A DNA stretch of 45,194 bases from Pseudomonadota bacterium. GTDB taxonomy: Bacteria; Pseudomonadota; Gammaproteobacteria; UBA5335. The DNA lies in NCBI GenBank assembly GCA_034189865.1, contig JAXHTV010000019.1, positions 1-45,194 on the forward strand, in the 5' to 3' direction. Shown here piece after piece: positions 1 through 45,194 of this stretch. Position numbers and translations under genes: made by a program. Each line of letters begins with the position of its first letter. The first letter of the stretch is position 1. The notes beneath the pieces were generated by a model. That model saw only the letters and a program-made list of their open reading frames with translations. It did no database searches and was not told where the DNA came from.

Positions 1-794
1 ACATGGTGGTCTTTGACGAGAACCTGGAAGCGTCCGTCTTGGGGAAGCCGCTTTTCGGAAATATCTAAACCCGACATAAGCTTCAAACGCGTGATCAACG
101 CGCTAGCCACACGCTTTTCTTCGATGACTTGCTCTTGGAGCACGCCGTCGATGCGCTGGCGGATTCGCAGAACTTGCTCATCGGGCTCGATGTGAATGTC
201 CGATGCGCGTATTTGCACAGCGTCCTCAAATACCGAATGCAATAGTTTCACCACCGGCAGATCAGCAACGCTTTCTTCTTTGAGCAGTTGCGCCAGGTCA
301 TGCTCGCTTTCTCTGAGCTCTTCCCCCAGCTCTTCCGCCAAGGTGACGATCTCGTCGGTCCGGCGGTAGACCGTATCCAAGGTTTGGAGCAAGTCCGTCT
401 CACGGACCATCGCGATCTGTATGGTTTGTTTGAGGATCCGACACAGCTCGTCATAACCGAATATGTCGGTGGGATCGGCCATGCCGACAACGACTCCGGC
501 CTGATCTTCTTTCAGTACGATAGCGCGATACCGGCGAGCATAGGTCTCCGGCAGCAAGCGAACGACGTCGGGGGCAAACTGATAGCGCTTGAGATCAACC
601 AGCGGCACATTCAGTTGCTGTGAGAGGAATTCCAGAAGCTGGTTCTCACTGACCATCCCCTGCTCGACCAGCACGCGACCGAGTTTGCGCCCACTGGCTT
701 TCTGCTCGGCCAGAGCCGCCTGCAGTTGACCTTCGGAGATGATTTTGTTCTTGACCAGCAGATCGCCGATCCGGATCTTGCTTCTGGGCTTCAT
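1..794 (-). CDS. mshE: MshE, MSHA pilus assembly ATPase (5' part only)
   Basis: GspE/PilB-family extension ATPase of the MSHA type IV pilus, cut by the left window edge, so about 264 N-terminal residues are present and the Walker A/B part is not. ATG start at 794. Residues 8-31 and 37-60 form two 24-residue motifs of the MshEN type (R/K-I/L-G at the start, L-x-x-Q or L-x-Q-Q at the end) separated by exactly five residues, the arrangement known to bind c-di-GMP in Vibrio MshE. After about residue 190 the sequence enters the T2SSE domain, with SDIHIEP at about 220. It follows mshL after 121 bp on the same strand, so it is probably in the same operon. The MshE name rests on the MshEN domain and the msh neighbours; PilB would be the alternative. 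Confidence 0.88.
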   Translation of the reverse strand, partial: MKPRSKIRIGDLLVKNKIISEGQLQAALAEQKASGRKLGRVLVEQGMVSENQLLEFLSQQLNVPLVDLKRYQFAPDVVRLLPETYARRYRAIVLKEDQAGVVVGMADPTDIFGYDELCRILKQTIQIAMVRETDLLQTLDTVYRRTDEIVTLAEELGEELRESEHDLAQLLKEESVADLPVVKLLHSVFEDAVQIRASDIHIEPDEQVLRIRQRIDGVLQEQVIEEKRVASALITRLKLMSGLDISEKRLPQDGRFQVLVKDHH

Positions 795-915
795 GTTTGG
801 ATTTCTCGGAACCTCTTCGTCCGACTACCTACCACCTGGGTGCCTGCCACTCCGAGGGGCGTCAACCCCCAAACGGAACCCGCCCGGCAACCGAAAGCAC
901 ATCCTGAATTCGGAC

Positions 916-2619
916 TTACCACGCACCGGCAGCGGGCCAGGGAACCTCTGGGCTGAGCCGCTGCATACGCTGCTGAGTGCGAGATCGGTCGTCTTCCCAA
1001 ACCAGATCACTGTCGGCCACCAGCGGGCGGATGAGAATCACCAGCTCGCTTTTGCGGGCAACCTGGCGCGTCTGGCTGAACAAATGACCCACCACCGGGA
1101 TGTCCCGAATAAGGGGCGGTCCGAACTGTTCGTCTTTGGTGTTCTCTTGCATCAAGCCTCCGATGACCACCACCTGTCCGTGACGGGCCCGAATGACACT
1201 GTCGCTCTCCCGCACACTGCTCAGTGCCAGCGGCAACTCCTGCAACTCGCCGCCGAAAGTTAGGCGCTTGACTTGGTCCACCACCTCACTAACGGTGGGG
1301 TGCACATGCAAAATGACATCACCCGTCTCATTGATTTGGGGTGTCACATCCAAGGCGATACCCGAAAAGAATGGCGTCAGTTCGATATCCTGCTGGACCG
1401 TGGTGGCCGTTCCGGTGGTGGTATCGCTGCTCACACCGGTGACGAAGAACTCATCGGTGCCGACTTTGATGATCGCTTTTTGGTTGTTCAACGTGGAAAC
1501 ACGCGGACTGGACAACACCTGAACGTCCCCTTGGGTTTCCAGCAGCTCAATGACGGCGGCGAAATCGGTGGCGTTGATCGCCAAGGCGATCGCACCGCCG
1601 ATTGCGGTACTTTCAAACCCCGTGATGGGATTGCCGGGCGTCAGATTCAACACGGATCCCGCAATATCCGAGGCGCCTTGATCGATGGCGCCCTGGCCAC
1701 CGATCGCACCGCCGAAATACTGGCGACCGCCGGATTCCGCCAAGGCGGTCCAATTCACACCGGCCTGGAAACCCTCGTTGAGTATCAGCTCGAGGATTTT
1801 TACCTCCAGCACCACTTGACGCTCCAACTTGTTCTGCATGCTGGACAAAAATCGTTCGACCTGACGCAGCTCGGTGGGTGCTGCTTTCACGACCACCAAA
1901 CCGGCATCGGGATTGAGCACCACACGACGACCTTCTTCCTCACCGACGATCATGGTCAGCGAGGTCGCCAAATCCCGCCAAAAGTCTGAGGCCGTTTCGG
2001 TATCGATACGGCTGCCCGCCATGGTTTGCACATTTGGATCGTTGGCGTTGTTGCTGGATCGCGCGGCGTTCTGGCCGTTGCCTTGTGTATTGTCAGTGAC
2101 TTGTCCTGAACTGACGCGGGTGCGGGATCGCCCCTTGCGAATGAAGTTCAGATAATCAACCTGGTATACGCGGGTTTGCATACCGCTAGGCAACACCATG
2201 AAGTCGTCCGACCGACGGTGGTAGTCATAGCCGTAGACGTCCCGGACGATGTCGAGCACTTGCTCTACGGTGACGTTTTTCAGATCCAGCGATATGCTCC
2301 CCTTTACATCGGGGTGGACGATCATGTTGTAGGACGTACCGCGCACCAGGCTCATGAAAAAGCTCTGCGCCGGCGCCTGATTGACGTTGACATCGAACCG
2401 GGAAACGAGCCTTGTCGGCACCTCAACAGACGACTGTTGGAGTGGGGGCGGACGCAGCGGATAAGCGGACTCGGCGGCCTCGACAGACGCCACGGCCTGG
2501 CTCACGGGCGGCGGTTGCTGCGCGACGTCTTGCGATGGCTCCGGGCCCCGCGTACTCGCACAACCGACCAGTACCAGGACGGCAGCAGCGGCAAATGTGA
2601 ATCTCGTCAAACAGTTCAT
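916..2619 (-). CDS. mshL: MshL, MSHA pilus outer-membrane secretin
   Basis: Secretin ring that lets the MSHA pilus cross the outer membrane. About 567 residues. ATG at 2619 is preferred over an upstream GTG at 2658 because it has a purine-rich GGAAAAGAAG ribosome site and gives a clean lipoprotein signal peptide (lipobox L-V-G-C, Cys20). After a Pro/Gln-rich linker comes the secretin/STN N-domain (about residues 65-160), with the [16 protein letters not shown] stretch typical of MshL. A low-complexity Ser/Asn/Gln insert and an N1-like domain follow. The C-terminal secretin domain (about 255-540) has [15 protein letters not shown] and the VIGGL motif. It lies between mshK and mshE in one minus-strand run. 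High confidence for secretin; MshL rather than PilQ from length and neighbours. Confidence 0.93.
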
Positions 2620-2667
2620 AGTTGTCGTTTCTTCTTTTCCTGGATTGGGCGAGCACACCGACGAAAC

Positions 2668-3081
2668 TTAAGGCGCCTGGGCGATCGGCGGACGAGTCCG
2701 AATGCCATCGCTCCCGTCTCGATTGAGCGTGAGCATCATGTCCCGCCCACCTTTCCTGATACGCACGAGGTTTGGTTCAATAGCCACCACCTGGGCGCCA
2801 CTGACATGCTCGCCCTCAAGCGCCGATTGACCGTTAATAATCGCCACCCGGCGTTCGGCGCTGATTAAAATCGATTGCAGCACCCACGCAGGCGTAGGGG
2901 CAGTACGACCGGCGGTAGGCGGTTGAAACGGATCCTGAAGGTCCGTGGCGTAACCCGCGCCCGACCAACACCCCAAAACGAGAAGCATCGCGATGCAAAG
3001 ACGGATTGCAACGGCAACCATTCTGCCGCGGGGCCGATAAACGGCTCTCACGCGGCGCACGGATAAGTCGCTGTCAAACAC
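2668..3081 (-). CDS. mshK: MshK, MSHA biogenesis protein (PilP-like)
   Basis: Small periplasmic assembly protein, about 137 residues, the PilP counterpart that links the inner-membrane platform to the secretin. I choose GTG at 3081: a perfect AGGAGG at 3096-3091 lies 9 bases upstream, and this start overlaps the mshJ stop by 8 bases, showing translational coupling. A longer TTG start at 3099 would place the ribosome site inside the gene. A hydrophobic signal segment (MVAVAIRLCIAMLLVLG) is followed by the D-P-F-x-P-P motif typical of MshK/PilP. The C-terminal half (VLQSILIS...RVAIINGQ) matches the compact beta domain of this family. Family sequences are poorly conserved, so the name leans on gene order. 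Confidence 0.85.
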   Translation of the reverse strand: MFDSDLSVRRVRAVYRPRGRMVAVAIRLCIAMLLVLGCWSGAGYATDLQDPFQPPTAGRTAPTPAWVLQSILISAERRVAIINGQSALEGEHVSGAQVVAIEPNLVRIRKGGRDMMLTLNRDGSDGIRTRPPIAQAP

Positions 3082-3757
3082 CGATCCAGCCCTCCTCAAG
3101 ACCTAAGGTCTGCACCACGATTCGCACCGTCGCCTTGGGATAAGCGGTCACATCCAGGGAAATCTGCGACCATAGAAAACGCCAAGGCAATGCCTCCAGC
3201 GCACGCAGATATGCCAACGTGGCTAGATACCCGCCCTCTAGCTCTATCGCGACCCCATGCCGAAAAACCTGAGGCGTTTGTTGCCCTTCATCACCGGACT
3301 CGGCGGGCGGATCATTCTCGTCCGGCAACAACGGAACCGCTTTGAGACTTTCCAGGCGAATCAAGCGCAAACTTTGATGTTGTTCCAGCACGGCCTCCAA
3401 GGCCCGAGCCGCCTCGATGGGGGAAATCAGCCGTTCGGTGAACTGCGCCAACAGACGATCGAGTTCTTCTTTTTCGCCTTGCGCCGCCTGCAAGGAGCTG
3501 CGGGTGTCGGAGTCGGGATCACCGTGGCTGGCGACGAGGATGCGTTGAGCGCTCTGTTCAGCCTGTTCAATTTCTTCATAGAGCGCTTCGATTCGCGCCT
3601 GTTGATCGTTGACCGAAGCGCTTAAAGGTTGCATCAACAGCGCATCCCAACCGATCCAAAGCACCCCGAGCAGCGTCAACATAATGACGACCCGTTCCCG
3701 AACCGTACGGGCGTCAATCCAACTGATAACGATTTGCAGCTTCTCTTTGATCTTCAT
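3074..3757 (-). CDS. mshJ: MshJ, MSHA biogenesis protein (PilO-like)
   Basis: Inner-membrane assembly-platform protein of 227 residues, PilO-like. It has a short cytoplasmic N-terminus, one transmembrane helix (about residues 23-40, VVIMLTLLGVLWIGWDALL), a coiled coil (about 48-110, rich in Glu, Gln and Ala) and a C-terminal ferredoxin-like periplasmic domain (about 125-225), ending in TVRIVVQTLGLEEGW as is usual for MshJ. ATG start at 3757, 6 bases after the stop of the PilN-like gene. Expected to dimerise with the PilN-like protein. The stop overlaps the mshK start. Confidence 0.88.
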   Translation of the reverse strand: MKIKEKLQIVISWIDARTVRERVVIMLTLLGVLWIGWDALLMQPLSASVNDQQARIEALYEEIEQAEQSAQRILVASHGDPDSDTRSSLQAAQGEKEELDRLLAQFTERLISPIEAARALEAVLEQHQSLRLIRLESLKAVPLLPDENDPPAESGDEGQQTPQVFRHGVAIELEGGYLATLAYLRALEALPWRFLWSQISLDVTAYPKATVRIVVQTLGLEEGWIGV

Positions 3758-3763
3758 CTCAAA

Positions 3764-4369
3764 TCAGCTTTCGGTTTCGAGGCGGGTTCGCATTTGAAAA
3801 TTGACCCAGTTCGCGTCGTGTTCGGCACGTTCCAGTTGCACGTACCGGAAACCGGTGCCGCGAAACACGCTTTCATCGGCCAGTAACTGCAGAAAACGCG
3901 GCACCAGGACTTCTTGCTGGGTGGTACCGCGCAGGGTGATGTCTTTGCCGCCGTCGGAGATATCCACGCCGGTCAACCACAATCCGTCCACCCGCTGCCG
4001 GGCCAACCCGGCGAGATGCTCGGAAAACCCCTCGATGTTTCCGAGATCTTCCTGCCTGACCAAACTGACAACTTCACGTTTCTGCCGCAGCTCGCGCGAC
4101 AATCGGGCCAAACGTGCCTCCAGGGCACGACTCTTTTCTTTCGGCGTTGCGCGCTGACCCAACGCCTCCAAGCGAATCAGCGCGGCATCTCGCTTGGACT
4201 CCAGCCGCGCCACTTCTCGTTCCAGATAATGGCTTTGACGCAAACTGAAGCCGTAGATCGCCATTAATCCGACGACGAACACCAAGGCAACCTGCGCCAT
4301 GGTTCGAGCCGAAAAAACCGCGGACTTTTTCTGGAATATCGGCAGATAAAGATTGACTTGCTGCTTCAT
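3764..4369 (-). CDS. PilN-like MSHA assembly protein (second half of MshI, MshI2-like)
   Basis: PilN-type inner-membrane protein, 201 residues. The N-terminus MKQQVNLYLPIFQ is the conserved NLxLP motif by which PilN binds PilM. A transmembrane helix follows (about residues 24-43, MAQVALVFVVGLMAIYGFSL), then a coiled coil (about 47-115) and a compact periplasmic domain with LTGVDISDGG and ITLRGTT, typical PilN features. ATG at 4369 overlaps the TGA of mshI (ATGA) and is preceded by a strong GGAGGA, so the two are translationally coupled. Some genomes name this gene mshI2. Confidence 0.87.
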   Translation of the reverse strand: MKQQVNLYLPIFQKKSAVFSARTMAQVALVFVVGLMAIYGFSLRQSHYLEREVARLESKRDAALIRLEALGQRATPKEKSRALEARLARLSRELRQKREVVSLVRQEDLGNIEGFSEHLAGLARQRVDGLWLTGVDISDGGKDITLRGTTQQEVLVPRFLQLLADESVFRGTGFRYVQLERAEHDANWVNFQMRTRLETES

Positions 4370-5280
4370 GCTTCCTCCTGCTCAAGACGAAGCGAGGCCC
4401 CTATGGGAAGCAAGGCACGAGCCTGATCATCCGCGCCCAGAGGCTCATCAATGCTCAGCAACCGATTCAAATCCAGAGGCTTGACGGGTATGCCGATCTG
4501 AGAGTCGACATACGCATCAATCGCTGGGACACGGGTGGGAAGCGGAGTGAGGTACAACGCTCTAACCGGCGGCTGACCAAACTGCCGCTCGTAGTAATCC
4601 AACGAACGCTGGACCTCCAAAACGAAATTGTCTAATTGAAATTCGAGGTCGGCTTGACCCTCCAACCCCACCAATTGACGATATCCCAGGCTGATCTGAC
4701 GCGAGAGATATAGGGTGCCCTGCTGAGTCACCGTGATCACGCCGAAATCGGGTTCGAGGTGCAGCATCGCCACGCCACTGACGTCCTCTTCGAGCAGGCT
4801 GGCAATATTTCGCAGCGCCAACTCGGTTACATCGATCACTTTGAGGCGACATCCGGATTTTTCGGCCGCCGCAACGTATTCGGCAATCACAGCGGACCGA
4901 CAAGCGACCACGAACAGCATTTGGTGTGGGTTCGCCGTTGCGCCTCGGGGGACTTGAAAAATATCGAGGACCGCATCATCGATATGAAAATCGATCAACT
5001 CCCGCACCCGCCAACGCATCGCGGCCCGCAATTCGTTGTTTCCCACCTCCGGCGCTTCCACCATCAGTAGCTGATACTCATCCGAGCCCAGGATCACGGA
5101 GCACGATGACCTTTCCAACCCGGATGCTTTCAGTAGCTCACGCAATGCGAGGGCAACGTCTCCGTCAGTGACCTCAGCGGAACGGAACGCGACTAACTCC
5201 GGACGGGCTCCCGCCCCCCTTTTGACCGCAGCGACCGTGACATCGTGATTCGAGAGCCGAATTCCTGTGAGGCTCCCCAT
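4366..5280 (-). CDS. mshI: MshI, actin-like MSHA assembly protein (PilM-like)
   Basis: PilM-family cytoplasmic actin-like ATPase fold protein, about 304 residues from ATG 5280. It partners the NLxLP tail of the PilN-like protein encoded next. Recognisable pieces are an RVRELIDF stretch as in MshI proteins, DLEFQLDNFVLEVQRSLDYYERQFG and the closing ALLPIGASLR. ATG 5280 and TTG 5283 have no ribosome site. A CTG at 5313, seven bases after a perfect AGGAGG (5326-5321), is in frame and would add LFSALAKKAVL, which resembles the basic leader of PilM proteins. The true start may therefore be the CTG. First gene of the visible operon. Confidence 0.87.
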   Translation of the reverse strand: MGSLTGIRLSNHDVTVAAVKRGAGARPELVAFRSAEVTDGDVALALRELLKASGLERSSCSVILGSDEYQLLMVEAPEVGNNELRAAMRWRVRELIDFHIDDAVLDIFQVPRGATANPHQMLFVVACRSAVIAEYVAAAEKSGCRLKVIDVTELALRNIASLLEEDVSGVAMLHLEPDFGVITVTQQGTLYLSRQISLGYRQLVGLEGQADLEFQLDNFVLEVQRSLDYYERQFGQPPVRALYLTPLPTRVPAIDAYVDSQIGIPVKPLDLNRLLSIDEPLGADDQARALLPIGASLRLEQEEA

Positions 5281-5313
5281 CAATACGGCTTTTTTGGCTA
5301 ATGCTGAAAACAG

Positions 5314-5704
5314 AACCGATCCTCCTCGCTTTGGCCACCGTCCCTGTGTTTAGGGAGGCGTCAAAGACCCGTCGCTTGACAAAAATTTGACCGAAACAAA
5401 GCGTGTTTTTATCCGTCCATTCACCGCAGAAAGATCCAAAATCAGTTGTTTACCTCAGATCTATCGTGACCCACCGGTTTAGCGACTCGGCACGACCAAC
5501 CTTGCAAGCAAATTCCACGCCAGGTGTAGAAAAGTGTAAATTCTCCACTCAGCAGCCTTTATGACCGAAACGTTTTGCCCCAGCGCCTTGTCACGAAGAA
5601 ACGCGAGGCCATAGAATGGCCCCTCATCAAAATGGGATGTCTCCCCTCGGTGAGGCACGCGATCAAGGTCAGCCAATCAATCGCACAACGCGGAGGACCG
5701 GACT
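5314..5704. other. Intergenic region between divergent mshI and the C39 peptidase gene
   Basis: About 390 bases separating two divergent transcription units. The AGGAGG ribosome site for mshI is at 5321-5326, and a GGAGG for the C39 gene is about 8 bases before ATG 5705. A 65-codon minus-strand reading frame (5479-5676) is present but has no family resemblance and no good ribosome site. I see no promoter hexamer pair that I would defend, no repeat and no RNA gene. Confidence 0.5.
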
Positions 5705-6439
5705 ATGGCTGCATTCCTCGTCGGGGTGGCACTTAGTATTTTCCTGGTGGCGTTTTCATCGCCCGTTCCTGAACCGGACGAAAGCCTCAATCTGACCATT
5801 GCCAGTCCAGAAGGAATTTCCCGGGAACATGTAACCGTCACACCGTACGAGGCATTGAAACGGAAAAATCTGGTCAGCCAGCGTTACGATTTCAGCTGCG
5901 GATCCGCAGCCTTTACCACGATTCTTAATTACTATCTCGGCGAAGAACTTCAGGAAACCGATGTCATGAACGGTATGCTGCAGTACGGAGAGGCCGAAAA
6001 GATTATTGAGCGACGCGGCTTTTCCCTGTTCGATATGAAACGCTTCGCGGCCCACCTCGGATACCGCAGCGCCGGGTTCCGCGCAGAATACTCAGACTTG
6101 GAAGGGCTCGAGCATCCCGCCATCGTCCCGATTCGATATGGCGGCTTCGATCACTTTGTCGTTCTTCGCTCCATCGTCGCCGGTCACGTCGCGATCGCGG
6201 ACCCCCAATTCGGCAACTTCACCATGACGGAAACCCAGTTTCAGGCCGTTTGGGACCCACAAGTTCTGTTCATCATTTATCCCCGTTACGGCGATGACCG
6301 AGATCACGGCTTAGCCCTGAGTGATCGGGATTTGCAGTTTATTGCCGATGAGGAGGTTCGCTGGACGGCACTGCGTGATTCGCCGGAATTCTGGTCGGCA
6401 AGCGGGGCTGCCGCCGAACGAACCGCCGGCCTCCGATAA
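5705..6439 (+). CDS. C39 family peptidase, exported
   Basis: Secreted or membrane-tethered cysteine peptidase of the C39 (double-glycine, bacteriocin-processing) fold, 244 residues. Start ATG 5705 has GGAGG eight bases upstream. An N-terminal hydrophobic segment (residues 2-18) is a signal or anchor. The catalytic set is visible: Cys65 in YDFSCGSAA, His150 in GGFDHFVVL, Asp166 in IADPQFG, with an upstream Gln59 as oxyanion candidate. There is no ABC transporter domain, so it is a stand-alone C39 like FapD of functional-amyloid operons or FilB of Acinetobacter pilus clusters. The next gene, 81 bases downstream, is an outer-membrane barrel, which supports an export or processing pair. The substrate is not adjacent. 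Confidence 0.85.
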   Translation: MAAFLVGVALSIFLVAFSSPVPEPDESLNLTIASPEGISREHVTVTPYEALKRKNLVSQRYDFSCGSAAFTTILNYYLGEELQETDVMNGMLQYGEAEKIIERRGFSLFDMKRFAAHLGYRSAGFRAEYSDLEGLEHPAIVPIRYGGFDHFVVLRSIVAGHVAIADPQFGNFTMTETQFQAVWDPQVLFIIYPRYGDDRDHGLALSDRDLQFIADEEVRWTALRDSPEFWSASGAAAERTAGLR

Positions 6440-6520
6440 CGGCCTCGGGTCAAACGGTAACGACATCGCAATGGAACCGCGACTTCAATGCACCCCACTG
6501 AACTCCATGGGAGAGACTTC

Positions 6521-7645
6521 ATGACGGACCGCAAATCAGAATTCAATCATATGTCCGACCGCCGACGAAGGAGCGCTCGGCATGCGGCCGTTTGCCTAAT
6601 CGTTTCGCTCGCCGCCGGGGGCACCGCCTGGGCAGAGGAAACACCCGCCCCCATGGCGGAGGAAGATCAGGACAAGGCGCGTGAGGTCTTACGCCAAAAG
6701 GAGACAGACCCCGATACGGCGGAATATCTGCAGGAAATTCTCAGTTCCGCCAATACCGGATTCAGCCTTGTAAAGAAAGGACAGTGGGACGCAGTTTGGG
6801 ATCTGGACTACACCTTCTTCGGCGACGCCCAGACGCAGACCGTGTTCATCATCCGGCCAGATGACAGCCTGGACTTAAGGCTCGCAGACATCGAGCGCGA
6901 CGCCGAACACACCTTAACCAATCGGTTCACCTTGGACTACGGTGTCCTGGACAACGTGAGCCTCGGTATCCGGGTGCCGATCGTATTCAAATATGACGAT
7001 ATCAACGACGTCAACGATTTCGGCTTTGGTGATCTGTCCCTGCGCGCCCGCTGGCAACCCTGGCGAGCGGACTCTGGCGAGGCACGCTGGACGCTCTCCG
7101 CTCAAGGCACGGCGCCCACAGGGGAAAGCCCCTACGAACTCGAACTCGGCGAAGAGCTTTCCACTGGAAGCGGATACTACGCCCTCGGCTTGGGTGTCAA
7201 TGTTTCCAAGGTTGTGGATCCGGTGGTCGCCTTCGGCGCGTTTAGCGTGAACTATCCGTTCGACATCACCGACCTGGATCAAGAGCGGTTCACCATCGAC
7301 GGCACACCGCTAACGCTCGAGGAAGTTCGCCCGGGACCTCAAGTCAATATGGGATTGGGTATGGCGTTCGCCCTGTCTTACGACGTTTCGCTAACGTTCC
7401 AATACCAGCTCGGCTACCAAACGGAGACCGAGTTTGAATTCAGCAACGGCGATGTCTCTGAAAGTATCGACGAAACCATCGGGGTATTCTCGATCATCAC
7501 CGGCTGGCGGGTCAGCCCTGACCGACTCGTGAACGTCAGCGTCAGCTTTGGTCAAACGGATGCATCGCCCGACGTGATTCTCGGGATCAGCATGCCCACC
7601 ACCGTCGACAGCCTGGCTGACCTGTTTAGATCGAACGACAGCTAA
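6521..7645 (+). CDS. Outer-membrane beta-barrel protein (transporter-like) paired with the C39 peptidase
   Basis: About 374 residues. ATG 6521 is preferred over 6488 because GGGAGAG lies just before it. A signal peptide ends at GTAWA-EE (about residue 41). A short helical stretch (about 45-85, rich in Glu, Gln and Lys) precedes alternating amphipathic strands with aromatic girdles from about residue 95 to 355, as in the uncharacterised transporter barrels (meta-pathway phenol degradation type). No enzyme motif is seen. The order peptidase-barrel resembles FapD-FapF, where a helical N-terminus gates the pore, but sequence identity to FapF is not recognisable by eye. It could export a fibre subunit or simply be a porin. 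Confidence 0.7.
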   Translation: MTDRKSEFNHMSDRRRRSARHAAVCLIVSLAAGGTAWAEETPAPMAEEDQDKAREVLRQKETDPDTAEYLQEILSSANTGFSLVKKGQWDAVWDLDYTFFGDAQTQTVFIIRPDDSLDLRLADIERDAEHTLTNRFTLDYGVLDNVSLGIRVPIVFKYDDINDVNDFGFGDLSLRARWQPWRADSGEARWTLSAQGTAPTGESPYELELGEELSTGSGYYALGLGVNVSKVVDPVVAFGAFSVNYPFDITDLDQERFTIDGTPLTLEEVRPGPQVNMGLGMAFALSYDVSLTFQYQLGYQTETEFEFSNGDVSESIDETIGVFSIITGWRVSPDRLVNVSVSFGQTDASPDVILGISMPTTVDSLADLFRSNDS

Positions 7646-7658
7646 CCCACCACATCAC

Positions 7659-7684
7659 GCCCCGGTCAACTCGCGGGCCGGGGC
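7659..7684. other. GC-rich hairpin between convergent genes
   Basis: Stem GCCCCGG/CCGGGGC with a 12-base loop, 13 bases after the barrel gene stop and before the convergent pilU-like gene. No T-run follows on either strand, so termination here would have to be factor-assisted. A second short inverted repeat (CACTTCA/TGAAGTG) follows at 7685-7709 and overlaps the end of the pilU-like gene. Confidence 0.4.
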
Positions 7685-7692
7685 ACTTCACT

Positions 7693-8751
7693 TCAGGACG
7701 TGAAGTGGATTTTCGCTTCGAGGTTGGGCCGGGAATCGGCGTGAGCCAAGGCTTCTTCCATATCGATTAGCTCATCCTGATACATGCGGTAGAGCACCGT
7801 GTCCATGTCTTGCATCCCGCGCGCTTTGCTCTCTTCCATAGCGGGCTTGATTTTATCGAAATGTCCTTTGGCGATGAGATCGGCGATATAAGGCGTATTG
7901 AGCATCACTTCAACCGCCGGCAGGCGCTTGCCGTCGCGCCCCACCACCAAACGCTGCGATACAATGCCCTTCAGGTACAAAGACAAGTCCATCAACAACT
8001 GTTTGTGCTGTTCAGGCGTGAACAAACTGGCAATCCGATCCAAGGCTTGAGGCGCGTTGTTGGCGTGCAGCGTCGCCAACACCAGATGCCCGGTCCCCGC
8101 CAGCTCCATGGTCGCCGTCATGGTTTCACGATCACGAATCTCACCGATCATGATGACGTCGGGTGAAGCACGAAGGGCACTGTGAAGCGCTGCCGTATAG
8201 GACTGGGCGTCCACCCACAGCTCTCGCTGGTTCACAATCGCCAATTGGCTTTCCAGGTGAAATTCGATCGGATCTTCGATCGTGAGAATATGGCCCGGCA
8301 CATGTTCATTGCGATGCTGCAACATCGCCGCCAGCGTGGTCGATTTACCACAACCGGTTGAACCGACCATCAACACCAAACCGCGCCTGTGAATCGCCAA
8401 ATCCTGCAGCACCGTCGGCAAACCCAAATCCCGAATACGCGGAACAGCCGGCTGCACGTAGCGCACGACCAGCGCGTCTTGGTCGCGCTGGCGAAAAACA
8501 GTGACGCGAAACCGACCCACCTCCTCCACCCGGGCTGAGAAATCGACTTGCCAACGGCGCTCGTAGACGCGGCGTTCTCGATCGTTCATCAATTCCTGGG
8601 CGATCTTATATACGGTCTCAGGGTTCATGGTCTTTTTCCCAACCGGACGGGGTGCCCCTTCGACCCGAAGCTGAGGGATAGAACCGGCGCTAAGATACAA
8701 ATCTGAAGCCTTTTGCTCCACCATCAACTGCAAATAGGGTTTGATGATCAA
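7693..8751 (-). CDS. PilT/PilU-family ATPase, second pilU-like copy
   Basis: Hexameric secretion-type ATPase of the type IV pilus retraction family, 352 residues. TTG start at 8751 is supported by GGAGG seven bases upstream and by alignment of its first 20 residues with PilU proteins (LQLMVEQKASDLYLSAG). Walker A GSTGCGKST at 130-138; an Asp-box TIEDPIEF; Walker B DVIMIGEIRD; a His-box GHLVLATLHAN. It has Cys in the P-loop where its neighbour has Ser. It is the third of three tandem retraction ATPases (pilT, pilU, this one), 66 bases after pilU. PilU proteins normally need PilT for function; a specific role for the extra copy is unknown. Confidence 0.86.
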   Translation of the reverse strand: MIIKPYLQLMVEQKASDLYLSAGSIPQLRVEGAPRPVGKKTMNPETVYKIAQELMNDRERRVYERRWQVDFSARVEEVGRFRVTVFRQRDQDALVVRYVQPAVPRIRDLGLPTVLQDLAIHRRGLVLMVGSTGCGKSTTLAAMLQHRNEHVPGHILTIEDPIEFHLESQLAIVNQRELWVDAQSYTAALHSALRASPDVIMIGEIRDRETMTATMELAGTGHLVLATLHANNAPQALDRIASLFTPEQHKQLLMDLSLYLKGIVSQRLVVGRDGKRLPAVEVMLNTPYIADLIAKGHFDKIKPAMEESKARGMQDMDTVLYRMYQDELIDMEEALAHADSRPNLEAKIHFTS

Positions 8752-8817
8752 TTAGTTGCCTCCAGACAGTCCGCCAGTTTGGCTATCAAAGAACGTCTCT
8801 GCTCGTTCCCCACGGAT

Positions 8818-9963
8818 TTAGTAGTCGCCATCGTTCATCATGCTCAGCCGCCCGTCGCCCACCTCTGGACGTTCGTTTTTCCGGCTCTCCAACTTAATTC
8901 GCAGGCGCAGTTCGTTCTTCGAATCGGCGTTTCGAAGCGCTTCTTCGTAACTGATTTGATCCTCCTCGAACAAGTCGAAAAGGGCCTGGTCGAAGGTACA
9001 CATACCCTGCTCGGTCGACTTACCCATGACTTCTTTGAGTTCGTGAACCGCCCCTTTGAAAATCATGTCCTTGACCAGGGGCGTTCCGAGCAGAACCTCA
9101 AACGCAGCCACCCGTCCGACGCCACTCATGTGAGGTATCAGACGCTGAGAAATAATCGCTTGAGCATTCAACGAAAGATCCATCAAGACCTGCTCGCGCT
9201 TATCTTCGGGGAACAGGTTGATGATACGGTCCAGGGCTTGGTTGGCGTTGTTGGCGTGGAGCGTGCTAAGGCAAAGATGACCGGTTTCGGCAAACTGAAT
9301 CGCGTATTCCATGGTTTCGCGGTCGCGAATCTCGCCAATCTGGATGACATCCGGCGCCTGCCGAAGCGTGTTTTTTAGTGCAACACCCCAACCTTCCGTA
9401 TCAACTCCGATCTCGCGCTGAGTCACAATACAGTTCATATGCGGATGGACATACTCAACTGGGTCCTCGATGGTGATGATGTGCCCCTGTGAATTTTGAT
9501 TTCGGTGTCCGATCATCGCGGCAAGCGTGGTCGATTTTCCCGATCCGGTTGAACCCACCATGATCACCAAACCACGCTTGGACATGGCCACCTCCCGCAA
9601 CGTCTCGGGAAGGCCCAATTCTTCAAAGGTCGGAATTTCGGTTTTAATGGTTCGCAAAACCAGACCGACACGCCCTTGTTGCACAAACGCGTTGACGCGA
9701 AAACGGCCGATGCCGCGCGGATTGATCGCAAAGTTACACTCGTTGCTGGCTTCAAACTCCCGGGCTTGGCGATCGTTCATAATCGCTCGTGCCAAGGTGG
9801 CTGTATGATCGGAAAGAAACGGCTTCTCCGCGACGGGACTGACGATACCGTCGACTTTGACGGCTGGGGGAAAACCGGATGTCACAAACAGGTCGGAACC
9901 GCCACGCTTTACCATCGCGCGGAGCAGGTCCTGCATGATCTTCACCGCCTGGTCTCGATCCAT
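8818..9963 (-). CDS. pilU: PilU, type IV pilus retraction ATPase
   Basis: PilT-dependent retraction ATPase of twitching pili, 381 residues, the usual PilU length. Start ATG 9963. N-terminal PAS-like domain (about 1-105), then RecA-like domain: Walker A GSTGSGKST at 137-145, Asp-box TIEDPVEY, Walker B DVIQIGEIRDRETM, His-box GHLCLSTLHANNA. The C-terminal extension beyond PilT length (about residues 345-381) is typical of PilU. It lies 32 bases after pilT on the same strand and is very likely co-transcribed with it and with the following pilU-like gene. Confidence 0.93.
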   Translation of the reverse strand: MDRDQAVKIMQDLLRAMVKRGGSDLFVTSGFPPAVKVDGIVSPVAEKPFLSDHTATLARAIMNDRQAREFEASNECNFAINPRGIGRFRVNAFVQQGRVGLVLRTIKTEIPTFEELGLPETLREVAMSKRGLVIMVGSTGSGKSTTLAAMIGHRNQNSQGHIITIEDPVEYVHPHMNCIVTQREIGVDTEGWGVALKNTLRQAPDVIQIGEIRDRETMEYAIQFAETGHLCLSTLHANNANQALDRIINLFPEDKREQVLMDLSLNAQAIISQRLIPHMSGVGRVAAFEVLLGTPLVKDMIFKGAVHELKEVMGKSTEQGMCTFDQALFDLFEEDQISYEEALRNADSKNELRLRIKLESRKNERPEVGDGRLSMMNDGDY

Positions 9964-9995
9964 TATTAATCCTCTGCACCGCTGTAGTAACTTGC

Positions 9996-11030
9996 TTAGA
10001 AGCTGTCCTTATTGACCGCCCGGATGCGCGCTTCGTCCCGCGCGATGATGTTCTTGCGAACCAGTTCCTGAAGTTTCTGGTCGAGGGTATGCATCCCGTA
10101 TTGCTGTCCGGTCTGTATGGCCGAATACATCTGGGCGATTTTGTTTTCCCGGATCAGATTTCGAATGGCGGGCGTACCGATCATAATTTCGTGGGCCGCG
10201 ATTCGACCACCACCTTTTTTCTTTAGCAAGGTTTGCGAGATCACCGACTGCAGGGACTCGGACAACATGGCGCGCACCATATCTTTTTCGGCGGCCGGGA
10301 AGACGTCCACGATTCGATCGATGGTCTTCGCAGCCGAACTGGTGTGCAACGTACCGAATACCAAGTGCCCCGTTTCCGCTGCGGTCAACGCCAATCGAAT
10401 GGTTTCCAAGTCCCGCATTTCCCCGACGAGGATCACGTCCGGGTCCTCACGCAAAGCCGAACGCAAGGCTTCCGCGAAGCCGAGCGTATCGCGCTTAAGT
10501 TCCCGCTGGTTTATCAAGCATTTTTTGCTTTCGTGCACAAACTCGATGGGATCTTCGATAGTCAGAATATGCCCGGCGGTATTTTCGTTGACGTAGTCCA
10601 CCATACCCGCCAATGTGGTCGATTTACCCGACCCCGTAGGCCCGGTAACCAACACAATGCCTCGCGGTTTCATGGCCAGGTCCTTGAACACAGCCGGACA
10701 ATTGAGTTGTTCCAAGGTCAGGATTTTTTCCGGAATGGTCCGAAAAACAGCCGCGGCACCGCGGTTTTGATTGAAGGCGTTGACACGAAAACGCGCCAAG
10801 CCTGAAATCGCGAAGGAGAAATCCGTCTCAAAGAGCTCCTCGAACTCCTTACGCTGCTTGTCATTCATGATGTCGTAAATCAGATCGTGTGTTTCCTTCC
10901 CATCCAATTTCGGCAAGTTGATTCGGCGCATATCCCCATCGACGCGAATCATCGGCGGCAACCCCGCCGAGATGTGCAAGTCGGATGCACCGTTTTTCAC
11001 GGAAAAAGCCAATAGCTGAGCAATATCCAT
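9996..11030 (-). CDS. pilT: PilT, type IV pilus retraction ATPase
   Basis: Motor that depolymerises type IV pili and drives twitching, DNA uptake and surface sensing; cytoplasmic hexamer at the pilus base. 344 residues, standard length. ATG 11030 with AAGG about 7 bases upstream. Walker A GPTGSGKST at 130-138; Asp-box TIEDPIEFVHE; Walker B DVILVGEMRDLET with the catalytic Glu; His-box GHLVFGTLHTSSA; and the PilT signature AIRNLIRE near residue 290. First gene of the pilT-pilU-pilU-like run, transcribed divergently from yggS, the usual gammaproteobacterial arrangement. Confidence 0.96.
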   Translation of the reverse strand: MDIAQLLAFSVKNGASDLHISAGLPPMIRVDGDMRRINLPKLDGKETHDLIYDIMNDKQRKEFEELFETDFSFAISGLARFRVNAFNQNRGAAAVFRTIPEKILTLEQLNCPAVFKDLAMKPRGIVLVTGPTGSGKSTTLAGMVDYVNENTAGHILTIEDPIEFVHESKKCLINQRELKRDTLGFAEALRSALREDPDVILVGEMRDLETIRLALTAAETGHLVFGTLHTSSAAKTIDRIVDVFPAAEKDMVRAMLSESLQSVISQTLLKKKGGGRIAAHEIMIGTPAIRNLIRENKIAQMYSAIQTGQQYGMHTLDQKLQELVRKNIIARDEARIRAVNKDSF

Positions 11031-11129
11031 CCCGTTACCTTAAAATTCGAGCCGGTCCGCTCTTATATAGCGTCCCAACGCCGTGGGAATTTAGAATCTC
11101 CAGAACGTTCCAGGAAGAAGCCGCTGACC

Positions 11130-11876
11130 GTGACAGACATCACTTGCCCGGAAGGACTATCCCCCGAGCGCATAAAACAGAACTTGGCCCGCCTTCGCAC
11201 GCAAATCCGGCAAGCGGCACGTGACTGCGGCCGAGACCCGGAAGAAATCACACTGCTGGCCGTCAGCAAGGGGCAACCGGCCGGTGCCATCCAAGCGGCC
11301 ACGGAGGCGGGCCAACGTCATTTCGGTGAAAGTTACGTTCAAGAGGCTATCGCGAAGATCACGGTATTGAATGATCCCGGACTGACCTGGCATTTCATCG
11401 GCCCCATACAGGCGAACAAATGCCGAGATATCGCCCGGCATTTCCATTGGGTTCACAGCCTGGACCGAATGAAAGTCGCACAGCGTTTGGCGCATTCCCT
11501 GCCCGAGGGTTATCCGCCACTGAACGTCTGCATTCAAGTGAACATCAGCGGGGAGAAGACCAAATCGGGCGTCGCGCCGGCTCGGACATTGGAGCTCGCC
11601 CAGGCCGTTCGCGAGCTGCCTTCCTTGCGTCTTCGTGGACTCATGGCAATCCCCGCACCCAGCGCCGACCCGGCCGATCAACGGCAAAGTTATCGAGCCA
11701 TGCGTGATCTTTTTATCGAGCTATGCTCGCGTGGCTTCGTTTTGGATACGCTGTCCCTCGGCATGTCCAATGACTATGAAGTCGCCATTGAAAACGGCAG
11801 CAACTTGGTACGAATCGGCACCGCGATTTTCGGTCCACGCCTTCGCAACGGTGACAGCGCGGCAAAGCGCGATTAG
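11130..11876 (+). CDS. yggS: YggS/PLPBP family pyridoxal phosphate homeostasis protein
   Basis: Single-domain alanine-racemase-fold protein that binds PLP and keeps vitamin B6 pools in balance; no known catalytic turnover. 248 residues. GTG start at 11130, with a purine-rich AGGAAGAAG upstream. The PLP lysine lies in LLAVSKGQP (about Lys48), followed by FGESYVQEA, WHFIGPIQANK (the family HxIGxLQxNK signature), GLMAIPAP and SLGMSNDYEVAIENGS with R-I-G-T-A-I-F-G at the end. Gene order with pilT upstream and proC, yggT downstream is conserved across Gammaproteobacteria. Confidence 0.95.
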   Translation: MTDITCPEGLSPERIKQNLARLRTQIRQAARDCGRDPEEITLLAVSKGQPAGAIQAATEAGQRHFGESYVQEAIAKITVLNDPGLTWHFIGPIQANKCRDIARHFHWVHSLDRMKVAQRLAHSLPEGYPPLNVCIQVNISGEKTKSGVAPARTLELAQAVRELPSLRLRGLMAIPAPSADPADQRQSYRAMRDLFIELCSRGFVLDTLSLGMSNDYEVAIENGSNLVRIGTAIFGPRLRNGDSAAKRD

Positions 11877-11940
11877 GCTTAAGGGTAAACCTGACAGAGC
11901 GTGTCGGGTCTTTCAACATTTGGCGAGAGAACCGCAAAAC

Positions 11941-12783
11941 GTGACGGAAAAACCATCAGACACATCCCGCATCGGGTTCATCGGTGGCGGCAACATGGCC
12001 AGCAGCTTGATCGGCGGCCTGATCGCGGAGGGGCACCCGAAAACCGCGCTGAAAGTCTCGGAGCCGAACGCGGCACAGCGCGAATCGCTGGGCCAGCGAT
12101 TCGGTATCACCACACTGACCGAGAATGCAGATTTGGCCGCAAACTCGGATATGGTCGTCCTCGCTGTTAAACCGCAAGTTTTGCGGCCGGTCTGCGAACA
12201 ATTGGCCCGAGCCGTGCAGAAACGCCGCCCGTTGATTCTTAGCATCGCGGCCGGTATCCGTGCCGCTGATATCGACGAGTGGCTGGGAGGAGGTCTGCCG
12301 GTCATTCGTGCGATGCCCAATACACCCGCGCTGCTTCGAGCCGGCGCGACCGGGCTTTTTGCCAACCCGTCGGTCTCTGCCAGCGAGCGAAACCTGGCCG
12401 AAGCCGTAATGTCCTCGGTGGGGGATGTCCTATGGCTTCCTGACGAAACTCAAATGGACTTGGTCACCGGGCTATCCGGAAGTGGTCCGGCCTACTTCTT
12501 CTTGATTCTGGAAGCACTGGAACAAGTGGCGGTCGACGCCGGCCTATCACCGGACATCGCCCGTCGGCTCGCCGGCCAAACGGCACTCGGTGCCGCACAG
12601 ATGGTTCTGGAGAGCGGGGAAGACCCCGCTATTCTGCGCCAAAACGTAACCTCGCCCGGTGGAACAACGGAACACGGGCTCAGAGTGCTCCACCGCGAGG
12701 GGGTTCAACGCGCGATGCGTGAAGCCGTGCTGGCGGCAACCGATCGAGCCCGGAAACTGGCGGAACTCTTTGCAAAGGACTGA
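11941..12783 (+). CDS. proC: ProC, pyrroline-5-carboxylate reductase
   Basis: Last step of proline synthesis: NAD(P)H reduction of pyrroline-5-carboxylate to L-proline, cytoplasmic decamer. About 280 residues from GTG 11941; in-frame starts further upstream would run into yggS. Rossmann motif IGFIGGGNMA near the N-terminus, then VVLAVKPQ, RAMPNTPA, and the C-terminal signature GLSGSGPAYFFLILEAL with ALGAAQMVLESGEDPAILRQNVTSP split over 210-260. It lies 64 bases after yggS and overlaps nothing; yggT starts 4 bases after its stop. Confidence 0.95.
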   Translation: MTEKPSDTSRIGFIGGGNMASSLIGGLIAEGHPKTALKVSEPNAAQRESLGQRFGITTLTENADLAANSDMVVLAVKPQVLRPVCEQLARAVQKRRPLILSIAAGIRAADIDEWLGGGLPVIRAMPNTPALLRAGATGLFANPSVSASERNLAEAVMSSVGDVLWLPDETQMDLVTGLSGSGPAYFFLILEALEQVAVDAGLSPDIARRLAGQTALGAAQMVLESGEDPAILRQNVTSPGGTTEHGLRVLHREGVQRAMREAVLAATDRARKLAELFAKD

Positions 12784-12787
12784 ATAC

Positions 12788-13348
12788 ATGGGCCCCGCGT
12801 ACTGGCAAAATCCTGTTTTTTTTCTTCTCAACACCGCATTCACATTGTACATGGTGGTGGTCATGCTGCGTTTTCTGTTGCGCTTCGGGCGCGCAGATTT
12901 CTTCAATCCGGTCAATCGTTTTCTATTCGAGGCCACCGAGCCGGTGCTGCGTCCGTTGCGAACGGTCATACGACCCTATCGTGGAATCGATTTTGCCGCA
13001 CTGCTCCTGCTGCTAGTCCTGCAAATCGCCTATTACAGCGCCGTACTGACGATCTTGAAACAACCCATCCCGTTCGTTGAGCTGCCACGGTGGGCGTTGG
13101 CGGATCTCACCATTCTGTTGCTGAATGTGTACCTTTTCAGCATTCTCATCGAGGTGGTTCTGAGCTGGATCAATCCGGGACGCTACAGTCCGGCGCAGGC
13201 AGTGATTTATCAACTCAATGCGCCCGTTTTAAACCGGATTCGCAGCGCCATGCCCGCCATGGGGGGGCTGGATTTTTCGCCACTGATCGCACTGGTCGTG
13301 ATCCAGGTCTTGAAGATGTTTTTGCAGCCGTTCACGCCCTGGCTGTGA
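12788..13348 (+). CDS. yggT: YggT family integral membrane protein
   Basis: Inner-membrane protein of 186 residues with two YggT repeats, each a pair of hydrophobic helices followed by a short amphipathic loop: helices at about 8-30 and 66-90, then 100-123 and 160-182. ATG 12788, with AGGA about nine bases upstream, four bases after the proC stop; the longer frame from 12659 lies inside proC and is not used. Repeats contain FNPVNRFLFEATEPVLRPLR and SPAQAVIYQLNAPVLNRIR, the family motif. Exact role unknown; linked in other bacteria to osmotic stress, cell shape and division. Its stop overlaps the next start. Confidence 0.94.
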   Translation: MGPAYWQNPVFFLLNTAFTLYMVVVMLRFLLRFGRADFFNPVNRFLFEATEPVLRPLRTVIRPYRGIDFAALLLLLVLQIAYYSAVLTILKQPIPFVELPRWALADLTILLLNVYLFSILIEVVLSWINPGRYSPAQAVIYQLNAPVLNRIRSAMPAMGGLDFSPLIALVVIQVLKMFLQPFTPWL

Positions 13349-13653
13349 CAAACGCCGAACACTGGTATCGATGGGAAGGGGAAGACCTGATTATCCGCCT
13401 GACCGTGCAAGCTGGCGCCCGGCAGGACGAGGCGGTGGGCATTCACAATAAGCGACTGAAACTGCGGATACGTGCCCCTGCCCGAGAGGGGCTGGCTAAC
13501 CGGCACCTGCGACGATTTTTGGCCGGCACGCTGGACGTCCCCATCTCCGATATCGAACTGATTCGAGGCGTAAGGCATCGCGACAAAACCCTGCGTTTAC
13601 GGGCTCCCGGCCGGTGCCCCGAAGAACTGATTGAAGGCCTGAAACCGCGATGA
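13345..13653 (+). CDS. yggU: DUF167 (YggU) family protein
   Basis: Small cytoplasmic alpha/beta protein, 102 residues. GTG at 13345 overlaps the yggT stop (GTGA), so translation is coupled. Family features seen are GEDLIIRLTVQAGARQDEA near the N-terminus, LKLRIRAPAREGLANRHL in the middle and the SDIELIRGVRHRDKTLRL strand-loop typical of DUF167. Function is unknown. The yggS-proC-yggT-yggU order is conserved widely, which supports this start. Confidence 0.92.
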   Translation: MTNAEHWYRWEGEDLIIRLTVQAGARQDEAVGIHNKRLKLRIRAPAREGLANRHLRRFLAGTLDVPISDIELIRGVRHRDKTLRLRAPGRCPEELIEGLKPR

Positions 13654-13807
13654 CGGGGCGTTCCCAAACCACAAGCTTGCCCTGCGGGGTGCATAAATTT
13701 AGACTGCTCCGTTTGGATCTTGGCTGTCATCGCCGTGCCTTCTGGGTACTCACCGAACGAGCACAGCCCCACCCCCATGCCGCTACCGTAAATACTTAAA
13801 AGGCACC

Positions 13808-14959
13808 ATGGCTAAAACGTTTCCTCCGGATTCCGTCGGACTGGTTTTCCCCCAGAAGCGAGCGTTTCGTGAGCCGCTGCAATTGGAATGCGGGAAGTCC
13901 CTGCCGGAGTACGAGTTAGTCTACGAAACCTACGGCCAACTCAACGACGAACGCAGCAATGCAATATTAATTTGCCACGCCTTATCGGGAGATCACCATG
14001 CCGCTGGCTATCACAGCGAGAACGACCGCAAGCCAGGCTGGTGGGATACATGTATCGGTCCGGGGAAGCCATTCGACACCAACCGATTCTTTATCGTTTC
14101 CTTAAACAACCTCGGTGGCTGCAAGGGCTCTACCGGCCCCAACACCGCCAATCCCCAAACCGGCAGAATTTATGGGCCCGACTTTCCGGTCATTACCGTG
14201 TCGGATTGGGTCAAAAGCCAAAAGCGACTGGGCGAAGTATTGGGTATTGACCGGTGGGCGGCCATCGCCGGCGGCAGCCTTGGCGGTATGCAAGTGATGC
14301 AATGGGCGATTGATCAGAGCGAACACATGCGTCATGGAATCATCATCGCCGCAGCACCCAAACTCTCTGCACAAAACATCGCGTTCAACGAGGTCGCGCG
14401 ACAGGCGATATTGTCGGACCCCGACTTCCATGCCGGACGTTACGCCGACCACGGCATGGTTCCGCGACGTGGGCTGATGCTTGCACGGATGCTGGGGCAT
14501 ATCACCTATCTGTCCGAAGACTCCATGCGGGATAAATTCGGCCGCGAATTGCGCGAAGGGAAAATCAATTTTGGCTTCGACGTCGAGTTTCAGGTTGAAA
14601 GCTATCTGCGCTACCAGGGCAGTTCCTTTGTCGATCGCTTCGACGCCAACACGTATCTATTGATGACCAAGGCGTTGGACTATTTCGATCCGGCGCAGCA
14701 TTTTGATCATGACCTGGCCAAGGCTTTCAAAGAAAGCCTGGCCAAGTTTCTCGTCGTCTCATTCCGTGGCGACTGGCGCTTCTCTTCGGCGCGCTCGCGT
14801 GAGATCGTCAATGCTTTGACCAAGGCCAACAAAGATGTCTGTTACGCGGATATTCAGTCAAGACAAGGCCATGATGATTTCCTGATGCCCATTCCACAGT
14901 ATCTCGCAGTGCTCAGAGCGTACATGGACCGGGTCGCTGAAGAGGTAAAGCTGTCGTGA
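13808..14959 (+). CDS. metX: MetX, homoserine O-acyltransferase
   Basis: Alpha/beta-hydrolase-fold enzyme acylating L-homoserine in methionine synthesis. 383 residues, ATG 13808 with AAGG upstream. Catalytic triad visible: Ser157 in AGGSLGGM, Asp322 in SFRGDWRFS, His355 in GHDDFL. The [13 protein letters not shown] stretch at about 99-111 resembles proteobacterial MetX enzymes reported to use succinyl-CoA rather than acetyl-CoA, so MetXS is likely, but donor choice is inferred and not shown. It is followed by metW with a 4-base GTGA overlap, the standard metX-metW pair. Confidence 0.95.
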
Positions 14960-15588
14960 CCCTGCGTCCAGACTTGGAAATTATTTCGCGGTGGATTAAA
15001 CCGCGCAGCCGGGTATTGGACCTCGGCTGTGGAGACGGCACTTTGCTCAACCATCTGGAACGGACCCGAGAAGTCACGGGGTACGGGCTGGAAATCGATC
15101 CAAAAAACGTGGTGAACGCCATCCACGCGGGCGTTAACGTCATACAGTTAGACATCGACCAGAGCTTGGGTGAATTCGAAGATCAGTCGTTCGACTACGT
15201 GGTGATGACCCAGGCACTCCAGGTTGTGCAACACCCCGATCGCCTCTTGGGCGAGATGTTGCGTATCGGGCGCAAAGGTATCGTGACGTTCCCGAACTTC
15301 GGGCATTGGAAGTGTCGAATTCAGTTGGCTATCCGGGGCCGTATGCCCATATCGGACAGCCTTCCCAACCAGTGGTACGACACCCAGAATATTCACTTGT
15401 GTACGGTGCGGGATTTCGAACAACTGTGCCACCAATTCGATTATCGGATTCTCAATCGTCGAGTCGTGGACTCGCATCACCGAAGCAACCGGGCCATGCA
15501 AATGGCACCCAATCTGCTCGGGGAAATCGCCTTGTATGGCTTATGTAGCGAACGGAATGTTACGAGCGGATCAACGCTTGATCATTGA
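14956..15588 (+). CDS. metW: MetW, methionine biosynthesis protein
   Basis: SAM-methyltransferase-fold protein of 210 residues that works with MetX; in several proteobacteria MetW is required for full MetX activity. GTG 14956 overlaps the metX stop. Motif [13 protein letters not shown] at about residues 20-31, acidic strand end GLEIDP, then [19 protein letters not shown] and [13 protein letters not shown], which are distinctive for MetW. The C-terminus FLP-like segment is replaced by [13 protein letters not shown]. No reaction of its own is established. Confidence 0.94.
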
Positions 15589-15724
15589 ACCAAACTATAC
15601 TGTGTCCACTCTAAAACGATATGATTACCTTAAGAATCTGGGAGCGTGTTCCACAGTGACCACCTGTTTACTTCCAGGACAGAGATCGTAAATTTTCGCG
15701 TTAGCCAATCGTAGGAGGAGAGTC

Positions 15725-16174
15725 ATGAAACGAGGCCGAATCTTCGTCATGTTGGCAGGCATGGTCATGGCGACTGTCAGTCCTTGGGCCTTTGCCGATC
15801 AGTTTCAGCAATTTGGCGAATACATTATCCATTATAATGCTTTAAGCACTGATTTCTTGCCCGCTGATCGAGCAAAACATTACGGCATCACCCGGAGCCG
15901 GAATCGGGGCATGTTGACCCTGGCTGTTAGGAAACAGTTGCCGGATGGCACCGAAACAGCCGTCGCCGCCGAAGTCGACGCCAGTGCGGTCAATCTCAAT
16001 AACCAGTACCGGGATATCGCTTTACGCGAGTTCCGCGAAGATCAAGCCATCTACTATGTTGGCGACTTTCCGGTCAGCCACCAGGAAACCCTGCGTTTTA
16101 CCGTGTTGGTGAAACCGGAAGACTCAGACAGTACGTATTCTGTGAAATTCAGCCAGCGATTTGTGACACGCTAG
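15725..16174 (+). CDS. DUF4426 domain protein, exported
   Basis: Secreted or periplasmic protein, 149 residues. ATG 15725 with a very strong AGGAGGAGAG ribosome site. Signal peptide about residues 1-24 ending at PWAFA-DQ. The mature part QFGEYIIHYNALSTDFLPADRAKHYGI is typical of DUF4426, followed by a predicted all-beta domain. This family very often lies downstream of metW in Gammaproteobacteria; its function is unknown. The 136-base gap from metW suggests it may have its own promoter. Confidence 0.88.
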   Translation: MKRGRIFVMLAGMVMATVSPWAFADQFQQFGEYIIHYNALSTDFLPADRAKHYGITRSRNRGMLTLAVRKQLPDGTETAVAAEVDASAVNLNNQYRDIALREFREDQAIYYVGDFPVSHQETLRFTVLVKPEDSDSTYSVKFSQRFVTR

Positions 16175-16214
16175 TGTGAATTACGGAAGAGCTTACCGGA
16201 ACGAGCACCCGTGA

Positions 16215-16664
16215 CTAAGAAAGCTCGTCCATAACGCGGAGTTTGATCTGAATAAAATCGGAGTGGGGGATGTAGAGAAGATCGGCGATTTTCCGCATCA
16301 ACCCCTCCTCTTGTTTGTGCAGTTCCCCGTCGGCGTAGGCGGTCCGCCAGAGCAACTCCAGCACTTCGTTGCGCTCTCCCGACGACAATTCGCTGTTGAG
16401 CAGCGCGGTGAATTCGTGCAAAGAGACAGCAGCGTCGACTTCGTCCCGCGCCAATTCGATGAGGCCTTCGGTCTCCTCCGCATCCAGGTCAAAATGCTCG
16501 GACAACAGCTGACGAAGCGCCTCGGTTTCGTGTTCGAGATCACGGTGGTCCGCCCGCTGCATCTCAACCAACAACGCTGCGCTAGCCAGTTGCACACGAT
16601 GCTCCGGGTCGGATTGATCCACATTCAAATGACCAGAGAAGAAATCCCGGAGTCGTTTCAACAT
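16215..16664 (-). CDS. TerB-like protein
   Basis: All-helical TerB/DjlA-N-type protein, 149 residues, ATG 16664. After the N-terminal MLKRLRDFFSG the fold signature appears as VQLASAALLVEMQRADHRD near residues 25-45 and LLWRTAYADGELHKQEEGLMRKIADLL near 105-130. These are two copies of the metal-ligating Asp/Glu helix pattern of TerB (the second being YADGELHKQE). Although named after tellurite resistance, stand-alone TerB proteins have no proven role. It is convergent with the DUF4426 gene. Confidence 0.86.
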   Translation of the reverse strand: MLKRLRDFFSGHLNVDQSDPEHRVQLASAALLVEMQRADHRDLEHETEALRQLLSEHFDLDAEETEGLIELARDEVDAAVSLHEFTALLNSELSSGERNEVLELLWRTAYADGELHKQEEGLMRKIADLLYIPHSDFIQIKLRVMDELS

Positions 16665-16735
16665 CTCTCAGCAGCGTGCAGTTAGCTGTTTGAACCTTGC
16701 CCGCGGCGCGGGTGAGGGTCGGCACAGATCATTGG

Positions 16736-17056
16736 TTAGTTTAATACCCGCTTGGGATTATAGCGACCATCCTCGAAGCCGTTAAAAAAAACGTGTAAGT
16801 AAGCATTCTGCAATGGCTCCCCACTGCCATCGGCTAGCAAATTGAGTTCGGAAACGTAGGTTTGCGTCTCCGTCGCCTCAACCAAGATCTTGTACCAGGG
16901 TTGATCCTTGGGGGGACGGCTGGTCTTGATCTGCTCGTACCACTCGTCGTCGCCCGCAAATTCGGGATCGACATCGACGATGACACCCCGGTAGTTAAAC
17001 ATGCGGTGTTGAACCAACTGGCCCATCGCGAATTTTGCTCGTTTGATATTGTTCAT
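16736..17056 (-). CDS. hspQ: HspQ, heat shock protein
   Basis: YccV-like hemimethylated-DNA-binding-fold protein, 106 residues; in E. coli HspQ is a heat-induced specificity enhancer of Lon protease. ATG 17056. Family pieces are AKFAMGQLVQHRMFNYRGVIVDVDPEF split across residues 7-33, then RPPKDQPWYKILVE and TYVSELNLL, with the closing HVFFNGFEDGRY. All family landmarks are present and the length is normal. Transcribed on its own; moaB lies 150 bases upstream on the same strand. A weak sigma-32-like element is noted separately. Confidence 0.94.
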   Translation of the reverse strand: MNNIKRAKFAMGQLVQHRMFNYRGVIVDVDPEFAGDDEWYEQIKTSRPPKDQPWYKILVEATETQTYVSELNLLADGSGEPLQNAYLHVFFNGFEDGRYNPKRVLN

Positions 17057-17121
17057 TTCGCTATCTCAATCGTACCGATGGTGCAATGACCTACCATCGG
17101 CTTACTGGGTCATTCAATACA

Positions 17122-17152
17122 AGATAGCGGCCCGCTTGCAGGGATATTTAAG
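17122..17152 (-). promoter_or_regulatory. Possible sigma-32-like promoter upstream of hspQ (weak)
   Basis: Minus strand CTTAAAT (17152-17146), 16 bases, then CGCTATCT (17129-17122), compared with the heat-shock consensus CTTGAAA and CCCCATNT. Spacing is acceptable but both elements deviate. It lies about 65 bases before the hspQ start. The call rests partly on hspQ being a heat-shock gene elsewhere. Confidence 0.25.
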
Positions 17153-17207
17153 CGTGCAATTGCCTCAGCGCGGGTAACGTTAGAGACAACTGACGGCTAA
17201 GACGCGT

Positions 17208-17732
17208 TCAAACTTCGGACAATCGCGGCAACAACTGGACCAAGTTACAGGGCTTATGCCGGGCGTCCAATTGCGTTTCGATGATTCGCTCCCAAGCGGT
17301 ACGACACGCCCCGGTGGAACCGGGTACGCAAAAAATCACGGTGGAATTGGCAATCCCCGCAAATGCTCGCGATTCGATGGTGGAAGTACCGATTTCCTCA
17401 TAAGAAAGCATGCGAAACAGCTCGCCGAACCCCACGATTTCCTTGTCCAACAGTGGCCGCAAGGCTTCACAGGTGACATCGCGACCGGTCAGACCGGTTC
17501 CCCCCGTCGTTAGGATCACCTCGACTTCCGGGTCAGCGATCCAGGCCGAAACACGGGCCCGCAACCGATATATGTTGTCCGGGAGCAGATCGCGCCCCAC
17601 CAAGCGATGGCCCGCGGACTCCAGCCCCACAACCAAAGTCGACCCCGAAGTGTCGTTTTCGAGGGTTCGGGTATCGGAGACCGTTAGCACGGCGATCCCG
17701 AGAGACCGAAAACGCGTTTCTTTTTCGTTCAT
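17208..17732 (-). CDS. moaB: MoaB, molybdopterin-binding protein
   Basis: MogA/MoaB family protein of molybdenum cofactor synthesis (MPT adenylyltransferase fold), 174 residues, ATG 17732. Motifs: AVLTVSDTRT near residue 15, VILTTGGTGLTGRDVTCEAL (residues 72-91) containing the family TGGTG, and IFCVPGSTGACRTAW near the C-terminus. In E. coli MogA does the adenylylation, while MoaB is catalytically doubtful. Start is 6 bases from the stop of the upstream hydrolase gene, so they are likely co-transcribed. Confidence 0.94.
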   Translation of the reverse strand: MNEKETRFRSLGIAVLTVSDTRTLENDTSGSTLVVGLESAGHRLVGRDLLPDNIYRLRARVSAWIADPEVEVILTTGGTGLTGRDVTCEALRPLLDKEIVGFGELFRMLSYEEIGTSTIESRAFAGIANSTVIFCVPGSTGACRTAWERIIETQLDARHKPCNLVQLLPRLSEV

Positions 17733-17738
17733 ACCGAT

Positions 17739-18401
17739 CTACTCCAACGAACCTGTCACGACGTCCCGAATCGCAGTGACTACCCGGCGCCGTAACTCAG
17801 GCAACTGACCATGGAAAAAGTGGCTTGTCTGAGGAAACAATTCCACACGAGGCGGGCGCTCCAGCGATAGCGCCCAACGCAACACTTCGTGACTGGACAC
17901 CAGCTCATCGCTTTCCCCTTGTATAACAACCCACGGAAGCTTAGGGGCTGAGAATGCGTCGTTCTCGAAATAGCTGACCGGCGGCGCCACCGTCACCAGC
18001 GAAGCGATGCCAGTGCAACGAACAACCGCACGCAGCGCCACGATGGCGCCGAACGAGAAACCGGCCAAGTGCACTGTCACATCACCGTACTGCCGCCGGA
18101 CCCAATCGATAACAGCCAGACAATCTTCTACTTCCCCGACGCCTTGGTCATATTCACCCTCACTGTCACCCACCCCGCGGAAATTAAAACGCACGGCGGG
18201 CATACCGAGCTCGTTATATGCGCGAGCCAGGGTATACGCCACTTTGTTGTCCAGGGTGCCACCGAACTGCGGATGGGGATGACAAACGACAGCCACCTCG
18301 CCCCGCTCCGCTTTGGTTTCGGGCAGATCAATGCGCAGCTCGATGCGGCCAACCGGCCCGTCAATCAGGTGCGCGCCTCGCTTCCACTCCGGTTGGGTCA
18401 T
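17739..18401 (-). CDS. Alpha/beta hydrolase (serine hydrolase, YcjY/dienelactone-like)
   Basis: Cytoplasmic alpha/beta-fold hydrolase of 220 residues, ATG 18401. The conserved pattern is clear: HPHPQFGGTLDNKV (residues 41-54), FNFRGVGDSEG (oxyanion region), nucleophile elbow GFSFGA, the acid in GESDELVSS and the catalytic His in SHFFHG. This KIGP-type short hydrolase is common in proteobacteria and its substrate is unknown. It is followed by moaB six bases later. Confidence 0.87.
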   Translation of the reverse strand: MTQPEWKRGAHLIDGPVGRIELRIDLPETKAERGEVAVVCHPHPQFGGTLDNKVAYTLARAYNELGMPAVRFNFRGVGDSEGEYDQGVGEVEDCLAVIDWVRRQYGDVTVHLAGFSFGAIVALRAVVRCTGIASLVTVAPPVSYFENDAFSAPKLPWVVIQGESDELVSSHEVLRWALSLERPPRVELFPQTSHFFHGQLPELRRRVVTAIRDVVTGSLE

Positions 18402-18443
18402 GTCAATTTCTTGAAAGTATCGCTGCGAAAGGTCACGTGATTC

Positions 18444-20300
18444 CTATTCGGGCAAAGCGGGCTTCGGTGGCATGGAGCCGGGCTTGGCTGCCGGTTTGCT
18501 TGCATCTCCTTTGGCGGAGGTAAACGTCACGATGGTATCGCCGATTTTCGGCTGAATAGGCCTCTGAATGGAATTCATCGTCAGCGCCCCGTCTTCGGCG
18601 ATCCGAAGGACTTCAATGTCGTTCGTTGACCGCTTTTTTCGATAATCTTCGTAACTAAAAGTTTCCGTCAGACGGGTCTTTTGGAATTTCCAACCGGCTG
18701 AGTGACGGCGCCAAAGCTCTTCGTAGAGCGCCTCCTGACCAAAAGCCACTCGCCCTCGAACATCCTGGGCGATCCGCCGACGCTGACCTTTTTCGCCATC
18801 CCCCATGGGCAACTGGAAAACACGCTCCCATCCCAGGTCCGGCGCGAAGTTGCTGCACACCAACGCGTTGTATGCATCATTACTCGTAGCCGCCAATATC
18901 TGACCGATATCATGGAGCTCGATGGATTCTAGCGCCTGCTCGGAGAGTATCTCCGCGAAGTAAACCGGCACCCCGGCCAGTCTCGCTTGGCGCAGCCGAT
19001 GCCATGAATTGTCAACGATCAGGGTGCGGATACCCAAGTCTTTCAGCACCCGACCCAGCTCCGTCGTCCACGGCGAAGCGCCCACAATCAATACGCCATT
19101 GCGGGGACCGCTCGCACTCAACCCCAATCGGCGCGCTAACCATCCCAAACTTAATCCATGCAAGACCACGGTGGCGAAAATAACGGCAAAGATCACCGGC
19201 AGCAGCAACTCGCCGTCGGGATAACCTGCATCCACCAAATCTGGGCCAAACACCCCGGCGACGGCCGCAGCGACGATCCCGCGCGGACCGATCCAGCCGA
19301 CCAATAAACGATCCCGCCAATTCATGGCCGATCCGACGGTCGCCAACTGAACGGCCAGTGGCCGAACGACGAACAAGAGAACGACCACGAACAGCGCCGC
19401 ATGCCAATCCAAACGGTTCAAGATGCTCGGATCCAAATCAGCCGTAAGCAGAATAAACACCACCGAAACCAACAATACGGTGATGTATTCTTTGAATCGC
19501 CGCATTTCGTCGAAACTCGGCAGACCCAAGTTGGCAATCACCATCCCCATCACCGTCACGGTGAGCAAACCCGCCTCGGCTTGCACGGCGTTGGCCATCG
19601 CAAATCCGGCGAATACAAACGCCAAAACCGTCGGCGCTTTCAGGAATTCCGGCACCCACGCCCGCCTGAACGCTTGAACGAGCAAATAGGCACCACCGGC
19701 ACCCAAGGCCGCCGCAACCAGTAAAGCGGCACCCAAACTCTGGAATATATCGACCAATCCCTCGCCGCGGCTGGAATAGGCAAAGTACTGGAACACCAGT
19801 ACAGCCAGTAAGGCGCCGATGGGATCGTTAATAATCGCTTCCCACTTTAGATATGACGCCGTCCGGCGATTGAGCATCGCTTGGCGTAATAACGGCATGA
19901 TCACAGTCGGGCCAGTGACCACCAAAATCGCCCCCATGACCAGGGACACTGGCAATGAAATACCGCCGATCAAATGCGCAGCGAGTGTGGCGAATAGAAA
20001 GTTGAATGCGACCGCCGCGGTCACCAGGCGCTGCACGCCGGCAGCCGCCTCTTTCAGTTCGAAAGAGCGAAGATTCAATCCCCCTTCGAACAGGATGACG
20101 GCAACGCCCAAGCTAATGATGGTCCGCAAGCCCTCGCCAAAATCTTCCGAAGGATGAATCACACCGGCGACCGGACCCAGAAGTATCCCGGCGATGGAAA
20201 GCAAAATAATGGCCGGAAAGCGGAACCGCCAAGCGAGCCACTGACTTAACACGCCCGCGGCGACGACCAGTACAAACAGATATTGCCCGGAATGCTCCAT
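18444..20300 (-). CDS. CPA1-family Na+/H+ antiporter with C-terminal nucleotide-sensing domain
   Basis: Inner-membrane cation:proton antiporter, 618 residues, ATG 20300. About 12 hydrophobic helices fill residues 5-400, with signatures of NhaP/CPA1: GVAVILFEGGLNL, VTGPTVIMPLL, the Asn-Asp transport pair in EAIINDPIGALLA, and the later GPRGIVAAAVAG. Residues about 410-520 form a Rossmann-like RCK_N domain (GVLIVGASPWTTELGRVL). The tail after about 530 is TrkA-C-like (VLRIAEDGAL...GDTIVTF), ending in a Lys/Pro-rich stretch. The ion (Na+ or K+) cannot be told from sequence. Such antiporters often serve pH or salt homeostasis. Confidence 0.9.
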   Translation of the reverse strand: MEHSGQYLFVLVVAAGVLSQWLAWRFRFPAIILLSIAGILLGPVAGVIHPSEDFGEGLRTIISLGVAVILFEGGLNLRSFELKEAAAGVQRLVTAAVAFNFLFATLAAHLIGGISLPVSLVMGAILVVTGPTVIMPLLRQAMLNRRTASYLKWEAIINDPIGALLAVLVFQYFAYSSRGEGLVDIFQSLGAALLVAAALGAGGAYLLVQAFRRAWVPEFLKAPTVLAFVFAGFAMANAVQAEAGLLTVTVMGMVIANLGLPSFDEMRRFKEYITVLLVSVVFILLTADLDPSILNRLDWHAALFVVVLLFVVRPLAVQLATVGSAMNWRDRLLVGWIGPRGIVAAAVAGVFGPDLVDAGYPDGELLLPVIFAVIFATVVLHGLSLGWLARRLGLSASGPRNGVLIVGASPWTTELGRVLKDLGIRTLIVDNSWHRLRQARLAGVPVYFAEILSEQALESIELHDIGQILAATSNDAYNALVCSNFAPDLGWERVFQLPMGDGEKGQRRRIAQDVRGRVAFGQEALYEELWRRHSAGWKFQKTRLTETFSYEDYRKKRSTNDIEVLRIAEDGALTMNSIQRPIQPKIGDTIVTFTSAKGDASKPAAKPGSMPPKPALPE

Positions 20301-20383
20301 AAAGCCTCAAGTTAGGGAAGCGGCATTCAATTGCCCGGAGAAAAATAGCTCGAGCGTGCCAAGTGGATCAGAGAGTTAACTCG

Positions 20384-21271
20384 TCAGCTGAGGAAAGTCA
20401 TGGTACCGAACCCCGCGAGCTGCAGGCTTTGCTCTCCATAGACCAGCGTGCGATTGTAGACGACACCACCGGTACGGTTAAGGCTCTGCCCCAGCACCAA
20501 TAGGTTTTCGTCACGCACCGACCTGCACCGAGTGTACTTCAATGCCACGGTCGAGGCACGGGTAATTCGTTGCCCCAAACCGAAGGAGGCAAACACCCCG
20601 ACATTATCCGTGGCAAGCAACTGAATACCTGCCGAAAAACCGCCGACCCCATCATGAAGACGAGAATCATTCTCAACTTGCAATAGGCATTGCCCGGGCG
20701 CCAACGCGCGGAGCGACAAACCGGGAACACGTTTGGCCATGTTCTGATTCATCATCTTACCGATGTTGCTGAGCTCCATGGGGCCAGACCATAAGTTCTC
20801 GGGGGTTTCGCTCTGGCGGAGAAACTCAGCCTCGCCCTGGCCCGCGGGGAAACCGAACACCCAGTGACCCTTAGCCACCAATTGCCCGGCCTGATCGATC
20901 ACTTGCGAGCTGGCGAATACAAACTGACGTCCGAGGCGCACAACCTCCGCAGTCGCGCTTAAATCCGTATTACGCGCCGCACGAATATAGTTGATGTCGA
21001 CATCCACCGCCGTCAGATCCTCGATCGACACGGACTCGTCCAACTGCCGCGCAACAACGACCCAAGCCGCATCATGCAATAAAGTGGCGATGACACCCCC
21101 GTGAACGACACCGCCATCGGAGTTGAGGAGCCGGTCATCGTAGCTCACATGCAACGTTGATTGATCAGCGCTGGCTTGCCACTCAATGCCTAAATAACGG
21201 GCCCAGTCGTTGTTGGCGTAGATGCCTTGCACTGCTGAGGCGCGATCGCCGGCGCGTTGCTTCATATTCAT
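20384..21271 (-). CDS. Double-hotdog thioesterase-like protein (PaaI type)
   Basis: Two tandem hotdog domains, about 295 residues. The first (about 15-140) has VVHGGVIATLLHDAA, the HGG active-site pattern of PaaI-type acyl-CoA thioesterases. The second (about 155-295) has LHDGVGGFSAGIQLLATDNVG with HDG in the matching place. AAGGA is seven bases before ATG 21271, so I prefer that over ATG 21277, which lies too close. No near relative of known substrate is recognised. It stands alone between the antiporter gene and pagL. Confidence 0.8.
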   Translation of the reverse strand: MNMKQRAGDRASAVQGIYANNDWARYLGIEWQASADQSTLHVSYDDRLLNSDGGVVHGGVIATLLHDAAWVVVARQLDESVSIEDLTAVDVDINYIRAARNTDLSATAEVVRLGRQFVFASSQVIDQAGQLVAKGHWVFGFPAGQGEAEFLRQSETPENLWSGPMELSNIGKMMNQNMAKRVPGLSLRALAPGQCLLQVENDSRLHDGVGGFSAGIQLLATDNVGVFASFGLGQRITRASTVALKYTRCRSVRDENLLVLGQSLNRTGGVVYNRTLVYGEQSLQLAGFGTMTFLS

Positions 21272-21396
21272 ATCCATATCCTTAGGTCATCTTCGACGAA
21301 CGGTCGCGGCGATCGAGACCATCGTCCTGATAGTCCGCTATCAATCGGTGCGAGCAGATCCGGCTAAAACTATCACAATTGAACGCCATCGCGCTG

Positions 21397-22095
21397 TCAC
21401 TCACCGCTAAAACGAAAATAGAACAAATGAAAATTTGCCCCCTCGTTCGGCGGCTGCAATCCGCCGTTAGACAGATGCTGAAATCGGAATCCAGCCTCCC
21501 AGCGTCCATCCTTAGGGAATCTGTACCCCAATCCGATGTGATCTCCGAATTGAAATGCGCTACCCAAGTCTTCGCCGTCGTATCGCGTGTGACTTAGCAG
21601 GTGAAAACCAATGCCGGCCTGCAAGCGGAAACGCCCCCAGAACGCGTCACCGTCATGGACGGCCAACCGAAATACCGGCGTCAGACCAACCTCCCATAAA
21701 TCTTCTCCGCCTTGCACGTCGAACCAACGCGCCACATCGCCCCAGATTTCCATCTCGATATGCATCCCGTGACCCAAACTCAACCGATGGAACGCTGGCA
21801 CAGGAATAAGATTCAATCGTAGTATTCGCCCACTATCCGGTGTCAACCCGACTTCCAAGTCCATATCCATGGCGATGACCGGTTGACTAAAAAGACTCAA
21901 GAGCGATCCCGACAGAACAAAAAATCGAATACCATGACCAACGCTATTGCGTTTCCCGGAACTGCGGCGGCATTCTGCGTTAACCGTAGGGGCGCCAAAC
22001 AGGAAAGCCGGCGTAATCCACCAACGGGCGAAAAAGCGCCCGTCAATCCAACGCCGAGTGGCGGTTTCCGATTTTTTTCTCTTATATTGAAACAT
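21397..22095 (-). CDS. pagL: PagL-like lipid A 3-O-deacylase
   Basis: Outer-membrane beta-barrel that trims an acyl chain from lipid A, lowering endotoxicity and altering permeability. About 232 residues from ATG 22095 (AGGGA seven bases upstream). The final part, RFQHLSNGGLQPPNEG, carries the PagL catalytic His-x-Ser pair; the position of the acid residue is less clear. Strands alternate from about 85 to the C-terminal GE. The N-terminus is unusually long: a true signal sequence seems to end near SQPVIA (about residue 80), preceded by a basic, Arg/Trp-rich leader. A start inside that leader would need a CTG. Divergent from sohB. Confidence 0.82.
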   Translation of the reverse strand: MFQYKRKKSETATRRWIDGRFFARWWITPAFLFGAPTVNAECRRSSGKRNSVGHGIRFFVLSGSLLSLFSQPVIAMDMDLEVGLTPDSGRILRLNLIPVPAFHRLSLGHGMHIEMEIWGDVARWFDVQGGEDLWEVGLTPVFRLAVHDGDAFWGRFRLQAGIGFHLLSHTRYDGEDLGSAFQFGDHIGLGYRFPKDGRWEAGFRFQHLSNGGLQPPNEGANFHLFYFRFSGE

Positions 22096-22138
22096 TCCGA
22101 AATCCCTGAATAACTCTAACTGGCCCGGGGGGCACATT

Positions 22139-23197
22139 TTGCTTCTAGAAATCTCGACCGAGTACGGCCTTTTCTTGGCAAAAACTGCGACCATCGTAGT
22201 TTTCGCATTGGTGATCGTAGGTGCCGTAGCGATATCGTTTCGACGAGGGCGCATTCAAACCCATGAACATATGGAAATCCGCAAACTCAATGATCGTTAC
22301 GACGCCATGACGAAAGCCATGGAAAGTCGGATACTAGAAAAGCCTGTTCTACGAAAAGTTTTGAAGCAACGAAAAAAAAGCCGCAAGGAACAGGATAAGA
22401 AAATCCGCCGCATTCCCCCAAATTCGGAGCATGGCCGAAAACGCATTTTCGTGTTGGAGTTCATGGGCGACGTCAGGGCATCAGCCATCGACCATCTGCG
22501 AGAAGAAATCTCAGCAGTTTTACTCGTCGGCCGCAAACAGGATGAAGTTGTCCTTCGTTTACATAGTAGCGGCGGTTTTGTCCACTCCTACGGCTTGGCT
22601 GCATCACAACTTCAGCGGATCCGCGATGCCGGCATGACCCTCACCATTTCGGTGGACGAAGTCGCGGCCAGCGGCGGCTACCTGATGGCATGTGTCGGCC
22701 ATCGGATCATCGCGGCGCCGTTTGCGATTATCGGGTCCATCGGCGTCATCGGCCAACTACCCAACTTACACCGGTTTCTAAAAAGGCACGACGTCGACTT
22801 CGAGATCCACACGGCGGGTGAATACAAGCGAACCCTGACGGTTTTCGGCGAAAACACCGACAAAGGTCGGGAAAAATTTCGCCAGGAACTGGAACAGACG
22901 CATGGCTTGTTCAAATCGTTCATCCGCGAGCATCGCCCCAGAACCAATGTGGACACGGTGGCAACCGGTGAATATTGGCACGGCTACCAAGCACTGGAGT
23001 TAAAACTCGTCGATGAACTCCGAACCAGCGATGACTACCTAATGACAATGAGCCAATCGGCCGATATGTATTCGGTACGGTACCGACGAAGGCATCCGAT
23101 GGCGCAGCGATTCGCCCACGCGGCAGACGCTACCGTCGGACGCCTGTTGTCGCGGGCGCAAAACGAAGAACAACAATCTCGCTTTTATAAACACTGA
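22139..23197 (+). CDS. sohB: SohB, inner-membrane serine protease (signal peptide peptidase A-like)
   Basis: Membrane-anchored S49 protease, 352 residues, near the E. coli SohB length. TTG start at 22139 fits the SohB N-terminus (STEYGLFLAKTATIVVF) and one transmembrane helix about residues 15-33. Catalytic dyad: Ser178 in DEVAASGGYLM and Lys230 in AGEYKRTL. The SSGGFVHSYG loop and IIGSIGVIGQLPN stretch are family signatures. Located divergently from pagL, with only 43 bases between starts. Role in degrading periplasmic or membrane peptides is known only in outline. Confidence 0.93.
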   Translation: MLLEISTEYGLFLAKTATIVVFALVIVGAVAISFRRGRIQTHEHMEIRKLNDRYDAMTKAMESRILEKPVLRKVLKQRKKSRKEQDKKIRRIPPNSEHGRKRIFVLEFMGDVRASAIDHLREEISAVLLVGRKQDEVVLRLHSSGGFVHSYGLAASQLQRIRDAGMTLTISVDEVAASGGYLMACVGHRIIAAPFAIIGSIGVIGQLPNLHRFLKRHDVDFEIHTAGEYKRTLTVFGENTDKGREKFRQELEQTHGLFKSFIREHRPRTNVDTVATGEYWHGYQALELKLVDELRTSDDYLMTMSQSADMYSVRYRRRHPMAQRFAHAADATVGRLLSRAQNEEQQSRFYKH

Positions 23198-23256
23198 TTG
23201 CACCATCCCGCCGGGAGCATTTCCGGAGATAGAGAGGGCGGAGGCAATCACCAGGG

Positions 23257-24432
23257 TTGCCGCCGGTGAAAGAGGTCTATTCGGGGCAGGGCAATGGGGG
23301 CCCCGCCCAACAATCAAAAAACGACGCAAAGCAAGTCAGGGCAAGTTATCACGGATGGCGCAAGCGTCTGTGTATTCGCAGACTGCGCCCCGTCCTGTGG
23401 ACTATCCTGCTCGGCTCGCCAGTCATCGCAGGGCTACTGCCCACAGCCACCGCATCGACGCGAGTCGAAGTAGTCCTCATGCTGGGACTTGTTGACCTAG
23501 CGGTCATCGGGTGCTTGCTGCTCAGTCGTAGCCCTTCCGGGCGGATTAATCCAGATCTGCTGGTATTGCTCACGATACTGGCCGTGAACATTCCCATCGC
23601 ACACGGGACAACGTACATCGGAGGATTCAACAATCCGTTTGTATTTGCCCTAAGCTACATGTTTATCACGGGAATCATCATTCCGGCCCACCCGTTGGCG
23701 CTCGTTCTCGCCCACGCTATTTCGATCGGCTACCTGTTTTTCGCCAATTGGATCGACTCGGCTCCGGCAGCCTGGGATCAGGAGAAACTTCAGGTTGGCT
23801 TATTACTGCTACTGATCGCCACCGTATGCAACACCGCATCATTTTTCGTGCGCCGACTTCAATTTGCGGAATTTGAAGCCCGGGGCGAACTCAAACAACT
23901 AGCCAATCGATTTCGTGTGCTCGCCAACGTGGACAGCCTCACGCAAGTCGCAAACCGCCGCGCCTTCGACCAAGCGCTCGATCGAGAGTGGCGACGAATG
24001 CAGCGAGCGCACCGGCCCATGACGCTCATTCTGGCCGATATCGACGAGTTCAAACATTTCAACGACAACTATGGTCATCTGGCCGGTGATGTTTGCTTAC
24101 AAACAATCGCTCAAACGTTGCGCGCCCATGTTCGACGCCCGGGAGACGTAGTAGCCCGATATGGCGGCGAGGAATTCGCCATTGTGCTCCCCACCGTGAA
24201 CGCCGAACAGGGCAGAGAGCTGGCGGAAAAGCTTCGCCGTGCCGTGTACAACTTGAAGATCCCCCACGAAGGCAGCCGGGTCGGACCCTACGTTACCCTA
24301 AGCCTCGGCACCGCGACCCTCATCCCATCCACAGAATTCGGCCCTGGCGAGCTCATTCGGCGTGCAGACCTCGTACTCTACCGAGCGAAAGACAGCGGCC
24401 GCAATCGAAGTTATGTTTATTCCGGTGGCTAA
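23257..24432 (+). CDS. Membrane diguanylate cyclase (GGEEF)
   Basis: Makes c-di-GMP from two GTP. Up to 391 residues; start uncertain between TTG 23257 and GTG 23266 (AGGG nine bases before the latter). About six hydrophobic helices between residues 46 and 195 form an uncharacterised MASE-like sensor. A short coiled coil (200-222) leads into the GGDEF domain (about 225-388) with VDSLTQVANRRAF, DIDEFKHFND, the active motif GGEEF at 303-307 and a product-inhibition I-site R-P-G-D at 294-297, five residues before it. All catalytic positions look intact. The next coding gene is another diguanylate cyclase. Confidence 0.92.
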   Translation: MPPVKEVYSGQGNGGPAQQSKNDAKQVRASYHGWRKRLCIRRLRPVLWTILLGSPVIAGLLPTATASTRVEVVLMLGLVDLAVIGCLLLSRSPSGRINPDLLVLLTILAVNIPIAHGTTYIGGFNNPFVFALSYMFITGIIIPAHPLALVLAHAISIGYLFFANWIDSAPAAWDQEKLQVGLLLLLIATVCNTASFFVRRLQFAEFEARGELKQLANRFRVLANVDSLTQVANRRAFDQALDREWRRMQRAHRPMTLILADIDEFKHFNDNYGHLAGDVCLQTIAQTLRAHVRRPGDVVARYGGEEFAIVLPTVNAEQGRELAEKLRRAVYNLKIPHEGSRVGPYVTLSLGTATLIPSTEFGPGELIRRADLVLYRAKDSGRNRSYVYSGG

Positions 24433-24720
24433 TGGCACCCAACGCTGGCCGGGCAGCTGCGGAAACTCCCATTCAACTCGGCGGACAATCATTGGTATTT
24501 TCAAGGAACAATCACACAAGCCCCTAACGTCGACTAGATAAAATCCGGACGCCAGTGGCGCGCCGCCGCAAACAACTCACAAAACATTCTTTTATTATCA
24601 ATAATTTATTCCGACCCGCCGACTTGCCACGCAATCCCAAACGCGGCGTCATTCGCTCACGAAGCAGGAAGGCCACCCCAATCCAATGATTAATAAAAGC
24701 TATACTAGGACAAAAGGGGA

Positions 24721-24749
24721 TTGACAACAAAACCGTCTCCACCTAATCT
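24721..24749 (+). promoter_or_regulatory. Strong sigma-70 promoter of an orphan transcript
   Basis: Perfect -35 TTGACA at 24721-24726, spacer of exactly 17 bases, -10 TAATCT at 24744-24749. Transcription would start near 24756. No coding gene follows for about 600 bases, and the first structure downstream is a set of hairpins ending in a terminator. Confidence 0.8.
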
Positions 24750-24845
24750 ACGCTCCATCAGCTACCGCGACGGCTTCAAACATAAGCATGGCGCGACAGC
24801 AGACAAAGTTTCTGGCAATCGATGTGAAAACATCGGCCGTACAGC

Positions 24846-24888
24846 GTCTCCTCCTGAAAGGACCCCCTCGTCCTTTCACGCACTTTGC
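24846..24888 (+). repeat. Repeat unit 1 of a structured motif
   Basis: Order: GTCTCCTCC, two bases, AAAGGAC, a six-base loop (CCCCTC), then CGTCCTTTCACGCACTTTGC (overlapping the loop by one C-G step). The inner parts pair as an eight-base stem. Unit 2 repeats the left 9 bases and the right 20 bases with only the loop and two flanking bases changed, so sequence and stem are both kept. Confidence 0.8.
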
Positions 24889-24914
24889 CCCCTGTCCTCC
24901 AGGGGGTTTTTTTT
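24888..24914 (+). terminator. Intrinsic terminator of the candidate sRNA
   Basis: Perfect seven-base stem CCCCCTG/CAGGGGG with a five-base loop, followed by eight T (24907-24914). On the other strand it is preceded by A-run but followed by no T-run, so it works for plus-strand transcripts. Confidence 0.9.
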
Positions 24915-24931
24915 GCCTTGCGTTTTTGCGC

Positions 24932-24972
24932 AAAAAAAAAGCTTGGGCATTAACCCAAGCTTTTTAATTTTT
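24932..24972. terminator. Bidirectional intrinsic terminator
   Basis: Nine A, stem AGCTTGGG/CCCAAGCT (24940-24947 and 24954-24961) with a six-base loop, then five T, AA and six T. The A and T flanks make it able to stop both strands. It separates the two repeat units. Confidence 0.88.
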
Positions 24973-25018
24973 GTCTCCTCCCAAAAGGACAGACCAGCCG
25001 TCCTTTCACGCACTTTGC
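24973..25018 (+). repeat. Repeat unit 2 of the structured motif
   Basis: Copy of unit 1: GTCTCCTCC, then AAAGGAC (24984-24990), a nine-base loop, GTCCTTT (25000-25006) and the same CACGCACTTTGC tail. It begins directly after the bidirectional terminator. I see no promoter just before it, and no U-tract terminator follows; a CACCC/GGGTG hairpin at about 25035-25050 has no T-run. The rest, to 25359, holds nothing I recognise beyond the ribosome site of the next gene. Confidence 0.75.
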
Positions 25019-25359
25019 ACCTAATCCTGCCCGAACACCCTTTGTGGGTGATTGAGGAACGCGAGGCCAAACCATCGCGCCTTCTTGTTCTGGGAACTTA
25101 CATTAGCGCAGCCAATCTCAGAAGTAAACCATGTATTAACATTTCGAAACGAACTATTAATATGGCAAATCGTTAGACAAACGAGCCACCCAGATCTTTA
25201 ATGAAAGTGTCAAAAAACGTAACCGGGAAGGTCGACGCTTCGCCCGGGCACGTAATAGAGCCGCACCAAAACCATAATATTGACACGACACCGACGAAAA
25301 GCAGTCCCGGCAGAAGGGGGTAAAACACGGTGGAAGCGTCATGATAAAAGGGTGACCAG

Positions 25360-26604
25360 ATGAAGGCTTTTCTAGTATGGCTGCGAAACCTGACCGCATA
25401 CCAACAATTCAGCTTGGTACTGGCTTCGGCAGTCATCTCTGCGACACTCATTGCCCCGGTCATTTTCTATGCTGTTGAGGGAGAAATTCCGCTGGGAGTT
25501 TACGTGGCGGCAGCGGCAACCGCAGCGTTCGTAGCCTCTCCACTCATCATGCTGTTTGTCGCCATTGCTCGGAGCCTGGTGAAGAGCGAGGAGAAAATGG
25601 CCATCGTCACCCGCGCGAACAAACGCAAAAACGCGATATTTCGCTCGCTGTTGGACGCCAGCGTCAGCATGCAGACTGCGCACGAATTATCCGATCTCAT
25701 GGACAGCGTATTGCAACAACTGGCACAGCTATTTCCGTCCAACCGATTCGCTGTCATCGTACGGAGTCACAGAGCCGACATGATACTTCATCTGTCCGCC
25801 AGCGGAATCGACGACAGCGAAAAACGCATTCTGATCGCATCGCACGAAGCCCTGATGGCTGGCGACAACGCGGATGTCGAGCGCGCCCTGCGCGAACGCC
25901 ACGAAGGATCTCGCGCCAATCCCACAGATGATATCAGGTGGTATTTTCTGCCGATGCGAGCAAGCGGCGAGCAAACCATCGGCACCTTGGTGATTAAGGG
26001 CCCGCCCCTCAATCAGGAGTCGTTGGAAATCGTCAGCATCTTTCAGGATCAGCTGTCCGCGGCAACGGCAACCAAGTTGTTGGGCTTGGAATTGGAGAAG
26101 CTGGCCAACACAGACCCGCTCACGGGTCTTTTTAACCGCACCTACTTCCAGCGTGAACTCGACAAGAAAATCCGGCTTAAGCGTGAAACGCCGGAACTGG
26201 ATTTTTCTCTGTTAGTGGTGGACGTCAACGGACTAAAAGAAGTCAACGACCAACTCGGCCACCAATCCGGGGACGATCTTTTAACGTCGGTAGCACGATT
26301 ATTAACCCGTGCTTGCCGGTCGGAAGACGCAGTATGCCGCATCGGCGGCGATGAGTTCGTGATTCTCTGCCCCGGGACTTCCACCAGACAAGCGATTCAT
26401 CTCGTGCAACGAATCAAGGAACGCAGCACGCTGAGCGAACGGAATTACCGCACCCCTGAAAATCGCGTAATAACGATACCCTTGAGCCTCAGTATCGGCA
26501 TGGCATGCTCTGCCGATACTGCTCCGGAGGACATTTATCGCGTCGCAGACGGCAAAATGTACGACGACAAGAAAGCCTACTACCAAGACGTTGCCAACAG
26601 TTAA
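25360..26604 (+). CDS. Membrane diguanylate cyclase with GAF-like domain (GGDEF)
   Basis: Second c-di-GMP synthase of the window, 414 residues, ATG 25360 with AAGGGTG upstream. Two transmembrane helices (about 17-38 and 47-70), a short coiled linker, a GAF-like domain (about 90-240: SLLDASVSM..., FAVIVRS, YFLPMRASGEQTIGTLVIKG), then GGDEF (about 248-410). The catalytic motif GGDEF is at 329-333, the metal Asp in VVDVNGLKEVND, and an I-site R-S-E-D at 320-323. All expected residues are kept. It follows the sRNA/repeat region by 340 bases. The GAF domain may sense a small ligand, unknown. Confidence 0.93.
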   Translation: MKAFLVWLRNLTAYQQFSLVLASAVISATLIAPVIFYAVEGEIPLGVYVAAAATAAFVASPLIMLFVAIARSLVKSEEKMAIVTRANKRKNAIFRSLLDASVSMQTAHELSDLMDSVLQQLAQLFPSNRFAVIVRSHRADMILHLSASGIDDSEKRILIASHEALMAGDNADVERALRERHEGSRANPTDDIRWYFLPMRASGEQTIGTLVIKGPPLNQESLEIVSIFQDQLSAATATKLLGLELEKLANTDPLTGLFNRTYFQRELDKKIRLKRETPELDFSLLVVDVNGLKEVNDQLGHQSGDDLLTSVARLLTRACRSEDAVCRIGGDEFVILCPGTSTRQAIHLVQRIKERSTLSERNYRTPENRVITIPLSLSIGMACSADTAPEDIYRVADGKMYDDKKAYYQDVANS

Positions 26605-26670
26605 TGGTCGACCGCCTATGATGTGCGTGGAAACTCGGGTCAGGCACGCCCGGCGACAGGTCCAAGGATT

Positions 26671-26717
26671 AAAAAGGCCTGCTGCTGATCCGCGCGAACG
26701 CTCACAGCCAGCAGGCC
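26671..26717 (-). terminator. Terminator of mdh
   Basis: On the minus strand GGCCTGCTG (26717-26709), a 24-base loop with extra pairing possible, then CAGCAGGCC (26684-26676) and five T. It lies about 90 bases after the mdh stop and is placed to end mdh transcription. Confidence 0.75.
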
Positions 26718-26804
26718 ACGAGAGGATCACGCTGAATCGATCTCGGAGCCCGTTTGGTTGAACGCCCACTCGGATCAATTCAGCATTTGCCCCCTGGAAG
26801 ATCG

Positions 26805-27782
26805 TTACAGGAGCTCGGCAACGCCCGCACGTTCTTCCAGCAACTCCTGGTAGGTCGCGTCCATACGGCTGCGGCTGAAATCGTTGATGTCCAATCCCTG
26901 AACGATCTCGTAGGTACCTTTGGCGCAAGTGACGGGGTAGGAGTAGATCACCCCTTCCGGAATTCCGTAACTACCGTCTGACGGCACCGCCATGCTCACC
27001 CAATCGTCTTGAGGCGTACCCATAGCCCAGGTTCGCATATGGTCGATGGCGGCAGCGGCAGCCGAGGCGGCTGATGAGGCGCCGCGAGCCTTGATGATGG
27101 CAGCGCCGCGCTGCTGAACAGTGGGAATAAAATCGTCTTTAAGCCATGCCTGATCAACTTGATTGACGACAGTCTCGCCCTTGACGGTGGCGTGATGAAT
27201 ATCGGGGTATTGCGTGGCGGAGTGATTGCCCCAAATGGTCATTCGGCGTATATCGTTGACGTGAACACCCAGCTTCAGGGCCAGCTGGCATAGCGCCCGA
27301 TTGTGGTCTAATCGGGTCATGGCCGTAAAATTGCGACGATCCAGATCCGGTGCGTTGCTGGCAGCGATCAGGGCATTGGTGTTGGCGGGGTTACCGACCA
27401 CCAAGACTTTGACGTCCCGGCTGGCGTGGTCATTTAGCGCTTTGCCTTGAACCGAGAAAATCTGTGCGTTCGCCTGCAAAAGGTCTTTACGCTCCATACC
27501 CGGCCCCCGGGGTCGCGCACCCACCAACATCGCGTAGTCCGCGTCTTTGAAAGCAACAGCCGGGTCATCGGTCGCGACGACGTCCACCAAAGTAGGGAAC
27601 GCGCAATCGAGAAGTTCCATGACCACACCCTGAAGGGCATCTTGCGCTTGCGGAATTTCCAGCAGCTGCAAAATCACGGGCTGATCTGCTCCGAGCATGT
27701 TGCCAGCCGCAATACGAAAATTCAGCGCGTAGCCAATTTGGCCGGCGCCACCGGTTACCGCAATACGTACTGGCTGCTTCAT
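26805..27782 (-). CDS. mdh: Malate dehydrogenase, NAD-dependent (type 2)
   Basis: TCA-cycle enzyme oxidising malate to oxaloacetate, cytosolic. 325 residues, as usual for the 326-residue cytosolic-type MDH family. ATG 27782 is chosen because AAGGAG is eight bases upstream; a GTG at 27791 sits directly on the ribosome site. NAD motif [12 protein letters not shown] (residues 7-18), [15 protein letters not shown] with the substrate arginines, [10 protein letters not shown], and the proton relay in LDHNRA plus catalytic His in [11 protein letters not shown]. The C-terminal [12 protein letters not shown] is standard. Transcribed alone with its own terminator. Confidence 0.96.
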
Positions 27783-27911
27783 TGCATTCACTCCTTATAT
27801 GATCGCGTTCTGGCTCCGCTTGGCGTTCGCCCGGACCCCCCATGCCATAAAATTCGACGGCGGCAAAGTCTATCAAAAACCCCAGGCCTTTGACGACTTG
27901 AACGGATAGCC

Positions 27912-28277
27912 TCAACCGTCGCCCAAGCACTCGGAAAATAGCCCAAGGACGGTGCCGTCGGGTGTTTGAATGCGTCCGTAATAGCCGTAATTCGGTATGG
28001 TTTGAGGCGACTCGATGATTTCGCCGCCCAGTTCGACCGCTTTTCGAAGTTTGGAACGAATGGCATCGACGCGGACAAAGCCCTGGCAATCGCCTTCACC
28101 GACTCGCTCGGCACATTGCAACAAGCCGATTTTTGGGCCTTGGTCGGGGACGCATTCGGCGAACCGAGACCCCATCGCCCGAAACTGCCAACCGAGCAGT
28201 TCGCGCAGAAACTCGCAGGTGCCCAGCAAATCGCGACACCGCCATTCAACGTGCGATAAGACGGCCTGGGCGGTCAT
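27912..28277 (-). CDS. VOC superfamily (glyoxalase-fold) protein
   Basis: 121 residues, ATG 28277 overlapping the stop of the upstream reductase gene by four bases, so the pair is co-translated. One VOC half: HVEWRCRDLLGTCEFLRELLGW at residues 9-30 split, central GFVRVDAI, and YYGRIQTPDGTVLGLFSE at the end, where the metal Glu would sit. Possible lyase, dioxygenase or binding protein; substrate unknown. The link to the saccharopine-dehydrogenase-like gene suggests a common substrate but nothing more. Confidence 0.84.
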   Translation of the reverse strand: MTAQAVLSHVEWRCRDLLGTCEFLRELLGWQFRAMGSRFAECVPDQGPKIGLLQCAERVGEGDCQGFVRVDAIRSKLRKAVELGGEIIESPQTIPNYGYYGRIQTPDGTVLGLFSECLGDG

Positions 28278-29326
28278 GCATCTTCCCGAACAACGTCATC
28301 GAACTGTAAGACAAAATCAGCGCCGAACAAGCCCGCCGGCGTCTGAAATCCCGGCCTCCCGTCGCCGCCGGCCACCCGTCTGGCCAATTCCAGCGCCGTC
28401 CAGGCGGTCAAAGTGTAACCGTTCGGCAGCCGCAAGATCGCCCGCTGACACGCCCCCGACGGATTACAAGCCTCCCCCCAGACAATCGTCGTCGCCTTCG
28501 CCCGCGTTTGCGCATCGGGGCCGGCGGGACGGGCGTCAACGCGTTGTTTAAGAAAATCTTTCACGAACCGGGGCCGCAAAGCCCACGAAAAGTAGCGCAT
28601 CATACGCATCGCCGCAGCCATTAAGGACGGCACAGCAAGATAAACGCAGACATTGGGTATGCCGGTGGTGTAAAACGCCGTGGAAACATCACCCCAGGGA
28701 ATCGTCACGGCCGGCCTGGAGCCCCACCCCATATCAATGTTACGCCGACGATAGGCAGTCGGGACCGACACCAACTCACCGTTACGGCGTACCATACCCC
28801 CCTGATCGATGCTCTCGATCATGGTCACTGCAGTCCCGTGCGAGACCGCATCCAGTCCCGTAAAGGCCAGTGACAATTCGGTGGCATCGGGCAGCTGAGC
28901 TTTGAGATAGGCGGCCATGCAATCGGTGGGGACCACATCGAAACCGCACCCGGGAAGCAACGTGACGCCGACATCGCGCGCTTGCTGGTCGCGTTTGGCG
29001 AGGTCCTCGAACACCTCAATCTCGCCGGTAATGTCCAAGTAGTGGACTTGGTTTCGAATGCAGCCATCGACCATCGGTCGGGCCGTGCGGACAAACGGGC
29101 CGGCACAGTTCAAAACAGCCTGGATTCCATCCAGTCCCGCATCAATGGACGCCGGAGAACCCAGATCAAGTACGCGATATTCCCATCCGTATTGTTCTGC
29201 TAAGGGCTGAAGACGGGCCTCATCCCGGCCTGCCAGGATCAGCGACAGCGCCTGGCCGGCGGCATGCTCCAAAATAAGTTTCGCCGTGTAACCGTAAGCA
29301 CCATAAATGAGGATATTTCCGGCCAT
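28274..29326 (-). CDS. Saccharopine dehydrogenase-like (trans-acting enoyl reductase type) protein
   Basis: About 350 residues, ATG 29326 (GGAGA nine bases upstream; a TTG two codons earlier is less likely). Rossmann motif ILIYGAYGYTAKLI at the N-terminus, NCAGPF at about residue 80, HYLDITGEIEVFE, and GCGFDVVPTD, a signature of the saccharopine dehydrogenase NADP-binding family that includes mycobacterial trans-acting enoyl reductases. The C-terminal domain with AWTALELARRV is of the same family. The physiological substrate is unknown; lysine pathway function is not implied. The stop overlaps the VOC gene. Confidence 0.85.
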   Translation of the reverse strand: MAGNILIYGAYGYTAKLILEHAAGQALSLILAGRDEARLQPLAEQYGWEYRVLDLGSPASIDAGLDGIQAVLNCAGPFVRTARPMVDGCIRNQVHYLDITGEIEVFEDLAKRDQQARDVGVTLLPGCGFDVVPTDCMAAYLKAQLPDATELSLAFTGLDAVSHGTAVTMIESIDQGGMVRRNGELVSVPTAYRRRNIDMGWGSRPAVTIPWGDVSTAFYTTGIPNVCVYLAVPSLMAAAMRMMRYFSWALRPRFVKDFLKQRVDARPAGPDAQTRAKATTIVWGEACNPSGACQRAILRLPNGYTLTAWTALELARRVAGGDGRPGFQTPAGLFGADFVLQFDDVVREDA

Positions 29327-29386
29327 GGGCAAGCATCTCCAATCGACCTGAAGGATATGTTCCGTGAGGGGTTATGGGCCGAGGCA

Positions 29387-30103
29387 CTAGCCTCGCCGAC
29401 GTGACCAAATTAACAAACCGCTCACGGCGAGCAAGAGTAGCGCGAGCGCAACCAAATCCATCAACCAGGGCCCCCACCACCCCAGGATACGACCGGAATG
29501 GGCGTCGGCAATCACGCGCTGCCACGTGAGTACGCGCTCTCGGTAGGAGGCTCTGATGGCAGCCTGCTGTTCGACTTCCAGCGTCACGGGGTCGGACCAC
29601 GACACCGAAGCATCAGGTGCGCGCGCCCATACGAGCAGATCGCCATCGGCCACAAAAATCTGTTGTGCCGAGGCTGCAGCCAAATGACCGTTACCGAGTA
29701 AACCGATGCGCGTAACCGGTCGCGGGACTCCGTGAACGGCTTCAATACGCTCGATGATGCGGCCGGCATCATCAAACCACAGCAGCTGATCGGGAAACGC
29801 CACGATGATACCCGGCGCCATGGGCACGGCCCCCACCGGCGCCATCGGCGCTTCGCCGACCCACCGGCCATCGAAATAGATCTGCCCACCTAACGTGACA
29901 ATGGTATGACCGGCCACACGATAGCCGACCAGATCCGAAGGCGCTTCGATACCGTACCAGTCCAGCAGACTGTCCATACACACGTATCGTTCGCTCAAGC
30001 CGAAACGGTCCGCATGATGCATCAGCCAGCCGCTGACCGCCAGAAAGACCAAAAAGCACGCGGCGCCGAGACCGACGTATCGATGGAGGTGATATCGGTT
30101 CAC
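29387..30103 (-). CDS. PepSY-associated transmembrane protein
   Basis: Inner-membrane protein of 238 residues, GTG 30103 overlapping the TGA of the FMN-binding gene. N-terminal helix (about 9-27, with HRYVGLGAACFLVFLAVSGW and HH at 29-30, a possible heme or metal site), a periplasmic loop of about 170 residues with beta structure, and a C-terminal helix (about 212-232, LMDLVALALLLLAVSGLLIWSRRRG), the pattern of PepSY_TM/PiuB-like reductase subunits. Together with an FMN-binding partner it suggests a small electron-transfer unit, possibly for ferric substrates. Confidence 0.75.
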   Translation of the reverse strand: MNRYHLHRYVGLGAACFLVFLAVSGWLMHHADRFGLSERYVCMDSLLDWYGIEAPSDLVGYRVAGHTIVTLGGQIYFDGRWVGEAPMAPVGAVPMAPGIIVAFPDQLLWFDDAGRIIERIEAVHGVPRPVTRIGLLGNGHLAAASAQQIFVADGDLLVWARAPDASVSWSDPVTLEVEQQAAIRASYRERVLTWQRVIADAHSGRILGWWGPWLMDLVALALLLLAVSGLLIWSRRRG

Positions 30104-30636
30104 TCGCCACCACCCGAATCCATCACCGCGCTGTGAAACAGCAGCGCCAGGCGAGAGACACGCGTCAGGGCGCGCGAGGACAGGGTCGCGCCGGAGATAC
30201 CGTCGATCGTTCGGTCAAGGGCGAAATCGTCTTGGACCAGCGCGGCCCCCTTGAACTGCCGGGTAAAGTACGCGTGCCGGACCTCGCCGCCCCGGCTTTC
30301 TCGATAAACCAGTACCCGGACCCGCTCGATACGAGCATCCTCCACGACAATTCCCACCGTGATCGGTTGCTCTTTGCCGATTTCGTCAAGAATCCACGCC
30401 GTCCGATTCCCATCCTGCCAATATCGAGTCCGTAGGAACGGCACCTGATGACCCAAAACCGACCCGGCCTGATCACGCAGCGCATCGGTCACCCACAAGA
30501 CTTCGGGCGCCGGCTCGAAGCCGTCGAACGCCTCGTCGACGAACTGCTCCGGACTCTGATAAGTCGTTTCCGCCCCACCGACCAGGACTACCCAGAACAG
30601 CAGCACGCCAGTCACTCTCGCCGCCAGTTTTCGCAT
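30100..30636 (-). CDS. FMN-binding domain protein, exported
   Basis: Periplasmic FMN-carrying protein, about 178 residues. ATG 30636 is preferred to a TTG at 30678 that falls in the preceding terminator hairpin. Signal peptide 1-22. The domain ends in DGISGATLSSRAL, the (S/T)GAT flavinylation motif seen in NqrC and RnfG (acceptor Thr about 151). Such proteins pass electrons to membrane partners; the coupled gene downstream is a PepSY-type membrane protein. The upstream porin gene with a Fur-like site may put it under iron control, though a terminator lies between. Confidence 0.84.
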   Translation of the reverse strand: MRKLAARVTGVLLFWVVLVGGAETTYQSPEQFVDEAFDGFEPAPEVLWVTDALRDQAGSVLGHQVPFLRTRYWQDGNRTAWILDEIGKEQPITVGIVVEDARIERVRVLVYRESRGGEVRHAYFTRQFKGAALVQDDFALDRTIDGISGATLSSRALTRVSRLALLFHSAVMDSGGGE

Positions 30637-30654
30637 GGTCCCTATTCTACTCAA

Positions 30655-30692
30655 CAAAAAGCACGGCAGCGGTTTCAACGCTGCCGTGCTCG
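30655..30692 (-). terminator. Intrinsic terminator after the porin gene
   Basis: On the minus strand AGCACGGCAGCG, a seven-base loop, CGCTGCCGTGCT, then five T: a perfect 12-base stem. It sits between the porin and the FMN-binding gene, so the latter either depends on read-through or has its own start. Confidence 0.9.
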
Positions 30693-30719
30693 TGGCTTGC
30701 CTGTATCAGAGCTTCGACG

Positions 30720-31880
30720 TCAGAACTGATAGCCAATTCCCAGATTAAAGCCGTCGAAACCGTCAGCTCCTTCCGGTGCGTCCTGCCATTGGTAGTCGGC
30801 TTTGAGCACAACCTGCGGGTGGGGCCAGTAGTTGACGCCGACGTCTACTTGGCTGTAACTACTGTCCACGTCGTCGCCTGCCGCGTTGTCCCACTCGTTA
30901 TAGCGAGCAAAAACGCCCAATTGCTCCCCGAAACGCCAGGAAGGCTCAATGTACCAGCCGTCTTGCACGTCGCGACCGACCAGCTCGGCGGCATCACCGT
31001 CCAGATCCCAGCGGGCATACAACGCACGCAAACCGAGAGGTCCACGTTGGTAAATGGCGTGGGTCTCAACCAGGGTGGCGGCCGTTTCTTCCGGGCCATC
31101 GCCTTGGGTGATATCGGACTGGTATTGCCCAGTCAGCGCCAACTCCAGCCCTGCCAGACCGCGCCATAGCAGACGCGCGGTACCCGCCAGATCATCGGCA
31201 TCCGCCTCCGAGACTTTCTGCCGAGCACTGCGGATATTGAAGTCGTCGGTTTTCAAACCGGAGTGCAGCGCCACATCGTAACGCCAACCTTGCCCGAATT
31301 CTCCGTTCAGCGCCGCGCCGCCCTCCCACCAGGTGGTGGGAATAATGTTCTTCTCAACCGGGTTTCGCTCAACACCAAAGAAAGTAGGCGGCTCATGCGT
31401 CTCGTTTAGAATACCCACCGGCAGGAGAAACAAGCCGCCCCAAACGCGAGTATGCTCAGCGAGATCGAATTCAACATAAGCCTGCTCGAGCTCGACTTCC
31501 CCCTCTTGGCCATCGCCGGCCACGGCATGCTCCAATTCAACCTCTGATTTGAAGCGAATTCGGTCGCTGAAGTCGTATCCGAAGAACAGCACGAAGCGGT
31601 GGAAGTCGATTTCCCGCTTCTTCTCCCCGGATTCATCACCTTCAAGATAGTTGTAGTGAAGCTCGCCATAACCCCCGATATGGACGTTATTGGTCGAGCT
31701 GCCTTGTTCTGCTTCCAGCATCGAAACCGTCGCATCCAAGCGCTGTTCCGTTCGCTCTAAACGCTCGCGAAGCTCGTCAATTTCTTCATCGGTCGCCGCG
31801 CCGACCGGGCTTATCCCTAATGCGACCATGGTGAGGCCCACGGCACCCGCTGTTGTCCACTTATTCACGCCCACGGACAC
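30720..31880 (-). CDS. Outer-membrane porin, probably iron-regulated
   Basis: About 386 residues with GTG 31880 (GGGAG just upstream; GTG codons 31874 or 31868 are possible). A signal peptide ends at SPVGAA, then a coiled coil (about residues 31-60, DEEIDELRERLERTEQRLD), as in OprO/OprP-like porins. The barrel begins with HIGGYGELHYNYL and ends in the aromatic C-terminal Phe (GIGYQF), the outer-membrane insertion signal. The Fur-box-like site and promoter 60-100 bases upstream suggest induction in low iron. The specific solute is unknown. Confidence 0.85.
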   Translation of the reverse strand: MSVGVNKWTTAGAVGLTMVALGISPVGAATDEEIDELRERLERTEQRLDATVSMLEAEQGSSTNNVHIGGYGELHYNYLEGDESGEKKREIDFHRFVLFFGYDFSDRIRFKSEVELEHAVAGDGQEGEVELEQAYVEFDLAEHTRVWGGLFLLPVGILNETHEPPTFFGVERNPVEKNIIPTTWWEGGAALNGEFGQGWRYDVALHSGLKTDDFNIRSARQKVSEADADDLAGTARLLWRGLAGLELALTGQYQSDITQGDGPEETAATLVETHAIYQRGPLGLRALYARWDLDGDAAELVGRDVQDGWYIEPSWRFGEQLGVFARYNEWDNAAGDDVDSSYSQVDVGVNYWPHPQVVLKADYQWQDAPEGADGFDGFNLGIGYQF

Positions 31881-31936
31881 TATTCTCCCTGCCGAAATGA
31901 TGATGGTTGCGTCGGTGTGATGACACCGGGGAGAAA

Positions 31937-31965
31937 ACTATACGGCGATGATAACCGTAACGCAA
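31937..31965 (-). promoter_or_regulatory. Promoter of the porin gene
   Basis: Minus strand -35 TTGCGT (31965-31960), exactly 17 bases, -10 TATAGT (31942-31937), 57 bases before the porin start. It overlaps the Fur-like site, so repression by Fur is plausible. Confidence 0.7.
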
Positions 31966-31978
31966 ACAATTATCATTT
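31962..31978 (-). promoter_or_regulatory. Fur-box-like operator (partial)
   Basis: Minus strand AAATGATAATTGTTTGC overlapping the -35 element. The left half AATGATAAT equals the Fur consensus; the right half is poor. Iron control is inferred, not shown. Confidence 0.5.
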
Positions 31979-32094
31979 GATTTTAGGCTGGCTGCCCGAA
32001 AACCAACCCATCCGCTGAAGCGTTTGCATTCGTCGCTTGTTCCGATAGGCTACCCTCTCGCGAACCCGATCAATTCACTGTCTTTCGACAACCC

Positions 32095-33159
32095 GTGACC
32101 CAACCAGCACCCAACTCCCTTTGTATTTTGCGATTGTCGGCCTTGGGCGATGTCACCCACGTCTTGCCGATCATTCACACCCTACGGACCCACTGGCCAA
32201 CAACACGGCTCACTTGGGTCATTGGCAAACTGGAAGCCCAACTGGTGGGGGACTTGCCGGACGTGGAGTTCATCGTCTTTGACAAATCTGCGGGATGGCG
32301 GGGCTTTCGTGATCTTCGCCGTCAGCTCGCCAATCGACAGTTCGACGTGGCGTTGTTGATGCAGGTCTCGTTACGAGCCAATTTGGTGGGCATCGGAATC
32401 AAAAGCCCGCTTCGCATCGGCTACGACAAACAGCGCTCCAAAGACGGCCACGGCCTGTTCGTCAACCGGCGAATCCCGGCAACTCATGGCCAGCACGTGG
32501 TGGACAGTTTTTTCAGTTTCTTAAGCACAGCCGGCTTGGAGGCACGTGAGCTCAATTGGAATCTGCCCATACCGGATTCGGCGCGGGCGTTTGCCGAAAC
32601 CCATCTTCCCGGCCAAGCACCCACGCTGATCATCAACCCCTGCGCCAGTCACGCTCGCCGCAACTGGCTGCCGGAGCGTTATGCAGCACTGGCCGATCAC
32701 GCAGCAAACGTTCACGGGATGCGGGTGGTCCTATCGGGCGGCCCGAGTGCCCTGGAGCGGGAGATGGGCGAGATGATCACGACCCACATGCAGTCCCCGC
32801 CGATCAACCTCATCGGTAAGGACACGTTAAAACAATTCCTCGGGCTGTTGAAAAAGGCCCATGTGCTGATCACGCCGGACTCGGGACCGGCGCATATGGC
32901 TGCCATCACCGGCACACCCGTCCTGGGACTATACGCCGCCAGCAACGTTGAGCGCAGCGGGCCCTATTTCAGCCGTCAATGGTGTGTGAACAAATACGAC
33001 GAGGCAGCCAATAAATTCAAAGGCAAACCTGCCGCCACGCTGCCTTGGGGCACCAAATTGGAATACCCTGGCGTGATGGACCTCATCCAGGTCGAGGAAG
33101 TGAAAGACAAGCTTGATAAGTTGATGAAAGACGTCTATTCCCACTCAAAGGGCACTTGA
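32095..33159 (+). CDS. Glycosyltransferase family 9 (heptosyltransferase-like)
   Basis: 354 residues, GTG 32095, with no good ribosome site seen. GT9 (GT-B fold, ADP-heptose:LPS transferase) signatures: ILRLSALGDVTHVLPIIHTLR near the N-terminus, INPCASHARRNWLPERYAALAD (NPxAs...kxWp), and ITPDSGPAHMAAITGTPVLGLYA at about 260-285. Probably adds a sugar to the LPS core at the inner membrane's cytoplasmic face. Divergent from the porin gene; convergent with the DUF6165 gene, whose end it overlaps by 15 bases. Exact acceptor unknown. Confidence 0.9.
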   Translation: MTQPAPNSLCILRLSALGDVTHVLPIIHTLRTHWPTTRLTWVIGKLEAQLVGDLPDVEFIVFDKSAGWRGFRDLRRQLANRQFDVALLMQVSLRANLVGIGIKSPLRIGYDKQRSKDGHGLFVNRRIPATHGQHVVDSFFSFLSTAGLEARELNWNLPIPDSARAFAETHLPGQAPTLIINPCASHARRNWLPERYAALADHAANVHGMRVVLSGGPSALEREMGEMITTHMQSPPINLIGKDTLKQFLGLLKKAHVLITPDSGPAHMAAITGTPVLGLYAASNVERSGPYFSRQWCVNKYDEAANKFKGKPAATLPWGTKLEYPGVMDLIQVEEVKDKLDKLMKDVYSHSKGT

Positions 33160-33564
33160 ACCTTCCCCGCGACGTTGGTAGTCGGCGTAGGATTTTTCCT
33201 CGACCAGTTCCGAACCCGTCCGCTGATTGATTTCACGCTTCAGCCGGGCGCGCTCGTCGTTGGTCAGATAGACCGACCGGGCCAACTCGACAAATTCGTC
33301 GTCGAATGCCGCCAGCCGTTCCTTTTCGCGAATGGCGTCTTCAATACCCCAAAGGCGTTCGTTAATGCCTCGCAAGGCAGTGCGTAGATCGGCGATATCG
33401 ATAGCCGCTTGCGGCGATGCTTTCCAAACATCCGATAACAATCGAAGTTCGCGGCGAACATTCTCGAGCTTGCCGGGATCGCTGATCAGCTCACACTTGA
33501 TTTCCAAGATGGTGATTTTATCGATGAGCTCGCCAATCGAAATGGGTGCTTGTAGTTGGTTCAT
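33145..33564 (-). CDS. DUF6165 family protein
   Basis: Soluble, largely helical protein of 139 residues, ATG 33564. The start QAPISIGELIDKITILEIKCELI and the DIADLRTALRGINERLWGIEDAIRE stretch are typical of this family. It occurs beside LPS glycosyltransferase genes in several proteobacteria; function unknown. The tail overlaps the end of the GT9 gene on the other strand by 15 bases. No active-site pattern is evident. Confidence 0.82.
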   Translation of the reverse strand: MNQLQAPISIGELIDKITILEIKCELISDPGKLENVRRELRLLSDVWKASPQAAIDIADLRTALRGINERLWGIEDAIREKERLAAFDDEFVELARSVYLTNDERARLKREINQRTGSELVEEKSYADYQRRGEGSSAL

Positions 33565-33701
33565 CCAAAATCCCAGAAACGATATTAAACGCCCTAATGG
33601 GACGCTGCAGGTGGACCCGGGATATTAGTCTGCGCATGACGATGGAGGCAAACGTCGCCATCCGCTCGGCGGCGGACGCTCGTCGCCCCCCAGAGGCAGC
33701 A

Positions 33702-33734
33702 AAGGCGCTACAGCCAAGCCGGCCGTAGCGCCTT
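33702..33734 (-). terminator. Probable terminator of the secreted-protein gene
   Basis: Stem AAGGCGCTAC/GTAGCGCCTT, ten pairs, 20 bases after the stop of the 490-residue gene. On the minus strand it is followed by only three T, so strength is uncertain. Confidence 0.55.
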
Positions 33735-33754
33735 GCCGTTTGACCCAAACCCGC

Positions 33755-35227
33755 CTAGTCGGCTCGGGCCAGTGCCGAAGAGGTCACGCTATCGAACCGC
33801 GGGGGATCATCCATGGCCTGAACGAAGCCTTCAGGCCCGGCCCCTCCGACGGTCGCTGGGAACCAGAGCACCGCGGTGATATCGATATCGAGCTTGCCAA
33901 CCGGCAGCTTGGTGACGCGAAAACCGAATCGGGGCAAAGCCTCCGGGAAATCCTCGTACTCATAGGAATTCTCCGGCGCCACCGAATCCTCATACATCCC
34001 GATACCTTCCACGGGCCAGTCCCGGGGCACGTCGAATTTCAACACCACGTCCCAGCCGCGGCCGCTCTCCAGCCACAGCCATGTCCGGTCGGGAATGTGG
34101 ATATCCTGCTGCTCTTCGGCCGGCGTTTCTTGAGCATCGACATCGTGGTAGTGTCCGCTCGGATTCACCGCCGCGACGAAGCGCCCTCCGCGCAAATCGT
34201 TCATGTCCAGATAAATGTCGATAATCGGTCGATTCAACACCCGCGTTAAGATTTCGCCGCCGGGAATGTGCAGCTTGACCGGCAAAAAGATGCCCTGATC
34301 GTAAAGCGTCATGTCCGTCACGATGCGGAAGACCGGAATACCGGCCACCACCACCCAGATTTTGAGTTTGAGCACATCGCGAACCGGCCCTCTTTTCACG
34401 CCCACCAACTCGGCCTGCAAATTAGGCAACCCCACTTCGACCCGCGGCCATCGTGTGATCACGCCGGTCGAGAGTTCCAGAACCAAGGTATCCAACACCC
34501 GGTGTTCGGGGGTAGGGCCTGCGTTGGCGCGGAAATCTTCGAATATCAGAAGATTGTCCGGGTTGTTACGGAAATTGTAGAACGTGGTGTCGGCGATCAG
34601 GCGATCCGTGTCGTAGTTGACATAGTCGGTGGTATCGCGAAGCGAAGACCCCTTGACCACGTAGGCGTACCGGGTGGTGCCATCGAAACTCAGTTCAAGC
34701 TCGTCGACAATGCGCCCTTCTGGAACCGCCATAGTTTCCGGGTCGAATCGCTCGCCCCCGGTATCCCGATACATAAAAACGAACTCGTCCACGGCATCGA
34801 AAACCCCGGCGGTTCCGTCCACATCACCGGAGATACCCTGCTCATAGACCCAGCCGTCGGTATCCCGCTCGTCAATTTGAAACGGAATCGGAATCAACCG
34901 ACCGGCGCGCACCGCCATGACCGAATAGTCCGAGATCGGACCACCCACAAGCTGCGGTAGCTCCTCCCCTTTCAGCGTCACCGCATAAACCCAGGTAAAA
35001 TGCGTCAAACCCAAGCCAGAGACCATATCGTCCCATTGCTGGGTCGAGAGGCGAAAAGAGTAGTCTCGCTCCTTGGCCATCAGACTCGGATCCGCGCTCA
35101 GCGCTCCCATGAATTGCTCAAACTCACCATCATCCATGCTCCCGTACGGGGCGATGCCCCAGGCAGAACCACTCAACATTAGGGGCAATAGCGCACCCCA
35201 TATCCAAGCTATCGATCGCTTGATCAT
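33755..35227 (-). CDS. Large secreted protein of unknown function
   Basis: 490 residues; family not recognised. ATG 35227 with GGAGGAG eight bases upstream. Signal peptide (1-24, ALLPLMLSGSAWG-IAP). No transmembrane helix after that. It is acidic and beta-rich, with a notable segment at about residues 115-155: PIPFQIDERDTDGWVYEQ and DAVDEFVFMYRDTGGERF, an Asp-rich stretch that recurs in unrelated-looking secreted proteins and could bind calcium. No catalytic motif is seen. It stands alone between the DUF6165 gene and the Mo-carrier-like gene. Base composition matches its surroundings. Confidence 0.75.
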   Translation of the reverse strand: MIKRSIAWIWGALLPLMLSGSAWGIAPYGSMDDGEFEQFMGALSADPSLMAKERDYSFRLSTQQWDDMVSGLGLTHFTWVYAVTLKGEELPQLVGGPISDYSVMAVRAGRLIPIPFQIDERDTDGWVYEQGISGDVDGTAGVFDAVDEFVFMYRDTGGERFDPETMAVPEGRIVDELELSFDGTTRYAYVVKGSSLRDTTDYVNYDTDRLIADTTFYNFRNNPDNLLIFEDFRANAGPTPEHRVLDTLVLELSTGVITRWPRVEVGLPNLQAELVGVKRGPVRDVLKLKIWVVVAGIPVFRIVTDMTLYDQGIFLPVKLHIPGGEILTRVLNRPIIDIYLDMNDLRGGRFVAAVNPSGHYHDVDAQETPAEEQQDIHIPDRTWLWLESGRGWDVVLKFDVPRDWPVEGIGMYEDSVAPENSYEYEDFPEALPRFGFRVTKLPVGKLDIDITAVLWFPATVGGAGPEGFVQAMDDPPRFDSVTSSALARAD

Positions 35228-35331
35228 CCGTGAATCTCCTCCGTCGTTTTATCATGCGCGTCCAGCCGGGCGGCCGAACCACGGCCAACCCGGACTGTTG
35301 CGGCAGACGTTCGCAAACGGGGTAACCGTTA

Positions 35332-35382
35332 AGTCAATTGAGGACGGTTTGAAAAAAATTTCCAGTCTAATTAGTCAATTGA
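35332..35382. repeat. Pair of 10-base direct repeats AGTCAATTGA
   Basis: AGTCAATTGA occurs at 35332-35341 and 35373-35382, 41 bases apart (about four helical turns), just before the Mo-carrier-like gene and in an AT-rich stretch. The central CAATTG is palindromic. It could be a regulator-binding pair or chance. Confidence 0.4.
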
Positions 35383-35395
35383 AATAAAACGCGAT

Positions 35396-35947
35396 ATGAA
35401 AGAGCAGCGGAAAGAAGGGCCAAACACCGATGTCGGTACGGGCCCCATGGGACAACCGGTGATCGTATCGGGCGGTCAGACGGGAGTCGATCGGGCGGCT
35501 TTAGACGCGGCTTTGGCCATCGGTTGGCCATGCGGCGGGTGGTGCCCGCAAGGCCGGCTTGCGGAAGATGGCGTGATCCCGGACCAATACCCCCTAACAG
35601 AGTTGAAGCGCGGAGGATACGCGGCACGGACACGGCGCAACGTGGAAGACAGTGACGGGACCTTGGTCATTTACTTTGGCCGGCCCAGTGGCGGGACGGC
35701 GTTAACGGAAAAATACTGCCGACAAACACAACGCCCACTACTGAGTGTGAACGGCAATCACACCCCACCGAGGGAAGCGGCTCGCGCCATTGCCCGATTC
35801 GTTCGAACACACAACATCACCCGGCTTAACGTGGCCGGGCCGCGGGCCAGCGGAGAACCCAAGGCTTACGACTACACGCGAAAGGCGCTGGGCAGCTATC
35901 TGGAAGGTTTAGAAAAAGGCGTTTCTAGAACGAAACAACCCACGTAG
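35396..35947 (+). CDS. Putative molybdenum carrier protein (YpsA/Rossmann-like)
   Basis: 183 residues, ATG 35396 without a clear ribosome site; ATG 35447 would start directly at the conserved core. The signature VIVSGGQTGVDRAALDAAL near residue 25 and DGTLVIYFGRPSGGTALTEKYC match the putative molybdenum carrier family (Rossmann-like, DprA/LOG-related nucleotide-binding fold). The family's Mo cofactor binding is known from one carrier protein and may not hold here; nucleotide or ligand binding is the safer statement. Not in an operon with moaB. Confidence 0.8.
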   Translation: MKEQRKEGPNTDVGTGPMGQPVIVSGGQTGVDRAALDAALAIGWPCGGWCPQGRLAEDGVIPDQYPLTELKRGGYAARTRRNVEDSDGTLVIYFGRPSGGTALTEKYCRQTQRPLLSVNGNHTPPREAARAIARFVRTHNITRLNVAGPRASGEPKAYDYTRKALGSYLEGLEKGVSRTKQPT

Positions 35948-35964
35948 GTGAACTCACAGAGCCG

Positions 35965-36330
35965 TTATTCTTGGCCATCGGATGCAGCCACCGCGTGGTA
36001 GGTTTCTTTTGTCAGCAGAAAACGCAGCTTGCCGTTCTCGATTTCGAACGGGCTGCGCGCACGGGCTTTCACCGGGCCGGTTTCGTTTTCTAAAACCACC
36101 ACGCCCGATTCCGGCAAAGACCACCGTCCAATCTCGCCATTGGAACGCTGATAGCGCCCATCGGGGAAAAACTCGACGACCGCTCCATCGTCGGTCTTTT
36201 GCCACGCACCCACCAAAGGTGAGGCAGCCAAGGCTTCGGCCACTTCTTCGCCCTGCTCCGACGAACAACCTGCCGTCAGCATCACTGCGAGGAAAAACAA
36301 GACCCATGCGAGGTGATTGAACTTAGTCAT
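35965..36330 (-). CDS. Small lipoprotein, lipocalin-like
   Basis: 121 residues from ATG 36330 (a longer frame from 36360 is less likely, as the lipoprotein signal begins at MTKFNHLAW). Lipobox L-T-A-G-C with Cys22, so it is acylated and exported; Ser at +2 favours outer-membrane sorting. The mature part SPLVGAWQKTDDGAVVEFFPDGRYQ resembles small lipocalin-like domains (Lipocalin_4/5 type), with beta strands to the end. Function unknown; convergent with the Mo-carrier-like gene. Confidence 0.78.
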   Translation of the reverse strand: MTKFNHLAWVLFFLAVMLTAGCSSEQGEEVAEALAASPLVGAWQKTDDGAVVEFFPDGRYQRSNGEIGRWSLPESGVVVLENETGPVKARARSPFEIENGKLRFLLTKETYHAVAASDGQE

Positions 36331-36553
36331 GATCTGATCCGTGTCATTGAGATAGCCCACCCGGGAATCGGGGCATTATGCGGCAACAAACGTGTGGTGT
36401 CGAAGCACCGCTTTAACGTTTTTGAAGCATCCGTTATGGTGGCTGCTTTGCTGACCATCTTCGATAATCGCATCGTCACGCAGCACCGGTTTCGACAAAC
36501 CCGTCCAGGCCAAGCCGGCCTGAGACTCTAAAGCCTATCTAGAGGAGTAGACC

Positions 36554-37696
36554 GTGAGCAAATCACGAAATCTGTTCACCGAAGAACACGAAATGTACCG
36601 AGAGACCTGTCGGCGTTTCTACGAGAAAGAAGTCATCCCCTACCACGACCAGTGGGAAGAGGATGGCCAGGTCTCCCGTGAGGTATGGCTCAAAGCCGGG
36701 GAGGCGGGATTGCTTTGCATGTCGCTGCCGGAAGAGTACGGCGGCTCCAACGCCGACTTCATGTTCACCGTCGTTCAAGCCGAAGAACAAAGCCGTGCCG
36801 GCACATCCGGCCCCGGGTTCATGCTGCATAACGAAATCGTCGCCCCTTATATCTTCAAGTACGGCAACGACGAGCAGAAACAACGTTGGCTGCCGAAAAT
36901 GACGCGGGGCGAAATGATCGGCGCCATCGCCATGACCGAACCCGGCACAGGCTCCGACCTGCAAGCGGTCCGGACACACGCCAAGCGCGAAGGCGACCAC
37001 TACATCCTCAACGGTCAAAAGACCTTCATCACCAACGGCTACATGTGCGATTTGGTGATTGTCGTGTGTAAAACCGATCCTGAAAAAGGCGCCGGAGGCA
37101 TCAGCTTACTGGTGGTCGAAGCCGGCACGCCGGGATTCGACAAAGGCCGAAAGCTGAAAAAAGTCGGCATGAAAGCCCAAGATACGGCGGAACTCTTTTT
37201 CGACAACTGCAAAGTACCGGCGAGCAACCTGCTGGGCAAAGAAGGCGCCGGCTTCGGCTACCTCATGAGCGAGTTGGTTCAAGAACGGCTGCTGATCGCG
37301 ATGGGGTCTATCACCGCCAGCGAGTATGTGCTGAACCACACCATCGAGTATGTGAAAAATCGTGAAGCTTTCGGGCGGCCGATTTCCAAATTCCAAAACA
37401 CGCGATTCAAGCTGGCCGAGTTGAAAACACAGGTGACCATCGGCCGGATCTTCGTCGATCGCTGCCTGGAGTTGCACATGCAAAAGAAACTCGACGTCAC
37501 CACCGCCGCAATGGCCAAGATGTGGACCACCGACCTCCAGTGCGCACTGACGGACGAGTGCGTCCAACTCCATGGGGGATATGGCTACATGCTGGAGTAT
37601 CCGGTCGCCAAAGCGTTTGTGGACGGGCGCGTTCAAAAGATCTACGGCGGCACCAACGAGATCATGAAAGAACTCATCAGCCGCAGTTTTTTGTAG
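36554..37696 (+). CDS. Acyl-CoA dehydrogenase
   Basis: FAD-dependent enzyme introducing the alpha-beta double bond in acyl-CoA beta-oxidation. 380 residues, GTG 36554 with GAGGAG upstream. Domains: N-terminal helical (1-120), beta barrel ([16 protein letters not shown], family signature 1, residues 135-150), C-terminal helical with [33 protein letters not shown] near the end, split over 338-375. The catalytic Glu belongs to the helix about residue 245 or to GGTNE depending on subfamily; both are present in some form. Chain-length choice is unknown. Confidence 0.94.
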
Positions 37697-37703
37697 GCCG
37701 AAT

Positions 37704-38429
37704 TTAGCGCTCTAGAAAGTACTGTACGGTCGAGACCACCCGGACGATCTTGTGAATCTGGGTGGTCTCGTCGGCATAGCGAACCGCATCGCGCGGTTTG
37801 ATCACAAAAACGCCCTGATTGGCCCGGCGAATCCCACCCAGCGGGCTGCCGCTGTCCTCGGCGAACTGTTCGGCCGCGGCCCGGGCATTGGCGGTTGCCG
37901 CTTTCAACATCTCCGGTTTGATGTCGTTCAAACGGGTAAACAAATAACTCACGCCACTGGATTGATCCCGGCTACCCAATACCACACCTTGGCGTGCCAG
38001 CTCCCCTACCTGGCCGTTCAGGCTCGCCACGCGCTCAACGTCCTCACTTCGAATGATCACGCCCTGACGCAGAATAAATCGCGGCCCACCGGTCTGTTGC
38101 TGGTAAGGGTTCGACAGCCGGTCGGTCACTTCCAGCGTCGTCAAACTCAAGGCGTCGGCGGGCAAGCCGCCGGCTTCAACGAATCGTCGTACCGCCACGG
38201 TGCTGGTTTCGATCTGACGTTGAACGGCTGGCAGATCGTCGCCATTGGCAATCACCTCCAGCGACCACAAGGCCAGATTCGCCCGCACCTCACGCTCGGC
38301 CAGCCCCTTGACGGTGACATATCTCGCATCCGTCCGACCGGCATAAAAGCCATAGCCCGTCGCGATCCCCGCAACAGCAATGCCCAAGGCAACAAACATG
38401 GAGGCAAGCAGGAATCGAGGCTGGCTCAT
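37704..38429 (-). CDS. SIMPL (DUF541) domain protein, membrane anchored
   Basis: 241 residues, ATG 38429. One N-terminal transmembrane helix or signal (about 8-28, LLASMFVALGIAVAGIATGYGF), then the SIMPL domain with TVKGLAEREVRANLALWSLEVIANG, TLEVTDRLSNPYQQ and the closing VRVVSTVQYFLE. Family function is not settled; relatives are periplasmic or surface proteins, one linked to IRAK signalling in mammals. Convergent with the acyl-CoA dehydrogenase gene with only seven bases between stops. Confidence 0.88.
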   Translation of the reverse strand: MSQPRFLLASMFVALGIAVAGIATGYGFYAGRTDARYVTVKGLAEREVRANLALWSLEVIANGDDLPAVQRQIETSTVAVRRFVEAGGLPADALSLTTLEVTDRLSNPYQQQTGGPRFILRQGVIIRSEDVERVASLNGQVGELARQGVVLGSRDQSSGVSYLFTRLNDIKPEMLKAATANARAAAEQFAEDSGSPLGGIRRANQGVFVIKPRDAVRYADETTQIHKIVRVVSTVQYFLER

Positions 38430-38474
38430 CGAAAAAAACTCCGTGAAGTCAGCGAACGGCAGCGGGTCGAACCC

Positions 38475-38735
38475 TCAGCTATGGGAGTGCCCACCGGGGC
38501 CACAGCCGCAGCGGGTTTGGCCACACGGCATCGTTTGGGGCAGGGCGCGCTTCGCACCCGAGACAAAATTCCCACCCGTAATCAGCCGCTCGACGGGCGC
38601 ATCGGCCGGGGTATCGCCGAGTTGCGCGCCCGCAGCAGCGCACAAATCACCCCAAGTCTTCAACTCCGCGCTGACCCCGTGCCAGACCGAGATGGTCTGA
38701 TCGTTGGCCGAACAACGATAGTCATACGTTGGCAT
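38475..38735 (-). CDS. FmdB-like small protein, zinc ribbon degraded
   Basis: 86 residues, ATG 38735 with GGAG six bases upstream. It starts with MPTYDYRCSANDQTISVWH like FmdB/CxxC regulatory-type zinc ribbons, but the second Cys of the usual C-x2-C is missing (C-S-A-N-D), and the C-terminus CGQTRCGCGPGGHSHS carries the other Cys and His. It could still bind a metal with the tail Cys/His cluster. Function unknown. Confidence 0.72.
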   Translation of the reverse strand: MPTYDYRCSANDQTISVWHGVSAELKTWGDLCAAAGAQLGDTPADAPVERLITGGNFVSGAKRALPQTMPCGQTRCGCGPGGHSHS

Positions 38736-38983
38736 AACTGACTCCTGCTGTTTGAGCGAACACGGGATATAACCCCTCGCCGCTCAAGGATGGGCGACCT
38801 GCCACGGCTTAGCGGCTTGAGCAGTTGATTCTAGAACGATCACGGGTAGCCGCCAACTCCGCGAAATCTGGCTCGCGACTCAACTTTGCTGAACAGCGCT
38901 TGGACTCCGCCCAGAATTGTAGCTATCTTGCCAGACCAATCACCTCCAAAATGTTTAGAAAGTCGGACCAAGGAGTGTCGGCC

Positions 38984-40654
38984 GTGCGAACAGACGTTTT
39001 TACCTGGAAAGAGGATCGACCCTGGCCCAATTGCCGGCTAAAACGCGGTGCCATCGTCGGCCACACCACGCCCCACAGCACCAAACTGTGGCTTCGGACG
39101 GGATACCCGGGAGACTATCAACTGTTGCTTTTTCCAATTAACGCCGACAGCGAGGCGCTTCGACAGCAGCTCACTGAGGTGCCCTTGAAGCTGGAAGACT
39201 TGCCTGACTCCGTTCGGCGGATTCCGCTGAAGGTGGAAAATTTCGACTCCGATACGACTTGCGTAGTGACCATCGACGAGTTGGAGCCATCGACTGAATA
39301 CGGCTACGCCCTGCATGGCCGCGATGGAGCGATTGAGCGCATCGTGTTAGGACAAGACCGGCCTTATCAGTTCCGCACCCTCCACGACGATCCGGGCGCG
39401 TCATTCAGCTTTGGTTTCTACTCGTGCCATATGCCCTACAAAGACACGATGTTTCGTAAAACGGATATCGTCAACCAGTCCATGTGGGATTACTTCGATG
39501 CCGCGTTGAATCGACAGCACTCCCGAGATCTCCGCTTTGTCATTGGTGGGGGCGATCAGGTGTATACCGACGGAGTCGACAGTCTGAACATCTGGCGATA
39601 CCTTGCCAAAGTCGCCCGCAAGCAGGACGGTCAACTCCTACCTACCAAAGAATCCATGGTGACCTGGTACCGCGACATCTATCGCGGTTATTGGGGTTTC
39701 GAGAACCTTCGGCAGGTACACAGCCGCTACCCGCAATACATGATCTGGGACGATCACGAACTGGGGGACGGCTGGGGGTCCTACCGACTGAGCGGCAATC
39801 AGCAGGACGAACTGAACGAGTTGTTCGACTACAAAAAAGCCGGCTTGACCCGAGACGAGGCACTGATCCTAATCGGGGAGATGAAAAAAGCGGCATTTCA
39901 AGTCTACGACGAATACCAGCATGCACATAACCCCGATACACCCCAGGGACAGTTTGACTACGACTTCCGTTGCGGCCGTGCCGCCTTCTATTGCCTGGAT
40001 GGTCGCGGGCAACGGGATATCAACCGAAAATCACGACGAGTGCTAGGAATCGCCCAGTATCAACGCTTCAAGCGCTGGTTGGAGGCACGGGATCCGGCCG
40101 AAACACCTTTTCTGTTCGTGATCTCGGCCGTGCCCATCATGCATCTGGCGACCGTTCTGGCCAACGCCGACGACACCATCCTGGCGGATATCGCGGACCT
40201 ACAGGACGATCTTCGCGACTCCTGGGAACACAAGCTCCACGATTCGGAACGGAAAGGACTGGTCAAAATGCTTTTCGCGGCCGCGAACAGGGGACTGAAG
40301 ATCTGTATCCTCAGCGGCGACGTACACACCTCCGCCGCCTTCAAAATGCGCGATCCATCCTCCGGCGCCATCATGTACCAGCTCACCTCAAGTGCCATTA
40401 CGTATGATAAATCTCGCCCACTCAGCTGGGTTTTGGGCAAAACTGTGTCGGACTGTGGGCGATCTGTCGACGGCTATGACTTCACGCAGCTGACACTTTA
40501 CACGGCCTGTAACTTTTCAATCGTGCAAGTCTTTCCGGAGGAGCAGACCGTTTGGTTCCGATTGTACGGCAAGCAAACCGTGTCAGACCCAAAAGAAGAA
40601 GCCGCGGACCTGCCGGTCAACAGCGCCCTCACAAACCTTGAACTACGGTTCTAG
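38984..40654 (+). CDS. PhoD-like metallophosphoesterase (alkaline phosphatase D family)
   Basis: About 556 residues from GTG 38984 (AGGAG eight bases upstream); a frame open from 38825 is less likely to be used because its upstream part lacks coding features. N-terminal beta domain with AIVGHTTPHSTKLWLRTG and a fibronectin-like YGYAL, then the PhoD core: FYSCHMPYK, GGGDQVYTDG (metal Asp), IWDDHELGDGWG (Asp-Asp-His), and CILSGDVHTSAAF (His). No signal peptide or Tat motif is seen, unlike secreted PhoD, so it may be cytoplasmic. Substrate (phosphodiester or other) unknown. Confidence 0.86.
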   Translation: MRTDVFTWKEDRPWPNCRLKRGAIVGHTTPHSTKLWLRTGYPGDYQLLLFPINADSEALRQQLTEVPLKLEDLPDSVRRIPLKVENFDSDTTCVVTIDELEPSTEYGYALHGRDGAIERIVLGQDRPYQFRTLHDDPGASFSFGFYSCHMPYKDTMFRKTDIVNQSMWDYFDAALNRQHSRDLRFVIGGGDQVYTDGVDSLNIWRYLAKVARKQDGQLLPTKESMVTWYRDIYRGYWGFENLRQVHSRYPQYMIWDDHELGDGWGSYRLSGNQQDELNELFDYKKAGLTRDEALILIGEMKKAAFQVYDEYQHAHNPDTPQGQFDYDFRCGRAAFYCLDGRGQRDINRKSRRVLGIAQYQRFKRWLEARDPAETPFLFVISAVPIMHLATVLANADDTILADIADLQDDLRDSWEHKLHDSERKGLVKMLFAAANRGLKICILSGDVHTSAAFKMRDPSSGAIMYQLTSSAITYDKSRPLSWVLGKTVSDCGRSVDGYDFTQLTLYTACNFSIVQVFPEEQTVWFRLYGKQTVSDPKEEAADLPVNSALTNLELRF

Positions 40655-40831
40655 TCGGCCGTGCTCGGTCGCCACAGTGTTTGTCGGATTGTCGGGACAA
40701 AACAACACACGCAAGCCAGCGGCTGTCACGGAAGAGGCGCTGTATAACCGCGCTGTCACCATGAGCGAAGCCTGATATGACGCCAAGCTAAGCGCTGTGA
40801 CTCACATTCACGCCCGCGGGGGTGGGCCTGT

Positions 40832-41680
40832 ATGCGCTTACATATCACACACACCACCCGGTACCGATACAGCCGCCCGGTTATTTTGGGGCCGCATCTG
40901 GTTCGACTGCATCCACGCTACGACCACCACGTTCGCTTGGAGAACTACCAACTCACGGTCAACCCCACACCCAGCAACCGAACACGCTATCTCGACCCGT
41001 GGGGTAACCTGGTCGACCAACTGTGGTTTCAAGGCCCCACCGAATCACTGACAATCCAAAGCGAGTGGGTCGCGCGGAATCACAACCGAAACCCGTTCGA
41101 CTATCTTGTGGATCGTTCACTCGATCAAGTTCCGATCCTGTATCCGGACCGGCTCGAACGAGGGCTACGACCCTATCTCGTAACGAATCCCCCTGTCGCA
41201 GAAATCACGCAGGCTCTCAGCCGGGAAATTGCGGCCAAATCCGGACAAAAGCTTTTGGGTTTCGTTTGTGCGCTCAACGGATATCTGTACCAGAACATCG
41301 AGCGCATCGTGCGCGAACAGGGACGACCACAGCGGCCAGAAACCACGCTGGAAACCGGCCGTGGAGCTTGTCGCGACCTGGCGGTCTTGTTCCTTGCCCT
41401 CTGCCGAGCCCAAGGCCTGGCGGCGCGTTTCGTGAGCGGCTACCAACACCGGGATACGCCGAGACAGCGTCGCTATCTCCATGCCTGGCCCGAAGTCTTT
41501 GTCCCGGGTGGCGGGTGGCGGGGCTTCGATCCCACCCATGGCTTGGCGGTGGCGGACAGACACATCGCCGTCGCAGCCGCCGCTGATCCATCCGACGCCT
41601 CGCCCATCGACGGTACGTTCAGCGGCACAGCGCAATCCGATATGGAGGTCCAGCTGCGTATCGAAACGATCGGGGGATAA
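40832..41680 (+). CDS. Transglutaminase-like cysteine protease-fold protein
   Basis: 282 residues, ATG 40832 with a GGTGGG element upstream. N-terminal beta domain (MRLHITHTTRYRYSRPV, as in Bact_transglu_N), then the transglutaminase core: Cys180 in TGRGACRDLAVLF, His217 in YLHAWPEVFV, Asp233 in GFDPTHGL, the full triad. No signal peptide, so probably cytoplasmic. These proteins may act as proteases or amidases, and the substrate is unknown. It is convergent with the SprT gene. Confidence 0.89.
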   Translation: MRLHITHTTRYRYSRPVILGPHLVRLHPRYDHHVRLENYQLTVNPTPSNRTRYLDPWGNLVDQLWFQGPTESLTIQSEWVARNHNRNPFDYLVDRSLDQVPILYPDRLERGLRPYLVTNPPVAEITQALSREIAAKSGQKLLGFVCALNGYLYQNIERIVREQGRPQRPETTLETGRGACRDLAVLFLALCRAQGLAARFVSGYQHRDTPRQRRYLHAWPEVFVPGGGWRGFDPTHGLAVADRHIAVAAAADPSDASPIDGTFSGTAQSDMEVQLRIETIGG

Positions 41681-41703
41681 ACCCGGCGCCACGGTCGATG
41701 TCA

Positions 41704-42285
41704 TCAAGCGGGTGTCAGCCGCTGACCGCAACGGCGGCAATCATACGCCGCGCCCCGTTCGATACGGTGGTGACGGATACTGGTCAGTTCGACCGGCCCG
41801 CAGCCGCAGCGATACCGATAGCGACGCAGGCGGCGTTGACGGACATTACGCGTATCGAAAGGGTGGCAACGTCTCGCCGGTGCACCGAGCAGCTCCATGA
41901 CCATCTTCCAGTGGCGTCCGTGGGGCGCGGCTCGCGGCCAAAGCTGCATCACCGCGCAGTGCGCGTATTCGTGCGGCACCACCTGGGCGAGGAACGACGA
42001 CTCATTCTCCCGCAGCAGAACAGGGTTCAGACTGATTTTTTTTGGGCCGGCGCGGCCTGCAGCACAGCCCCGCAGGGAATACTCCACGGCAACAGCAGCC
42101 AGCGGCTTGTCGAGCACTTGCTGCAAGTGGTTTTGCATTGCAACGAGGCGCGCTTCGATGCGCGCCGGCAGATCAGGGTTGGACTCAAGCCAGCGCCTGG
42201 CGTCGAGATAGGCCTGCCGCGAATCCGCGAAGGACAAGCGGCCCGAGAGGGGGATTGATCGGAACGAACCGTTGCGATTTGACAT
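41704..42285 (-). CDS. SprT family zinc metalloprotease-like protein
   Basis: 193 residues from ATG 42285; a TTG at 42312 would add nine residues and has a weak AGG, so the start is open. Active-site motif HEYAH (His105, Glu106, His109), the HExxH form of SprT, with a further Zn ligand likely in HGRHWKMVM. The C-terminal zinc ribbon has CGCG and C-R-R-C-G. SprT proteins in bacteria are of unsettled role; eukaryotic SPRTN degrades DNA-protein crosslinks. Convergent with the transglutaminase gene by 23 bases. Confidence 0.9.
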   Translation of the reverse strand: MSNRNGSFRSIPLSGRLSFADSRQAYLDARRWLESNPDLPARIEARLVAMQNHLQQVLDKPLAAVAVEYSLRGCAAGRAGPKKISLNPVLLRENESSFLAQVVPHEYAHCAVMQLWPRAAPHGRHWKMVMELLGAPARRCHPFDTRNVRQRRLRRYRYRCGCGPVELTSIRHHRIERGAAYDCRRCGQRLTPA

Positions 42286-42392
42286 GAAACGGCATTGGAT
42301 ATCGGCACGCAATTGCGCCTATCGTAACACGCTGTGGAATAACCTCAGCTCAGGATCGCACGCGTCTTTCGGCGGCGAATTCCGAGCCGCCC

Positions 42393-43169
42393 TTATTTAT
42401 CCACAAACGCGCGTTCGATGACGTAATCCCCGGGATATCCGATTCGGGGTGAACTTTCGAATCCCCGCTCATCCAGAATCACGCACAAGTCGTTCAGCAT
42501 GGCAGTACTGCCACAGATCATGATCCGGTCCGTGGCAGAATCCAGCGGCGGCAGACCGATATCGGAACACAGTTGTCCGTTTTCCAACAGGGCGGTGATT
42601 CTCCCCTGATGCTTAAATGGCTCCCGGGTTACCGTCGGATAATAGATGAGCTTTTCTCTGACTTCATCGCCAAAATACTCATTATGCGCCAGTTCGTGGG
42701 TGATGAAATCCTGATAGGCCAGATCAGAGACCCGGCGCACCCCGTGAACCAAAATAATCTTTTCGAACCGCTCGTAAGCATCAGGATCTTTAATAATACT
42801 CATAAACGGCGCCAGGCCCGTGCCCGTCGACAGCAAATATAAGTGCTTACCGGGACGCAAATCGTGCAGAAGCAAGCTACCGGTGGGTTTGGCGCTGATC
42901 AGAATCGAATCGCCCTCTTGGATATGCTGCAGGCGGGACGTAAGCGGCCCGTCCGGCACCTTGATGCTCAAAAACTCCAGGTCTTCTTCATAGTTCGCGC
43001 TGGCGATGCTGTAGGCGCGCATCAGCGGGCGCCCGTTGACCTCCAGGCCAACCATGACAAATTGGCCGTTCTCGAAGCGCAGCGCCGAGTCCCGGGTGGT
43101 CGAAAAACTGAAAATCGAATCGTTCCAATGCCGAACACTGAGAACGGTTTCCCTATTGATACTTGCCAT
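42393..43169 (-). CDS. fpr: Ferredoxin/flavodoxin-NADP+ reductase
   Basis: FAD enzyme of about 258 residues (the family norm) from ATG 43169; a longer frame to 43238 would add an atypical leader. FAD motif RAYSIASANYEEDLEF (R-x-Y-S), LSTGTGLAPFMSIIKD (GTGxAPF), ICGSTAMLNDL, and the C-terminal YVIERAFVDK, typical of FprA-like reductases. It passes electrons from NADPH to ferredoxin or Bfd. Divergent from bfd, whose promoter carries a Fur box, a fit for a Bfd-dependent iron release pathway. Confidence 0.93.
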   Translation of the reverse strand: MASINRETVLSVRHWNDSIFSFSTTRDSALRFENGQFVMVGLEVNGRPLMRAYSIASANYEEDLEFLSIKVPDGPLTSRLQHIQEGDSILISAKPTGSLLLHDLRPGKHLYLLSTGTGLAPFMSIIKDPDAYERFEKIILVHGVRRVSDLAYQDFITHELAHNEYFGDEVREKLIYYPTVTREPFKHQGRITALLENGQLCSDIGLPPLDSATDRIMICGSTAMLNDLCVILDERGFESSPRIGYPGDYVIERAFVDK

Positions 43170-43333
43170 CGGATATTTTTTCGGTGCCAGGAATGTAAGG
43201 ACGCGACGCATTTTACCCACAAGCCTGACGCTTAGCACTTAACTTATGGATATATCGATATTAATTACGAACGAATGCAACTGACCGAGCCGCCGATCGG
43301 CAGCATCGGCGGCCTATCGAAACAAAATCCCAA

Positions 43334-43362
43334 TTGACAATGATTCGCATTCGTACTAACTT
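43334..43362 (+). promoter_or_regulatory. Promoter of bfd
   Basis: -35 TTGACA at 43334-43339, exactly 17 bases, -10 TAACTT at 43357-43362, 42 bases before the bfd ATG. It overlaps the Fur-like site. Confidence 0.75.
43336..43354 (+). promoter_or_regulatory. Fur-box-like operator of bfd
   Basis: GACAATGATTCGCATTCGT shows AATG-ATTCG-CATT symmetry and matches much of the Fur consensus GATAATGATAATCATTATC; it covers the -35/-10 spacer. Repression by iron-loaded Fur is what is known for bfd elsewhere. Confidence 0.65.
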
Positions 43363-43404
43363 CAACTGGTATCGAAACATCGCGGGGGCCATCGGTGAGT
43401 CAGT

Positions 43405-43605
43405 ATGTACGTATGTGTTTGTAAAAGAGTCACAGATCGCCAAATACGCGAACTCATCGCTGAACAGGGCGCGGGAGATCTCGATACTTTAAGATGTCAC
43501 CTCGGCGTCGCCACCGGATGCGGTAAATGCGAGGAGGCGGCCATGTCGATGATTCATCTCCACGCCAATCGGGGCGATGAAAACCCCGATGCGCGAGCCG
43601 CCTAA
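43405..43605 (+). CDS. bfd: Bfd, bacterioferritin-associated ferredoxin
   Basis: Small [2Fe-2S] protein, 66 residues, that helps release iron from bacterioferritin by passing electrons from the NADPH-linked reductase. ATG 43405 with GGTGAG upstream. Cluster ligands are Cys4 and Cys6 (MYVCVCKRV) and Cys39 and Cys42 (GCGKC), the Bfd pattern C-x-C...C-x2-C. No bacterioferritin gene is in the window. The neighbour fpr supports the electron path NADPH-Fpr-Bfd. Confidence 0.94.
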   Translation: MYVCVCKRVTDRQIRELIAEQGAGDLDTLRCHLGVATGCGKCEEAAMSMIHLHANRGDENPDARAA

Positions 43606-43834
43606 CGCATCGGCTTCGAAAACCAGCGCCCGGTCGGCTATGCATAGACTGAGAAAAAACAACTAAACGCGGCGCCCGGCGGCCCTCACCCGAAACTCAA
43701 ACGGCACCGTCTCGTGAATTTTTATTGAACCTCTCCCCGTCTCCGAGCTTTTCTTGTATCTTGATCACACTGCCGAATGTTTATCGGCGAGTTCCCTTCT
43801 CTCAACGCACATCATGTATCGAAGGAGCGACCCC

Positions 43835-44260
43835 ATGACGCGACTTAAAACCTACTTCATCGCATGGACCGCCGCATTGCTGATTCCATTCACGGTCAAT
43901 GCCGAACTTACTCCGATGACCGATCACGAGCTGACCCAAGTCAGTGGCCAAGCCTACACCGTGAAACTGGTCGTATCGGACACATTGAATATCAAGTTTA
44001 ACTACCCCATACCGGATCTCACCGAGCGGAACATTGTGATCGGCACCGTACCGGTGAGCGATCTGGCTCGGGGCGCGGAGGCCCAGTACCCAGGTCTCGT
44101 TGAACTGGGTCGGAATACTCTGATCTTGGGAATCAATACCCTGACCGGCGATCTGCTAATCGGCGGGTTAACCGCGCTGCTGGCGATCAACCCGGCCACG
44201 GTACCGCTGACTCCGTTCGTCGACCTGCTGCCCACCTTGTCGGTATCCTACGCGCCCTGA
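43835..44260 (+). CDS. Secreted protein with D-x-E-L-T-x-V-S-G-Q N-terminal signature
   Basis: 141 residues. ATG 43835 has AAGGAG seven bases upstream; a longer frame from 43754 is not used. Signal peptide 1-23 (NA-EL). The mature protein begins ELTPMTDHELTQVSGQAYT, the short signature seen at the N-terminus of secreted proteins linked to C39-peptidase pilus or filament clusters (such as the Acinetobacter Fil system). The rest is hydrophobic, beta-like, rich in Leu, Ile, Val and Thr, without Cys. It stands alone, followed by a terminator. I infer a possible substrate of a C39 protease, one of which lies 38 kb away. Confidence 0.7.
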   Translation: MTRLKTYFIAWTAALLIPFTVNAELTPMTDHELTQVSGQAYTVKLVVSDTLNIKFNYPIPDLTERNIVIGTVPVSDLARGAEAQYPGLVELGRNTLILGINTLTGDLLIGGLTALLAINPATVPLTPFVDLLPTLSVSYAP

Positions 44261-44285
44261 TCCAGGGTACACGGACAATGGCAAA

Positions 44286-44304
44286 GCGCCTGCGTATCAG
44301 GCGC
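44286..44304. other. Short perfect hairpin
   Basis: GCGCCTG/CAGGCGC with a five-base loop, directly beside the bidirectional terminator, followed by seven A on the plus strand. On the minus strand it is followed by only three T, so it is more likely a companion hairpin than a terminator. Confidence 0.45.
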
Positions 44305-44336
44305 AAAAAAACGGCCCGCGATAAGCGGGCCGTTTT
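44305..44336. terminator. Bidirectional intrinsic terminator
   Basis: Stem CGGCCCGC/GCGGGCCG (44312-44319 and 44325-44332) with a five-base loop. Four T follow on the plus strand; seven T on the minus strand. It serves both the secreted-protein gene and the convergent His/Gly-tailed gene. Confidence 0.85.
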
Positions 44337-44458
44337 CTAAGGAAGGTTCAGTCAAAAAGTCAGGAAATCAACCACACGCGATTCCCCGCTACTTAACCTC
44401 AGGAATCGGCCAAGCCGATCGAACCAGCTTGCAAGCGGCGAAAAGCCAAGCGGACCCT

Positions 44459-44860
44459 CTAATGGCCGCCGTGCCCGCCACCGCCGGTGGGTTTATGCTT
44501 GCGCGGACCGGGTTCATAGTTTTTCACGCCCCCTAGCGGACGGCCTTGCCCGTCAAGCTTAAAGCCCATCGACCAAGCGCGCTGGTCCATTGCTTCTTTG
44601 TGAGCGGCGCGAAACTCGTTGCGCTCCGCTTCGGTTTCAAACTCATGCAGGCGATCACGGTAAGCTTTGCGCTCCCCTTTGGTCATCATCGCCCCGCCGT
44701 AGATTTCTTCCTGTGCCAGAGGGTTTGCACTGGTGGTCCGATCCCAGACTTCCGAGCCCTCTCCCACGAAATTCGGTGGCTGGGCATTGGCCGCTACCGT
44801 GCTCAGCGACAATAAAATCGCCGCGTTGATCAGGATGTAACCTGCACCTTTGCTATTCAT
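44459..44860 (-). CDS. Small periplasmic protein with Gly/His tail
   Basis: 133 residues, ATG 44860 with AAGGA about eight bases upstream; the frame open to 44926 is not used. Signal peptide about 1-26 (VAANA-QPP). The mature part is a polar, charged helical stretch (TKGERKAYRDRLHEFETEAERNEF, residues 60-83, split here as two pieces), followed by GFKLDGQGRPLGG and a low-complexity end GGGGHGGH. His-rich ends can bind metal. No family recognised. Confidence 0.72.
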   Translation of the reverse strand: MNSKGAGYILINAAILLSLSTVAANAQPPNFVGEGSEVWDRTTSANPLAQEEIYGGAMMTKGERKAYRDRLHEFETEAERNEFRAAHKEAMDQRAWSMGFKLDGQGRPLGGVKNYEPGPRKHKPTGGGGHGGH

Positions 44861-44986
44861 CACTCCAATCCTTTGATTTTTGATAGTTCGAAGACCGGTC
44901 GAGCAAAATCGACGGTCCCGATTCATCGACCCAACGTTTAAGACCGGCGCTCTAGGATACCGCCTTGGGTCGGCATCGCAAGCCTT

Positions 44987-45194
44987 CTATAGCGAATGGC
45001 CGGCTCCACGCTGCGCAATGGCCTCGAAGCGCGCTTGGCAACCCAGACACCGCTGCGCTTCCGGCTGGGCTTGCATTCTCCTCCACCCGATCGGTTCTCC
45101 GCAGTCACTACACTCACCGAAACCGCCCGCCTTGATTCTTTGAAGCGCGGCTTCCACATCTCTGATTTCATGGATATGGCGGTCGATATCGGCC
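44987..45194 (-). CDS. DksA/TraR-type C4 zinc-finger protein (C-terminal part only)
   Basis: Runs off the right window edge, so about 68 C-terminal residues are seen, ending with stop TAG at 44989-44987. The sequence has an HEIRDVEAALQRIKAGGFGECSDCGEPIGW stretch (split here: RDVEAALQRIKAGGFG then CSDCG) and the second pair C-L-G-C, so the four zinc Cys of the TraR/DksA finger are present. DksA-like proteins act on RNA polymerase; whether this one does is unknown. It is 126 bases upstream of the His/Gly-tailed gene on the same strand. Confidence 0.85.
   Translation of the reverse strand, partial: ADIDRHIHEIRDVEAALQRIKAGGFGECSDCGEPIGWRRMQAQPEAQRCLGCQARFEAIAQRGAGHSL

Follow-up and report, generated by a model that had tools for sequence, protein, structure and literature searches.

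A probable anti-Shine-Dalgarno small RNA between two GGDEF genes and its widespread gammaproteobacterial relatives outside Rfam

Introduction

Does the non-coding DNA between two GGDEF genes of a gammaproteobacterial contig encode a small RNA (sRNA) and, if so, what would such an RNA do? The original prediction, made on the 45,194 nucleotides analyzed here (hereafter the window), proposed an orphan sRNA at 24721–24914, in which a promoter, a GAAA-tetraloop stem, CTCCTCC, a second perfect stem, and a T8 terminator follow one another. All of these elements are present, in this order. The locus is almost certainly a real sRNA gene. The reading preferred here, to which we assign a probability of roughly 0.8, is that its product is a trans-acting repressor that occludes Shine-Dalgarno (SD) sequences and belongs to a widespread gammaproteobacterial family outside Rfam; transcription of the sRNA, binding of Hfq, and repression of targets are what we infer from the comparisons below.

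Anatomy of the locus

The features of the locus and its neighborhood, with the evidence for each in brackets where applicable, are as follows.

22142–23194, plus strand: gene for an S49 peptidase (sohB-like), the conserved upstream neighbor of the sRNA in the window's order
23257–24432, plus strand: gene for GGDEF protein 1, which in the window and genome G001 separates the sRNA from the peptidase gene
24721–24749, plus strand: sigma70-type promoter, TTGACA-17-TAATCT (sequence; TTGACA promoter at the equivalent site in full copies of the family and order)
24756–24914, plus strand: predicted sRNA of ~159 nt, start site predicted near 24756 (promoter-to-terminator span and fold)
24820–24835, plus strand: 5′ stem-loop CGATGT-GAAA-ACATCG with a GAAA tetraloop (string check, fold)
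24846–24854, plus strand: GTCTCCTCC, predicted seed or anti-SD patch (near-invariance in 31 aligned copies; accessibility)
24848–24854, plus strand: CTCCTCC within the patch (exact string check)
24855–24878, plus strand: central stem-loop TGAAAGGAC-CCCCTC-GTCCTTTCA (compensatory changes at 8 of 9 pairs)
24879–24887, plus strand: unpaired linker CGCACTTTG with near-invariant CGCAC (alignment)
24888–24914, plus strand: intrinsic terminator with T8 (terminator scan; compensatory changes at 5 of 7 pairs)
24936–24965, no strand assigned: second hairpin resembling a terminator, its ends T-rich on both strands (terminator scan; sequence)
24970–25018, plus strand: degenerate second module of CTCCTCC, stem, and CGCAC, without promoter or terminator
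25360–26604, plus strand: gene for GGDEF protein 2, downstream neighbor in the window and also in G001

Exact string checks placed the promoter hexamers at 24721–24726 and 24744–24749, separated by a spacer of 17, the two arms of the perfect 9-bp central stem at 24855–24863 and 24870–24878, the terminator stem (CCCCCTG/CAGGGGG) at 24888–24906, and the T8 run at 24907–24914. The −10 box is weak (three of six consensus matches) and was not picked up by a generic promoter scan; the string TAATCTACGCkCCATC, 3′ of TTGACA, is found in the relative G001 as in the window. The predicted transcript (24756–24914) folded with −55.2 kcal/mol (z = −4.0), and none of 200 shuffled sequences was equally stable. 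That CTCCTCC is single-stranded, as originally proposed, agrees with its predicted accessibility in the window RNA, where it is mostly unpaired (p 0.82–1.0). The combined pattern of promoter, CTCCTCC, and T7 occurs once on the plus strand of the whole window and not at all on the minus strand. The original account lacked the second module (24970–25018) and the second terminator-like hairpin (24936–24965); the degenerate module 3′ of the main copy is also present in G001. A frame of 151 aa spans 24721–25176, but a protein gene is unsupported here, the pattern of conservation being that of RNA stems.

Relatives in the window's order

Searching the nearest genomes at the DNA level recovered the core, from 24846 to ~24918, in G001, G002, G004, G005, and G006 at 87–95% identity. 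The relatives with named records are metagenome-assembled proteobacteria, one of them filed under Thiotrichales (Gammaproteobacteria). Every full copy has a TTGACA-type promoter ∼43–127 nt 5′ of CTCCTCC or CTCCCCC, with −10 boxes at the expected distance (for example TAATCT, TATGAT, TAATAT, and TAAACT). The 5′ part of the sRNA is without sequence conservation among the relatives; in those that were folded, a 5′ hairpin of unrelated sequence was predicted.

In G002, G004, G005, and G006 the S49 peptidase gene lies directly 5′ of the sRNA. The two GGDEF genes are incidental neighbors, because the sRNA of the window's family follows the peptidase gene and a GGDEF gene intervenes only in the window and G001. 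A position between two c-di-GMP synthases is thus true of the window itself, but it does not characterize the sRNA, the common neighbor of which is the peptidase gene in this order and phaR and pnp elsewhere; a link to c-di-GMP as the defining context was rejected, GGDEF neighbors being confined to the window and G001. It is improbable that the RNA is no separate gene and merely the 3′-UTR of the upstream GGDEF gene or the leader of the downstream one. Both GGDEF genes do lie on the strand of the sRNA, the promoter starts ∼290 nt past the first GGDEF stop codon, and release from a longer RNA by RNase E remains compatible with what was found; however, a TTGACA promoter stands immediately 5′ of the RNA, here and in the relatives of the order, the upstream gene varies among relatives (elsewhere it is phaR), and the T8 terminator separates the RNA from the downstream gene.

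Extra copies are not peculiar to the window: G006 has an additional one 5′ of its main copy. The possibility that the locus is an integration-site repeat was rejected in favor of tandem duplication as the simpler explanation, since the 127–130-nt repeat comprises the RNA module only and an extra copy recurs in relatives. Phage origin was rejected as well, the core pattern being unmatched in viral contigs.

Covariation and conserved letters

In a free MAFFT alignment of the first seven sequences, 6 of 16 pairs had changed on both sides with pairing kept. Compensatory change was seen at 11 of 16 pairs with 13 sequences and at 13 of 16 with 31 sequences (29 distinct; 98.6% of cells paired), although fitting to the model biases these two alignments toward it. 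When partners in the 31-sequence alignment were slid by one to three columns as a control, only 1–7 pairs remained, with 40–66% paired. Conservation of the stems in relatives, which the original prediction had named as a check, is therefore borne out by compensatory changes, and the sRNA reading is supported. Among the unpaired letters of the 31 aligned copies, two groups are near-invariant, UCUCCUCC 5′ of the stem and CGCAC 3′ of it.

Consensus elements of this kind do occur by chance, and promoter-like and terminator-like sequences that happen to line up in non-coding DNA could in principle look like the locus described here. Conservation, covariation, and synteny across orders refute this explanation, the likelihood of which we regard as negligible.

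Distribution beyond the window's order

Searches with two covariance models, R1 and R2, turned up clear members of the sRNA family in further families of the class. Class-wide matches below ∼34 bits were mostly plain terminators and were left out of the counts. The order of G178 yielded covariance-model matches in 76 of 81 genomes, covering 20 of 21 genera, so that “orphan” was the wrong word: the sRNA is near-universal in one whole order and has relatives in others, yet it is missing from Rfam. The best-scoring copies of that order reside in a phaR-sRNA-pnp locus. Of the best 18 new loci in that order (L074–L091), 16 have pnp beside the sRNA and 16 have phaR; among those lacking one or the other, some are cut by the flank or a contig end. 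Multiple copies are frequent, for example three within 0.5 kb in G376 and three within 2.2 kb in G416. No match was found in the plasmid collection searched.

In the window's own order, G006 (L065) and G008 (L095) carry a copy that converges on pnp, an arrangement that favors homology across orders over chance resemblance. In the window's genome no copy adjoining pnp was found (best score, 9.5 bits).

Three further observations were made among the matches. In G120, a gene of the phage integrase family (L028, 1638–2906) lies directly 3′ of the sRNA, and the terminator region of the sRNA may be an integration site there. A more distant RNA at L032 (1500–1578, minus strand) combines GTCTCCTCC with a long imperfect stem and a T8 terminator at 36–40 bits and is possibly an outlying member of the family. 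Finally, (CTCC)CTCTCTCGCACTTCGCGCC followed by a terminator, at L020 (contig C7 of the window's own genome), L096, L098, and L101, looks like the 3′ end of a second candidate sRNA; it is conserved in the family, matches R1 and R2 weakly, and has a CGCACTT linker in common.

Comparison with known RNA families

No Rfam family reached its threshold for the window or 29 further loci; a riboswitch or other known RNA, an Rfam hit to which the original prediction had held would count against it, was accordingly rejected. No description of this sRNA family was found in the open-licence literature. The nearest Rfam families, RF02278 and RF02837, scored ∼17–28 bits, with aligned parts that are mainly UCUCC and the terminator. 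For RF02278 (gathering threshold, 50 bits) scores were 22.2 for the window, 28.0 for L028, and 18.8 for L081; for RF02837 (49.5 bits) they were 19.8 for the window and 25.2 for L028; and for RF00519, suhB/mmgR (41 bits), 15.7 for the window.

The closest known system is RF02278, the toxic small RNA or double-hairpin RNA of Betaproteobacteria (ncS03, ncS05, ncS27, and ncS62 of B. cenocepacia; S17 of Bordetella is similar). RNAs of this family inhibit growth of E. coli when cloned. Like them, the window sRNA has an unpaired GUCUCCUC patch, one stem-loop, and then the terminator; the variable upstream part, the several copies per genome, and the weak matches across the whole model are further likenesses. 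The two differ in hairpin sequence and gene neighbors and in the CGCAC linker conserved in the family of the window's sRNA. The RF02278 RNAs include a second CU-rich site complementary to ribosome-binding sites, which in S17 is in the first loop; in the family studied here, the hairpin loop is C-rich (CCCCUC) in the window's order and of the UAAC or UAG type in the G178 order. These comparisons suggest that a wider structural type may exist, with the RF02278 RNAs described from Betaproteobacteria as one of its branches.

RF02837 (anti-hemB, Burkholderia RNA 7) also has UCUCCUCC followed by stem and terminator, but its model puts the patch inside the hairpin loop, and no hemB neighbor was seen at the loci studied here. 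The window sRNA most likely works like the RF02278 and RF02837 RNAs, judged by this analogy, but its scores do not place it in either family. MmgR (RF00519, alpha-r8, of Sinorhizobium) is likewise a short sRNA with a terminator, and its gene is under repression by PhaR (AniA), a control also suggested for the phaR-adjoining relatives; it is alphaproteobacterial, however, and the window's order is without PhaR. Alphaproteobacterial cuckoo or CcsR-type RNAs carry a CUCCUCCC motif and lie 3′ of a DUF1127-type gene. The NmsR sibling sRNAs of Neisseria have CU-rich unpaired stretches complementary to ribosome-binding-site regions and occur in tandem copies (PMC5688073), traits that the window sRNA resembles when the two are set side by side by description. 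The window sRNA shares with trans-acting, Hfq-dependent sRNAs as a general class a promoter of its own, a structured RNA, and an intrinsic terminator ending in a U-run.

Predicted function and targets

We propose that the sigma70 promoter drives a stand-alone, trans-acting sRNA of ∼159 nt, the transcript of which would be ended by the intrinsic terminator. The variable 5′ hairpin probably either shields the 5′ end or is lost in processing, and the conserved functional part would be the 3′ module of single-stranded UCUCCUCC, stem-loop, CGCAC, and terminator. UCUCCUCC is the complement of a strong SD sequence; it would pair with purine-rich SD sequences (AGGAGGAGA) and thereby keep the 30S subunit from binding a set of mRNAs, probably together with Hfq, the gene for which is present in the window's genome. 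The patch is predicted to be mostly open in the window RNA but partly paired in the folds of some relatives (G002, G006, and G033). The conserved patch predicts a direct route to repressing many mRNAs. Precedents exist in ncS27 (PMC5688073) and S17 (PMC11722255), whose unpaired CU-rich segments have ribosome-binding sites as their known or predicted targets. RNase E moreover cuts S17 down to a form of 67 nt starting near the CU-rich patch (PMC11722255), and an analogous step may process the window RNA to ∼70 nt.

The sequence AGGAGGAGA 5′ of ATG was found at seven distinct genome sites versus none for the reversed pattern, which is no control for general SD use; the count shows that such SD sites exist, nothing more, and two of the seven open only short frames. 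One candidate target is a thiolase-like gene (AGGAGGAGAC), with ten bases complementary to GUCUCCUCCU; others are a monooxygenase-like gene and the gene at 15725–16174 of the window, the first two names being readings of the sequences by eye. At the start of the latter, a 149-aa open reading frame, positions 15713–15727 (AGGAGGAGAGTCATG) hold a perfect SD sequence complementary to the sRNA patch.

Conservation of two separate unpaired motifs, not one, and the frequency of nearby extra copies in the family would also fit an RNA that mainly binds a protein or another RNA, with CUCCUCC and CGCAC as protein-binding or sponge sites instead of an mRNA seed and the copy at 24970 as a sponge or part of a decoy. 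We consider this unlikely: the complementarity of CUCCUCC to the SD core is exact, and ribosome-binding sites are where related RNAs with such a patch act. Repression through SD occlusion is therefore retained as the preferred function.

PhaR and the promoter in the G178 order

At the loci of the G178 order phaR is the usual upstream gene, and in 16 of 21 loci (L026, L029, L030, and L074–L091) the sequence TGCRNYGCA overlaps the last T of the −10 box (TATACTGCACTGCAACA). The published PhaR site of Ralstonia is YTKNTGCRNYGCANMAR (PMC12849132); that of Sinorhizobium is a palindrome with a YGCRNYGCR core, and Sinorhizobium PhaR binds the mmgR promoter and represses the mmgR sRNA (PMC12542648, PMC8401924). 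Because the operator-like sites resemble these published sites, control of the sRNA by PhaR is likely in the relatives of the G178 order. With the phaR-pnp position and a PhaR-operator-like sequence over the −10 box, a connection of translation control to carbon storage becomes testable.

No PhaR was found in any of the nine genomes examined of the window's order, so the PhaR setting of the other order is not transferable to the window, and inspection of the window's promoter sequence revealed no TGCRNYGCA. As far as the assembly shows, PhaR control cannot hold in the window's organism. A tentative scenario, to which we give somewhat less than even odds, would unite these data: a broad gammaproteobacterial family of anti-SD sRNAs, absent from Rfam, would have had its ancestral site between phaR and pnp and, under repression by PhaR as the sensor of polyhydroxybutyrate, would act as a global repressor controlled by storage state, a counterpart of MmgR; in the PhaR-less lineage of the window it would have been copied behind the S49 peptidase gene and come under new control.

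The five loci of the G178 order without a PhaR-like site (L026, L075, L077, L078, and L080) have TACGAAAGTCGTA in common, an inverted repeat between −35 and −10 that may be the site of another regulator.
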